NCBI RefSeq assembly: GCF_003287355.1
Contig: NZ_QMIM01000039.1
Span: forward strand, 1 to 40,606
Length of the DNA: 40,606 bases
Direction: 5' to 3'
DNA from: Halorubrum sp. 48-1-W
GTDB taxonomy: Archaea; Halobacteriota; Halobacteria; Halobacteriales; Haloferacaceae
The position numbers were made by a program, and so were the translations under genes. Below are positions 1-40,606 of this stretch, one piece after another. Position 1 is the stretch's first letter, and every line of letters starts with the position of its first letter. Below the pieces are notes generated by a model. That model searched no databases, had not been told where the DNA came from, and saw nothing but the letters and a program-made list of their open reading frames with translations.

Positions 1-2
1 GC

Positions 3-329
3 GCGCCCGCGGTCGCGGCCCCCGCGTCAGCCGTAGCCGTGTGGACCCTCGCCCGGCGCGTCGGCGACGTCGCGGGCTCGCTCGTCGCGCTCGCCTGCCT
101 GCTCGGCGTCGTGGTGGCGCTCGTCGTCGGGGCGGTGGGGCTCCGGGAGGCCGCGCCGGCGAACGTGGCCGCGCTCGGGTTCGTCTCCGGCGTGCTCGCG
201 TTCCTCGTCGGCCCGGTCGGGGACGCGGTCTCCGGGTCGCTGGCGCTCGTCGCCGCCGGGGCGGTCCTGCTCGCCGCGGGACTCGGCGCGGAGCGCGGTC
301 GGCGGGCGGTGCTCGCGCGGATCGGGTGA
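3..329 (+). CDS. Membrane protein, 5'-truncated by the window edge
   Basis: The frame is open from the first bases of the window to a TGA at 327-329, so the true start may lie upstream; a GTG at 39 would give a 96-residue version. The visible part is almost entirely hydrophobic, with about three membrane segments separated by short loops, and ends in an Arg-rich cytoplasmic tail. I recognise no family motif. It is tail-to-tail with the minus-strand GDT1-like gene, with only 28 nt between them. It could be the C-terminal part of a larger permease or a small orphan membrane protein; nothing visible separates these options. Confidence 0.5.
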   Translation, partial: APAVAAPASAVAVWTLARRVGDVAGSLVALACLLGVVVALVVGAVGLREAAPANVAALGFVSGVLAFLVGPVGDAVSGSLALVAAGAVLLAAGLGAERGRRAVLARIG

Positions 330-357
330 GCGGCCGACGGCGGAGACGGGAGCGACC

Positions 358-1059
358 TCACACTACGCCGGCGACCGCGTCGACGCCCGTCTCCCACAGC
401 GAGACGCCGAGGAGGACGCTCATGGCGAAGTCGAACGCGAAGAACAGGAACACCACTGCCCCGGCGAAGTGCGCCTTCCGGAGGTCGAACGCGTGCGAGA
501 AGCGGTGGAAGAAGTACGCGTTCGCGACGCTCACGGGGATGATGGCGAGCATCTCGCCGGTCCAGATGGCGGTCGGATACGCGGGGTACTGGGTCGCCAG
601 CGAGATGGTGATAAGCTGCGTCTTGTCGCCGAACTCGCCGAAGGCCATCATCGCGAAGATGGGGAGGAAGCCGCCGAACCGGTTCGGCACCCGCCAGCCG
701 ACGAGGGGGACCCGCACGTCGAGTTCGCCGCCGTCGGTCATCGGGTCGGTGCTCGCCTCCGGGTCCGCGGCGTCGGGAGCGGGAGCGCTCCGGAACAGTA
801 GGTACGCGAAGACCACGAACAACACCGCCGTCAGGGCGTCGAGGTAGATCCCCGGCAGGGTCGTGGTGATCGCCCGACCGAACCGGATCTCGAGGACGGT
901 CCAGCCGGCGAAGGCCGCCGCGGCCGCGCTCACGACGACGGCGGGGCGGTACCGCGTCGAGAGCCCGGCGATGAGCAGTTGGACCTTCTCGCCGGGGAGG
1001 ACCGCGAGCTGTGCGCCGGCGGCGATGAGGACGACGGTCAGCCACGTTGTCTCGGTCAT
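358..1059 (-). CDS. GDT1/TMEM165 (UPF0016) family cation transporter
   Basis: A 233-residue polytopic membrane protein made of two related halves joined by an acidic linker (about residues 92-115), as in the UPF0016/GDT1 family, whose members move Mn2+ or Ca2+. The second half has the signature Glu-Phe-Gly-Asp-Lys-Thr at 142-147, which in the family forms half of the cation site. The equivalent place in the first half reads Leu-Pro-Gly-Glu-Lys-Val (21-26), so the first signature is degenerate: the Glu-x-Gly-Asp pattern is lost. The start is the ATG at 1059. The family call is firm; the ion carried is inferred from relatives, and the altered first motif may change specificity. Confidence 0.85.
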   Translation of the reverse strand: MTETTWLTVVLIAAGAQLAVLPGEKVQLLIAGLSTRYRPAVVVSAAAAAFAGWTVLEIRFGRAITTTLPGIYLDALTAVLFVVFAYLLFRSAPAPDAADPEASTDPMTDGGELDVRVPLVGWRVPNRFGGFLPIFAMMAFGEFGDKTQLITISLATQYPAYPTAIWTGEMLAIIPVSVANAYFFHRFSHAFDLRKAHFAGAVVFLFFAFDFAMSVLLGVSLWETGVDAVAGVV

Positions 1060-1162
1060 ACGTTGCTCGGGGGAGCCGGACCGACCCGTTCCGCCCGGCG
1101 AACGCGATCGGCGAACCGACGCCGGGACGGGATGGACGCTCGGTCGACGGTCGAGATTAGAT

Positions 1163-1182
1163 ACAGCTAAACAAAAGATTTG
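1163..1182 (-). terminator. T-rich terminator candidate after the TPR/DUF424 operon
   Basis: On the minus strand, starting about 15 nt beyond the DUF424 stop, the sequence has interrupted T runs (AAATCTTTTGTTTAG). This is in an otherwise GC-rich setting and fits archaeal T-tract termination. It lies about 100 nt upstream of the next minus-strand gene, so it could instead contribute promoter-like AT content. Confidence 0.4.
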
Positions 1183-1197
1183 GTTCCGCGGATCCCC

Positions 1198-1497
1198 TCA
1201 CAACCAGAGCAGTTGGGCGTGTCGGGTTCCGTCGAACTCGAGGACGGCGTCCTCGTCGACGAGGCCGGCCTCGACCGCGACGCCGACCGCCTCCCGGCCG
1301 ACCAGGTTGCCCACCTGCGCGCGGTGGAGCGCGGCGACGACCGCCTCGGCGTCGGCCTCGACGGCGTCGTCGCCGCCGTAGAACTCCTCGCTCACCGTGA
1401 GGCTGGCGTGACCGTTGTCGTAGCTCTCGCCGAGGCAATCGGCGTCACAGACCGAGACGAGCGTTCCCTCGGGCGTCTCTCGCTCGCGGAGCAACAT
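1198..1497 (-). CDS. DUF424 family protein
   Basis: A 99-residue acidic soluble protein matching the archaeal DUF424 family over its whole length. It begins Met-Leu-Leu-Arg-Glu-Arg, has a Cys-Asp-Ala-Asp-Cys segment near residue 17, an Asn-Leu-Val-Gly-Arg-Glu-Ala segment in the second half, and ends in the haloarchaeal pattern Gly-Thr-Arg-His-Ala-Gln-Leu-Leu-Trp-Leu. The function of the family is unknown to me. Its ATG (1497) directly follows the TAG of the upstream TPR gene with no intervening base, so the two are almost certainly co-transcribed and probably translationally coupled. A T-rich stretch follows its stop. Confidence 0.85.
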   Translation of the reverse strand: MLLRERETPEGTLVSVCDADCLGESYDNGHASLTVSEEFYGGDDAVEADAEAVVAALHRAQVGNLVGREAVGVAVEAGLVDEDAVLEFDGTRHAQLLWL

Positions 1498-2388
1498 CTA
1501 AAAGCCCTCTGGACCCTCCCCCTGAAGCTCGCGTTCCGGTTCGGGGTCACTGCGACCGCCGGGACCGTCCCCGTTGCCGCCACGGCCGCCGGGACCGTCC
1601 CGTCCGCCGGGACCGCCCCGTCCTCCCGGGCCGGGTGCGCGGCCGGTCCGTTCCTCGAGCAACTCCTCTTCGGCCTCGCGACGGATCTCCTCGGCGCGGT
1701 CGGCGACCTCCTCGGCCTGCTCGTGTTCGCCCGCTTCCTCCAGCGCGCGAGCCTTCTCCTCCAACACGCCGGCGTCGCGGTAGCCGAGGCGGATCGCGTT
1801 GTCGAAGCAGTTGACCGCGTCCTCGTGGAGGCCGCGCTCGACGAGCATGAACCCGCGGTTGTACCACGCCTGGGCGAACCGCGGGTCGATCTCGACGGCG
1901 CGTTCGGCGTGTTCGAGCGCCTCCTCGCTGCGGCCGAACTCCCAGAGCGCGTACGCGAGGTTCGTCTCGGCGGTCGCGGCGTGCTCGGAGTCGTCGTCGA
2001 TGCGCAACGCCTCCTCGTAGGCGCCGATCGCCTCGTCGAACTCCTCGAGCTCCGCGTGGGCCGCGCCCTTGTTCACCCACGCCTCCTGTGCCTCCAGCGA
2101 GTCCTCCTCGGCGAACCGGGCGGCGCGCTCGAACGTCTCGGTCGCCTCCTCGAACCGGTTGATCGCCATGTAGGAGAGCCCGACGTCTATCAGCCGATCG
2201 ACGTCGACGGCGTCGCTCTCGACGTTCCGGCGGTCGAGCACGTCGGTGAGCACCCGGGAGTCGACCGGGTCGACCGTGGTCGGGTCGGCGTCGAGCTCCT
2301 CGGGGTCGAGGGTGAACTCCTCGTAGTCGGCGTCGACGCCCTGGCCCGCGGAGAACTCGTGGCGGTCCGCGTCGCGCTCGTCGGTCAT
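1498..2388 (-). CDS. TPR-repeat protein with a Gly/Arg-rich C-terminal tail
   Basis: A predicted cytosolic protein of 296 residues from the ATG at 2388; an ATG 21 nt upstream is possible but less like relatives. After an acidic N-terminal region of about 80 residues come roughly five tetratricopeptide repeats, visible as recurring A-W-Y-N-x-G and A-x-x-x-A-x-x-I-D/E-P patterns, which normally form a protein-binding solenoid. A coiled-coil-like Glu/Ala/Arg region follows. The last 50 or so residues contain repeated Gly-Pro-Gly-Gly-Arg and Gly-Arg-Gly-Gly units resembling an RGG box, a feature often tied to RNA or nucleic-acid contact. It is directly abutted by the DUF424 gene. The TPR call is firm; any RNA role is inference. 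Confidence 0.85.
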   Translation of the reverse strand: MTDERDADRHEFSAGQGVDADYEEFTLDPEELDADPTTVDPVDSRVLTDVLDRRNVESDAVDVDRLIDVGLSYMAINRFEEATETFERAARFAEEDSLEAQEAWVNKGAAHAELEEFDEAIGAYEEALRIDDDSEHAATAETNLAYALWEFGRSEEALEHAERAVEIDPRFAQAWYNRGFMLVERGLHEDAVNCFDNAIRLGYRDAGVLEEKARALEEAGEHEQAEEVADRAEEIRREAEEELLEERTGRAPGPGGRGGPGGRDGPGGRGGNGDGPGGRSDPEPERELQGEGPEGF

Positions 2389-2472
2389 ATACCGGGATCT
2401 GTCGGTCACGGCGGGTAAGCGTTACGTCGGCGGGACGGACGAAGCACGTGGAAAGGTACCACGAGGCAGACT

Positions 2473-2486
2473 AAAACGGCCGTTTT
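2473..2486. promoter_or_regulatory. Perfect 14-bp palindrome upstream of sppA (candidate operator)
   Basis: AAAACGGCCGTTTT is an exact inverted repeat about 14 nt upstream of the sppA TATA-like box, in the spacer between the divergent TPR and SppA genes. The position would suit a regulator acting on the sppA promoter. No cognate factor is known. Confidence 0.4.
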
Positions 2487-2499
2487 GCCCATCCGGAGC

Positions 2500-2509
2500 G
2501 TTATGTTAT
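2500..2509 (+). promoter_or_regulatory. TATA-like box for sppA
   Basis: GTTATGTTAT ends 24 nt before the sppA ATG at 2534, the spacing expected for a leaderless or near-leaderless archaeal transcript. Confidence 0.5.
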
Positions 2510-2533
2510 CCACCCGAATCGATCCACCCGCTA

Positions 2534-3544
2534 ATGTCAACCGACAAGCTCTCCACGGCCATCACGCCGCGACGACAGGTCGCGGCCGTCGTGTTGGCCG
2601 CCGCGGTGCTCGGGGTGGTGGTCGCGCCGAGCGTGTACGCGGCGACCAACGAGACGACCGACACGGTGGCGGTGGTCGAGATCGACGGGCCCGTGAACAC
2701 GGCCCTCGCCGACGACGTCGAAAGCGAACTCGCATCGATACGCGGCAACGACTCCGTCGGGGCCGTCGTCCTGAAGATCGACACGCCCGGCGGCGCGCCC
2801 GTCGCGTCCGAACGCATGTACAAGGCGGTCCAGCGCACGAGCCAGCAGATGCCGGTGATCGCGAGCGTCCAGTCGATGAGCGCCTCCGGCGGCTACTACG
2901 CGATGGCCCCCGCCGACGACATCTACGTGCTACCGACCTCGCAGGTCGGGAGTATCGGGCTGAACGCCCCCAGCCCAGGGACGAGTCCACCCGTCTCGGG
3001 ACCGAGCGGCCCGGACAAGGCCGGTGGGAACGAGATACAGGGGTGGGCCGAACAGCAGACGCTCGCCGACACGTTCGTCGACGCGATGATGGCCGAACGC
3101 GGCGACGAGTTCGAGATGCCCCGCGAGGAGGTCGCACAGGCGGACGTCTACCTCGGCACCGAGGCCGTTCGGAACGGCTTCGCCGACGAGATCGGCTCGC
3201 TCAACGAGGCGGTCCACGAGGCCGCGACCCGTGCCGATCTCGGTGACTATCGGGTCGACACCCGCGAGACCGGCCCGGAGCGTGGGTTCCCGATCCTGCT
3301 CCGGACCGACGCGCAGGTCGTCGCGGTGTACGCCAACGACCCGGGCTACGGCGACGTCGAGCCGATGCCCTCCACGTACGTCCACGTCGATGCGGTCCCG
3401 CACGTCGACACGGTAGAGCGGTTCTCCGGGAGCGATCTCGAGGCCGGTGAATCGACCGCCGACGGGAGCGGAACCGGTCCCGCAGGCAACGACACGGCAA
3501 CGGGGGACACCGCGGGCTCCCTGAACGGGGGTGTCTCGGCGTGA
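2534..3544 (+). CDS. sppA: Signal peptide peptidase SppA-type S49 serine protease
   Basis: A 336-residue protein with an N-terminal signal anchor (about 16-37) followed by one S49 domain. The core pattern Ser-Met-Ser-Ala-Ser-Gly-Gly-Tyr-Tyr places the nucleophile at Ser118. Lys162, in Gly-Pro-Asp-Lys, is a plausible general base, at a distance like that of the Ser-Lys dyad of bacterial SppA. Family members cleave leftover signal peptides within or beside the membrane. The single-domain length fits archaeal and Bacillus SppA rather than the double-domain E. coli form. The C-terminus carries an extra Ser/Thr/Gly/Asp-rich tail. The stop overlaps the next gene's GTG start by 4 nt (GTGA), so the two are probably coupled. 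Confidence 0.9.
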   Translation: MSTDKLSTAITPRRQVAAVVLAAAVLGVVVAPSVYAATNETTDTVAVVEIDGPVNTALADDVESELASIRGNDSVGAVVLKIDTPGGAPVASERMYKAVQRTSQQMPVIASVQSMSASGGYYAMAPADDIYVLPTSQVGSIGLNAPSPGTSPPVSGPSGPDKAGGNEIQGWAEQQTLADTFVDAMMAERGDEFEMPREEVAQADVYLGTEAVRNGFADEIGSLNEAVHEAATRADLGDYRVDTRETGPERGFPILLRTDAQVVAVYANDPGYGDVEPMPSTYVHVDAVPHVDTVERFSGSDLEAGESTADGSGTGPAGNDTATGDTAGSLNGGVSA

Positions 3545-4617
3545 ACCGGATCGCCGTCCTCGCAGCCGCGTTCCTCGTGACGTTCGCGACGATCGCCGGC
3601 AGCGCGGCGATCGCCGGCTACGCGACCGCCGACAGCACAGCCCCCGCACCGGAGATCGAGAACGAGCACTACCAGTCGGCGGATCTAATACACGAGGACG
3701 ACCCGGGCGAGGCGAACGTGACGATGGAAAGCGACGCGGACCAGCAGACGGTCGTCATCGACCCCGGCGTGGAGCCGACCGGCGGCCTCCCGGCCGGCCC
3801 GCTGGGACTCATCGGGTTCGGCGGCCCCGACGTCACGGACCGCGACGTTCGGCCGCTGGCGAACGCCCTCATCGAGAACGGTCACGACGTCAGGGTCTAC
3901 ACGCCCGACCCGAACGGGCAGCAACGTCCGACCCGAACGGGCGAGGACGGCCCCACCCAGCTCGGCGAGGACCTCGCCGAGGCCGACGCGTTCGTCACGT
4001 TCCGGACCGACTACGACGAGGACCAGCTCTCGGAGATAGAGACGTTCGCGGAGGAGGACGGCCGGGTCCTGCTGGCGACCGAGCCCGACGCCACGTTCGA
4101 GGAGCCCGGGGCGGCGGCGCTCGATGCCACCCTCGGGACCACCACCGAGCCGGGGTACGTGTACAACATGGACGAGAACGACCTGAACTACCAGCGGGTG
4201 TACGCGGAGCCGACCGGCGACTCCGCGCTGACCGAAGGGGTCGACCGCGCGATGTTCTCGACGGCGACCCCCGTCGGGACGGTCGCCGAGGACGGCGACG
4301 AGTTCCGCCCGATCGACGGCAGCGAGCTGTCGACGACGCGGTCGGCGACCGACGCGCCCCTCCTGGTCCGTGACGGTGGCGTCGTCGCGGTGGGCGACGG
4401 CGACTTCCTCTCGCCGGAGAACGCCCAGCGCGCCGACAACGACGTCCTGATCGGCAACCTGGCGGACTTCCTCGTGGAGAACGACCGCGACCCGGAGACG
4501 CAGCCGCCCGAGACGCCACCCGAGGAGCCCACCGAGCCGACCCAGCCGCCGACGGAGCCGAACGAACCGCCGACGGAGCCGACGGAGCCGGACGAACCGA
4601 CAAACGAGACGGCCTGA
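3541..4617 (+). CDS. Exported DUF4350-like protein with Pro/Thr/Glu-rich tail
   Basis: A 358-residue protein starting at a GTG that overlaps the sppA stop. Residues 1-28 look like a secretion signal with no lipobox. The middle (about 60-315) has an alternating alpha/beta pattern: a short segment ending in Gly-His-Asp-Val-Arg-Val-Tyr, a Glu-Ala-Asp-Ala-Phe-Val-Thr-Phe strand, Gly-Arg-Val-Leu-Leu-Ala, and Val-Ala-Val-Gly-Asp-Gly-Asp-Phe. This resembles the glutamine-amidotransferase-like fold of DUF4350-type proteins, without catalytic residues I can identify. The last 40 residues repeat Pro-Pro-Thr-Glu-Pro units, probably a wall-exposed spacer. No C-terminal sorting signal is seen. It probably works with the upstream protease, but the function is unknown. 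Confidence 0.7.
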   Translation: MNRIAVLAAAFLVTFATIAGSAAIAGYATADSTAPAPEIENEHYQSADLIHEDDPGEANVTMESDADQQTVVIDPGVEPTGGLPAGPLGLIGFGGPDVTDRDVRPLANALIENGHDVRVYTPDPNGQQRPTRTGEDGPTQLGEDLAEADAFVTFRTDYDEDQLSEIETFAEEDGRVLLATEPDATFEEPGAAALDATLGTTTEPGYVYNMDENDLNYQRVYAEPTGDSALTEGVDRAMFSTATPVGTVAEDGDEFRPIDGSELSTTRSATDAPLLVRDGGVVAVGDGDFLSPENAQRADNDVLIGNLADFLVENDRDPETQPPETPPEEPTEPTQPPTEPNEPPTEPTEPDEPTNETA

Positions 4618-4653
4618 CGAACGGGACGACCTGACGGACGGGACGGCCCTCGG
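4604..4653 (+). repeat. Imperfect 17-nt tandem repeat (x3) across a stop codon
   Basis: Units at 4604-4620, 4621-4637 and 4638-4653 follow the pattern ACGRGACGRCCTGACGR. The first contains the stop codon of the DUF4350-like gene; the second carries a duplicated CCTGA outside the gene. Confidence 0.6.
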
Positions 4654-4774
4654 GAGTCGCGGCCGTGTCGCTCTCCTGATCGGCGGCGACTCGGAGACCC
4701 TGACCCGAGGGTGACCCGACGACGACGGCCGGCGAAACGTATGACTGCTCGGCGACCGAACCGTACGGGTATCC

Positions 4775-5359
4775 ATGTCGTCGTCTCCGTCCTCGGTTCG
4801 AGCGTTCTTCGCCGTCGAGTTACCCGACGACCTCGCGGAGCCGATCGCCGACGTCCAGTCGTCCCTCGAGGGGGCGGCGGGGATCCGGCCCACCGACCCG
4901 ACGCAAGCGCACCTCACCCTGAAGTTCCTCGGCGACGTCGCCGCCCCGGACCTCGACGACGTACGCACTGCGGGCGAGCGCGCGGTCGACCGCGCCGGCG
5001 TCGCCCCCTTCGACTGCGCGCTCGAGGGGCTCGGCGTCTTCCCGTCGCTCGAGTACGTCTCGGTCGTCTGGGTCGGGGTCGACGACGGGACGGCCGAGCT
5101 GACGCGGCTCCACGAGGCGCTGGAGGCGGAGACGACCGCGCTCGGGTTCGACCCCGAGGACCACGCGTTCACCCCGCACGTCACCGTCGCGCGGATGGAC
5201 GACGGGCGGGGGAAAGAGCTGGTTCGGCGGGTCGTGAGCGAGGAACGCCCCGAACTCGGGAGGTTCACCGTCGAGGAGGTCGCCCTGATCGAGTCGACGC
5301 TGACCGACGAGGGGCCGATCTACGAGCCGATCGGGCGGTTCGCGCTGGACGACGGCTGA
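4775..5359 (+). CDS. thpR: RNA 2',3'-cyclic phosphodiesterase
   Basis: A 194-residue soluble enzyme of the 2H phosphoesterase (LigT/ThpR) family, which opens 2',3'-cyclic phosphate ends of RNA and is implicated in tRNA end processing. Both signature His-x-Thr motifs are present: His46-Leu-Thr48 in the context HLTLKFLGDV, and His135-Val-Thr137 in FTPHVTVAR. The N-terminus RAFFAVELPDDL and the overall length match archaeal ThpR. The start is the ATG at 4775; no clear TATA box was seen. It is convergent with the DUF21/CBS gene, with a 15-nt gap. I see no anomalies. Confidence 0.95.
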   Translation: MSSSPSSVRAFFAVELPDDLAEPIADVQSSLEGAAGIRPTDPTQAHLTLKFLGDVAAPDLDDVRTAGERAVDRAGVAPFDCALEGLGVFPSLEYVSVVWVGVDDGTAELTRLHEALEAETTALGFDPEDHAFTPHVTVARMDDGRGKELVRRVVSEERPELGRFTVEEVALIESTLTDEGPIYEPIGRFALDDG

Positions 5360-5374
5360 TCCGCTGGCGGCGGG

Positions 5375-6700
5375 TCAGGCGTGATCGTCACGGTCGTCCG
5401 TCGCCGGGGGCCCGGCCTCGGCCGTCGCGTCGCCGCCGGGTGCGCTGTCGGGCCCGACGGGCGGATACTCGATCCGGACCCGCGTGACCCGCGTCGGGGT
5501 CGCGCCGGTGACGACGAGCGTGACGTCGCCGACCACGACGCGGTCGCCCTCCTCGGGAAGCCGGCCGACGCGTTCCGTGATCAGCCCGGCGACGGTCTGG
5601 AACCCGGCGTCGGTCGGGAGGTCGAGCCGGAGCACCTCGTTGAGGTACGCGACGGTGGTCCAGCCGCGCGCGACCGTGACGCCCGGCTCGATGACGTCGA
5701 CGTGGTCGGTCTCGCGGCGTCCGACGAGTTCGCCGACCACCTCCTCGACGACGTCCTCCAGGGTCGCGAGCCCGACGACTGCGCCGAACTCGTCGACGAC
5801 GATGACCATGCGCGCCCCCGTCTCGCGCATCTCGGCGAACAGCTCGTCGACCGGCTTCGTCTCGGGGACGAACGTCGGCTGTACGAGGACGCTCGCGAGG
5901 TCCTCGCCCGTCTCGTCGGCGCGGATCGCGTCGCGAACGTCCACTATCCCCACCACGTCGTCGCGGTTCTCGCCGTAGACGGGCAGCCGCGTGAGGTGTT
6001 CCACTGCGGCCGTCGAGACGACCTCGCGCGGCGTCGTCGTGTCAGGGACCGCGACCATGTCCGTGCGGGGGATCATCACCGCGGTGACGCGGGTGGCTCC
6101 GAGGTCGAGGACGCCGCGGATCATCGCGCCCTCGTCGGCGTCGAGCGCGCCCGTCTCCTCGCCGGAGAGCACGAGCGTCTGGATCTCCTCGCGGCTCAGG
6201 TACGACTCGATGGCGGTGTCGCCGCCGACGACCCGGGTGACGACCCCGCTCGCAGTCTCGAAGACGTAGAGGACCGGCCTGAGGAGCCGCTGGACCGCGA
6301 CGACCGGCCGGGCGACCCGGAGCGCGTGTCGCTCCGCGTTCGCGACCGCGTACGACTTCGGCGCGATCTCGCCGAAGACGATGACGAAAAAGGAGGTGAA
6401 GACGGTCGACCCCGTCGCAGCCTGGCCCGCCGGGAGGTACTGGACGAGCACCGCGGTCGCGACGGAGGCGGCCGCGATGTTCGCGACGTTGTTGCTCACG
6501 AGCGCGGTGACGAGGAACCGGTGCGGGTTCTCCCGGAGCGACGAGAGCGCCGCGCTCCCGGGGACCGCGTCGGCGACGAGCGCGTCGACGCGGTGTTTCG
6601 CGACCGAGAACACGGCGAGTTCCGAACTCGAGAAGAAGGCGCTGATCCCGGTCAGTGCGAGGATCGCTCCAATCCCGAGAAACGAGAGCGTGAGGTCCAT
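5375..6700 (-). CDS. CNNM/CorC-type membrane protein (DUF21-CBS-CorC_HlyC)
   Basis: A 441-residue protein from the ATG at 6700 (Met-Asp-Leu-Thr-Leu-Ser-Phe); the frame runs 165 nt further upstream but that part covers repeats and is not protein-like. Order: DUF21 membrane domain with about three to four helices (1-170, with Ser-Ser-Ser-Glu-Leu-Ala early and Phe-Gly-Glu-Ile-Ala-Pro-Lys later), a CBS pair (about 190-320, with Met-Ile-Pro-Arg-Thr-Asp at its start), and a C-terminal CorC_HlyC domain (about 340-420). Relatives are linked to Mg2+/Co2+ efflux; the old name hemolysin is misleading. A triple 16-nt repeat lies 22 nt upstream of its start. Confidence 0.92.
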   Translation of the reverse strand: MDLTLSFLGIGAILALTGISAFFSSSELAVFSVAKHRVDALVADAVPGSAALSSLRENPHRFLVTALVSNNVANIAAASVATAVLVQYLPAGQAATGSTVFTSFFVIVFGEIAPKSYAVANAERHALRVARPVVAVQRLLRPVLYVFETASGVVTRVVGGDTAIESYLSREEIQTLVLSGEETGALDADEGAMIRGVLDLGATRVTAVMIPRTDMVAVPDTTTPREVVSTAAVEHLTRLPVYGENRDDVVGIVDVRDAIRADETGEDLASVLVQPTFVPETKPVDELFAEMRETGARMVIVVDEFGAVVGLATLEDVVEEVVGELVGRRETDHVDVIEPGVTVARGWTTVAYLNEVLRLDLPTDAGFQTVAGLITERVGRLPEEGDRVVVGDVTLVVTGATPTRVTRVRIEYPPVGPDSAPGGDATAEAGPPATDDRDDHA

Positions 6701-6722
6701 ACGCCCACATGCGCGTCGACCC

Positions 6723-6770
6723 GAAAGGGTGTATCGGCGAAAGAGTGTATCGGCGAAAGGGTGTATCGGC
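6723..6770 (-). repeat. 16-nt tandem repeat x3 in the promoter region of the CNNM-type gene
   Basis: Units at 6723-6738, 6739-6754 and 6755-6770 read GAAAGRGTGTATCGGC; the middle unit differs by one base. On the minus strand each unit gives GATACACYCTTTC, spanning about 23 to 70 nt upstream of the CNNM-type start codon, exactly where its promoter should be. Confidence 0.9.
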
Positions 6771-6954
6771 GTCGCCCCGATCGTCGGCACGGGTCGGTAC
6801 TCCACCGACCGAACGAGGCCACGACCGCCGGTTCGCGACGATACGCATGAACGAGCAGTTTCCACCCGAAACGGAGGGGGTTGGTGACCACGATCTCGGA
6901 TCGGAAACAGCAGCTAGGCGGTGTTTTTGGACCGGAAAAACGGAGCGATGAAGA

Positions 6955-6965
6955 AAGCGTTAACA
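6955..6965 (+). promoter_or_regulatory. TATA-like box for serA
   Basis: GTTAAC (6959-6964), preceded by a purine-rich GAAAGC, lies 24 nt before the serA ATG. This fits a leaderless transcript and supports the start at 6989 over longer versions. Confidence 0.5.
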
Positions 6966-6988
6966 CCGCGCCGGGGGTCGATACGGAC

Positions 6989-8593
6989 ATGAAGGTACTC
7001 GTCACGGACCCGATCGCCGACTCGGGCCTCCGACGGCTCCGGGAGGCCGGCCACGAGGTGGAGACGGACTACGACGTCGAGGGCGAGGCGCTTTTGGACG
7101 CCGTCCGCGACGCCAACGCCCTGATCGTGCGGTCCGGGACCGCGGTCACGGAGGCCGTCTTCGAGGCTGCGAGCGAGCTCGTCATCGTCGGTCGCGCCGG
7201 CATCGGCGTCGACAACATCGACATCGACGCCGCGACCGACCACGGCGTCATCGTCGCCAACGCGCCCGAGGGGAACGTCCGGGCGGCCGCCGAACACACG
7301 GTCGCGATGACGTTCGCGGTCGCGCGTTCGATCCCGCAGGCACACGGGCGGCTGAAGGGCGGCGAGTGGGCGAAAGGCGAGTTCCTCGGCACGGAGCTCA
7401 ACAACAAGACCCTCGGGATCGTCGGGCTCGGGCGCGTCGGCCAGGAGGTCGCGAAGCGGCTCGACTCGCTCGGGATGGACATCGTCGTCTACGACCCGTA
7501 CATCTCCGAGGAGCGCGCGGCGCAGTTCGGCGCCGACCTCGTCGACGACCTCCACGAAACGCTCTCCCGCGCGGACGTGGCGACGGTCCACACCCCCCTC
7601 CTCCCCGAGACCGAGGGCATGATCGGCGAGGACGAGCTCGCCCAGCTGGAGGGCGGCTACCTGATCAACTGCGCCCGTGGCGGCATCGTCGACGAGGACG
7701 CGCTCGCGGCCGCCGTCGACGACGGCGTTATCGCGGGGGCCGCGCTCGACTCGTTCGCCGAGGAGCCGCTGCCCGACGACTCGCCGCTCCTCGACGTCGA
7801 GGACGTCGTCGTCACCCCGCATCTGGGCGCGTCGACGGAGGCCGCCCAGGAGAACGTCGCCGTCGACACCGCCGAGGCCGTGATCGCGGCGTTCGACGGC
7901 GAGCCGGTGCTCACCGCGCTCAACGCGCCGTCGGTCGACGAGACCGCGTTCCCGCGGATCGAGCCGTACATCGCCGTCGCCGAGACCGCCGGCAAGGTCG
8001 CTGCCCAGCTGCTCGACGGCCGGATCACGGGCGTCGAGGTGACCTACGAGGGCGACATCGCCGCCGAGGACGTCGAACTCGTCACGGCGTCGGCGCTGAA
8101 GGGCGTCTTCGAGCCGCTCGAGTGGCAGGTGAACGCGGTCAACGCCCCGCGGCTCGCCGAGGAGCGCGGCATCGAAGTCACGGAGTCGAAGACCCGCCAG
8201 ACCGAGGACTTCCAGAGCGTCGTGCGGGTCGCCGTTCACAACGGCGACGACTCCATCGCCGTCGAGGGGACCCTGTTCGCGGGCGAGGACCCGCGGATCG
8301 TCCGTATCGACGGCTTCCGGGTCGACGCCGTCCCCTACGGCCACATGCTCGTCGCACGCAACACCGACGAGCCGGGCGTCATCGGGCTCATCGGCACCGC
8401 CCTCGGCGACCACGACGTCAACATCGCGGGGATGTTCAACGCGCGTGAGACCCAGGGCGGCCAGGCACTGACCGTGTACAACCTCGATCAGCCGCTCCCC
8501 GAGGGGGCGATCGAGACCCTCCTCGCCGACGACCGGATCGTCGAGGTGACCGAGATCACCCTCGACGGCGCCGACGAACGGCACGCGGAGTAG
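6989..8593 (+). CDS. serA: D-3-phosphoglycerate dehydrogenase
   Basis: A 534-residue cytosolic enzyme that oxidises 3-phosphoglycerate with NAD+, the first step of serine synthesis. The long form is present: an N-terminal substrate domain, an NAD-binding Rossmann region with Gly-Leu-Gly-Arg-Val-Gly near residue 146, the catalytic Arg region Asn-Cys-Ala-Arg-Gly-Gly-Ile-Val-Asp-Glu near 228, and the catalytic His in Thr-Pro-His-Leu-Gly-Ala near 277. An intervening allosteric-substrate-binding-type domain (about 325-450) and a C-terminal ACT domain (about 455-530) follow. ACT domains commonly give serine feedback control. The ATG at 6989 (Met-Lys-Val-Leu-Val-Thr-Asp) has a TATA-like box at the right distance. 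The last codons lie in a 22-nt tandem duplication. Confidence 0.97.
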   Translation: MKVLVTDPIADSGLRRLREAGHEVETDYDVEGEALLDAVRDANALIVRSGTAVTEAVFEAASELVIVGRAGIGVDNIDIDAATDHGVIVANAPEGNVRAAAEHTVAMTFAVARSIPQAHGRLKGGEWAKGEFLGTELNNKTLGIVGLGRVGQEVAKRLDSLGMDIVVYDPYISEERAAQFGADLVDDLHETLSRADVATVHTPLLPETEGMIGEDELAQLEGGYLINCARGGIVDEDALAAAVDDGVIAGAALDSFAEEPLPDDSPLLDVEDVVVTPHLGASTEAAQENVAVDTAEAVIAAFDGEPVLTALNAPSVDETAFPRIEPYIAVAETAGKVAAQLLDGRITGVEVTYEGDIAAEDVELVTASALKGVFEPLEWQVNAVNAPRLAEERGIEVTESKTRQTEDFQSVVRVAVHNGDDSIAVEGTLFAGEDPRIVRIDGFRVDAVPYGHMLVARNTDEPGVIGLIGTALGDHDVNIAGMFNARETQGGQALTVYNLDQPLPEGAIETLLADDRIVEVTEITLDGADERHAE

Positions 8594-8625
8594 CGACGAA
8601 CGGCACGCGGAGTAGCGACGAACGG
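8572..8625 (+). repeat. 22-nt tandem repeat duplicating the serA 3' end and stop codon
   Basis: CGACGAACGGCACGCGGAGTAG occurs at 8572-8593 (ending with the serA stop) and again at 8594-8615, followed by a 10-nt partial copy. The second copy lies outside the gene. The 22-nt length is not a multiple of three. Confidence 0.9.
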
Positions 8626-8666
8626 CCACGTCGACTCGCGTGCGGACAGTTCTCACGGCACGTCGC

Positions 8667-8678
8667 GAAAACTTTAGA
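8667..8678 (+). promoter_or_regulatory. TATA-like box for topA
   Basis: An A-rich element followed by CTTTAGA (8672-8678) ends 25 nt before the topA ATG, fitting a leaderless archaeal promoter. Confidence 0.55.
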
Positions 8679-8703
8679 CGGGGGAACGGCCTACCTCGGG
8701 GCA

Positions 8704-11304
8704 ATGAGTCGCGGCCCCGAACTGATAATCACGGAGAAGGACAACGCCGCCCGGCGGATCGCCGAGATCCTGAGCGGCGGCTCCGCGACGGCGGAGCGGA
8801 AGAACGACGTCAACGTGTACAAGTGGGGCGGCAAGCGGTGTATCGGGCTGTCGGGCCACGTCGTCGGCGTGGACTTCCCGCCGGAGTACAGCGACTGGCG
8901 CGACGTCGAGCCCGTCGAGTTGATCGACGCGCCGGTCCGGAAGACCCCGACCCAGGAGGGGATCGTGAGCGCGCTCCGGACGCTCGCGCGGAACGCCTCG
9001 CGGGTCACCGTCGCCACCGACTACGACCGCGAGGGGGAGCTGATCGGCAAGGAGGCCTACGAGCTGGTTCGCGAGGTGAACGAGGACGCGCCGATCGACC
9101 GCGTCAGGTTCTCCTCGATCACTGAAAACGAGGTGAAGGCGGCGTTCGCGGACCCCGACGACCTCGACTTCGATCTGGCGGCCGCCGGCGAGGCCCGCCA
9201 GGTGATCGACCTGACGTGGGGGGCGGCGCTCACGCGCTTCCTCTCGCTTTCGGCCCGCCAGCTCGGCAACGACTTCATCTCGGTCGGCCGGGTCCAGGGG
9301 CCGACGCTCAAGCTGATCGTCGACCGCGAGCGCGAGATCCGCGCGTTCGACCCGGAGGCGTACTGGGAGCTGTTCGGCGACCTCTCGAAGGCCGGCGGCG
9401 ACCCCTTCGAGGCGCAGTACTTCTTCGAGAACGACGCCGGCAACGAGGCCGAACGCGTCTGGGACGGGGGCGTCGCCGACACGCTCACCGAGGCGCTCGC
9501 GGCCGCGGACGACGTGGTCGTCGACGACGTCCGCCGGCGGACGCGGACGGACGAGCCGCCGACCCCGTTCAACACGACCGCGTACATCCGGGCGGCGGGG
9601 TCGCTCGGCTACTCCGCCCAGCGGGCGATGTCGATCGCCGAGGAGCTGTACACCGCCGGCTACGTCACCTACCCGCGGACCGACAACACGGTGTATCCCG
9701 ACGACCTCGACCCCCGCGAACTGCTCGAGGAGCTGTCGGGCGACGCGGCGTTCGGCGACGACGCAGCGAGCCTCCTCGAACGCGAGGACGGCGACATCGA
9801 GCCGACCGAGGGCGACGAGGAGACCACCGACCACCCGCCGATCCACCCGACCGGGGACCTCCCCGGCGCGTCCGACCTCTCCGACGACGAGCGGGAGGTA
9901 TACGAGCTGATCGTCCGGCGCTTCCTCGCGACCTGCGCGCCGGCCGCCGAGTGGGAGCGGCTGCGCGTCGTCGCGCTCGCGAACGGCGAGGCGACGGCGA
10001 TCGCGGACGAGGCCGACCCGTTCGCTGCGCTCCGGACCCCCGAGGACGCGGAGGGAACCCCGGAGCTGGCCGCCGACGGCGGGCTCCGGCTGAAGGCGAA
10101 CGGCAAGCGGCTGCTCGAGGCCGGCTACCACGAGGTGTACCCCTACCGCTCCAGCGACGAGCGGATCGTCCCGGACGTCGAGGTCGGCGAGACCCTGGCG
10201 CTCTCTGGTCGGCGGACGGATGCCAAGGAGACCCAGCCGCCCCGCCGGTACGGGCAGTCGCGGCTGATAGAGGAGATGGAGAAACGCGGCGTGGGGACGA
10301 AGGCGACCAGACACCGGACCCTCGAGAAGCTGTACGACCGCGGCTACGTCGAGGGCGACCCGCCGCGGCCGACCCGGCTGGCCGAGTCGGTCGTCGAGGC
10401 TGCGGAGGGGTTCGCGGAACACGTCGTGAGCGAGGAGATGACCGCCCAGCTCGAACGCGACATGCAGGCGATCTCCGCGGGCGAGAAGGGGTACGACGAG
10501 GTGACTGCCGCCTCCCGAGAGCTGCTCGACCGCGTCTTCGAGGACCTCACCGAGTCGCGCGAGGCGATCGGCGACCAGCTCCAGGAGTCGCTGAAGGCGG
10601 ACAAGACGCTCGGCCCGTGTCCGGAGTGCGGCTCGGACCTCCTCGTCAGGCAGTCGCGGGCGGGCTCGTACTTCGTCGGCTGTGACGGCTACCCCGACTG
10701 CGAGTACACCCTCCCGCTACCCTCGACCGGGAAGCCGCTCATCCTCGAGGAGCGCTGTGAGGACCACGACCTCCACCACGTGAAGATGCTCGCGGGACGG
10801 AAGACGTTCGTCCACGGCTGCCCCCGCTGCAAGGCGGACGAGGCCGACGAGGCCGAAGACGAGGTGATCGGCGCGTGTCCCGACTGCGGGACGGAACACG
10901 GCGGGGAGCTCGCGATAAAGCGGCTCCGCTCCGGCTCCCGACTGGTCGGCTGTACGCGATACCCCGACTGCGACTACTCGCTGCCGTTACCCCGCCGCGG
11001 CGAGATCGAGGTGACGGCGGAGACCTGCGAGGAACACGACCTCCCGCACCTCCGGGTCCACTCCGGCGACGAGCCGTGGGAACTCGGCTGTCCGATCTGT
11101 AACTACCGGGAGTTCCGCGCGCGCGAGGAGGGGTCGGAGCTCCAGACCGTCGAAGGGATCGGCGAGAAGACCGCCGAGAAGCTCGAGGGGGCCGGGATAA
11201 CCGGCGTCGACGAACTCAAATCGGCCGACCCCGACGACCTCGCCGGAAGCGTCGACGGCGTTGGGCCCGACACCGTCCGCGACTGGCAGGCGAAGGCGGA
11301 CTGA
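8704..11304 (+). CDS. topA: DNA topoisomerase I (type IA)
   Basis: An 866-residue enzyme that relaxes negatively supercoiled DNA through a 5'-phosphotyrosine intermediate. The TOPRIM domain is N-terminal, with Ile-Thr-Glu-Lys-Asp-Asn-Ala and the metal-binding Asp-Tyr-Asp-Arg-Glu-Gly-Glu near residue 107. The catalytic Tyr323 sits in Gly-Tyr-Val-Thr-Tyr-Pro-Arg-Thr-Asp. The region from about 639 holds four cysteine modules (CPEC/CDGYPDC, C/CPRC, CPDC/CTRYPDC, C/CPIC), matching topoisomerase zinc fingers. A helix-hairpin-helix segment (about 812-866, Gly-Ile-Gly-Glu-Lys-Thr) ends the protein; this extra DNA-binding tail is common in haloarchaea. The ATG at 8704 follows a good TATA-like box. Confidence 0.97.
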   Translation: MSRGPELIITEKDNAARRIAEILSGGSATAERKNDVNVYKWGGKRCIGLSGHVVGVDFPPEYSDWRDVEPVELIDAPVRKTPTQEGIVSALRTLARNASRVTVATDYDREGELIGKEAYELVREVNEDAPIDRVRFSSITENEVKAAFADPDDLDFDLAAAGEARQVIDLTWGAALTRFLSLSARQLGNDFISVGRVQGPTLKLIVDREREIRAFDPEAYWELFGDLSKAGGDPFEAQYFFENDAGNEAERVWDGGVADTLTEALAAADDVVVDDVRRRTRTDEPPTPFNTTAYIRAAGSLGYSAQRAMSIAEELYTAGYVTYPRTDNTVYPDDLDPRELLEELSGDAAFGDDAASLLEREDGDIEPTEGDEETTDHPPIHPTGDLPGASDLSDDEREVYELIVRRFLATCAPAAEWERLRVVALANGEATAIADEADPFAALRTPEDAEGTPELAADGGLRLKANGKRLLEAGYHEVYPYRSSDERIVPDVEVGETLALSGRRTDAKETQPPRRYGQSRLIEEMEKRGVGTKATRHRTLEKLYDRGYVEGDPPRPTRLAESVVEAAEGFAEHVVSEEMTAQLERDMQAISAGEKGYDEVTAASRELLDRVFEDLTESREAIGDQLQESLKADKTLGPCPECGSDLLVRQSRAGSYFVGCDGYPDCEYTLPLPSTGKPLILEERCEDHDLHHVKMLAGRKTFVHGCPRCKADEADEAEDEVIGACPDCGTEHGGELAIKRLRSGSRLVGCTRYPDCDYSLPLPRRGEIEVTAETCEEHDLPHLRVHSGDEPWELGCPICNYREFRAREEGSELQTVEGIGEKTAEKLEGAGITGVDELKSADPDDLAGSVDGVGPDTVRDWQAKAD

Positions 11305-11385
11305 TCGGGGCGGTCGAAGCCGACGGCGGCGGATCCGGCGAGAACGACCGGAAACCGGCGTGTCGAACCGGCTGTCCCGGCGAAC

Positions 11386-11394
11386 ACGTATATG
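11386..11394 (+). promoter_or_regulatory. TATA-like box for the PAS histidine kinase gene
   Basis: ACGTATATG lies about 30 nt upstream of the ATG at 11424, the only AT-rich hexamer in the spacer after topA. Confidence 0.45.
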
Positions 11395-11423
11395 CGTCCG
11401 AGGACGTACACGTTGACGAACCG

Positions 11424-12887
11424 ATGTCCCACGAGAACGACGGCGGCCGGTCGAACGTCGAGGGGACGACGGACGGCGACCCCGTCGCGATCGTCCGGTC
11501 GTTCGTCGAAGCGATCCCGGCTGCGGCGTTCGCCTGCGACACGGACACGCTCGCGATACGCGCCGCCAACGACGCCGCCGCCAGCCTCCTCGGTCGGGAG
11601 CGTTCGGCGCTCACCCTCGTCGGGCTTCCGGACCTCGTCGAATCCGGGACGACCACGGCGGGCGACCGCCTTCGCGAGACGTTCGCGGGGTTCGATACGG
11701 GACGGGCCGACGGGGAGCCCGTCGTCGCGGAGGTCGACGTCGTCGCGACCGAGGGGACACGGCGACTCGAACTCCGGGCGCACACGACGGCGCTCGCCGG
11801 ACGGGAGTGGCTTATCACGGTCGCGACCGACGTCACGGCTCGGGTACGCGCCGAACGGGAAGGGACGGCGCGGTCCCGGACCCTCGATGCCGTCGCGTCG
11901 GCGGTCCCGATGGCGCTGTTCCGGTGTGACGCCGGGGGAACGATCCGCCGATGGAACGGGCAGGCGATCGAGGACGGCGGATACGACGCTGCGGGCCTCT
12001 CCGGGCTCGACCTCGTCGACCTGTTCGACGGTACCGATCGGTCGGTCGTCGCCGAAAGCCTGACACGCGTGTACGAGTCGGGAACCGTCGCCGAGTGCGA
12101 GCCGACGCTCGTGACGCGCTCCGGCGAGGAGGTTCCCTACCGGTTGACGATCGGGCCGGTGACGGACGGCGAGACGGTCGTCGGCGCGGTCGTGCTCGGG
12201 GAGGACCTGACGAACGAGGCCGTCCGCGAGGAACGGCTCGCGGTGTTGACCCGCGTGCTCAGACACAACTTCCGGAACGAACTCAACGTCGTGAGCGGGT
12301 TCTCGGAGGTAGCCCGGAGCGCGGTCGATGACCCCGAGGTGGCGGCACAGCTCGACCGCGTGGTCGAGACGGCGGACCGGCTGCTCCGCCTCGGCGAGAC
12401 CGCCCGGGCGGTCGAGCGGTTCCTCGCCGAGCGACCGGAGCCCGAGCCGCTCCCGCTGGCGTGGGTAGTGTCGTCCGCACTCGAATCGCTTCCCGTACGG
12501 CTCCGCGAGTCCGCCGACGTCGACGTCGACGTCCCGCCCGGGGTCACCGTCTCCGGGGTCGACCGGCTGCCGGACGCGGTCGCCGAGCTCCTCGACAACG
12601 CGATCCGCCACGACGACGCCGACCGGCCGAGCGTTCGCGTCTCGGCAGTGGAGCTCCCGAGCGAGTCGTGGGTCTCGCTCGTCGTCGTCGACGACGGCCC
12701 GGGGATACCCCCCGCCGAACGCGCCGTGCTCACCGGCGAGGAGACGCCGTTGAAACACACGAGCGGTCTCGGGCTGTGGTACGTCCACTGGGTCGTCACG
12801 GCCGGCGGCGGCCACCTGGACATCACGGAGAACACTGACGGCGGGAGCCGGATCGAGCTCAACCTCCGGATTCCGGAGGAGAGGTGA
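11424..12887 (+). CDS. PAS-domain sensor histidine kinase, soluble
   Basis: A 487-residue protein with no membrane segment. Two PAS-like sensor domains occupy about 22-142 and 152-268. The dimerisation/phosphoacceptor region has the haloarchaeal pattern Leu-Arg-His-Asn-Phe-Arg-Asn-Glu-Leu-Asn, with His281 the likely phosphorylated residue. The C-terminal ATP-binding domain shows the N box (Glu-Leu-Leu-Asp-Asn-Ala-Ile-Arg-His), G1 box (Val-Asp-Asp-Gly-Pro-Gly-Ile-Pro) and G2 box (Ser-Gly-Leu-Gly-Leu-Trp). No response regulator or receiver domain lies nearby, as is usual for these orphan kinases. The input signal cannot be read from the sequence. Confidence 0.92.
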   Translation: MSHENDGGRSNVEGTTDGDPVAIVRSFVEAIPAAAFACDTDTLAIRAANDAAASLLGRERSALTLVGLPDLVESGTTTAGDRLRETFAGFDTGRADGEPVVAEVDVVATEGTRRLELRAHTTALAGREWLITVATDVTARVRAEREGTARSRTLDAVASAVPMALFRCDAGGTIRRWNGQAIEDGGYDAAGLSGLDLVDLFDGTDRSVVAESLTRVYESGTVAECEPTLVTRSGEEVPYRLTIGPVTDGETVVGAVVLGEDLTNEAVREERLAVLTRVLRHNFRNELNVVSGFSEVARSAVDDPEVAAQLDRVVETADRLLRLGETARAVERFLAERPEPEPLPLAWVVSSALESLPVRLRESADVDVDVPPGVTVSGVDRLPDAVAELLDNAIRHDDADRPSVRVSAVELPSESWVSLVVVDDGPGIPPAERAVLTGEETPLKHTSGLGLWYVHWVVTAGGGHLDITENTDGGSRIELNLRIPEER

Positions 12888-12938
12888 CGCCGGCGTGGCT
12901 CCGGCGACACCGGCGACGCGCCACGGCCGACAGCGGAC

Positions 12939-13301
12939 TCACTCCCCGAGGACGACCTCGTCGCCGACCGCGATCCCGTCGGCCGCCCCCGCGGGCAGCT
13001 CGAGGACGGTATCCGCCTCCCCGCGGGCGAGCCCGACGAACGGCGCGAGCCGCTCCACCCTCGTCACCTCCCGGTCGACGAGCCAGACCGCGTCTATCGC
13101 GAACGGGACGAAGAGCATGTGGAGCCACCGCGTCCCCACGTCCTCGAAGGGGAAGACGAGCGCGTAGTCGTCGGGGATCGACCGGCGGAACATCAGCCCA
13201 CGCGCCTGCGTGAACCACGAGCGCGCGACGTCGACGTCGCTCGCGAGGGTCCGTTCGTCGGTCGAGGCCGGATCTCGCTCGGGCCGGTGGACGAGTCGCA
13301 C
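12939..13301 (-). CDS. DUF192 family protein
   Basis: A 120-residue protein matching DUF192. The characteristic run Ala-Arg-Gly-Leu-Met-Phe-Arg is followed by Leu-Val-Phe-Pro-Phe, His-Met-Leu-Phe-Val-Pro-Phe-Ala-Ile-Asp and a C-terminal Val-Leu-Glu-Leu-Pro-Ala-Gly. The function is unknown. The start is a choice between a TTG at 13328 and a GTG at 13301; I prefer the GTG because a TATA-like box (13326-13334) lies right over the TTG, about 25 nt upstream of the GTG. Most relatives carry a signal or membrane anchor; none is evident here, so it may be cytosolic. It ends 51 nt from the convergent kinase gene. Confidence 0.85.
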   Translation of the reverse strand: MRLVHRPERDPASTDERTLASDVDVARSWFTQARGLMFRRSIPDDYALVFPFEDVGTRWLHMLFVPFAIDAVWLVDREVTRVERLAPFVGLARGEADTVLELPAGAADGIAVGDEVVLGE

Positions 13302-13325
13302 GTGGACCCCGTCGGCGTCGGTCGA

Positions 13326-13334
13326 CAAATAGCC
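13326..13334 (-). promoter_or_regulatory. TATA-like box for the DUF192 gene
   Basis: On the minus strand GCTATTTGT lies about 25 nt before the GTG start at 13301, favouring that start over the TTG inside the box. Confidence 0.45.
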
Positions 13335-13356
13335 CGGTGGGTCGGGGCGTGGCCTA

Positions 13357-14409
13357 CTACGACGACTCGATCAAGAGCGGGTCGTCGTCCGGGACCGCCA
13401 TGTCGAAGAGCGCGTCGTTCTCGTAGACCGCGGCGCGCTCGTGGCGGCTGAGGACGTAGCCGTCGCGCTCGGCGGCGACCTCTGTCTTCACCTCGCCGTG
13501 GGCGTCGACGACCTCGGCGACGACCTCGCCCGCCTCGACGAACTCGCCCTCCGTCGCCCGGTAGCGGACGATCCCCGCGACGTCCGTGTGCGGGCCGTCG
13601 AACCGGCGGAGCTGGCCGTCGGTGTCGAACTCGAACTCCGGGTGCCGGTCGGCGGGTTCCTCGACCATCTCGAGCGCGTGGAGGACGTTCCACACGCCGT
13701 CGACGGCCGCCTCGGCGACGTCGCGTTCGACGACGAGCCGGCCGCCGAGCTCCGGGGTGAACGCGGGAATGCCGTCGGCGACGGCTGACCCGGTGAGCGA
13801 GTGCTGGAGGTCGCGTGTCTCGGTCTCGCCCGGCGGATACTGGTTGACGACCGGCATGCCGAACGCCTCGGTCAGCTCGACGAGCCGGTCGCGGAGGACC
13901 GCCGCGTCGGACACGCTCCGGTCCTCGCCGTAGGGCACCCGCGGCTGGATCGTGTACGGGTGCGTCGCCACCCACGCGGTGTGTAACGCGAGGATCGCGT
14001 CGGCGGTCTCGCGTATGTCCTCGTAGATCCGCTCGCAGACCACCTGCTGGACGCGCGGCGGTGACTCCGAGCCGTCGTCGTCGCGGCCGAAGTAGCGGTT
14101 CGGGTCGTCCCCGTGGTAGTAGGCAGCCCGCGAGTTGGTCCGGAACCCCGCGGGGTTCATCACCGGGAGACAGACGACCGCGCCCGCGAGCTCGGCGACG
14201 TCGACCCGATCGGCGACGTCGTGGGTCACGGCCATCCCGGTCGGTTCGTCGCCGTGGATCGTCCCCGTCACCCACACGACCGGACCGGGTTCCGCGCCGT
14301 TGAGGACCGTCACCGGGAGGTCCTCGGACCCGCCGACGGGGAGCTCCGTGACCGTCCGGTAGCCGGTCGCCGCCTCGCCCGGGTCGGCGTCGGCCGTGCC
14401 AACCTTCAT
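13357..14409 (-). CDS. Succinylglutamate desuccinylase/aspartoacylase-family zinc hydrolase
   Basis: A 350-residue enzyme of the AstE/AspA branch of the M14 carboxypeptidase superfamily, which removes acyl groups from amino acids. Zinc ligands appear as His52-Gly-Asp-Glu55 in the context Gly-Thr-Ile-His-Gly-Asp-Glu-Pro-Thr-Gly, plus His143 in Leu-Ala-Leu-His-Thr-Ala. Substrate-site residues include Met-Asn-Pro-Ala-Gly-Phe-Arg and Asn-Arg-Tyr-Phe. A lipoyl-like beta barrel (Gly-Glu-Val-Val-Ala-Glu-Val and following) forms the C-terminal part. The start at 14409 is supported by GGGAGGAA 5-9 nt upstream, a strong ribosome-binding site unusual in this window. The exact substrate is unknown. Confidence 0.9.
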   Translation of the reverse strand: MKVGTADADPGEAATGYRTVTELPVGGSEDLPVTVLNGAEPGPVVWVTGTIHGDEPTGMAVTHDVADRVDVAELAGAVVCLPVMNPAGFRTNSRAAYYHGDDPNRYFGRDDDGSESPPRVQQVVCERIYEDIRETADAILALHTAWVATHPYTIQPRVPYGEDRSVSDAAVLRDRLVELTEAFGMPVVNQYPPGETETRDLQHSLTGSAVADGIPAFTPELGGRLVVERDVAEAAVDGVWNVLHALEMVEEPADRHPEFEFDTDGQLRRFDGPHTDVAGIVRYRATEGEFVEAGEVVAEVVDAHGEVKTEVAAERDGYVLSRHERAAVYENDALFDMAVPDDDPLLIESS

Positions 14410-14412
14410 CGG

Positions 14413-14423
14413 TTCCTCCCGCC
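14413..14423 (-). promoter_or_regulatory. Strong Shine-Dalgarno site deciding the start at 14409
   Basis: The minus strand reads GGGAGGAACCG directly before the ATG, with the GGAGG core five bases from the start. Most genes here appear leaderless, so this gene is probably translated from a leadered mRNA. Confidence 0.6.
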
Positions 14424-14433
14424 GGTTCGTACG

Positions 14434-14487
14434 CGTCCGTCGTCTCGCGAACGTCGGTCGCCTCGCGGACATCCGTCGTCTCGGCGT
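14434..14487. repeat. Imperfect 18-nt tandem repeat x3
   Basis: Units at 14434-14451, 14452-14469 and 14470-14487 resemble CGTCCGTCGTCTCGCGAA with a few mismatches each. They lie in the spacer just upstream of the zinc hydrolase gene. Confidence 0.6.
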
Positions 14488-14580
14488 GTCATCACGCGAG
14501 ATCCGAGTGGCCCCGACGACATCAGTCTACGTGCTCCGGCGACCGGGAAGGAACGTGACGCGTCGGGTGTCGGGACCCCG

Positions 14581-16578
14581 TCATCGGGTCCACTCGCCCT
14601 CGTACAGGGTCGCTCCCTCGTGTGAGACCACCGTCCGGACGCGATCGCCGGACCGCGAGATCCGGCTCGTCGCCACGATCACGAACGACCCGAGGTCGTT
14701 TTCGACCGTCAGCCGTAGTTCGTTTCGCGCCGATATCGACGCCGGATCCGACTCGTCGACGGTCGCCTCGTGTCTCGACTCGGAGACGAACGTTCCGTGC
14801 GGGAGGTCGACGCGCTTCTCGCCCGACTTGACCGCCCGGACCCGCCCCGCGACGTGCGCCCGCGAGGTCTCCCACTCGGCCGAGCCGACCGCGCGCTCCG
14901 CGTGGGCAGGGATCCGGTCCTCGTCCGGTTTCGCCATCGGGACGGCGTCCACGAAGGAGGGGTCGGCCTCCTCGTGACGACGGCCGGGAACGGCGAGAAT
15001 CGACGGACTCGTCGGACCCGAACGGATGATGAGGGTGTCCTGACCCCCCGCACCGTCCGGGCGGGGGAGGGCGGCAACCTCGGGGAAGAGCGCGCTCCCG
15101 ACCGCGAGTCGGATCCGGTGGCCCGCCTCGAAGAGGTGGGAGGCGGGCTCAAACGGGACCGAGAGCGTCGTCACCTCGTCCGTTGGCAGGGGTTCCCGAG
15201 CGCCGAGTCCGGCCCGGAAGCGTCCGCGGAGGGCCCCCGAAGCGACCGTTCGACCCCGACCGCGGGGGTCGACGTCGACCAGTCGGGCGACGATCGTAGG
15301 GTCCGGGACGGGCGAGTCGACGCGGAGCGTGACCTCGCCGGTTCCCGTGACCTCCACCGGCCGGTCGAGCGGACCGGTGTCGAACGTCAGAGTGCGAGCG
15401 TCGTCGTCGTTCGTGATCGGCGGAGCGATCGCGGCACCGTACGGGTCGACCGACGCGAGCCCGACCGTCGGGTCGGGCTCGCAGGTGAACGCGACCGGCT
15501 CGGTGAACGCGTCTAGGTCGCCGACCGCGGGACCGACGAGCCCCGCCGGGGAGAGCGCGAGTTCGACCCGATTCGCGTCCGGATCGTCGAGCGTCGGCCA
15601 CGTGTCCAGCCCGCGCCAGCATCCCGCACCCGTCCCGCCGCCGTCGCGCTCGGTCCAGATCCGGTATTCGGGCCGATCGAGCACGCCGGTCTTCCCGTCG
15701 CACAGGAACCGGTCGAACCAATCGGCGACCCGTCGGCGGAAGTCGATCGCCGACTCGCGACCGCGGTGCGGCATTCGGTGTCGCCACGGACCGAGGAGGA
15801 CTCGCGTTGGCGCGTCTATCCGGTCGACGTACCGGAGCGTGTCCTCGGTGTAGGGGTCACGCCAGCCGTCGACGGCGAGGACGGGGACGTCGATCCGCTC
15901 GACGGGGATCGTCTTGTCCGCCCAGTACTCGCCGTCGGGACCGGCCTCCAGGAACTGGAACAGCCACGGCTCCCGGTCGTCCAGCCGGTCGAGTCGCTCC
16001 AGCCACGCGTCGAGGGACGCGGGATCGCCGAACGGGTCGGAGGGGGGTTTCGCGTCGAGCGCCTGCATCAGGGTGAGCCAGTCCATCCCGATCGTGAGGA
16101 ACTCGAAGAGCCCCCCGTAGGTGTACGCGTTCCTGACTCCCTCGAAGGGGGTGTGGATCGGGACGATGGCGTCGAGCGCGTCCGGGCGCTGTGCGGCGGC
16201 GTCGAGCGCGGTTATCCCGCCGTAGGACTTCCCGAACATCCCGACCCGACCCGTCGTCCACGGGCGGTCGGCCAGCCATTCGACGATGGCGGCCGGCTCC
16301 CGGCCCTCGCGGCGCGTGAACGGCTCGTCGATGAGTCCCGTCGACCCGCCCGTCCCGACCATGTCGGCGACGACCACCTCGTAGCCGCGGGCGGCGAGAT
16401 ACCGGTTGAGCGGGTCGTACGCGCCGTAGGTGATGCTGTCCTGTTGTGGATACGGGACGTACGTGAGGAGCGCCGGCGAGGGTCCCGACTCGTCGACGGG
16501 TTCGTAGCGGGTTGCCGCGACGGTCTCGTCGCCGACCGGGATCCGCAGGCCCTCGTGGCGGGCGGTCCGCCCGGTCAC
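14581..16578 (-). CDS. CocE/NonD family hydrolase (X-Pro dipeptidyl-peptidase type)
   Basis: A 665-residue alpha/beta hydrolase. It starts at a GTG (16578) overlapping the M28 peptidase stop by 4 nt; the frame is open for another 1.2 kb upstream but that part is antisense-like coding shadow. The catalytic triad is readable as Ser118 in Gly-Lys-Ser-Tyr-Gly-Gly, Asp241 in Gly-Trp-Arg-Asp, and His267 in Gly-Pro-Trp-Arg-His. A C-terminal jelly-roll domain typical of the S15/CocE family follows (about 330-560), then about 100 further residues. Family members hydrolyse X-Pro dipeptide amides or esters such as glutaryl or cocaine esters. With an aminopeptidase in the same operon, peptide breakdown is the likelier role. 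Confidence 0.9.
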   Translation of the reverse strand: MTGRTARHEGLRIPVGDETVAATRYEPVDESGPSPALLTYVPYPQQDSITYGAYDPLNRYLAARGYEVVVADMVGTGGSTGLIDEPFTRREGREPAAIVEWLADRPWTTGRVGMFGKSYGGITALDAAAQRPDALDAIVPIHTPFEGVRNAYTYGGLFEFLTIGMDWLTLMQALDAKPPSDPFGDPASLDAWLERLDRLDDREPWLFQFLEAGPDGEYWADKTIPVERIDVPVLAVDGWRDPYTEDTLRYVDRIDAPTRVLLGPWRHRMPHRGRESAIDFRRRVADWFDRFLCDGKTGVLDRPEYRIWTERDGGGTGAGCWRGLDTWPTLDDPDANRVELALSPAGLVGPAVGDLDAFTEPVAFTCEPDPTVGLASVDPYGAAIAPPITNDDDARTLTFDTGPLDRPVEVTGTGEVTLRVDSPVPDPTIVARLVDVDPRGRGRTVASGALRGRFRAGLGAREPLPTDEVTTLSVPFEPASHLFEAGHRIRLAVGSALFPEVAALPRPDGAGGQDTLIIRSGPTSPSILAVPGRRHEEADPSFVDAVPMAKPDEDRIPAHAERAVGSAEWETSRAHVAGRVRAVKSGEKRVDLPHGTFVSESRHEATVDESDPASISARNELRLTVENDLGSFVIVATSRISRSGDRVRTVVSHEGATLYEGEWTR

Positions 16579-17969
16579 GCCAACTCGTCCGCCCAGGGCC
16601 ACGGGCGCTCCTCGCCCCACGGCCACGAGTCCGTCGCCTTCATGCCGACGTCGTGGCCCTCCTCTATCGTCTCCGCTTTCACCGCCTCCGGATCGCGCCC
16701 CTCGATCTCGCGGTCCGCCTCGGCCAGCTTCGCGACGCCGGCCGCACACAACACCGTCAGCTCGCGGAGGTCCCGGATGTCGAGCTTGTCGAGGGTGTCG
16801 CCGTGGGTGTGTCCCCACCCCCGGCCGCTCCCGTCGGCGGTCGACCGGCCCTGCCCGCCAGCGACGCCGCGCTGGACGAACGGCCAGTGGTCGCTGTGCG
16901 GCCGGAGCCCGTCCTCCACGACGATCGGCACGTCGAACTCGTCTTCGACCTCCTCGAACGCCTCGCCGAGCCCCGACGCCCCGTGCGGGTAGATCTCGAG
17001 GTTCCGCGAGTAACCCGCGCCGTCCACGTTGAGCACGCACTTCACGTCGTCGAGGTCGTGGGTGTGCGACCAGTAGTAGGAGCCGTACAGCCCGGTCTCC
17101 TCGGCCCCGAAGACGACGAGCCGCACGCGCGTCTCGAGCTCGTCCTCGATCGACGCGAGCACGCGGCCGACGCCGACGGCCAGCGCCGAGCCGAACCCGT
17201 TGTCGTTCGCGCCGACGCCGACGTCGTGGGCGTCGACGTGGGCGGTGTACAGCACCTCCTCGTCGGTGTCGGGGCCGACGACCGCCTCGACGTTCGCGGA
17301 GGTCGCCGGCTCGTTTCGCGCCTCCACCGAGAGCGTCGCCTCGATGCCGCCGTCGCCCGCCACCTCGTCGCAGTGTCGCGTCAGCCGGCTCCCGAGCTCC
17401 TTGCTCAGTCCGACCGCCGGGATCGGCCCCGGCCCGTTCGTGTGGTTGATGGAGCCAGTCGGCGGGAGCGCTCCCTCGATGTGGTTGTAAAACAGGAAGC
17501 CCTCCGCACCCGACTCGGACGCGTAGTCGTACTTCTCGCTGCGGTGAACCCACCGGCCGTAGTCGTCGGGCGTGATACTCGACGCCATCGCGATACACCC
17601 CGAGAGGTCGACGTCCTCGAAGTCCTCGGGGAGGCCGTACCCCATGTCGACGATCTCGCCTGTCACCTCGCCCGAGGGCGTCCCCGGGAGCTCGACGAGC
17701 TCGTGGCTGCCGTCGAAGACGTGGCTCCGTCCCCGATGGTCGAGGCGCAGGGACGCCTCCCCGCGCCACCAGCCGGGGATCGGGAACTCCGTGACTGCGA
17801 CCTCGGAGAGCCCGGCGTCCTCGAAGGCGTCGGCCACGAGCGACGCGCCCACGGCCTCGCCCTCGTGGCCGGGCATCCGGTCGCCGAGGTCCGAGAGATC
17901 GGCGAGAAGCTCCCAGGCGGTCGAATCAGTGTACGCGTCACCGACGGTCTCGGACGGTAGGGTCGTCAT
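16575..17969 (-). CDS. M28 family zinc aminopeptidase
   Basis: A 464-residue metallopeptidase from the ATG at 17969, with a TATA-like box at the right distance. Di-zinc site residues fit the family: His244 (Ala-His-Val-Asp), bridging Asp256 (Ala-Asn-Asp-Asn-Gly), catalytic Glu290 and ligand Glu291 (Gly-Ala-Glu-Glu-Thr-Gly), Asp316 (Asn-Val-Asp-Gly-Ala-Gly) and His386 (Gly-His-Thr-His-Gly-Asp). A protease-associated (PA)-like insert occupies about 100-200. No secretion signal is visible, so it probably trims peptides in the cytosol. It is the first gene of a two-gene operon with the CocE-type hydrolase. Confidence 0.92.
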   Translation of the reverse strand: MTTLPSETVGDAYTDSTAWELLADLSDLGDRMPGHEGEAVGASLVADAFEDAGLSEVAVTEFPIPGWWRGEASLRLDHRGRSHVFDGSHELVELPGTPSGEVTGEIVDMGYGLPEDFEDVDLSGCIAMASSITPDDYGRWVHRSEKYDYASESGAEGFLFYNHIEGALPPTGSINHTNGPGPIPAVGLSKELGSRLTRHCDEVAGDGGIEATLSVEARNEPATSANVEAVVGPDTDEEVLYTAHVDAHDVGVGANDNGFGSALAVGVGRVLASIEDELETRVRLVVFGAEETGLYGSYYWSHTHDLDDVKCVLNVDGAGYSRNLEIYPHGASGLGEAFEEVEDEFDVPIVVEDGLRPHSDHWPFVQRGVAGGQGRSTADGSGRGWGHTHGDTLDKLDIRDLRELTVLCAAGVAKLAEADREIEGRDPEAVKAETIEEGHDVGMKATDSWPWGEERPWPWADELA

Positions 17970-17992
17970 ACGCTCGGATACAGGCGCTTCCA

Positions 17993-17999
17993 GTATATG
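17993..17999 (-). promoter_or_regulatory. TATA-like box for the M28/CocE operon
   Basis: The minus strand reads CATATAC about 25 nt before the ATG at 17969, fitting a leaderless promoter. Confidence 0.5.
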
Positions 18000-18060
18000 A
18001 TTACCCGGGGACGACGGGGGGATTGCCGGGAGATCGCGGTCGGCGTCCGACCCGCACGCC

Positions 18061-18120
18061 GGATCGACCCCGGGAAGCACCCGGATCGACCCCGGGAAGC
18101 ACCCGGATCGACCCGGGAAG
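18061..18120. repeat. 22-nt tandem repeat x2.7 abutting a TATA box
   Basis: GGATCGACCCCGGGAAGCACCC occurs at 18061-18082 and 18083-18104, with a shortened third copy at 18105-18120 that has lost one C. The third copy ends directly at the TATATC element of the following gene. Confidence 0.9.
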
Positions 18121-18126
18121 TTATAT
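18120..18126 (+). promoter_or_regulatory. TATA-like box for the small PLDc_N-like membrane protein gene
   Basis: GTTATAT ends 21 nt before the ATG at 18148 and directly follows the tandem repeat. Confidence 0.5.
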
Positions 18127-18147
18127 CGATCGCGCCGAAGCGGGCGT

Positions 18148-18546
18148 ATGGAACCCTTCCTCGCTGCGATCCTGATCGGACTCCCGATCGCGTGGCTCGC
18201 CGCGTTCGCGGTGTACGCCTACCTCGACGCGCCGAAACACGGGATGAACCCGCGCAAGTGGGCAGCACTCTCGTTTTTCCTCCCGCTTTTCGGGTTCTTC
18301 GCGTACCTCTTCGAGCGCGAGGAGCGCGACTACGACCCCGAGGAGGACCCCTACGCACAGGGGGCGACCTTCGCGATCCACGAGTCCAGACGCGGCGAGG
18401 AACTGCTCGACCCCGGCGGAACGGGAGTCCACGGCGATGACGGGAGCGGGACGAAAGACGGGAGTACGACTGCGAAAGAAGGCGAGAGAGCTGACGGAAG
18501 CGACTCGGACGACGAGTGGAACGACCCGCCGGGCGTCGACCTCTGA
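18148..18546 (+). CDS. Small membrane protein, phospholipase D N-terminal-like
   Basis: A 132-residue protein with two membrane segments (about 4-27 and 41-55) joined by a short loop with Pro-Lys-His-Gly-Met-Asn-Pro-Arg-Lys-Trp. The second segment contains Phe-Phe-Leu-Pro-Leu-Phe-Gly-Phe-Phe and is followed by Tyr-Leu-Phe-Glu-Arg-Glu-Glu-Arg. This matches the PLDc_N-type small membrane proteins common in haloarchaea; no phospholipase domain is attached. The remaining 70 residues are acidic, Gly/Asp/Ser-rich and probably disordered. The role is unknown. Confidence 0.75.
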   Translation: MEPFLAAILIGLPIAWLAAFAVYAYLDAPKHGMNPRKWAALSFFLPLFGFFAYLFEREERDYDPEEDPYAQGATFAIHESRRGEELLDPGGTGVHGDDGSGTKDGSTTAKEGERADGSDSDDEWNDPPGVDL

Positions 18547-18573
18547 GGTCGGGGAGGGGGTGACCGACCGACG

Positions 18574-18640
18574 CGAGGGCGTACCGACCTGACCACACGG
18601 CGAGGGCGTGCCGACCTGACCACACGGCGAGGGCGTGCCG
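18574..18640. repeat. 27-nt tandem repeat x2.5
   Basis: CGAGGGCGTRCCGACCTGAC followed by CACACGG forms units at 18574-18600 and 18601-18627, then a 13-nt partial copy to 18640. It fills most of the spacer between two convergent genes. Confidence 0.9.
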
Positions 18641-18649
18641 GCCGGCGTC

Positions 18650-19039
18650 TCAAAGCAGGTCCAGAAGTGCCGTCCGGCGGCGGTCGAGGTCGAACGCTGC
18701 GTCTGGGGCGTCGAGCCGGTCGAGAAAGGCGAAGACGTCGGCCCCCTCGCGTTCGGCGTGCGCGACGAGCGCCTCTATCGACGCGCGAGAGAGCGCGAAC
18801 GACTCCAGATGCCCACAGAGAAGCGCCAACGCGATCCCGGCGTCGCCGCCGGGAAACGCCGGATCGACCGCGGAGAGGTCGGGCGGGTCCGCCGGGACCG
18901 CCTCGATCCCGGCGTCGACGGCGGGGACGACCCGCAGACACCGCGTACAGATCGCCGCCCCGTCGGCGGGGGCGTGCTCGCGGAGGTCCGAGGGGACGGC
19001 GAAGGCGACGACGGACGAGGAACAGTGTGGACAGGCCAT
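18650..19039 (-). CDS. Small haloarchaeal zinc-ribbon protein (DUF6276-like)
   Basis: A 129-residue protein with Cys3-x2-Cys6 (Met-Ala-Cys-Pro-His-Cys) and Cys31-x2-Cys34 (Cys-Thr-Arg-Cys), which together make a plausible zinc ribbon. A helical region follows with Gly-Gly-Asp-Ala-Gly-Ile-Ala-Leu-Ala-Leu-Leu-Cys-Gly-His-Leu. I associate this layout with a haloarchaeal family of unknown function, DUF6276, from memory. It is 52 nt downstream of atpD on the same strand, so it may be the last gene of that transcript. No function is claimed. Confidence 0.7.
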   Translation of the reverse strand: MACPHCSSSVVAFAVPSDLREHAPADGAAICTRCLRVVPAVDAGIEAVPADPPDLSAVDPAFPGGDAGIALALLCGHLESFALSRASIEALVAHAEREGADVFAFLDRLDAPDAAFDLDRRRTALLDLL

Positions 19040-19091
19040 CTGTGTCGAAACGAGAGAGAAACTGGATACGTGAACCGGCGCGGCGCGTGCC

Positions 19092-19793
19092 TCAGTCGGC
19101 CGCTTCGGGCTCCTCTACCGCGACAGCCTCGGCCGCCGCCTCGGCTTCAGCCTCCGCTTTCGCCTCCTCCTCTTCCTTCTTCGCTTTGATCTTCTTCAGC
19201 CGGAAGATCTCCTCGCGCTCCTGTTCCTCGAGCTTCTGTTCGATGTACTCCTGGTTCTCGTAGAGCTGGGGGAGGAGGGTGAACTCGAGTGCGTTGACGC
19301 GACGCTTCGTCGTCTCGATCTCCTCCAGCATCTTCTTCATCGCGGTCTCGACCTCGGCCGCGAGGATGACCGACTCGAGGAGCTCCTCGTAGGCGTCGGC
19401 CGCCTCGTCGATCCGCGCGGAGGAGCCGAGCAGGCCGTACCCGCGCTCGTCGAGGCTCTTTCTCACCTTCGAGGACTCGATCTGTGGGACGACGACGCCC
19501 ATGATGTTCTTCGACTGGGTGGTGATCTCGGGGTGCTCTTTCAGCGCCGCGGCCGCGCCGCGGACCGCGACGTCGCCCTCCATCGCGCGGGCCATGTCGA
19601 TCTTGCGCTGGGCGGTCTCGTAGTCCTCGGCCACCTCCGACCGGACGTCCTGGGCCTGATCGAGGATGTCCATGAACTCCATGATGAGGCCGTCACGCTT
19701 CTGTTCGAGCGTGTCGTGGCCCCGCTCGGAGAGCTCGATCCGGTCTTCGATCGCCATCAGGTTCTTCCGGGTCGGTTTGACGTCCTTTGCCAT
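19092..19793 (-). CDS. atpD: A-type ATP synthase subunit D
   Basis: A 233-residue central-stalk subunit; it couples the membrane rotor to the A/B catalytic head. The opening Lys-Pro-Thr-Arg-Lys-Asn-Leu, the long N- and C-terminal helices predicted as a coiled coil, and a middle segment with Arg-Gly-Tyr-Gly-Leu-Leu-Gly all fit the family. The C-terminus is a haloarchaeal-style Ala/Glu-rich extension. The gene is separated from atpB by bat and bop (about 2.8 kb), an unusual place. A TATA-like region (19821-19834) suggests its own promoter. Confidence 0.96.
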
Positions 19794-19820
19794 CTTGTGG
19801 GAAGGTAGTGAATCGAGCCT

Positions 19821-19834
19821 GTTAACCTTTTACT
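19821..19834 (-). promoter_or_regulatory. TATA-like region upstream of atpD
   Basis: The minus strand reads AGTAAAAGGTTAAC, ending 27 nt before the atpD ATG. This would let atpD be transcribed independently of atpB and bop. Confidence 0.45.
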
Positions 19835-19864
19835 GATCGCTCAGGAACGCCGGGTCGGGAGCTG

Positions 19865-19960
19865 GCGACACGCGATGTACGACGCGATCCACGGCGGGCG
19901 ACACGCGATGTACGACGCGATCCACGGCGGGCGACACGCGATCCACGGCGGGCGACACGC
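19865..19960. repeat. 33-nt tandem repeat with a shortened third copy, between bop and atpD
   Basis: A 33-nt unit beginning GCGACACGCGATGTACGACG occurs at 19865-19897 and 19898-19930. A third copy at 19931-19951 lacks 12 internal bases, and a 9-nt partial copy ends at 19960. It occupies much of the 228-nt spacer between bop and atpD. Confidence 0.92.
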
Positions 19961-20021
19961 TCACCCGTCGACGGGTTCGGGTATCCCGGTCGCCGCCGTC
20001 ACTCGACCGGGGTATCCACCG

Positions 20022-20765
20022 TCAGTCCGCCGGGCTCGCCATCGCCGATCCGGCGGCGTCGAGCACGTCGCGGCTCGACAGCAGGATGATGCCGAACCCG
20101 ACCTTCGCGACCAGGTCGAGCACCATGAACCCGGCCGTCTCGATGTTCAACGAGACGATCGTGAGGCCCTCGGTCCCGAGTATCCACCAGACCGGGTAAA
20201 CCAGCCAGACGACGACGATCAGCGTCCGCAGGGTGCTGAACGTCGAGGCCGCCTGACCGGACAGCTGGCTCGCCTTCTCGTCGAGCGAGCCGTACAGCAT
20301 GTACAACAGGACGAGCAGGAAGCCGGTCGAGACGCCCCACCAGACCAGGCGCTGGCCGCCGGCCGAGAGCACGGCGGCGCTGGTCGACAGCGTCGCGACC
20401 GCGCCGGTGCCGATCATGAGCACGTCGAGCCCGACCAGCGAGGCGATCTGGTTACGGTTCGCCCCGACGAGAAGGCCCAGGTCGACGAGCAGAAGCGGCG
20501 TCGTGAAGAGCCAGTCCGTGTAGCGTGCCCAGTAGATCGGCACCTCCTCGCCGCCGAGCGTTATCGTCGTCAGTCCGAAGCCGAGCGCCATCGCGAGGTA
20601 GTTGACGAACGCGATGGCGGTGATGAATATCGTGACGATATAGAACTCCTGACGGCGCCTGTTCGTCTCGCCCCATCCCCTGGCGATGAAGTACAGCATC
20701 CCCAGGAACATTCCGAGGGTGCCGATCCAGAGCCACACACCTTCGGTACCAGGTTGTGCTGTCAT
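20022..20765 (-). CDS. bop: Bacteriorhodopsin/archaerhodopsin, light-driven proton pump
   Basis: A 247-residue seven-helix retinal protein. All proton-pumping residues of bacteriorhodopsin have counterparts: Arg81 (R82), Asp84 acceptor (D85), Asp95 donor (D96), release-site Glu199 and Glu209 (E194, E204), Asp217 (D212) and the Schiff-base Lys221 (K216). The helix C string [11 protein letters not shown] and the N-terminal part resemble the archaerhodopsins of Halorubrum most closely. Leu92 (L93 in bacteriorhodopsin) suggests green/yellow rather than blue absorption. It lies 79 nt downstream of bat on the same strand, and upstream of atpD. A separate promoter is likely. No retinal-synthesis gene (brp/blh) is in the window. 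Confidence 0.97.
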
Positions 20766-20794
20766 ACGACGACCGATCGTACGGGTTACAGCTG

Positions 20795-20800
20795 TCTAAA
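20795..20800 (-). promoter_or_regulatory. TATA-like box of bop
   Basis: TTTAGA on the minus strand ends 29 nt before the bop ATG, which predicts a transcript with only a few leader bases, as known for Halobacterium bop. Confidence 0.5.
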
Positions 20801-20808
20801 CGACATAC

Positions 20809-20822
20809 GTAACTGGTTAGGG
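20809..20822 (-). promoter_or_regulatory. Candidate Bat-responsive upstream element of bop
   Basis: The minus strand reads CCCTAACCAGTTAC directly upstream of the TATA-like box. It partly fits the Halobacterium bop upstream activator consensus as I remember it (ACCcnactagTTnG): four of the six invariant bases match, and most other positions do too. It is a candidate only; the match is imperfect. Confidence 0.35.
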
Positions 20823-20844
20823 AGTCCCAAAAGCCCGTCCGACG

Positions 20845-22536
20845 CTACCGTTCGAACAGCGCCGTCGTGAGCTTTCGCTCCGCCGCCCTGAGGTGTTGGT
20901 GAAACGTCGACCGGGAGACGCCCATCGACTCAGCGAGGTCGTCGCCGCTCGTCCCGTGTGGCCACTCGAAGTAGCCGGCGGTGTGGGCACGGAGCAACGC
21001 AGCGTGCTGGCGGTCCGTCAGTCGAGACTTGAGGTCGGAAACGAACGCGTGATGGGTCTCGCGTCGTCGCTCGCAGCGTTGATAGCCGACCAGGTCCACG
21101 TGCTCGAAGCGCTCCATCGCGGCGTCCGCGAGCGACCGGGCGAGCGCCTCCCGCCCGACCGCGAGCGTCACCCGGGTGACGCTCCCGTCGACCGCCCAGT
21201 CGCACAGCTCGCCGCTGTACTCCCGCAACAGGTCGTGGAGTGGGTCCTCGTCGATCGACAGCTCGATCACGGGAACGTCCTGCTCGACGCCGACGAGCCC
21301 GTGAACGGTCACCGGGGTCCCCTCGACCGCCGTCCGTACCGTCTCTGCGTCCACCTCCGTGGCGTCGTCGAGTTCGAACAGCATCGACGGCACCGTACGG
21401 TCCCCGACCGTTCCAACGTACCGGAGCCGACACGAGAGGACGTCGGCGAGATCCACCAACGGGTGGTCGGCCATGGCCAGCCGGAACTCGACGACCTCGT
21501 CGTCGTGGAGGGTCCGGTGGCTCTCGATTGCGTTGATGCCGGTCGCGACGGTCCGCCCCAGCGCCGTCAGGACGTCCCGCTCGTGGCTATGGAACTCCGT
21601 CGTGCGGACGTACACCGCGATGGCCCCGTAGGTCGCGTCCCCGAAGTGAAGGGGGACGCCCGCGACGGCGGCCGTACCCTCCGGCGCGCTCGATCCGACC
21701 GGCTCGATGTGGACGTACCGGCCCTCGATCGCGTCGGCGATCACCGTTTCGACGCCCTCGACAGCGGTTCCGTCGAGGGGAAACCGACGCCCCACGACGT
21801 CGGGATCGGTCGTCCCCTCGGCGACCTGGGGGACGATCGCGTCCGCCACGGGGTCGTGCCTGCCGACCCACGCGCCGGCGTACGTGTCCGCGAGGCGGGC
21901 GGCGACATCGCGTTCGAGCTCCGTCAGCGAGGACGCGCGGGTGACGGCCTCGGAGACGTCGGTGACGACGCCGTCGATCCGCTCGAGCAAGTGTTCCTGG
22001 GCGACGCGTTCCCGATCGATCCGCGTAGCGCGGGTCGCGGCCGCCCGCTCCGCGCGCTTACGGCGTGTGATGTCCTGCTGGAAGCCGACGTAGTGGACGA
22101 CCTCGCCGTCGTCGTCCCGGAGGGGGGCGATCGTCACCTCGTTCCAGAACAGCTCGCCGCTCCGCCGGTAGTTGCGCAGCTCGACGGTCGTGGCCTCCCC
22201 GTTCTCGATGGCGGTACGCATTCGGTGGACCGGCTCGTCGCAGGTCGCCTCGCCCTGGAGGAACCGACAGTTCCGCCCGACCGCGTACGAGGGCGAATAC
22301 TCGGTGATACGCTCGAAGGCAGCGTTCGCGTAGATCAGCGGCATGTCCGATCGGGTCGCGTCCGCGATGGTGATCCCCACCGGTGCCTCGTCCATCGTAC
22401 GGGTCTTCAACGCCTCGTCGACGACGGCGGTACTCGCCGACGGCGCCGGGTTCCCCTCCCGTGAGCTCCGTTCGATCGCGGGCTCCGGATCGACGCTCGA
22501 CGCCGGATCGACGTCCGACGCTCCCGATCGTGTCAT
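20845..22536 (-). CDS. bat: Bat-type bacterio-opsin activator with LOV, GAF and HTH_10 domains
   Basis: A 563-residue transcription regulator. Order: disordered N-terminus, a PAS/LOV domain (about 45-165), a short coiled linker, a GAF domain (about 185-330), a Bat-specific domain (about 345-500) and a C-terminal HTH_10 DNA-binding domain (about 505-563, with Leu-Thr-Asp-Arg-Gln and Gly-Val-Ser-Arg-Ser-Thr). The LOV core has the full photoactive motif Gly-Arg-Asn-Cys90-Arg-Phe-Leu-Gln, plus the flavin-contact Asn and Gln residues in Arg-Asn-Tyr, Phe-Trp-Asn and Gly-Phe-Gln-Gln. Bat proteins activate bop; the position directly upstream of bop fits. Light or oxygen input is inferred from the domains. 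Confidence 0.93.
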   Translation of the reverse strand: MTRSGASDVDPASSVDPEPAIERSSREGNPAPSASTAVVDEALKTRTMDEAPVGITIADATRSDMPLIYANAAFERITEYSPSYAVGRNCRFLQGEATCDEPVHRMRTAIENGEATTVELRNYRRSGELFWNEVTIAPLRDDDGEVVHYVGFQQDITRRKRAERAAATRATRIDRERVAQEHLLERIDGVVTDVSEAVTRASSLTELERDVAARLADTYAGAWVGRHDPVADAIVPQVAEGTTDPDVVGRRFPLDGTAVEGVETVIADAIEGRYVHIEPVGSSAPEGTAAVAGVPLHFGDATYGAIAVYVRTTEFHSHERDVLTALGRTVATGINAIESHRTLHDDEVVEFRLAMADHPLVDLADVLSCRLRYVGTVGDRTVPSMLFELDDATEVDAETVRTAVEGTPVTVHGLVGVEQDVPVIELSIDEDPLHDLLREYSGELCDWAVDGSVTRVTLAVGREALARSLADAAMERFEHVDLVGYQRCERRRETHHAFVSDLKSRLTDRQHAALLRAHTAGYFEWPHGTSGDDLAESMGVSRSTFHQHLRAAERKLTTALFER

Positions 22537-22639
22537 GAGAGTATACCGTTCCGGAGCTACAAAACGTGTGGGGCGGAACTACCGGGGTGACGGCGTCGCT
22601 CTCGGGCGTTCGACGTCGTGAAAAGCGGGGCCGAAAGCG

Positions 22640-24064
22640 TCAGTCCGCGGCTTCGACGACTTCGCGCTCGGAGTCGTCCTCTCGGTAGTACTCCTCGATG
22701 AACTCCTCGTCGACGCGGTTGAGCTCCTCCTTCGGTAGCATCGAGAGGAGGTCCCAGCCGATATCGAGCGTCTCCTCGAGGCCGCGGTCCGTCTCGAAGC
22801 CCTGGTCGATGAACTCCGTCTCGAAGGCGTCCGCGAAGTCGAGGTACTTGTTGTCGCGCTCGGAGAGCGCCTCGCGGCCGACGATGTTCACGAGGTCGCG
22901 AAGGTCCTCGCCCTCCGCGTACGCCGCGTACATCTGGTCGGAGACGCCGCCGTGATCCCCGCGGGTCAGTCCCTCGCCGATCCCGTCGTCCATCAGCCGC
23001 GAGAGGCTGGGGAGGACGTTTACCGGCGGCTCGAGCCCCTGACTGTTCAGGTCGGGGTCGACGTAGATCTGTCCCTCGGTGATGTACCCGGTCAGGTCCG
23101 GGATCGGGTGGGTGTCGTCGTCGCCGGGCATCGTGAGGATCGGGATCTGCGTGACGGAGCCCTCACGGCCCTGTATCCGACCCGCGCGCTCGTACAGTTG
23201 CGCCAGGTCGGTGTACATGTACCCGGGGTAGCCACGCCGGCCCGGAACCTCCTCGCGGGCCGCGCCGATCTCGCGGAGCGCCTCGCAGTAGTTCGTCATG
23301 TCCGTGAGGATGACGAGCACGTGGTAGTCCTTCTCGAAGGCGAGGTACTCGGCCGTCGTCAGGACCATCCGCGGGGTGACCGTCCGCTCGACGGCTGGGT
23401 CGTCCGCGAGGTTCATGAAGACGACGGAGCGCTCCAACGCGCCGGTGCGCTCGAAGTCCTCCATGAACTCGTTGGCCTCCTCCTGGGTGATCCCCATCGC
23501 GCCGAAGATGACGGCGAACTCCGAGCCCTCCTCGTCGTCGCCCTCCTCCTCCTCCTCGGGCACGCTCGCCTGCCGGGCGATCTGCATCGCCAGTTCGCTG
23601 TGCGGCTGGCCCGAACTCGAGAAGATCGGGAGCTTCTGGCCTCGAACGAGGGTGTTCATGCCGTCGATTGCGGAGACACCCGTCTCGATGAACTCCTCGG
23701 GGTACTCCCGGGAGTACGGGTTGATCGCCGCGCCGACGATGTCCTGTCGCTCCTCCGGGACGATCTCCGGACCGTCGTCGATCGGGCGGCCGGAGCCGTC
23801 GAGCACCCGCCCGAGGAGGTCCTCGGTGACGGGCATCTTCATCGTCTCGCCCAGGAAGCGGACGGACGCGTTCTGGTCGATACCGGAGGTGCCCTCGAAG
23901 ACCTGGATGGCGACGACGCCCTCCGAGGACTCGAGCACCTGACCGCGCAGCGTCTCCCCCTGTGCCGTCTCGATCTCGACGATCTCGTCGTAGCCGATCG
24001 CCTCGTCGACCTCGGCGTACACGAGGGGGCCGCTGATCTCGGTGATGGTTTGATACTCTTTCAT
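22640..24064 (-). CDS. atpB: A-type ATP synthase subunit B (non-catalytic head subunit)
   Basis: A 474-residue regulatory nucleotide-binding subunit that alternates with A in the head. It matches family members from the N-terminal [12 protein letters not shown]ough [10 protein letters not shown] (the altered P-loop) and [10 protein letters not shown]. A Glu/Asp-rich insert after the altered P-loop is a halophilic trait. Its ATG is three bases beyond the atpA stop. It is the last atp gene before bat, with 103 nt in between; a short T run (GCTTTTC) follows about 15 nt after the stop and could weakly terminate. Confidence 0.98.
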
Positions 24065-24067
24065 GGT

Positions 24068-25840
24068 TCAGTAGAGGCTCCGAAGCTCCTCGGTGATGTC
24101 CGCTTTCAGCTCCTCGACGTACTCTTCGTAGTCCTCCTGGACGCCGATCCGGTTGATCCGCGGGACGGACTCGACGTCGATGATCTCCTCGACCGGGACG
24201 CCCGCCTCCAGCGCGTCGAACGCCTCGTCGTTGAACGTCTCGATCGTCGTCAACATGAGGTACGTCTTCTCCGGCGGACAGTAGGTGTCCACCGGGTGGA
24301 AGGCGTTCTGCTGGAGGTACGCCTCGCGCAGGTAGCGCGCGACCTCGAGGGTGAGCTGCTGGTCGTCCGGCAACGCGTCCTTGCCGACCAGCTGGACGAT
24401 CTCCTGGAGCTCCGTCTCCTCGTCGAGCACGTCGACGGCCCACTGGCGCTTCTCGGGCCAGTCCTCCTCGACGTTCTCCTGGAACCAGGGGTCGAGCTGG
24501 TTCTTGTACAGCGAGTACGATTCGTTCCAGTTGATCGACGGGAAGTGCCGCCGTTCGGCCAAGTCCGCGTCGAGCGCCCAGAACGTCTTCACGATGCGCA
24601 GCGTGTTCTGGGTGACCGGCTCCGAGAAGTCGCCGCCCGGCGGGCTCACCGCGCCGATCGCCGAGACGGACCCCTCCGTCCCGTTGACGTTCTCGAAGTA
24701 GCCGGCGCGCTCGTAGAACTGCGCCAGGCGGGCAGCGAGGTACGCGGGGTACCCCTCCTCGCCGGGCATCTCCTCCAGCCGGGAGGAGATCTCGCGCATC
24801 GCCTCCGCCCACCGCGAGGTGGAGTCGGCCATGAGCGCCACGTCGTACCCCATGTCGCGGTAGAACTCGGCGATCGTGATCCCCGTGTAGATACAGGACT
24901 CACGCGCCGCGACCGGCATGTTCGACGTGTTCGCGATGAGCGAGGTCCGGGCCATGAGCGGGTTGCCGTTGGCCGGGTCCTCAAGCTCGGGGAAGTCCTC
25001 GATGACCTCGGTCATCTCGTTGCCGCGCTCGCCGCAACCGACGTAGACGATGATGTCGGCGTCGGCGTACTTCGCGAGCTGGTGCTGGGTGACCGTCTTC
25101 CCCGAGCCGAACGGCCCCGGGATGGCGGCCGTCCCGCCCTTCGCGATGGGGAACAGCCCGTCGAGGATGCGCTGGCCGGACACCAGCGGCGTCCGGGGCG
25201 TCTTCTTGTTCGCGGAGGGACGGGGCTCGCGAACCGGCCACTCCTGGTGCATCGACACCGCCGTCCCGTTCGAGAGTTCGGCCACCGTCTCGGTGACGTC
25301 GAAGGAGCCGGCCTCGATGGCCGTGACCGCCGCGGTCTCGTCCTCCTCGAGGGCGTCCGGCGGCACCATGACCTTGTGGTCGATGGTGACCGTCTCCTCG
25401 ACGACCCCGACCACGTCACCGCGGCCGACCTCGTCGCCGACCTCGACGGTGGGATCGAACTCCCACTCCTTCTCGAGGTCGATGCCGGGCGCGTCGACCC
25501 CGCGGTCGAGGTAGGGACTCCCCATCTTGCCCTCCAGTACGTCCAGGGGCCGCTGGACGCCGTCGTAGATGGCGTCCAGCATTCCCGGACCCAGGTCGAC
25601 CGACAGCGGCTCACCCGTGGTCTCGACGGGTTCACCTGGGGCGACCCCGGAGGTCTCCTCGTACACCTGAACCGTCGTGATGTTGCCCTCGATCTCGATC
25701 ACTTCCCCCATGAGGCCTTCGTCGCCGACGTAGACGACGTCGTTCATGCGGGCGTCGAGATCGCGAGCGCTCACGACCGGACCGCTCACGTTCTGGATGA
25801 CACCGTCGCCGGTGGTCTCCGTGGATTCTGCTTTGCTCAT
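24068..25840 (-). CDS. atpA: A-type ATP synthase subunit A (catalytic)
   Basis: A 590-residue catalytic subunit with the Walker A motif Gly-Pro-Phe-Gly-Ser-Gly-Lys-Thr at 242-249, the A-type bulge domain (about 115-200), Gly-Cys-Gly-Glu-Arg-Gly-Asn-Glu around 274-281, and Ser-Thr-Ser-Arg-Trp-Ala-Glu-Ala near the catalytic interface. The length is full, with no intein at the P-loop where some archaea carry one. It hydrolyses or makes ATP at the A/B interface. It begins one base after the atpF stop codon, inside a tightly packed operon. Confidence 0.98.
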
Positions 25841-25841
25841 G

Positions 25842-26171
25842 TTAGTCGTCCTCCTCCATCAGGTCGATACCGATGGCTCGTTTGATCTGGTCGCGGAGCC
25901 CGCCGCTGCCGGCGCCGCCTGCGCCGAGCGTCACGAGCACTGGCTCGATGCTCCCCTCGACCCGCTCGCGGGTCCCCCGCGAGAGGTGATCGAGGTCCGC
26001 GTCGTACATCACGATGATTCCCGTCCGGTCGTCGTCGAGCGTTCGTTCGACGGCGTCGTCGAGCCGCTCGTCCTTCTCGTCGTCCGGTACGTTCTCGAAC
26101 TTGCGGACGCCGGCGAGCCGGAACCCTGTCGTGAACTCCGGACTGCCGACGACGGCGATCTCCTGGCTCAT
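25842..26171 (-). CDS. atpF: A-type ATP synthase subunit F
   Basis: A 109-residue central-stalk subunit with a Rossmann-like alpha/beta pattern. It opens [17 protein letters not shown], the family signature, then has Arg-Thr-Gly-Ile-Ile-Val-Met-Tyr and the C-terminal Arg-Asp-Gln-Ile-Lys-Arg-Ala-Ile-Gly. The ATG overlaps the atpC stop (ATGA). It works with D in the rotor and is thought to regulate activity. Confidence 0.96.
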
Positions 26172-27214
26172 GTTATCACCAGCTCCGATTCGATCTCGTC
26201 GGCCGACAGGCCGGCCTCCTTCCCGCGGGCGATAGCGCGGATGTTCTCCACCTCGCGCTCCTTCGCGAGGATGTAGGAGATCACCGGCGTCACGGACACC
26301 GGGTGGACCGTGCCGAGCCGGTCGCCGTACGCCAACAGCGCGGCGTCGGTCGCGTGCTCGAACGCGATCAGGCTGTCCGCCTCCTCGAGTTCGCGCAACG
26401 CCGGGCCGAGCTGGTCGGCGTACGCGCTCTCCCCGATGTACTCGACGAGCTCGTCGACGTTCCGTGCGAGCCGGGCGAGCGTGTCACGGGTGAACAGCTC
26501 GCCGCCCTCGATGAAGTACTCCGCGGGGTCGATCTCCGCGCCCGAACGGGCGAGCCGGAGCGCGTTCGTCGCGTTCCGGAAGTCGACCTCCGCTTTGAGG
26601 AACGCCTCGTACTGCCGGACCGGCTCGCTGCCGGGCAGGTTCTCGAGGAGACGCTCGTAGAAGACGCGATCGATCGCGTTCTCGAGGGGGACGAGGGTGT
26701 CCGACTCCTCGTACGCCGTGTACGCCTCGCGGAGCGGGTCGCCGTAGATCGTGTCCTCGAGGACCTCGACGACGGCGTCGATCGAGTCGGCCTCGAGCAG
26801 TCGCCGGATACGACGGTCGTCGAACTCGCCGGCCCGGATGAGGTCGACCTCGATCTCGTCCTGGCTCGCGTCGGTGTAGACGCCGCGGATCATGGTTTTC
26901 ACGTTCCACGCGTCGAACTTCCGGAGGTACCGGGCGATCAGGTCGTACAGCGCGCCCTCGCTCCAGTCCAAGATCCCCTCGAACTGCTTCGCGAGGTTCG
27001 CGTTCAGCGCGTACTCGATGAGGTCGACGCCGCCGTGACGGCTCCCTAAGGCGTTGATCTCGGCCTCGTAGCTCGACTCCTCCATGAAGCGGGCGATCTC
27101 GGCGGGCGTCATCCGGACCAGCTTGCGATACTCCTCGTCCCCGTAGAGCTGGCCGCGGCGGGCGCGAACCCGCGCGACGACGAACTCCGGGTTCGAGCTG
27201 CCGGCGGCACTCAT
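26168..27214 (-). CDS. atpC: A-type ATP synthase subunit C (V-type d-like)
   Basis: A 348-residue rotor adaptor between the proteolipid ring and the central stalk, starting at the ATG at 27214 (Met-Ser-Ala-Ala-Gly-Ser). Longer open frame upstream overlaps atpE and is not used. It shows Arg-Val-Arg-Ala-Arg-Arg-Gly-Gln-Leu early, Asn-Ala-Asn-Leu-Ala-Lys-Gln in the first third, and the Ala-Trp-Asn-Val-Lys-Thr-Met-Ile-Arg-Gly motif typical of the family. The start overlaps the atpE stop by 4 nt and its stop overlaps the atpF start. Confidence 0.96.
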   Translation of the reverse strand: MSAAGSSNPEFVVARVRARRGQLYGDEEYRKLVRMTPAEIARFMEESSYEAEINALGSRHGGVDLIEYALNANLAKQFEGILDWSEGALYDLIARYLRKFDAWNVKTMIRGVYTDASQDEIEVDLIRAGEFDDRRIRRLLEADSIDAVVEVLEDTIYGDPLREAYTAYEESDTLVPLENAIDRVFYERLLENLPGSEPVRQYEAFLKAEVDFRNATNALRLARSGAEIDPAEYFIEGGELFTRDTLARLARNVDELVEYIGESAYADQLGPALRELEEADSLIAFEHATDAALLAYGDRLGTVHPVSVTPVISYILAKEREVENIRAIARGKEAGLSADEIESELVIT

Positions 27215-27789
27215 TGGTCGAACAGTAGCTCCGAGACGTGTTTCAACTCGTCGTCCCAGACCGTCTCCAGGACCGAGTCGAACGTGTTGTTCACGCGAAC
27301 GCGGGAGGTGTCGCTCTCGGCGACGACGCCGCCGAGACACTCGACCTCGCCGTCGACCTCTGCGTTTCGCCCCTCGACGAGCTCCTCGAGGAGGTCGACG
27401 TCCTCCGCGCGGGTGTAGACGGCGACGTCCGCGTCGTCGTCGAACTCCGCGAGGCTGGCGTCGAGGGCGGCCTCGGTCAGCTCTCGTCGGCGGTCGCCCT
27501 CGAGGCCGGCTATCGTCTCCTCGACGCCGTCGTACACGTCCTGGAGGACGTCACGACGCGCGCCGAGTCGCTCCTGTTTGGCCTCGAGCTTGGCCGACGA
27601 GAGCGTCTGCTCGCGCTCCTGGTCGATCTGTCGGTCGACCTCGGCGAGCCGTTCCTCGCGGATGCGCTCGGCGTCGGCCTCCGCCTCGGCGAGTATCTCC
27701 TCGGCCTCCGCCTCGGCTTCCTCGCGGATCTCCTCCGCACGCGCGCGGGCTTCGTCTCGAACGTCCTCAACGACGGTTTCCAAACTCAT
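27211..27789 (-). CDS. atpE: A-type ATP synthase subunit E (peripheral stalk)
   Basis: A 192-residue peripheral-stalk protein. The first 90 residues are a strongly charged heptad-like helix (repeats of Ala-Glu-Ala-Glu-Glu-Ile) and the rest is a globular domain with Gly-Gly-Val-Val-Ala-Glu-Ser and Val-Asn-Asn-Thr-Phe. It pairs with H to hold the head still while the rotor turns. It lies 21 nt after atpK, and overlaps atpC by 4 nt. Confidence 0.96.
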   Translation of the reverse strand: MSLETVVEDVRDEARARAEEIREEAEAEAEEILAEAEADAERIREERLAEVDRQIDQEREQTLSSAKLEAKQERLGARRDVLQDVYDGVEETIAGLEGDRRRELTEAALDASLAEFDDDADVAVYTRAEDVDLLEELVEGRNAEVDGEVECLGGVVAESDTSRVRVNNTFDSVLETVWDDELKHVSELLFDQ

Positions 27790-27810
27790 TGTGTGAAAGG
27801 GGGGTACAGC

Positions 27811-28062
27811 TTAGACGATGAAGACGACGACGAGCGCGAGGATGACGATCGTCTCGGGAAGGACCGTCAGGATGAGCCCGTTAACGAAGAGGTCGTCGTC
27901 CTCGGCCATCGCGCCGACGGCAGCCGAACCGATACCTCGCTCCGCGTATCCCGCACCGAGAGCAGCGAGCCCGACGGCGAGCGCGGCCGCGGCGCTGGGG
28001 TCAGTGAGCGTTCCTCCGGTGGACAGTACGGCGTTCCCGAGTGCGTTGGTAGCTTCAAGCAT
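27811..28062 (-). CDS. atpK: A-type ATP synthase proteolipid subunit K
   Basis: An 83-residue ring subunit with two membrane helices (about 24-46 and 58-82) joined by a polar loop with Ala-Glu-Arg-Gly-Ile-Gly. Glu70, in Leu-Pro-Glu-Thr, is the proton-binding carboxylate of the second helix. The length is one hairpin, so the ring uses the standard two-helix unit. It is preceded by a 179-nt spacer with its own TATA-like box, which would help make this high-copy subunit in excess. Confidence 0.96.
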   Translation of the reverse strand: MLEATNALGNAVLSTGGTLTDPSAAAALAVGLAALGAGYAERGIGSAAVGAMAEDDDLFVNGLILTVLPETIVILALVVVFIV

Positions 28063-28241
28063 TGGTAGTAGTTGCGGTTGCTCGTCTCCGAACAGTAGCT
28101 AGTTGCCGCCACAGTGGACATAAAGCTTCCCAAAACGACCGACGAGAACCACCGCGAGGGGACTCAGCAATGCGGTAGAGCACGCTCTCGGGGACGGGGC
28201 AGCCGGGACGGAAGGATCCTCCGAAGGGGCCGGGGTGGCGG
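28063..28241. other. 179-nt spacer between atpI and atpK
   Basis: This is the only sizeable gap inside the atpH-to-atpB block. It holds the atpK promoter candidate; nothing resembling a tRNA or other RNA gene is visible. Confidence 0.6.
28119..28125 (-). promoter_or_regulatory. Candidate internal promoter (TATA) for atpK
   Basis: The minus strand reads CTTTATG preceded by purine-rich GGGAAG, a reasonable BRE/TATA pair. A start about 25 nt downstream would leave a leader of some 30 nt before the atpK ATG. Confidence 0.5.
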
Positions 28242-30482
28242 TTACTCCTCGGTGTACTTTCGGTCGTATCCGAACGGCGAGTACGCGTTACCGCCGCCCT
28301 CGTAGAACTTCCCGAAGAACTCGACGTACTCGAGACGCACCGCCTGGATTCCGGCGGACGTGACCCCGAGCAGGAGGACGACGACGTGCCCGACGAACGC
28401 CACGACGACGCCGGCGAGCAGGGCGACGATCCCGACGAGACTCGGCTCGAACGCCGTCGTCAGCCCCGCGAAGACGAGTTCGTACTCGCCGCCGTTCGCG
28501 ACGGAGTTCTCCTGAATGTACGCGAGGTACTCGGGCGTGAAGATGAAGTGGAAGCTCCCCGCCCCTTCGTCGCCGATGTACGCGCCGAACGCGAGCAGGT
28601 TCACGGCGAGCGCCATCCCACCCTTCGCGAGCAGGACCGCCATGATCCGGGCGTACGAAATGACGTTGACGATCGGCGAGAGCACCTCGGCGAGCTCGGC
28701 GGGTTCCCCGATCGCGAGCAGGACGGCCCCGAGCCCGGCGGCCACGAGGCCGGCGATCCCGACGGCGACCGGGAACCCGGCGAACGAGACGGCACCGAGC
28801 GTCAGTATCGAGACCGACTCGAACAGGAAGTCCGGCTTCGGGCCGGGAACGTGCTGGCTGAAGATCCAGATCCACGCGCCGTTGAGCAGCAACAGCCACG
28901 AGCCGCCCTCGTACATCGCGTGCTTCAGGTCGTGCTGCTCGTAGTTGCTCACGAACGAGAGCACGTACCCGATGTTCAGGTGAAGCAACCCGAACAGCAC
29001 GCTGACGACGAGGAACGCCAGCGCCCAGTTGAGGTCGGCCGGGGAGAGTCCCTTCCCGGCGACCGGCCAGTGGATGCCGAGTAGCTGGTAGGCGTGGTAG
29101 CCGAACACGTCGATCCCGAAGTAGATCCCGAACAGGATCGTGAAGCCGCCGGCCCACAGTGCGACCGCACCCAGCTCCCGGAAGGCGCCCTCGTAGTTCG
29201 AATACATGAAGTAGCCGATAGCGGCGTACAGCACGCCGTACCCGACGTCCCCGATCATGAACCCGAACATCGCCGGGAACGTGAGGAAGACGAGAAGCGT
29301 CGGGTCGAACTCGGAGTACTTCGGCCGGCCGAAGCCCTGGACGAGTAGCTCGAACGGTCCGGCCGCCCCCCCGTTGTCCTGGACGACCGGTGGCTCGTCG
29401 CTCCCGTGGGTCGCGTGGCCGCCGTCGGTGGCCGCCTCGCGATCGGCGTCGTCCCCGACGTCCGGGGCGGTCGTCCCCCCGCCAGCCGTGTTGTCCGAGG
29501 AGCCGCCGTCCGCGACCGCCTCGGTGTGGTGGTCGCCGTCCGGCGTGAAGGAGGCGCGTTCGAGCTCCTCGACCTCGGCGTGGTCGCCGACGGCGTCGGC
29601 GACGACCGCCTCGAAGTCCGCGACCGTCGCGGTCGGGATCCACCCCTCCGCGATGAACGCGTTCTCGGTGGTCGCAAAGGAGATCGGCGCCTGCTTCTTC
29701 TGTGCCTCGATGGTGAGCTGCTCTTCGGCGCGCAGGAGGAACCCCGCAGCCTCGGCTTTCACCTCCTCGAGCTCGGCGTCGACCGCGTCGAGGTCCTCCT
29801 CGAGGTCCACCCGCTCACCCTCGAGCTCGGCGACGTAGTCGGCCGGGCTCGCGTCCGCGTCGGGCACCTCGAGGAACGCGACGTCGACGCCGACGAGCGC
29901 GTCCTGGAGAACCCCCGACTCCGCACCCTCGGCGGGCACGGCGAACGCGGCCACGACGTTCCCGCCCGAGAAGACCTCGAAGGCGCCGATCCCGTCGGCC
30001 GACGCGAGCGCCGCCTCGACGGCGTCGGGTTTCGCCTCGCCGACGACGACCTCGAGCGAGTCGTACCCGCCGAGGAGGTCGAGCTCGATACCGAGCTCGG
30101 CGAACGGCTCCATCCGGTCGATCTCCTCCTGGCGGTCGCGTATCTCCGCTCTGAGCTCGTCGCGCCGGTCGTTGAGTTCGTTGACGCGCTCGCGGGTCCG
30201 ATCGAGCTCGGCTGTGAGGGCGTCGTCGGGGAGTTTTCCCGGTCCGTCGGCGTCGTCCTCGTCGACGTCGAGGATGCTCTCGAGCGAGCGGACCGTGACG
30301 AGCTGTTCGTTGACGTCCTCGGCACCCTCAAGCGACGTGCCGGGTTCGAACCCCTCGTAGCGGTCGTCGTAGTCGGTGACGTGAAGCGAGTGGTGGTCGT
30401 AGGCCGCCTCGATCACCTCGTCGATGACGCGCTTCGAGCCCGTCACCGACACCCTGCTCATTCGCTCCGGTCTAAGCGCCAT
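28242..30482 (-). CDS. atpI: A-type ATP synthase subunit I (membrane stator)
   Basis: A 746-residue stator. A large cytosolic N-terminal domain (about 1-330) contains coiled-coil stretches; an acidic, Gly/Asp/His-rich insert (about 305-375) follows and is probably disordered; the C-terminal half has seven to eight membrane helices, with Pro-Ala-Met-Phe-Gly-Phe-Met-Ile-Gly-Asp-Val-Gly-Tyr-Gly at the start and Ser-Tyr-Ala-Arg-Ile-Met-Ala near the proton half-channels, whose Arg is conserved in the a/I family. The ATG directly follows the atpH stop (TGAATG). The extended insert is typical of halophiles. Confidence 0.97.
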   Translation of the reverse strand: MALRPERMSRVSVTGSKRVIDEVIEAAYDHHSLHVTDYDDRYEGFEPGTSLEGAEDVNEQLVTVRSLESILDVDEDDADGPGKLPDDALTAELDRTRERVNELNDRRDELRAEIRDRQEEIDRMEPFAELGIELDLLGGYDSLEVVVGEAKPDAVEAALASADGIGAFEVFSGGNVVAAFAVPAEGAESGVLQDALVGVDVAFLEVPDADASPADYVAELEGERVDLEEDLDAVDAELEEVKAEAAGFLLRAEEQLTIEAQKKQAPISFATTENAFIAEGWIPTATVADFEAVVADAVGDHAEVEELERASFTPDGDHHTEAVADGGSSDNTAGGGTTAPDVGDDADREAATDGGHATHGSDEPPVVQDNGGAAGPFELLVQGFGRPKYSEFDPTLLVFLTFPAMFGFMIGDVGYGVLYAAIGYFMYSNYEGAFRELGAVALWAGGFTILFGIYFGIDVFGYHAYQLLGIHWPVAGKGLSPADLNWALAFLVVSVLFGLLHLNIGYVLSFVSNYEQHDLKHAMYEGGSWLLLLNGAWIWIFSQHVPGPKPDFLFESVSILTLGAVSFAGFPVAVGIAGLVAAGLGAVLLAIGEPAELAEVLSPIVNVISYARIMAVLLAKGGMALAVNLLAFGAYIGDEGAGSFHFIFTPEYLAYIQENSVANGGEYELVFAGLTTAFEPSLVGIVALLAGVVVAFVGHVVVLLLGVTSAGIQAVRLEYVEFFGKFYEGGGNAYSPFGYDRKYTEE

Positions 30483-30824
30483 TCATTCCCCCGTCGTCTG
30501 CCCGTTCACCGCCTCCTCGAACCGTTCGACCGCGTAGTCGACGGCGTCATCGATCCGCTCGCGGGCGGTCGATTCGAGCGCTTCGCGGTCCTCGCGTCCC
30601 TCGGCGAGGATCTCCTCGCGGCGTTCCTCGAGCTCCTCGCGGGCGGACTCCAGCCGGGCGTCGGCCTCGGCCGCCGCCTCCTCCTCGGCCTCGGCGCGGA
30701 TCTCGTCCGCGCGCGATCTGGCCTCGGCGAGGCGCTCGTCGGCGTCCGATTCCGCCTCCGCGATGATCTCGTCCGCCTCCGTTTCAGCCTCCTTGATCCG
30801 GTCGAGCACCTCTGGTCTCGCCAT
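30483..30824 (-). CDS. atpH: A-type ATP synthase subunit H (peripheral stalk)
   Basis: A 113-residue Glu/Ala/Arg-rich, almost wholly helical protein, starting Met-Ala-Arg-Pro-Glu-Val-Leu-Asp-Arg-Ile. It forms the stator coiled coil with E. The start at 30824 is chosen over a very long upstream frame that is the antisense shadow of the MinD-type gene. It is the first gene of the ATP synthase operon; a TATA-like box lies about 30 nt upstream. atpI begins immediately after its stop codon. Confidence 0.93.
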   Translation of the reverse strand: MARPEVLDRIKEAETEADEIIAEAESDADERLAEARSRADEIRAEAEEEAAAEADARLESAREELEERREEILAEGREDREALESTARERIDDAVDYAVERFEEAVNGQTTGE

Positions 30825-30854
30825 TCTACTGATCGCGTAGACGTCCACGAGCGA

Positions 30855-30863
30855 CGTATAAGG
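30855..30863 (-). promoter_or_regulatory. TATA-like box of the ATP synthase operon
   Basis: The minus strand reads CCTTATACG, about 30 nt before the atpH ATG, predicting a leader of only a few bases. It is part of a 148-nt divergent promoter region shared with the MinD-type gene. Confidence 0.6.
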
Positions 30864-30940
30864 TGTTTGCGGAACCGCTCGACGAACCGGCGGAGAACGG
30901 CGAACGCGGTGGAACGGGTGATCCCCCGTCTCGCGGCCTA

Positions 30941-30950
30941 CATTTAAGTA
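30941..30950 (+). promoter_or_regulatory. TATA-like box of the MinD-type gene
   Basis: CATTTAAGTA ends 22 nt before the ATG at 30973, fitting leaderless transcription. It faces away from the ATP synthase promoter. Confidence 0.6.
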
Positions 30951-30972
30951 CCAGTCGCCGGACCCTGACGGT

Positions 30973-32352
30973 ATGGCAACGGTGTATGCGGTCGCGTCGG
31001 CGAAGGGTGGCGTCGGGAAGACCACCACGACCGCGGCGATAGCGACGGTCCTCGCGGAAACGGGTGCCGACGTCGTCGCCATCGACGCCGACGTGGGCAT
31101 GGCGAACCTCGCCGACGCGCTGGGGATGGTCCCCGGCGAGACGACGATCCACGACGTGCTCGCCGGGCGCGCGGACCCGGACGAGGCCGTCCACGACGGT
31201 CCCGCCGGGCTGCGGGTCGTCCCGGGGGACCCGGACCTCGACGCGTACGCTGCCGCCGATCCCACCGAACTCGCCGGGGTCGTCGAGGCGTTCGCGGACG
31301 CCGAGTACGTGTTCCTCGATTCGGGCGCGGGGCTCTCACACGACTCGACGCTTCCCGTCGGGCTGGCCGACGAGACGCTCCTCGTCTCCACGCCCGACCG
31401 GAGCGCGCTCGGCGACACGGAGAAGACCCGACAGCTCGCGGAGCGGATCGGCGGCACCGTCGCGGGCGCGGCGATCACCCGCGTCGGCGGCGCCGAGGAC
31501 GAATCCGACGGTCCGGGCGAGGTCGACGGGACGGCGGAGCCGGACGACCCGGCCGTCGACATCGTCGACGAGATACTCGCGACGACGGTGCTCGCGCGGA
31601 TCCCCGAGGACCCGACGGTGGCTCGGGCGACCACAGCCGGAGAGCCCCTGACGACCTTCGATCCGGAGGCTCCGGCGAGCCGGGCGTACCGCGAACTGGC
31701 CCGGACCCTGACGGGGTTCGACGTCCCGGAACCGAACGCGACGGGGACGCGATCGGACCCGGACGCGGAGACGGAAGGCGATGCGGAACCCGACGCGGAG
31801 ACGGAAGGCGATGCGGAACCCGACGCGGAAGTCGATGCGGAACCGGACGCGGAGACCGAAGGAGACGCCGGAGATTCCGAGGCCACTGAAGGTGCGGAAG
31901 ATATCGAAGACGCCGAAGACGTCGAGGACGCCGAAGATGCCGAATGCGCCGGCGACGAGGGGGCCGAACTGATCGAGGAGGCGGAGCCGGGCCCCGACGC
32001 CGACGGGAACGTCGAGCCGGACGTGGACGACGCGGGGGATGCTGGCGGCGACGACGTGGAGACTGCCGACGACGGGACGGGTACCGACGGCCCGAAGGAC
32101 GCCGACGGCGACGAGGACCTCGCGGGGAGCATTCCGTTCCGCGACGACGACACCGGAACGACGGATGCCGACGACACCGGAACGACGGATGCCGACGACA
32201 CCGGAACGATGGACACCGCGCTCACTGGCGCGAGCGACGATGACCGGGAGGGAAGCGACGGAGAGGACGACGAGGACGAGGGAGACGGAGGGGACGGCGA
32301 GGACGACGACGGCAAAAAGGGCGGGTTCTTCAGCCGGCTGTTCGGCCGCTGA
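30973..32352 (+). CDS. MinD/ParA-type ATPase with long acidic C-terminal tail (MinD4-like)
   Basis: A 459-residue protein. Residues 1-250 form a MinD-type P-loop ATPase with the deviant Walker A Lys-Gly-Gly-Val-Gly-Lys-Thr-Thr near the N-terminus, then Ile-Asp-Ala-Asp-Val-Gly-Met-Ala-Asn-Leu. The tail (about 250-445) is almost only Asp, Glu, Gly, Thr and Ala and has in-frame DNA repeats at 31762-31821 and 32146-32217. It ends Lys-Lys-Gly-Gly-Phe-Phe-Ser-Arg-Leu-Phe-Gly-Arg, a basic hydrophobic tip that could bind membrane. Haloferax MinD4, which positions motility and chemosensory clusters at poles, also has a long tail and, as I recall, lies near the atp genes; orthology is inferred. Confidence 0.88.
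   Translation: MATVYAVASAKGGVGKTTTTAAIATVLAETGADVVAIDADVGMANLADALGMVPGETTIHDVLAGRADPDEAVHDGPAGLRVVPGDPDLDAYAAADPTELAGVVEAFADAEYVFLDSGAGLSHDSTLPVGLADETLLVSTPDRSALGDTEKTRQLAERIGGTVAGAAITRVGGAEDESDGPGEVDGTAEPDDPAVDIVDEILATTVLARIPEDPTVARATTAGEPLTTFDPEAPASRAYRELARTLTGFDVPEPNATGTRSDPDAETEGDAEPDAETEGDAEPDAEVDAEPDAETEGDAGDSEATEGAEDIEDAEDVEDAEDAECAGDEGAELIEEAEPGPDADGNVEPDVDDAGDAGGDDVETADDGTGTDGPKDADGDEDLAGSIPFRDDDTGTTDADDTGTTDADDTGTMDTALTGASDDDREGSDGEDDEDEGDGGDGEDDDGKKGGFFSRLFGR
31762..31845 (+). repeat. 30-nt in-frame repeat (x2 plus a divergent copy) in the MinD tail
   Basis: A 30-nt unit beginning GACGCGGAGACGGAAGGCGA is exact at 31762-31791 and 31792-31821; a shorter related copy runs to 31845. 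It encodes Asp-Ala-Glu-Thr-Glu-Gly-Asp-Ala-Glu-Pro. Confidence 0.9.
32146..32217 (+). repeat. 24-nt in-frame repeat x3 in the MinD tail
   Basis: A unit beginning GACGACACCGGAACGACGGA repeats at 32146-32169, 32170-32193 and 32194-32217, encoding Asp-Asp-Thr-Gly-Thr-Thr-Asp-Ala; the last copy has diverged slightly. Confidence 0.9.
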
Positions 32353-32378
32353 CGGCCGGTCGACCGCGCCGCGGTCGC

Positions 32379-33350
32379 CTACGCTTCCGAGGGGGCTTCC
32401 GCGCGGTCGCGGATCAGCTCGCGGAGCGCCTCGGGGTCGCTGACGTCCTCGATCTCCTCACAGGAGACGAGCGCGGTACCGTCGACGGACTCCCGGTCCT
32501 CGGACTCCTCGGTGAAGTACACCGACCGGGTGTGGGCGACCTCGCCGATGGAGGACATGATCCGCGCGCGCTTCTTCGCAGCCGGGGTGAACGCCGAGTG
32601 GCCGGTGAGCAACCGCATCACGGGGTCGTCGTCGTCCTCGGAGACGGCCTTGAACGGCGCGCGGGCGGTGGGATGGACGGTGAATCCCGCGGTCGTGAGC
32701 ACGTGAACGACGTGCTCGTCGTCCGGGTCCGCGTCGGGCGCGGACGGGGTCGGGTCCGCGTCGCGGACGCCGTCGGCCCCCTCCAGGACGTCCACGGGGC
32801 TGGAGAACGGCTCGTCGAACAGCTCTTCGAGCTGGATCGCGACCTCGATGGAGGCGTTCATCCCGTCCTCGTACTTCGAGACGGTCCGCCGGGAGACGCC
32901 GAGTTCCGTCGCGAGCCGGCCGAGCGACCAGCCGCGTTCCTCGCGTTCGTCCGCCAGGAGGTCGCCGTCGAGACTGACGTAGAGCCCGCCGGGGGCCGCG
33001 TAGATGAGCGGGGGCATCCCCTCGATGAACAGCTCGTAGGCGGTGTCCGGGTTGATCACCGGCACGCCGTGTCTGAAGTAGACGACGCCCGGCTTCAGCT
33101 CCTCGTCGCGGGTCCGGATCCCGATCACCATCGGCGTGGCGTCGAGGTACTCGCCGAGCCGCCGCATCTCCGCGCCGGTCGCCGCATCGAGCGCGTCGAC
33201 GTTGCCGAGGATCTTCAAAAGCAGGAGGTCCTCGCCGCGCCGGATGGCCACGTCGAAGCTCTTGGGCCGGACCGCACACCGGTCGCTGACGAGGAACCCC
33301 GCGTCCTCCAGCATCGCGGTGACGTTCTCGATCAGCGCAGTCCGGGACAT
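32379..33350 (-). CDS. XRE-type helix-turn-helix transcriptional regulator (archaeal family)
   Basis: A 323-residue regulator from the ATG at 33350. The N-terminal domain (1-120) has Lys-Ser-Phe-Asp-Val-Ala-Ile-Arg-Arg and Leu-Leu-Leu-Leu-Lys-Ile-Leu, resembling the nuclease-fold-like domain of an archaeal putative HTH regulator family. A Cro/XRE helix-turn-helix follows (about 130-180, with [13 protein letters not shown]). After an acidic linker, the C-terminal domain (about 205-323) has no motif I recognise. It is divergent from tiaS with back-to-back TATA-like boxes; targets are unknown. Confidence 0.85.
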
Positions 33351-33373
33351 ACTCGAGATAAGCGGCTCGGAAC

Positions 33374-33381
33374 ATATATAC
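33374..33381 (-). promoter_or_regulatory. TATA-like box for the XRE regulator gene
   Basis: The minus strand reads GTATATATG in the context ACGTATATATGTT, about 24 nt before the ATG at 33350, fitting leaderless transcription. Confidence 0.6.
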
Positions 33382-33449
33382 GTTGTGTCGACCGGGTTCG
33401 TCGATACCCGCGCCACCTTGCGTTTTTCCGACATCCGGCGGACGGTACG

Positions 33450-33457
33450 ATTATATA
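33450..33457 (+). promoter_or_regulatory. TATA-like box upstream of tiaS
   Basis: ATTATATA lies about 75 nt before the tiaS ATG, implying a leader of about 50 nt, longer than most genes here. The box is nearly symmetrical, so its direction is uncertain. Confidence 0.4.
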
Positions 33458-33531
33458 GGAGTTCTCGCCGGTTTGACCGGGGGACGATCGACGGTCGAAA
33501 CCGGCTTGTTCGCCGACGCGAAACTCCGGCC

Positions 33532-34971
33532 ATGCCGATCGTCGCCGTCGACGACACCGACTCACGGGACCGCGGCATGTGTACGACCTACGTCGGCGTC
33601 CGGCTCGGCGAGCGGCTCGAGGCAGCGGGCGGGCGGGTGTCGCGTCGGCTACTCGTGCGGCTCAATCCCGCGGTGAAACACAAGACGCGGGGGAACGCCG
33701 CGGTCGCGCTCCACGTCGCGGGCGTCGACGCCGACGCGACGTTCCGGCTCGCGGCCGAGACCGTCCGGGAGTTCGCCGCCGCCGACGACCCGCGGACCTC
33801 CCCGGGCGTCGTGGTGGCCGACATCGACGTTGGCGGTCGAGACATCGACGAAGGAGACGGCGACCCGTTCGTCGACGCCTCGGAACGGCTCCCCGACGAC
33901 GTGGGGGCGTTCGCCCGCCGAGCGCTCCGCGAACGGCTGGGGCTCGCGGAGGCCGAAGCGATCGCGGACCGCCACGGCTTCCGCCACGCCAGCTTCGGCG
34001 TCGGCGGCGCGGACGGCGAGGGGACGCCGGGTCGCGGGCGGATCGGCGCGCTCGCCGCGATCGGCGCCCCCGCCGTCCACGACGAGTGGACGTTCGAGCG
34101 GATCTCCTACCGCGAGCTGGACCGGTGTGGAACCCCCCGCGAGGTCGACGCCGAGAGCGTCTTCGCGGCCGCGAACGCGGGATATCCGACCGTCTGGGAC
34201 ACGGTCGACCGCGGGACCGGCGAGGTCGTCTGCGTCCCGAACGCGCCGGGGCCGATCCTCCACGGGATCCGCGGCGACGACGCTGCCGCCTGTCGGCGGG
34301 TCGCGGAGGCGATCGGGAGCGAACCCGTCGAGCGCGCTGCGACGTTCCTGACGAACCAGGGGACCGACGCCCACCTCGCGGACGGGACCCTCGGCGACCT
34401 CCGCGACGGCGCTGGCTATCGCGTGACGGGCGTCGTCGCGGACGAGCCGGAGACGAAGCGGGGCGGACACGTCCACGTCCCGGTAGCCGACACAGCAGAC
34501 CACGACGTGACGGACGCCGACCCGGACGTGACGGACGCCGACCCGGACGTGACGGACGCCGACCCGGCCCTCAGGGCCGTCGCGTTCGCGCCGACCGGCC
34601 GGTTCCGTGATCGCGTGCGCGCGCTCCGCCCGGGCGACCGCGTGACGCTGTGTGGCGAACACGAGGTCCGCGAGGGGGAACCGGCGCCGAAAGGGACCCT
34701 GAAACTCGAGAAGTTCGCGGTCCGCGACCTCGTGCGAACCGAGCCGACGACGCCGACCTGTCCCGAGTGCGGGCGAACGATGTCGTCGGCGGGACAGGGC
34801 CAGGGGTATCGCTGTCGCGACTGCGGGACGTCTGCGCCCGGAAAGGTCGAGGTGACGGTCGACCGGGACCTCGAACTCGGGTGGTACGAGGTCCCGCCGA
34901 GCGCGCGCAGACACGTCGCGAAGCCACTCGTCCGCGGCGGGTTCGACGCGCCGACCCACCCGGAGCGGTAG
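33532..34971 (+). CDS. tiaS: tRNA(Ile2) 2-agmatinylcytidine synthetase
   Basis: A 479-residue enzyme that attaches agmatine to C34 of the AUA-decoding isoleucine tRNA, an archaeal hallmark. The start at 33532 gives [17 protein letters not shown], the family opening. Further motifs include [10 protein letters not shown] and [10 protein letters not shown]. An OB-fold (about 295-395) and a C-terminal zinc ribbon (Cys-Pro-Glu-Cys and Cys-Arg-Asp-Cys) bind the tRNA. A 21-nt triple repeat inserts an acidic loop in the OB-fold, and is probably specific to this lineage. Confidence 0.95.
34507..34569 (+). repeat. 21-nt in-frame repeat x3 inside tiaS
   Basis: Units beginning GTGACGGACGCCGACCCGGA occur at 34507-34527, 34528-34548 and 34549-34569, encoding Val-Thr-Asp-Ala-Asp-Pro-Asp three times (Ala at the last position). 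Confidence 0.92.
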
Positions 34972-35139
34972 GGACCGGCGAGTGGGTGGTCGTCCTCGCG
35001 TTCTCGGGACGCCAACGGCCGCGATCGGCGCGTTCCGGACGTGGCTCGGGCGCCGGGGGTTCCCGAAACGGTCAGGTCGGGTCGATCCGGCGCGCACCTC
35101 GCGATCCGGCACCCCCCGATCCGCGCCGATCGGTCGCGG

Positions 35140-35171
35140 CCACGCGGGGGGTCGCGTACCCCACGCGGGGG
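35140..35171. repeat. Direct repeat CCACGCGGGGG, 21 nt apart
   Basis: Copies at 35140-35150 and 35161-35171 stand just upstream of the VOC gene's TATA-like box. This is either a 1.5-copy tandem repeat or a pair of regulator half-sites. Confidence 0.5.
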
Positions 35172-35175
35172 TGCG

Positions 35176-35181
35176 CTTAAG
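35176..35181 (+). promoter_or_regulatory. TATA-like box for the VOC gene
   Basis: CTTAAG (35176-35181) ends 25 nt before the ATG at 35207 and supports that start. Confidence 0.45.
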
Positions 35182-35206
35182 TCGTCTCGGCACGCGCGCT
35201 CGGACG

Positions 35207-35560
35207 ATGGCAGGGATCGTCTTCTACGCGACGGAGAACCACGACGCAGTCGTCGAGTTCTATCGCGAACGGCTGGGGATGGACGTGTGGCTCGAACAGC
35301 CCGACTGTACGATACTCCGTCACGGCAACCTCCTCGTCGGGTTCTGTGACCGGGACCGAACCGACGACTGCGGGATCGTGACGGTCGTCCACCCCGACCG
35401 CGAGGGCGTCGACGACGCCCACGACCGCCTCGACGACGCGGTCCGCGAGGAGCCACACGAGAGCGAAAAGTACGGCATCTACCAGTTCTTCGCCACGGAC
35501 CCCGACGGCCGGACCGTCGAGTGCCAGGCGTTCCTCGACGACGACGTTGAGATGCCGTAA
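35207..35560 (+). CDS. VOC (glyoxalase-type) family protein
   Basis: A 117-residue protein of the vicinal-oxygen-chelate superfamily. The pattern begins Phe-Tyr-Ala-Thr-Glu-Asn and Phe-Tyr-Arg-Glu-Arg-Leu-Gly-Met, has Gly-Phe-Cys-Asp-Arg in the middle, and ends Phe-Phe-Ala-Thr-Asp-Pro-Asp-Gly-Arg-Thr-Val-Glu, the common closing motif with its likely metal-ligand Glu. It is a single two-module domain that would dimerise. The substrate cannot be predicted; members include lyases, dioxygenases and resistance proteins. The 3' end faces a hairpin cluster and a convergent gene. Confidence 0.88.
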   Translation: MAGIVFYATENHDAVVEFYRERLGMDVWLEQPDCTILRHGNLLVGFCDRDRTDDCGIVTVVHPDREGVDDAHDRLDDAVREEPHESEKYGIYQFFATDPDGRTVECQAFLDDDVEMP

Positions 35561-35784
35561 ACGACCCCACCCTACTTCGCTCACCGCATACGCGGTTCAC
35601 TCGTTGAGGGTGTGACCAGAACGTGTCACGTTCTGGTTGCCTGCCGGACGTAGTCCGGCAATGTCGTCAGAAGCGGCGCTTCTGACTGCTAACCAGAAAT
35701 CGGAGATTTCTGGTGATGGGGTTTTAATGTGGACTCCCGGCGATCAACTGAAAACAGCGATCAATCACGAGGCGACTGCGACGG
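35561..35784. other. 224-nt spacer with a string of four hairpins
   Basis: This convergent spacer has no gene-like ORF. It holds the four hairpins listed under the structured element at 35615-35728, then a short A/T-rich stretch (GGTTTTAATG) near 35720. Confidence 0.7.
35615..35728 (+). ncRNA. Hairpin-string element, copy 1 (candidate structured RNA or DNA element)
   Basis: Four perfect inverted repeats are packed in about 100 nt: ACCAGAACGTG/CACGTTCTGGT (35615-35637, 1-nt loop), GCCGGAC/GTCCGGC (35643-35659, loop GTA), GTCAGAAGC/GCTTCTGAC (35666-35686, loop GGC) and ACCAGAAATC/GATTTCTGGT (35692-35714, loop GGA). The third and fourth are joined by TGCTA. The element ends in GATGGGGTTTTAATGTGG before ACTC. 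A related copy at 40437-40600 shares the plan but differs in stem bases with pairing kept. Whether it is transcribed is unknown; alternatives are bidirectional terminator or non-autonomous mobile element. Confidence 0.55.
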
Positions 35785-36015
35785 TCAGTCGTCGAGGTCG
35801 TGTTCCTCGCGCCAGACTCCAGCCCGCTCTTCTGCCGCATCGCGCTCGTCGAAGAGGACCCGATCGTACGCGCGGGCGTCGACGGCCTGTTCCATCACGT
35901 CGAGGCGCACGACGAACCGGCCGTCGCCGCGCTCGCGGAGCCGGACCGTGGCGTACCCGTCCGACCGTTCCCACTCCGTGATCGTCGCGTCCTCCCGCCT
36001 CAGGGACCAGGTCAT
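35785..36015 (-). CDS. Small haloarchaeal protein of unknown function
   Basis: A 76-residue charged soluble protein (Met-Thr-Trp-Ser-Leu-Arg-Arg-Glu-Asp near the start, then Glu-Trp-Glu-Arg-Ser-Asp-Gly-Tyr-Ala-Thr-Val-Arg-Leu-Arg-Glu-Arg). It looks like a family seen widely in haloarchaea (from memory, without a secure family number). The strand-rich first half and helical second half suggest a compact alpha/beta fold. The start at 36015 is the only ATG in a good position. It faces the hairpin cluster at its 3' end and lies 57 nt downstream of the zinc-ribbon gene on the same strand. Confidence 0.75.
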   Translation of the reverse strand: MTWSLRREDATITEWERSDGYATVRLRERGDGRFVVRLDVMEQAVDARAYDRVLFDERDAAEERAGVWREEHDLDD

Positions 36016-36072
36016 ACGGAAACGGGGAACGCCGCGGGCTAAAACGACGCGATCCGACCCGGGCCGGACGGC

Positions 36073-36258
36073 TCAGGCGTCGACGACGCCTTCGGGGCCG
36101 TCCGAGTACGAACAGGCGGGACAGACCGCGTAGCCGAGGGCGTCGTACGGTACCGACGTCGACCGAACCGTTTCGCCACAGTCGGGACAGCGGAACGTCG
36201 AGGGAGCGGGATCGGTCTCGCCGTCGAAGTCGAACGGCGTGGAGTGATCGGTCGCCAT
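36073..36258 (-). CDS. Small CPxCG-type zinc-ribbon protein
   Basis: A 61-residue protein with Cys24-Pro-Asp-Cys27-Gly and Cys46-Pro-Ala-Cys49, a complete four-cysteine zinc ribbon, preceded by an acidic tail. Such one-domain zinc-finger microproteins are abundant in haloarchaea and most are uncharacterised; some affect growth or biofilm formation. The ATG at 36258 has a TATA-like box (36280-36288) about 22 nt upstream. Confidence 0.85.
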   Translation of the reverse strand: MATDHSTPFDFDGETDPAPSTFRCPDCGETVRSTSVPYDALGYAVCPACSYSDGPEGVVDA

Positions 36259-36279
36259 GTCTCGTGTGAGGGGAGATAT

Positions 36280-36288
36280 CCCTATAGT
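36280..36288 (-). promoter_or_regulatory. TATA-like box for the zinc-ribbon gene
   Basis: The minus strand reads ACTATAGGG, followed by GATATCTCCC, about 22-25 nt before the ATG at 36258. An imperfect GGGAGATATCCC symmetry overlaps it. Confidence 0.45.
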
Positions 36289-36323
36289 TACGACCCGCTT
36301 GATGGGACGGTAGTCACACCCTG

Positions 36324-36331
36324 ATTTATAA
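36324..36331 (+). promoter_or_regulatory. TATA-like box for the M24 peptidase gene
   Basis: ATTTATAA ends 24 nt before the ATG at 36356; among the clearest archaeal TATA boxes in the window. It supports the ATG over an in-frame GTG at 36350. Confidence 0.65.
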
Positions 36332-36355
36332 GCTCGCGCCGGACGGAGGGTGTGT

Positions 36356-37465
36356 ATGACCGACGACGCCTACAGGGCCCGCCGCGGCCGGGCGCGAGAG
36401 CAACTCCGGGCGATCGGGGCCGACGCGCTGGTCTGTTTCCCGAGCCGGAACCTCCGGTATCTCACCGGGTTCCAGGCCGAACCGAGCGAGCGTCACTTCC
36501 TGCTCGTCGTCCCCGCCGAGGGGGAGCCGAGCCTGCTCGTTCCGGCGCTGTACGGGACCCAGCTTCGCGAGGAGACGAGCGTTGCCGACGTGCGGACCTG
36601 GGCGGACGGCGACGACCCACGAGCCGCGACCCGGGACCTCCTCGAGGCACACGGCCTCCGCGACGGACGCCTCCTCGTCGACGACGCGATGTGGGCGCGG
36701 TTCACCCAGGACCTCCGGGCGGTCGCGCCGGGCGCGGAGTGGGGACTCGCCAGCGAGGCGCTCGCGGACCTCCGGGTCCGCAAGGACGGGACGGAGCTGG
36801 CCGCGTTGCGGGCGGCGGCCGCGGCCGCGGACGCGACCGTGGACGACCTCCGAGAGCTCGGCTCCGACGCGGTCGGCATGACCGAACGCGAGCTGGCAGG
36901 GTGGATCGCCGACCGGCTGACAGCGCACGGCGGCGAGGGGACGGCCTTCGAGACGATCGTGGGCGCGGGCCCGAACGGCGCGAAACCGCACCACGGCCAC
37001 GGTGACCGGGAGGTCCGCGCCGGCGACCCGGTCGTCCTCGACTTCGGGACGCGCGTCGACGGCTATCCCTCCGACCAGACGCGGACGCTCGTGTTCGCGG
37101 GCGATCCGCCCGAGGAGTACGAGAAGGTCCACGCGGTCGTCCGGGAGGCGGGGGCGGCCGCGGTCGACGCGGTCGAGCCGGGCGTCACCGCTGCCGCCGT
37201 CGACCGGGCCGCCCGCTCGGTCATCGAGGCGGCGGGATACGGCGACGCGTTCGTCCATCGGACCGGCCACGGGGTCGGGCTCGACGTCCACGAGGAGCCG
37301 TACGTCGTGGCGGGCAACGACCGCGAACTGGAGTCCGGGATGGTCTTCTCCGTGGAGCCCGGCGTCTACCTCGACGGGCGGTTCGGCTGTCGGATCGAGG
37401 ACCTGGTGATCGTCACGACCGAGGGTGTAGAGCGGTTGAACACGACGGATCGGGGCTGGCGGTGA
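36356..37465 (+). CDS. M24 family Xaa-Pro peptidase
   Basis: A 369-residue cytosolic metallopeptidase of the pita-bread fold. The N-terminal creatinase-like domain covers about 1-135 and the M24 domain about 145-362. Metal ligands are Asp229 and Asp240 (Leu-Asp-Phe-Gly and Ser-Asp-Gln-Thr-Arg), His305 (Gly-His-Gly-Val-Gly), Glu334 (Val-Glu-Pro-Gly) and Glu348 (Arg-Ile-Glu-Asp). His212 in Pro-His-His-Gly-His is the likely extra catalytic His. Members cut after the first residue before proline (PepP or PepQ type); which one cannot be decided here. The leaderless start has a strong TATA box. Confidence 0.93.
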   Translation: MTDDAYRARRGRAREQLRAIGADALVCFPSRNLRYLTGFQAEPSERHFLLVVPAEGEPSLLVPALYGTQLREETSVADVRTWADGDDPRAATRDLLEAHGLRDGRLLVDDAMWARFTQDLRAVAPGAEWGLASEALADLRVRKDGTELAALRAAAAAADATVDDLRELGSDAVGMTERELAGWIADRLTAHGGEGTAFETIVGAGPNGAKPHHGHGDREVRAGDPVVLDFGTRVDGYPSDQTRTLVFAGDPPEEYEKVHAVVREAGAAAVDAVEPGVTAAAVDRAARSVIEAAGYGDAFVHRTGHGVGLDVHEEPYVVAGNDRELESGMVFSVEPGVYLDGRFGCRIEDLVIVTTEGVERLNTTDRGWR

Positions 37466-37740
37466 TGCGGTGACGGGAACGGAACGTGGAACCCGGGCGA
37501 CGAAAACGGAACCCGGGCGACGAAAACGGAACCCGGGCGACGAAAACGGAAGGTGGAACCCGGCACGCCGTGGTCACCGAAACCGCGACGCGTCGAGCGG
37601 GAATCGTGTGCGTGACCCCACAGGTCGGTAGAGAGGCTAAGAGATAACGACACCACCAAATAATTCCGGTATCGCTGTCACCATTCCGGACGACGGCCCG
37701 GACCGAAACCGTTACCACCGGCCGACCGGAATCGCGAGCC
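37466..37740. other. 275-nt spacer after the M24 gene
   Basis: The first third holds the 20-nt triple repeat. A short AT-richer stretch follows (about 37640-37680, with AAATAATT). No gene-like ORF or RNA gene is visible; a weak CCGTTACC box near 37710 may belong to the DUF5789 gene. Confidence 0.5.
37488..37547. repeat. 20-nt tandem repeat x3
   Basis: GGAACCCGGGCGACGAAAAC is repeated exactly at 37488-37507, 37508-37527 and 37528-37547, followed by a degenerate fragment (GGAAGGTGGAACCCGG). Each copy carries the palindrome CCCGGG. Confidence 0.95.
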
Positions 37741-38043
37741 ATGAGCGAAAGCGACGAGGAGACCGACGAAACGGAAGGGGACGCCGAACCCGCCGTCGAA
37801 CTCGGCGACGGCCCCGACGTCGCGGGCGAGCCGATCGCTCGCGTCGCCTCCCGGCTCACGTGGCCCGCGACGCGAAGCGACGTGCGCGCCCAGGAGGGCG
37901 ACGCGACCGTCCGAACCCCCGACGGCCCGACGAGCCTGGACGCCGTCCTCGAGGAGTCCGGAGTCCCGCTCTTCGAGAGCCGTGCCGAGTTCCAGCAGGC
38001 GGTCGAGGACGTGGTCGGGAGCGGCCCGGTCGCCACAGAGTAG
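37741..38043 (+). CDS. DUF5789 family haloarchaeal protein
   Basis: A 100-residue acidic protein. The N-terminal 25 residues are mostly Glu/Asp/Thr. The rest has the family pattern, as I remember it: a helix with Ala-Arg-Val-Ala-Ser-Arg-Leu-Thr-Trp-Pro, a region around Thr-Arg-Ser-Asp-Val, a Thr-Pro-Asp-Gly-Pro-Thr-Ser-Leu turn, and a final helix with Phe-Glu-Ser-Arg-Ala-Glu-Phe-Gln-Gln-Ala-Val. No function is known. The start at 37741 is plausible with a weak upstream TATA-like box. Confidence 0.75.
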   Translation: MSESDEETDETEGDAEPAVELGDGPDVAGEPIARVASRLTWPATRSDVRAQEGDATVRTPDGPTSLDAVLEESGVPLFESRAEFQQAVEDVVGSGPVATE

Positions 38044-38125
38044 GCGGGTTCGAGTAGCCACCCGACCGAGCCGGCCGGACGACTCGACACACACCCTTTT
38101 GTTCGCTCCGGTCCGACGGTGACCC

Positions 38126-38572
38126 ATGACGCTCCCGTTCGATCCGGACGACCTGGACGGCGACGACTTCGGCGAGGAACGCACGACCCTCGAGATGGAC
38201 CACGAGACGGCGATCGAGCACGTCCGCGAGGTCTGTACCGACGCCGGCTTCGGCTTCCCCGTCGAGTTCTCCCCCTCGGAGATGCTGAACGAGAAGGTCG
38301 ACGCCGACCGCGACCCCTACTACGTCCTCGGCGCGTGTAACCCCGCGGTGGCCGACCGCGCGCTCGACGCCACCGACGGCCGGATCGGCTCGCTGTTCCC
38401 GTGTAACATGGTGATAGAGCAGGTCGAACCGGGGAAACAGGCCGTTCACCACGTCTCGATCATGCGGATCGCGCGACTGCTCGGCCTCCCGAGCGACGAC
38501 GCGGAGATGGACGCGATAATCGAGGACACCGGCGAGATGGTCGGCGAGGTCTTCGAGCGGCTCGAGGACTGA
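38126..38572 (+). CDS. DUF302 domain protein
   Basis: A 148-residue soluble protein containing the DUF302 fold. Signature parts are Tyr-Tyr-Val-Leu-Gly-Ala-Cys-Asn-Pro, then Ala-Asp-Arg-Ala-Leu, and Ile-Gly-Ser-Leu-Phe-Pro-Cys-Asn-Met-Val-Ile. The two cysteines in these motifs are well conserved in the family and may be functional. Its role is unknown; some members are linked to redox or metal stress. It lies 82 nt after the DUF5789 gene on the same strand, which may mean co-transcription, though a TATA-like CTTTTG at 38098 could give its own promoter. Confidence 0.88.
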   Translation: MTLPFDPDDLDGDDFGEERTTLEMDHETAIEHVREVCTDAGFGFPVEFSPSEMLNEKVDADRDPYYVLGACNPAVADRALDATDGRIGSLFPCNMVIEQVEPGKQAVHHVSIMRIARLLGLPSDDAEMDAIIEDTGEMVGEVFERLED

Positions 38573-38659
38573 GGACCTGCGGCGGCGATACCGACAGCTC
38601 AGTGTCCGCTCGGTTCCGGGGTACCTCCGTTCGTCCTCGAGTCACCCCATATCCGGGCG

Positions 38660-38872
38660 TTAGCGTCCGTTTTCGACGCGCTCTCGGAGTCGATCCACGT
38701 CGGATTCCAGCGCTGCGATCCGCTCTTCGAGCGCCGACCGACGACGGAGGAGGAGAACCAGGGCCACGACGCCGAGCGCGACGGGAGCAGTGAGCAACAA
38801 CAGCACCAACGCGACGATCACGAGTTCCGGACCGCCCGGGACGCCGAACTGCGCGGGGAGGGCAGCGAGCAT
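38660..38872 (-). CDS. TatA-like small membrane protein with coiled-coil tail
   Basis: A 70-residue protein. It begins with a short amphipathic stretch and Gly-Gly-Pro-Glu-Leu-Val-Ile-Val, which resembles the N-terminal TatA motif of haloarchaeal twin-arginine translocases. The membrane segment (about 17-42) is longer than in TatA, and the following Phe-Gly-x-x-Lys-Leu-Pro hinge is missing; instead Arg-Arg-Arg precedes a short charged coiled coil (Leu-Glu-Glu-Arg-Ile-Ala-Ala-Leu-Glu-Ser). So it is not a typical TatA subunit. It could be a TatA paralogue or a membrane anchor; this is unproven. Confidence 0.65.
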   Translation of the reverse strand: MLAALPAQFGVPGGPELVIVALVLLLLTAPVALGVVALVLLLRRRSALEERIAALESDVDRLRERVENGR

Positions 38873-38994
38873 GTCGGACGCTCATCACGATAGGACAAAA
38901 ACCCTCGGGGCGGACCGTCGGATCGGCGGGGTCGCGCGCCCCCACAGCGAACGTCCTCGCCGCGTCCGCTCGGTCTCCCGTCCCGCTCGAGCGC

Positions 38995-40332
38995 TCAGTC
39001 GTCCCGACCGGCGAAGTCCGCGAGGTTCGCCTGGAGCCCGGCTGTCATCGTCGACTTCCGCCGGAGGCGACCGAGCGAGATGGGCAGGTGCGCCGTGACG
39101 CCCCGGACCGCCTCGCCGAACGTCTCCGCCGTCCCGTGTTCGCCCTCGAAGGCGTTCCGGACGGCCTCGCGCACCTGCCAGACGCCGACGGGCCCCCAGT
39201 AGTCGTCGGAGACGTGCCGGCAGACGAGGACCTTCGCCTGCCGGCCGCGGTCGTGGAGGTGTTCGAGGACGCCGAGGCGGGCAGCGTAGTACGCGCCCGC
39301 GGTCTCCTCGACGTACCCCGTCCGTCCCTCGCGTCCCTCGCTCGCGGCTGCGAGGTAGACGCCGGCGTCGGGGTCGGGGTTCCAGATCGAGCCGGGCGCC
39401 TTCAGCTCGACCAGCTCGTACTCCCAGTGTCCGGGGACGAGAACGACCCAGAACGCGTTCCCGAGGTACTCGTTTCGGTGGACCTCGATGGAGTCGATCG
39501 TCGGATCGTCCCGGATCGACCCGCGGAGGTACGCGCCGATCGTGTCGTCGACGGCGGTGATCGACCAGCGGGTCGGCACGAGCCGACGGTCCTCTCCACG
39601 CCCGAGCGCGCCCGCGGAGAGGATCGTGTTGACCTCGTACACGTCGAAGCCCCGGCGGTAGAGGTACGTCATCGCCCCCTCCGCGCGCCAGTCGTCGTCC
39701 TCCAGGGTCTTCTTCACCGGGCGCGGGACGTGCGGGTTCTCGCCGAGCGACGCGTCCCGTGCCGCCGCCCGCGGTCCGGTCGGCGTCTTCACGTCCTCGA
39801 GGCCGACCTCGAAGTCGAGGTCCGGCGTGCCGTCGAGGCCGATCTCGACGTCGACGGGGCGGTCCGCGATCGCCACCTCGCGTTGGACGCCGAGCCAGCC
39901 GTCCCACGCGTCGTGGACGCTCGCTGTGTCGGTCCCGGAGCTGACGGTCCCGGGTCCGCCGCGTCCGCCCCCGCTTCCGACGTCGGTTACGTCAACGCCG
40001 CGGTTGGCGTTGAGCAGGCTGGTCCGGCGTTCGAAGACGTCCGCGATCGAGACGCCCTCGTCGTACCACGCGCCGGAGGTCCGGAAGCGGCCTGCGCGCT
40101 CCTCGCGGCCGACCGGCGAGAGCAACCCAGTCGAGACGGTCGGGTAGTCCGAGCGCCCGACGAAGATGGAGGGAGAGACGCTGCCGACGACCGCGTCGTC
40201 GGATACCTCCGCGTCGAACCGTCGCTCGAAGGAGTCGAGGTGGTCGAGTATCCCGTAGTCCTTCTCGCGGGCGAGCCGACGGCGCTCGGCGCGCTCGTTC
40301 GTCTCGAACTCGAGGTACTCGTCGAGCCGCAT
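38995..40332 (-). CDS. nreA: Nre-family DNA repair protein
   Basis: A 445-residue member of the archaeal Nre family, which acts in DNA damage repair and contacts the sliding clamp. Signature parts are Ser-Pro-Ser-Ile-Phe-Val-Gly-Arg near residue 53, an Asn-Ala-Asn-Arg region near 108, Val-Gly-Leu-Glu-Asp-Val, and Pro-Gly-Ser-Ile-Trp-Asn. The C-terminus has Gln434-Ala-Asn-Leu437-Ala-Asp-Phe440, a fair PCNA-interacting (PIP) motif. The N-terminal cysteine cluster that I recall in other family members is absent. A Gly-rich linker (about 118-138) is probably disordered. The start is ATG 40332. Confidence 0.9.
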   Translation of the reverse strand: MRLDEYLEFETNERAERRRLAREKDYGILDHLDSFERRFDAEVSDDAVVGSVSPSIFVGRSDYPTVSTGLLSPVGREERAGRFRTSGAWYDEGVSIADVFERRTSLLNANRGVDVTDVGSGGGRGGPGTVSSGTDTASVHDAWDGWLGVQREVAIADRPVDVEIGLDGTPDLDFEVGLEDVKTPTGPRAAARDASLGENPHVPRPVKKTLEDDDWRAEGAMTYLYRRGFDVYEVNTILSAGALGRGEDRRLVPTRWSITAVDDTIGAYLRGSIRDDPTIDSIEVHRNEYLGNAFWVVLVPGHWEYELVELKAPGSIWNPDPDAGVYLAAASEGREGRTGYVEETAGAYYAARLGVLEHLHDRGRQAKVLVCRHVSDDYWGPVGVWQVREAVRNAFEGEHGTAETFGEAVRGVTAHLPISLGRLRRKSTMTAGLQANLADFAGRDD

Positions 40333-40606
40333 TCGTCGGACGTTGGCGGCGGGCGGGCTTGAACGTTGCTTCGGTCACGGACGCTGGTCCGAGGTGAGAG
40401 ACGTCTCGACGTCGCCGTGCGGTGGCGCGCCGGTGAGCGGGTGCGATAGCACCCGCGAACCGCCCGCGAGGTCGTCGGCGCTTCGCGCCGACTGCTCGGA
40501 AATCTCCGATTTCCGGTGGAGTCGACCGGCCTCCGCTTCGCTCCGGCCGGTCGACGAGGCTGGGGAGGCGTGAGGTGCGGGGCGGTTGCGGTTCGGGTGG
40601 GACTCA
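40333..40606. other. 274-nt terminal spacer up to the window edge
   Basis: No supported gene starts here. The stretch holds the second hairpin-string element and a G-rich run; the gene beyond it lies outside the window. Confidence 0.6.
40437..40600 (+). ncRNA. Hairpin-string element, copy 2 (candidate structured RNA or DNA element)
   Basis: Four perfect inverted repeats: GCGGGTGC/GCACCCGC (40437-40456, loop GATA), GTCGGCGC/GCGCCGAC (40474-40492, loop TTC), CGGAAATC/GATTTCCG (40497-40515, loop TCC) and GTCGACCGGCC/GGCCGGTCGAC (40521-40555, 13-nt loop). The second and third are joined by TGCT, as in copy 1. A G-rich stretch then leads to GTGGGACTC near the window end, echoing GTGGACTC after copy 1. 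It may continue beyond the window. Confidence 0.55.

Follow-up and report, generated by a model that had tools for sequence, protein, structure and literature searches.

Bat of Halobacterium salinarum is among the closest described systems. It is a bop-linked protein composed of PAS/LOV, GAF, BAT and HTH_10 domains that regulates bop via a UAS, and two papers confirm the existence of this Bat UAS (PMC1502140, PMC1447603). Light induction of bop in this species requires Bat, Brz and Brb together (PMC3184054), and since bop is light-responsive there despite a Bat with His at the adduct position, adduct chemistry is dispensable for the light control of bop in general. The absence of the photo-adduct cysteine from H. 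salinarum Bat is recorded in a LOV catalogue (PMC4844311), and the studied Halorubrum Bat has a Pro (PMC4682037). Direct light sensing by Bat has been suggested, not established (PMC4682037), and was examined in Bats without this cysteine. Also already known are (i) Cys-bearing LOV-HTH proteins of Halobacteria (2014), (ii) a haloarchaeal LOV photocycle (2025), observed with the isolated archaeal LOV domain in 3 M salt (PMC12202551), and (iii) the atpB-atpD location: bop, accompanied by bat in some strains, was earlier reported between these genes (Verma 2020, PMC7755889).

Here, a 40,606-nt stretch of DNA from Halorubrum sp. 48-1-W (contig NZ_QMIM01000039.1; the window) was analysed. Domain anatomy, residues, conservation, synteny and boxes were established directly, and on the sequence evidence it is quite probable that the Bat protein of the window is a true LOV photoreceptor combined with an archaeal activator, which would place both light-driven pumps under flavin-based blue-light/redox control.

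Genetic organization of the bat-bop locus

The bat gene (positions 20845-22536) belongs to the gene order atpB-bat-bop-atpD, in which all four genes lie on the reverse strand and are separated by 103, 79 and 228 bp. The outer genes encode A/V-type ATP synthase subunits, i.e. subunit B upstream of bat (atpB; 22640-24064) and subunit D on the downstream side (atpD; 19092-19793). The light-driven pump that the earlier note had placed beside Bat was identified as the bacteriorhodopsin-type proton pump bop (20022-20765; 247 aa; Pfam PF01036, 4e-67; nearest PDB chains 4pxk, cruxrhodopsin-3), located 79 bp downstream of bat on the same strand.

Adjacency of bat and bop was found in four GTDB genera of the close family, and in more at about 40% identity, and the insertion of the pair between atpB and atpD is common to many genera. 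Haloarcula-like genomes carry bop between atpB and atpD without bat, several genomes carry bat there without bop, and in many genomes a Bat with the cysteine (Cys-Bat) is present with no bop nearby. Because of the last group, bop is not the sole role of Cys-Bat. The first two groups favour another explanation, in which Bat senses blue light and has main targets other than bop, the adjacency being inherited and bop being co-expressed with the ATP-synthase operon. Transcription of bop from the promoter of that operon could also occur, and HmBRI of Haloarcula is reported to be constitutive (PMC7755889, citing Fu 2010). The promoter sequences described below speak against this explanation.

The gap between bop and atpD contains perfect tandem repeats (positions 19864-19960; a 33-bp unit present 2.4 times and a 21-bp unit present 2.2 times). 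Elsewhere, in a relative (genome G095, L065), bop carries an in-frame TGA and the adjoining Cys-Bat is intact.

Domain structure and modelled fold of Bat

Bat is a 563-aa LOV-GAF-BAT-HTH_10 regulator, whose four Pfam domains all score above cut-off (PAS_9, 4e-22; GAF_2, 8e-8; BAT, 6e-14; HTH_10, 2e-20). The LOV domain, supported by PDB LOV matches, pLDDT and VIA-align, comprises residues 46-160 (22057-22401, reverse strand), which bears out the complete LOV domain that had been read earlier at 22040-22410, inside the 20845-22536 frame. Its pLDDT is ~94 in an AlphaFold whole-protein model built on 39 Bats. The secondary structure of this model contains a predicted long signalling helix (residues 157-200; 21937-22068, reverse strand) connecting LOV to GAF, and the DNA-binding HTH_10 domain (Pfam PF04967) occupies residues 506-557 (20866-21021, reverse strand).

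The LOV sequence matches LOV photoreceptors of the PDB with E-values down to 3e-34, and the NCBIfam YtvA blue-light receptor family at 1e-39, the latter score being under the whole-protein cut-off of that model because the remainder of the protein differs. Comparison of the modelled domain with solved LOV domains in VIA-align gave a Z of ~20 and an rmsd of ~1 Å over 105-125 residues, placing it in the PAS/LOV fold, and the top matches include photoactive LOVs in their dark and light forms. A PAS domain other than LOV, bearing a fortuitous Cys, was rejected on the basis of the YtvA-family match and the fold comparison to LOV structures. It is hardly credible that Bat is degenerate or unexpressed, given a frame open over its full length, four domains over the Pfam cut-offs and the mean identities of the HTH (76%) and LOV (81%) parts reported below.

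The adduct motif and the flavin pocket

Residues 87-94 of Bat read GRNCRFLQ, in agreement with the adduct motif GXNCRFLQ, and the putative flavin-adduct cysteine, Cys90, is encoded by the TGT codon at 22267-22269 (this and the following codons on the reverse strand). This cysteine and the flavin-ring contacts listed in the earlier note are all as given there, the latter being Asn122 of RNY (22171-22173; AsLOV2 N482), Asn132 of FWN (22141-22143; AsLOV2 N492) and Gln153 of FQQ (22078-22080; AsLOV2 Q513, the flipping glutamine); Asn89 is kept too. In a comparison with AsLOV2 and YtvA sequences, Bat was found to have the equivalents of Avena LOV2 N449, C450, R451, L453, Q454, V463, R467, N482, N492, G511 and Q513. 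The pocket differs from that of Avena LOV2 at V416 (Thr in Bat), T418 (Ala), N425 (Met), I466 (Met), F494 (Val) and V512 (Phe), and these differences from plant LOV2, which may alter the speed of a photocycle, are family traits, since they are conserved inside the Bat protein's own family. Judged by its residues, the domain is a canonical LOV domain with every adduct and flavin-contact residue, for which flavin chemistry is predicted.

A chance occurrence of the motif was rejected, as G.NCRFLQ is present once in the six frames of the window, NCRFLQ was obtained in none of 200,000 protein shuffles, and the domain matches LOV structures of the PDB. An extra cysteine is found at residue 99 (22240-22242), 9 residues past Cys90, at a position occupied by Arg in 25 of 29 orthologues.

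Conservation and distribution of the adduct cysteine

Cys90 is invariant in the close orthologues of Bat (29/29), whereas the remaining cysteines, 99, 369, 445 and 488, are kept in 1, 22, 11 and 3 of the 29, respectively. The mean identity of these orthologues to the window Bat is 81% for LOV, 76% for HTH, 51% for GAF and 49% for BAT; by this measure constraint within the protein falls on the LOV sensor, which is best conserved, and on the terminus that binds DNA, and the retention of Cys90 and the LOV residues by selection is supported.

The wider survey covered 391 Halobacteria genomes, of which 253 encode a Bat at E ≤1e-60; a Cys-bearing Bat served as the query, and the same search nonetheless retrieved the Pro and His types. 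When LOV residues were aligned over the Bat homologues, as had been proposed together with the original observation, the adduct position of 95 full-length Bats was Cys in 79, Pro in 14 and His in 2. The earlier note had contrasted the window Bat with the usual Bats. This contrast is real but reversed, the textbook Bats being probably the derived ones, and the idea of an unusual Cys-bearing exception was rejected on the same figures. With its Cys, the window Bat has neither the His of H. salinarum nor the Pro of the Cys-less Halorubrum subtype.

The two His Bats, both GANHRFLQ, are those of H. salinarum and its sister; the former genome was identified as H. salinarum by its 100% identity match to the bacteriorhodopsin query of that species, a match seen in one genome. 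Twelve of the 14 Pro Bats represent a second Halorubrum Bat type (GRNPRFLQ), and 20 further proteins of that type have Pro as well (32 genomes checked). The window-type Bat is present in 11 Halorubrum genomes and the other type in 34, with both in G354 only; G393, which has the second type, also encodes a more distant Cys-Bat amid its ATP-synthase genes. The partner of the window-type Bat is a cruxrhodopsin-like bop, and that of the Pro-type Halorubrum Bat, where near, is an archaerhodopsin-like opsin ~3 kb off. A third Halorubrum Bat paralogue (G248, G369) is probably not a flavin photosensor, because it reads GENPRLWQ and no longer has Asn132 or Gln153.

In a quick tree built without the Cys column, the root of which was not inferred, the His and Pro clades are nested among the Cys Bats, with a minimum of 3 changes. 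Cys being the majority state, the simpler reading of these sequences is that His in H. salinarum and Pro in the other Halorubrum type are derived, by loss of the Cys and not by its gain elsewhere. The Cys accompanies an intact phosphate site, as the FMN-phosphate arginine (equivalent of AsLOV2 R467) is present in 73 of the 79 Cys-Bats and in none of the Pro (0/12) or His (0/2) Bats.

These distributions bear on the explanation that the LOV domain is mainly a flavin redox (oxygen) sensor, in which Cys90 is ancestral and its light chemistry incidental. Such a role would suit the Cys-less Halorubrum Bat-LOV, which binds flavin and changes shape upon flavin reduction (PMC4682037), and H. salinarum Bat, which is oxygen- and light-responsive without the Cys (PMC2253796). 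A functionless cysteine would be expected to drift like the other four of Bat, yet this one persists throughout the close orthologues and in most of the wider set (79/95), and the FMN-phosphate arginine was lost along with it in both Cys-less clades. A mainly redox-sensing LOV domain is, in our estimation, unlikely, and a photoreceptor remains the preferred reading.

An activator-like box before bop and halorhodopsin

The box CCTAACCAGTTACGTA (20806-20821, reverse strand), which ends 40 nt before the bop ATG at a position conserved in other bop promoters, looks like the UAS of H. salinarum bop; the TATA-like sequence TTTAGA follows ~30 nt before the ATG (20795-20800, reverse strand), at the same position in related promoters. 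The general form of this upstream region is CCNNACYRGTTNNGTA, then the TATA-like element. Boxes were scored against ACCcnactagTTnGG, taken here as the consensus of the H. salinarum bop UAS, and the window box matches it at only 9 of 12 positions. Of the tandem loci, 44 of 47 had at least 9 of 12 matches to this presumed consensus; the corresponding figures were 9 of 11 for convergent and 6 of 7 for Pro-type loci, compared with 9 of 36 bop genes without a nearby bat and ~3% of shuffled sequence.

The box and its TATA-like element thus occur chiefly where bat is near bop (44/47 vs 9/36), which argues against a Bat whose main targets are other than bop. The same holds for the Halorubrum genome G226 (L052, L154), in which an intact Cys-Bat lies beside atpD and neither bop, hop nor an exact box was found genome-wide. 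A Bat with main targets other than bop, adjacent to it by inheritance, is in our estimation very unlikely, and regulation of bop by Bat is preferred.

In the 3.58-Mb genome of the window, the exact box pattern occurs twice, before bop and, on another contig (G000:C36:101892-101907, L042), 39 nt before halorhodopsin (hop; PDB match, E 4e-109). In ten bop-bearing Halorubrum genomes of the window type, 17 of 21 exact sites precede bop (10) or hop (7), and the reversed pattern, used as a control, gave 2 sites vs 29 for the exact box in all 16 genomes. The shared box links Bat, through predicted binding, to both the proton and the chloride pump, and suggests their joint control. The earlier proposal that Bat tunes the adjoining pump is thus strengthened by synteny across genera and by the conserved activator-like box before bop, but was drawn too narrowly, as the loop probably includes halorhodopsin too.

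A second bop copy (L041, 17356-18117 of G000:C16), 82% identical, lacks the box. A LOV-Bat of its own was considered for this copy and rejected: the only Bat-like protein, ~9 kb off, shows 25-28% identity and no LOV motif, and a 2651-codon open frame lies between the two. In G078, G261 and G304 (L202, L203, L204), where bat is present and no bop or hop was found, a similar box precedes the gene of a conserved 50-residue zinc-finger protein (MSQCNHCDAFVSRNF...), which is reminiscent of the small regulator Brz.

Proposed mechanism

In the mechanism that we propose, blue light would be absorbed by oxidised flavin in the LOV pocket, and the flavin and Cys90 would form a reversible adduct. Gln153 would reorient, the signal would leave the domain via its C-terminal strand and travel along the signalling helix (157-200) to GAF, BAT and HTH_10, and the HTH would alter its action at the boxes before bop and halorhodopsin. 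As the flavin can also be reduced, it may report the redox or oxygen state too, and Bat could combine both kinds of sensing. We infer flavin binding, the adduct, the DNA target and the regulation; by analogy with H. salinarum, light likely leads to activation. For the proposal that one blue-light LOV activator serves bop and halorhodopsin via matched boxes, and that independent loss of the Cys around H. salinarum and in many Halorubrum turned this photoreceptor into a redox-type sensor, we see an even chance.

Comparison with known systems

H. salinarum Bat, alike in domains and bop linkage, differs in its adduct position (His) and in the absence of the phosphate arginine, and in the sister genome G023 the Bat of this type is located outside the ATP-synthase operon, with bop divergent. 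BAT-LOV* of Halorubrum hochstenium (Yee 2015, PMC4682037), the only report found in a literature search for Bat and LOV, is likewise a Bat in which a LOV-like domain that binds flavin is combined with GAF and HTH, but it carries a receiver domain as well and has Pro in place of the adduct cysteine. The archaeal LOV-HTH proteins of Halobacteria (Losi 2014, PMC4844311) combine a Cys-bearing LOV with GAF and HTH, one arrangement being Bat-like; in its accessible text, however, this catalogue does not deal with bop linkage, an activator box or a Cys/Pro/His split. A haloarchaeal LOV with GXNCRFLQ and a high-salt photocycle shown in 2025 is ALovD-1 of Lake Diamante (PMC12202551), but it was studied as a LOV domain alone, apart from output and targets. 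The same atpB-atpD arrangement was described by Verma 2020 (PMC7755889), where the insertion is treated as random and the accessible part of the text does not cover LOV residues or the box. In the open-access literature searched, we found no account of how Cys, Pro and His are distributed among bop-linked Bats, of the phosphate arginine being lost together with the Cys, or of the shared bop-hop box.

If the proposal is true, haloarchaea gain a flavin-to-rhodopsin control circuit. The near-exclusive split within Halorubrum, 11 Cys-type vs 34 other-type genomes, constitutes a natural experiment on light vs redox sensing, in which each genome offers two predicted target promoters and C90 a ready mutation site. 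The value of the locus beside the described systems lies in this natural comparison of Cys, Pro and His Bats, by which the old question of whether Bat itself sees light is now directly testable.
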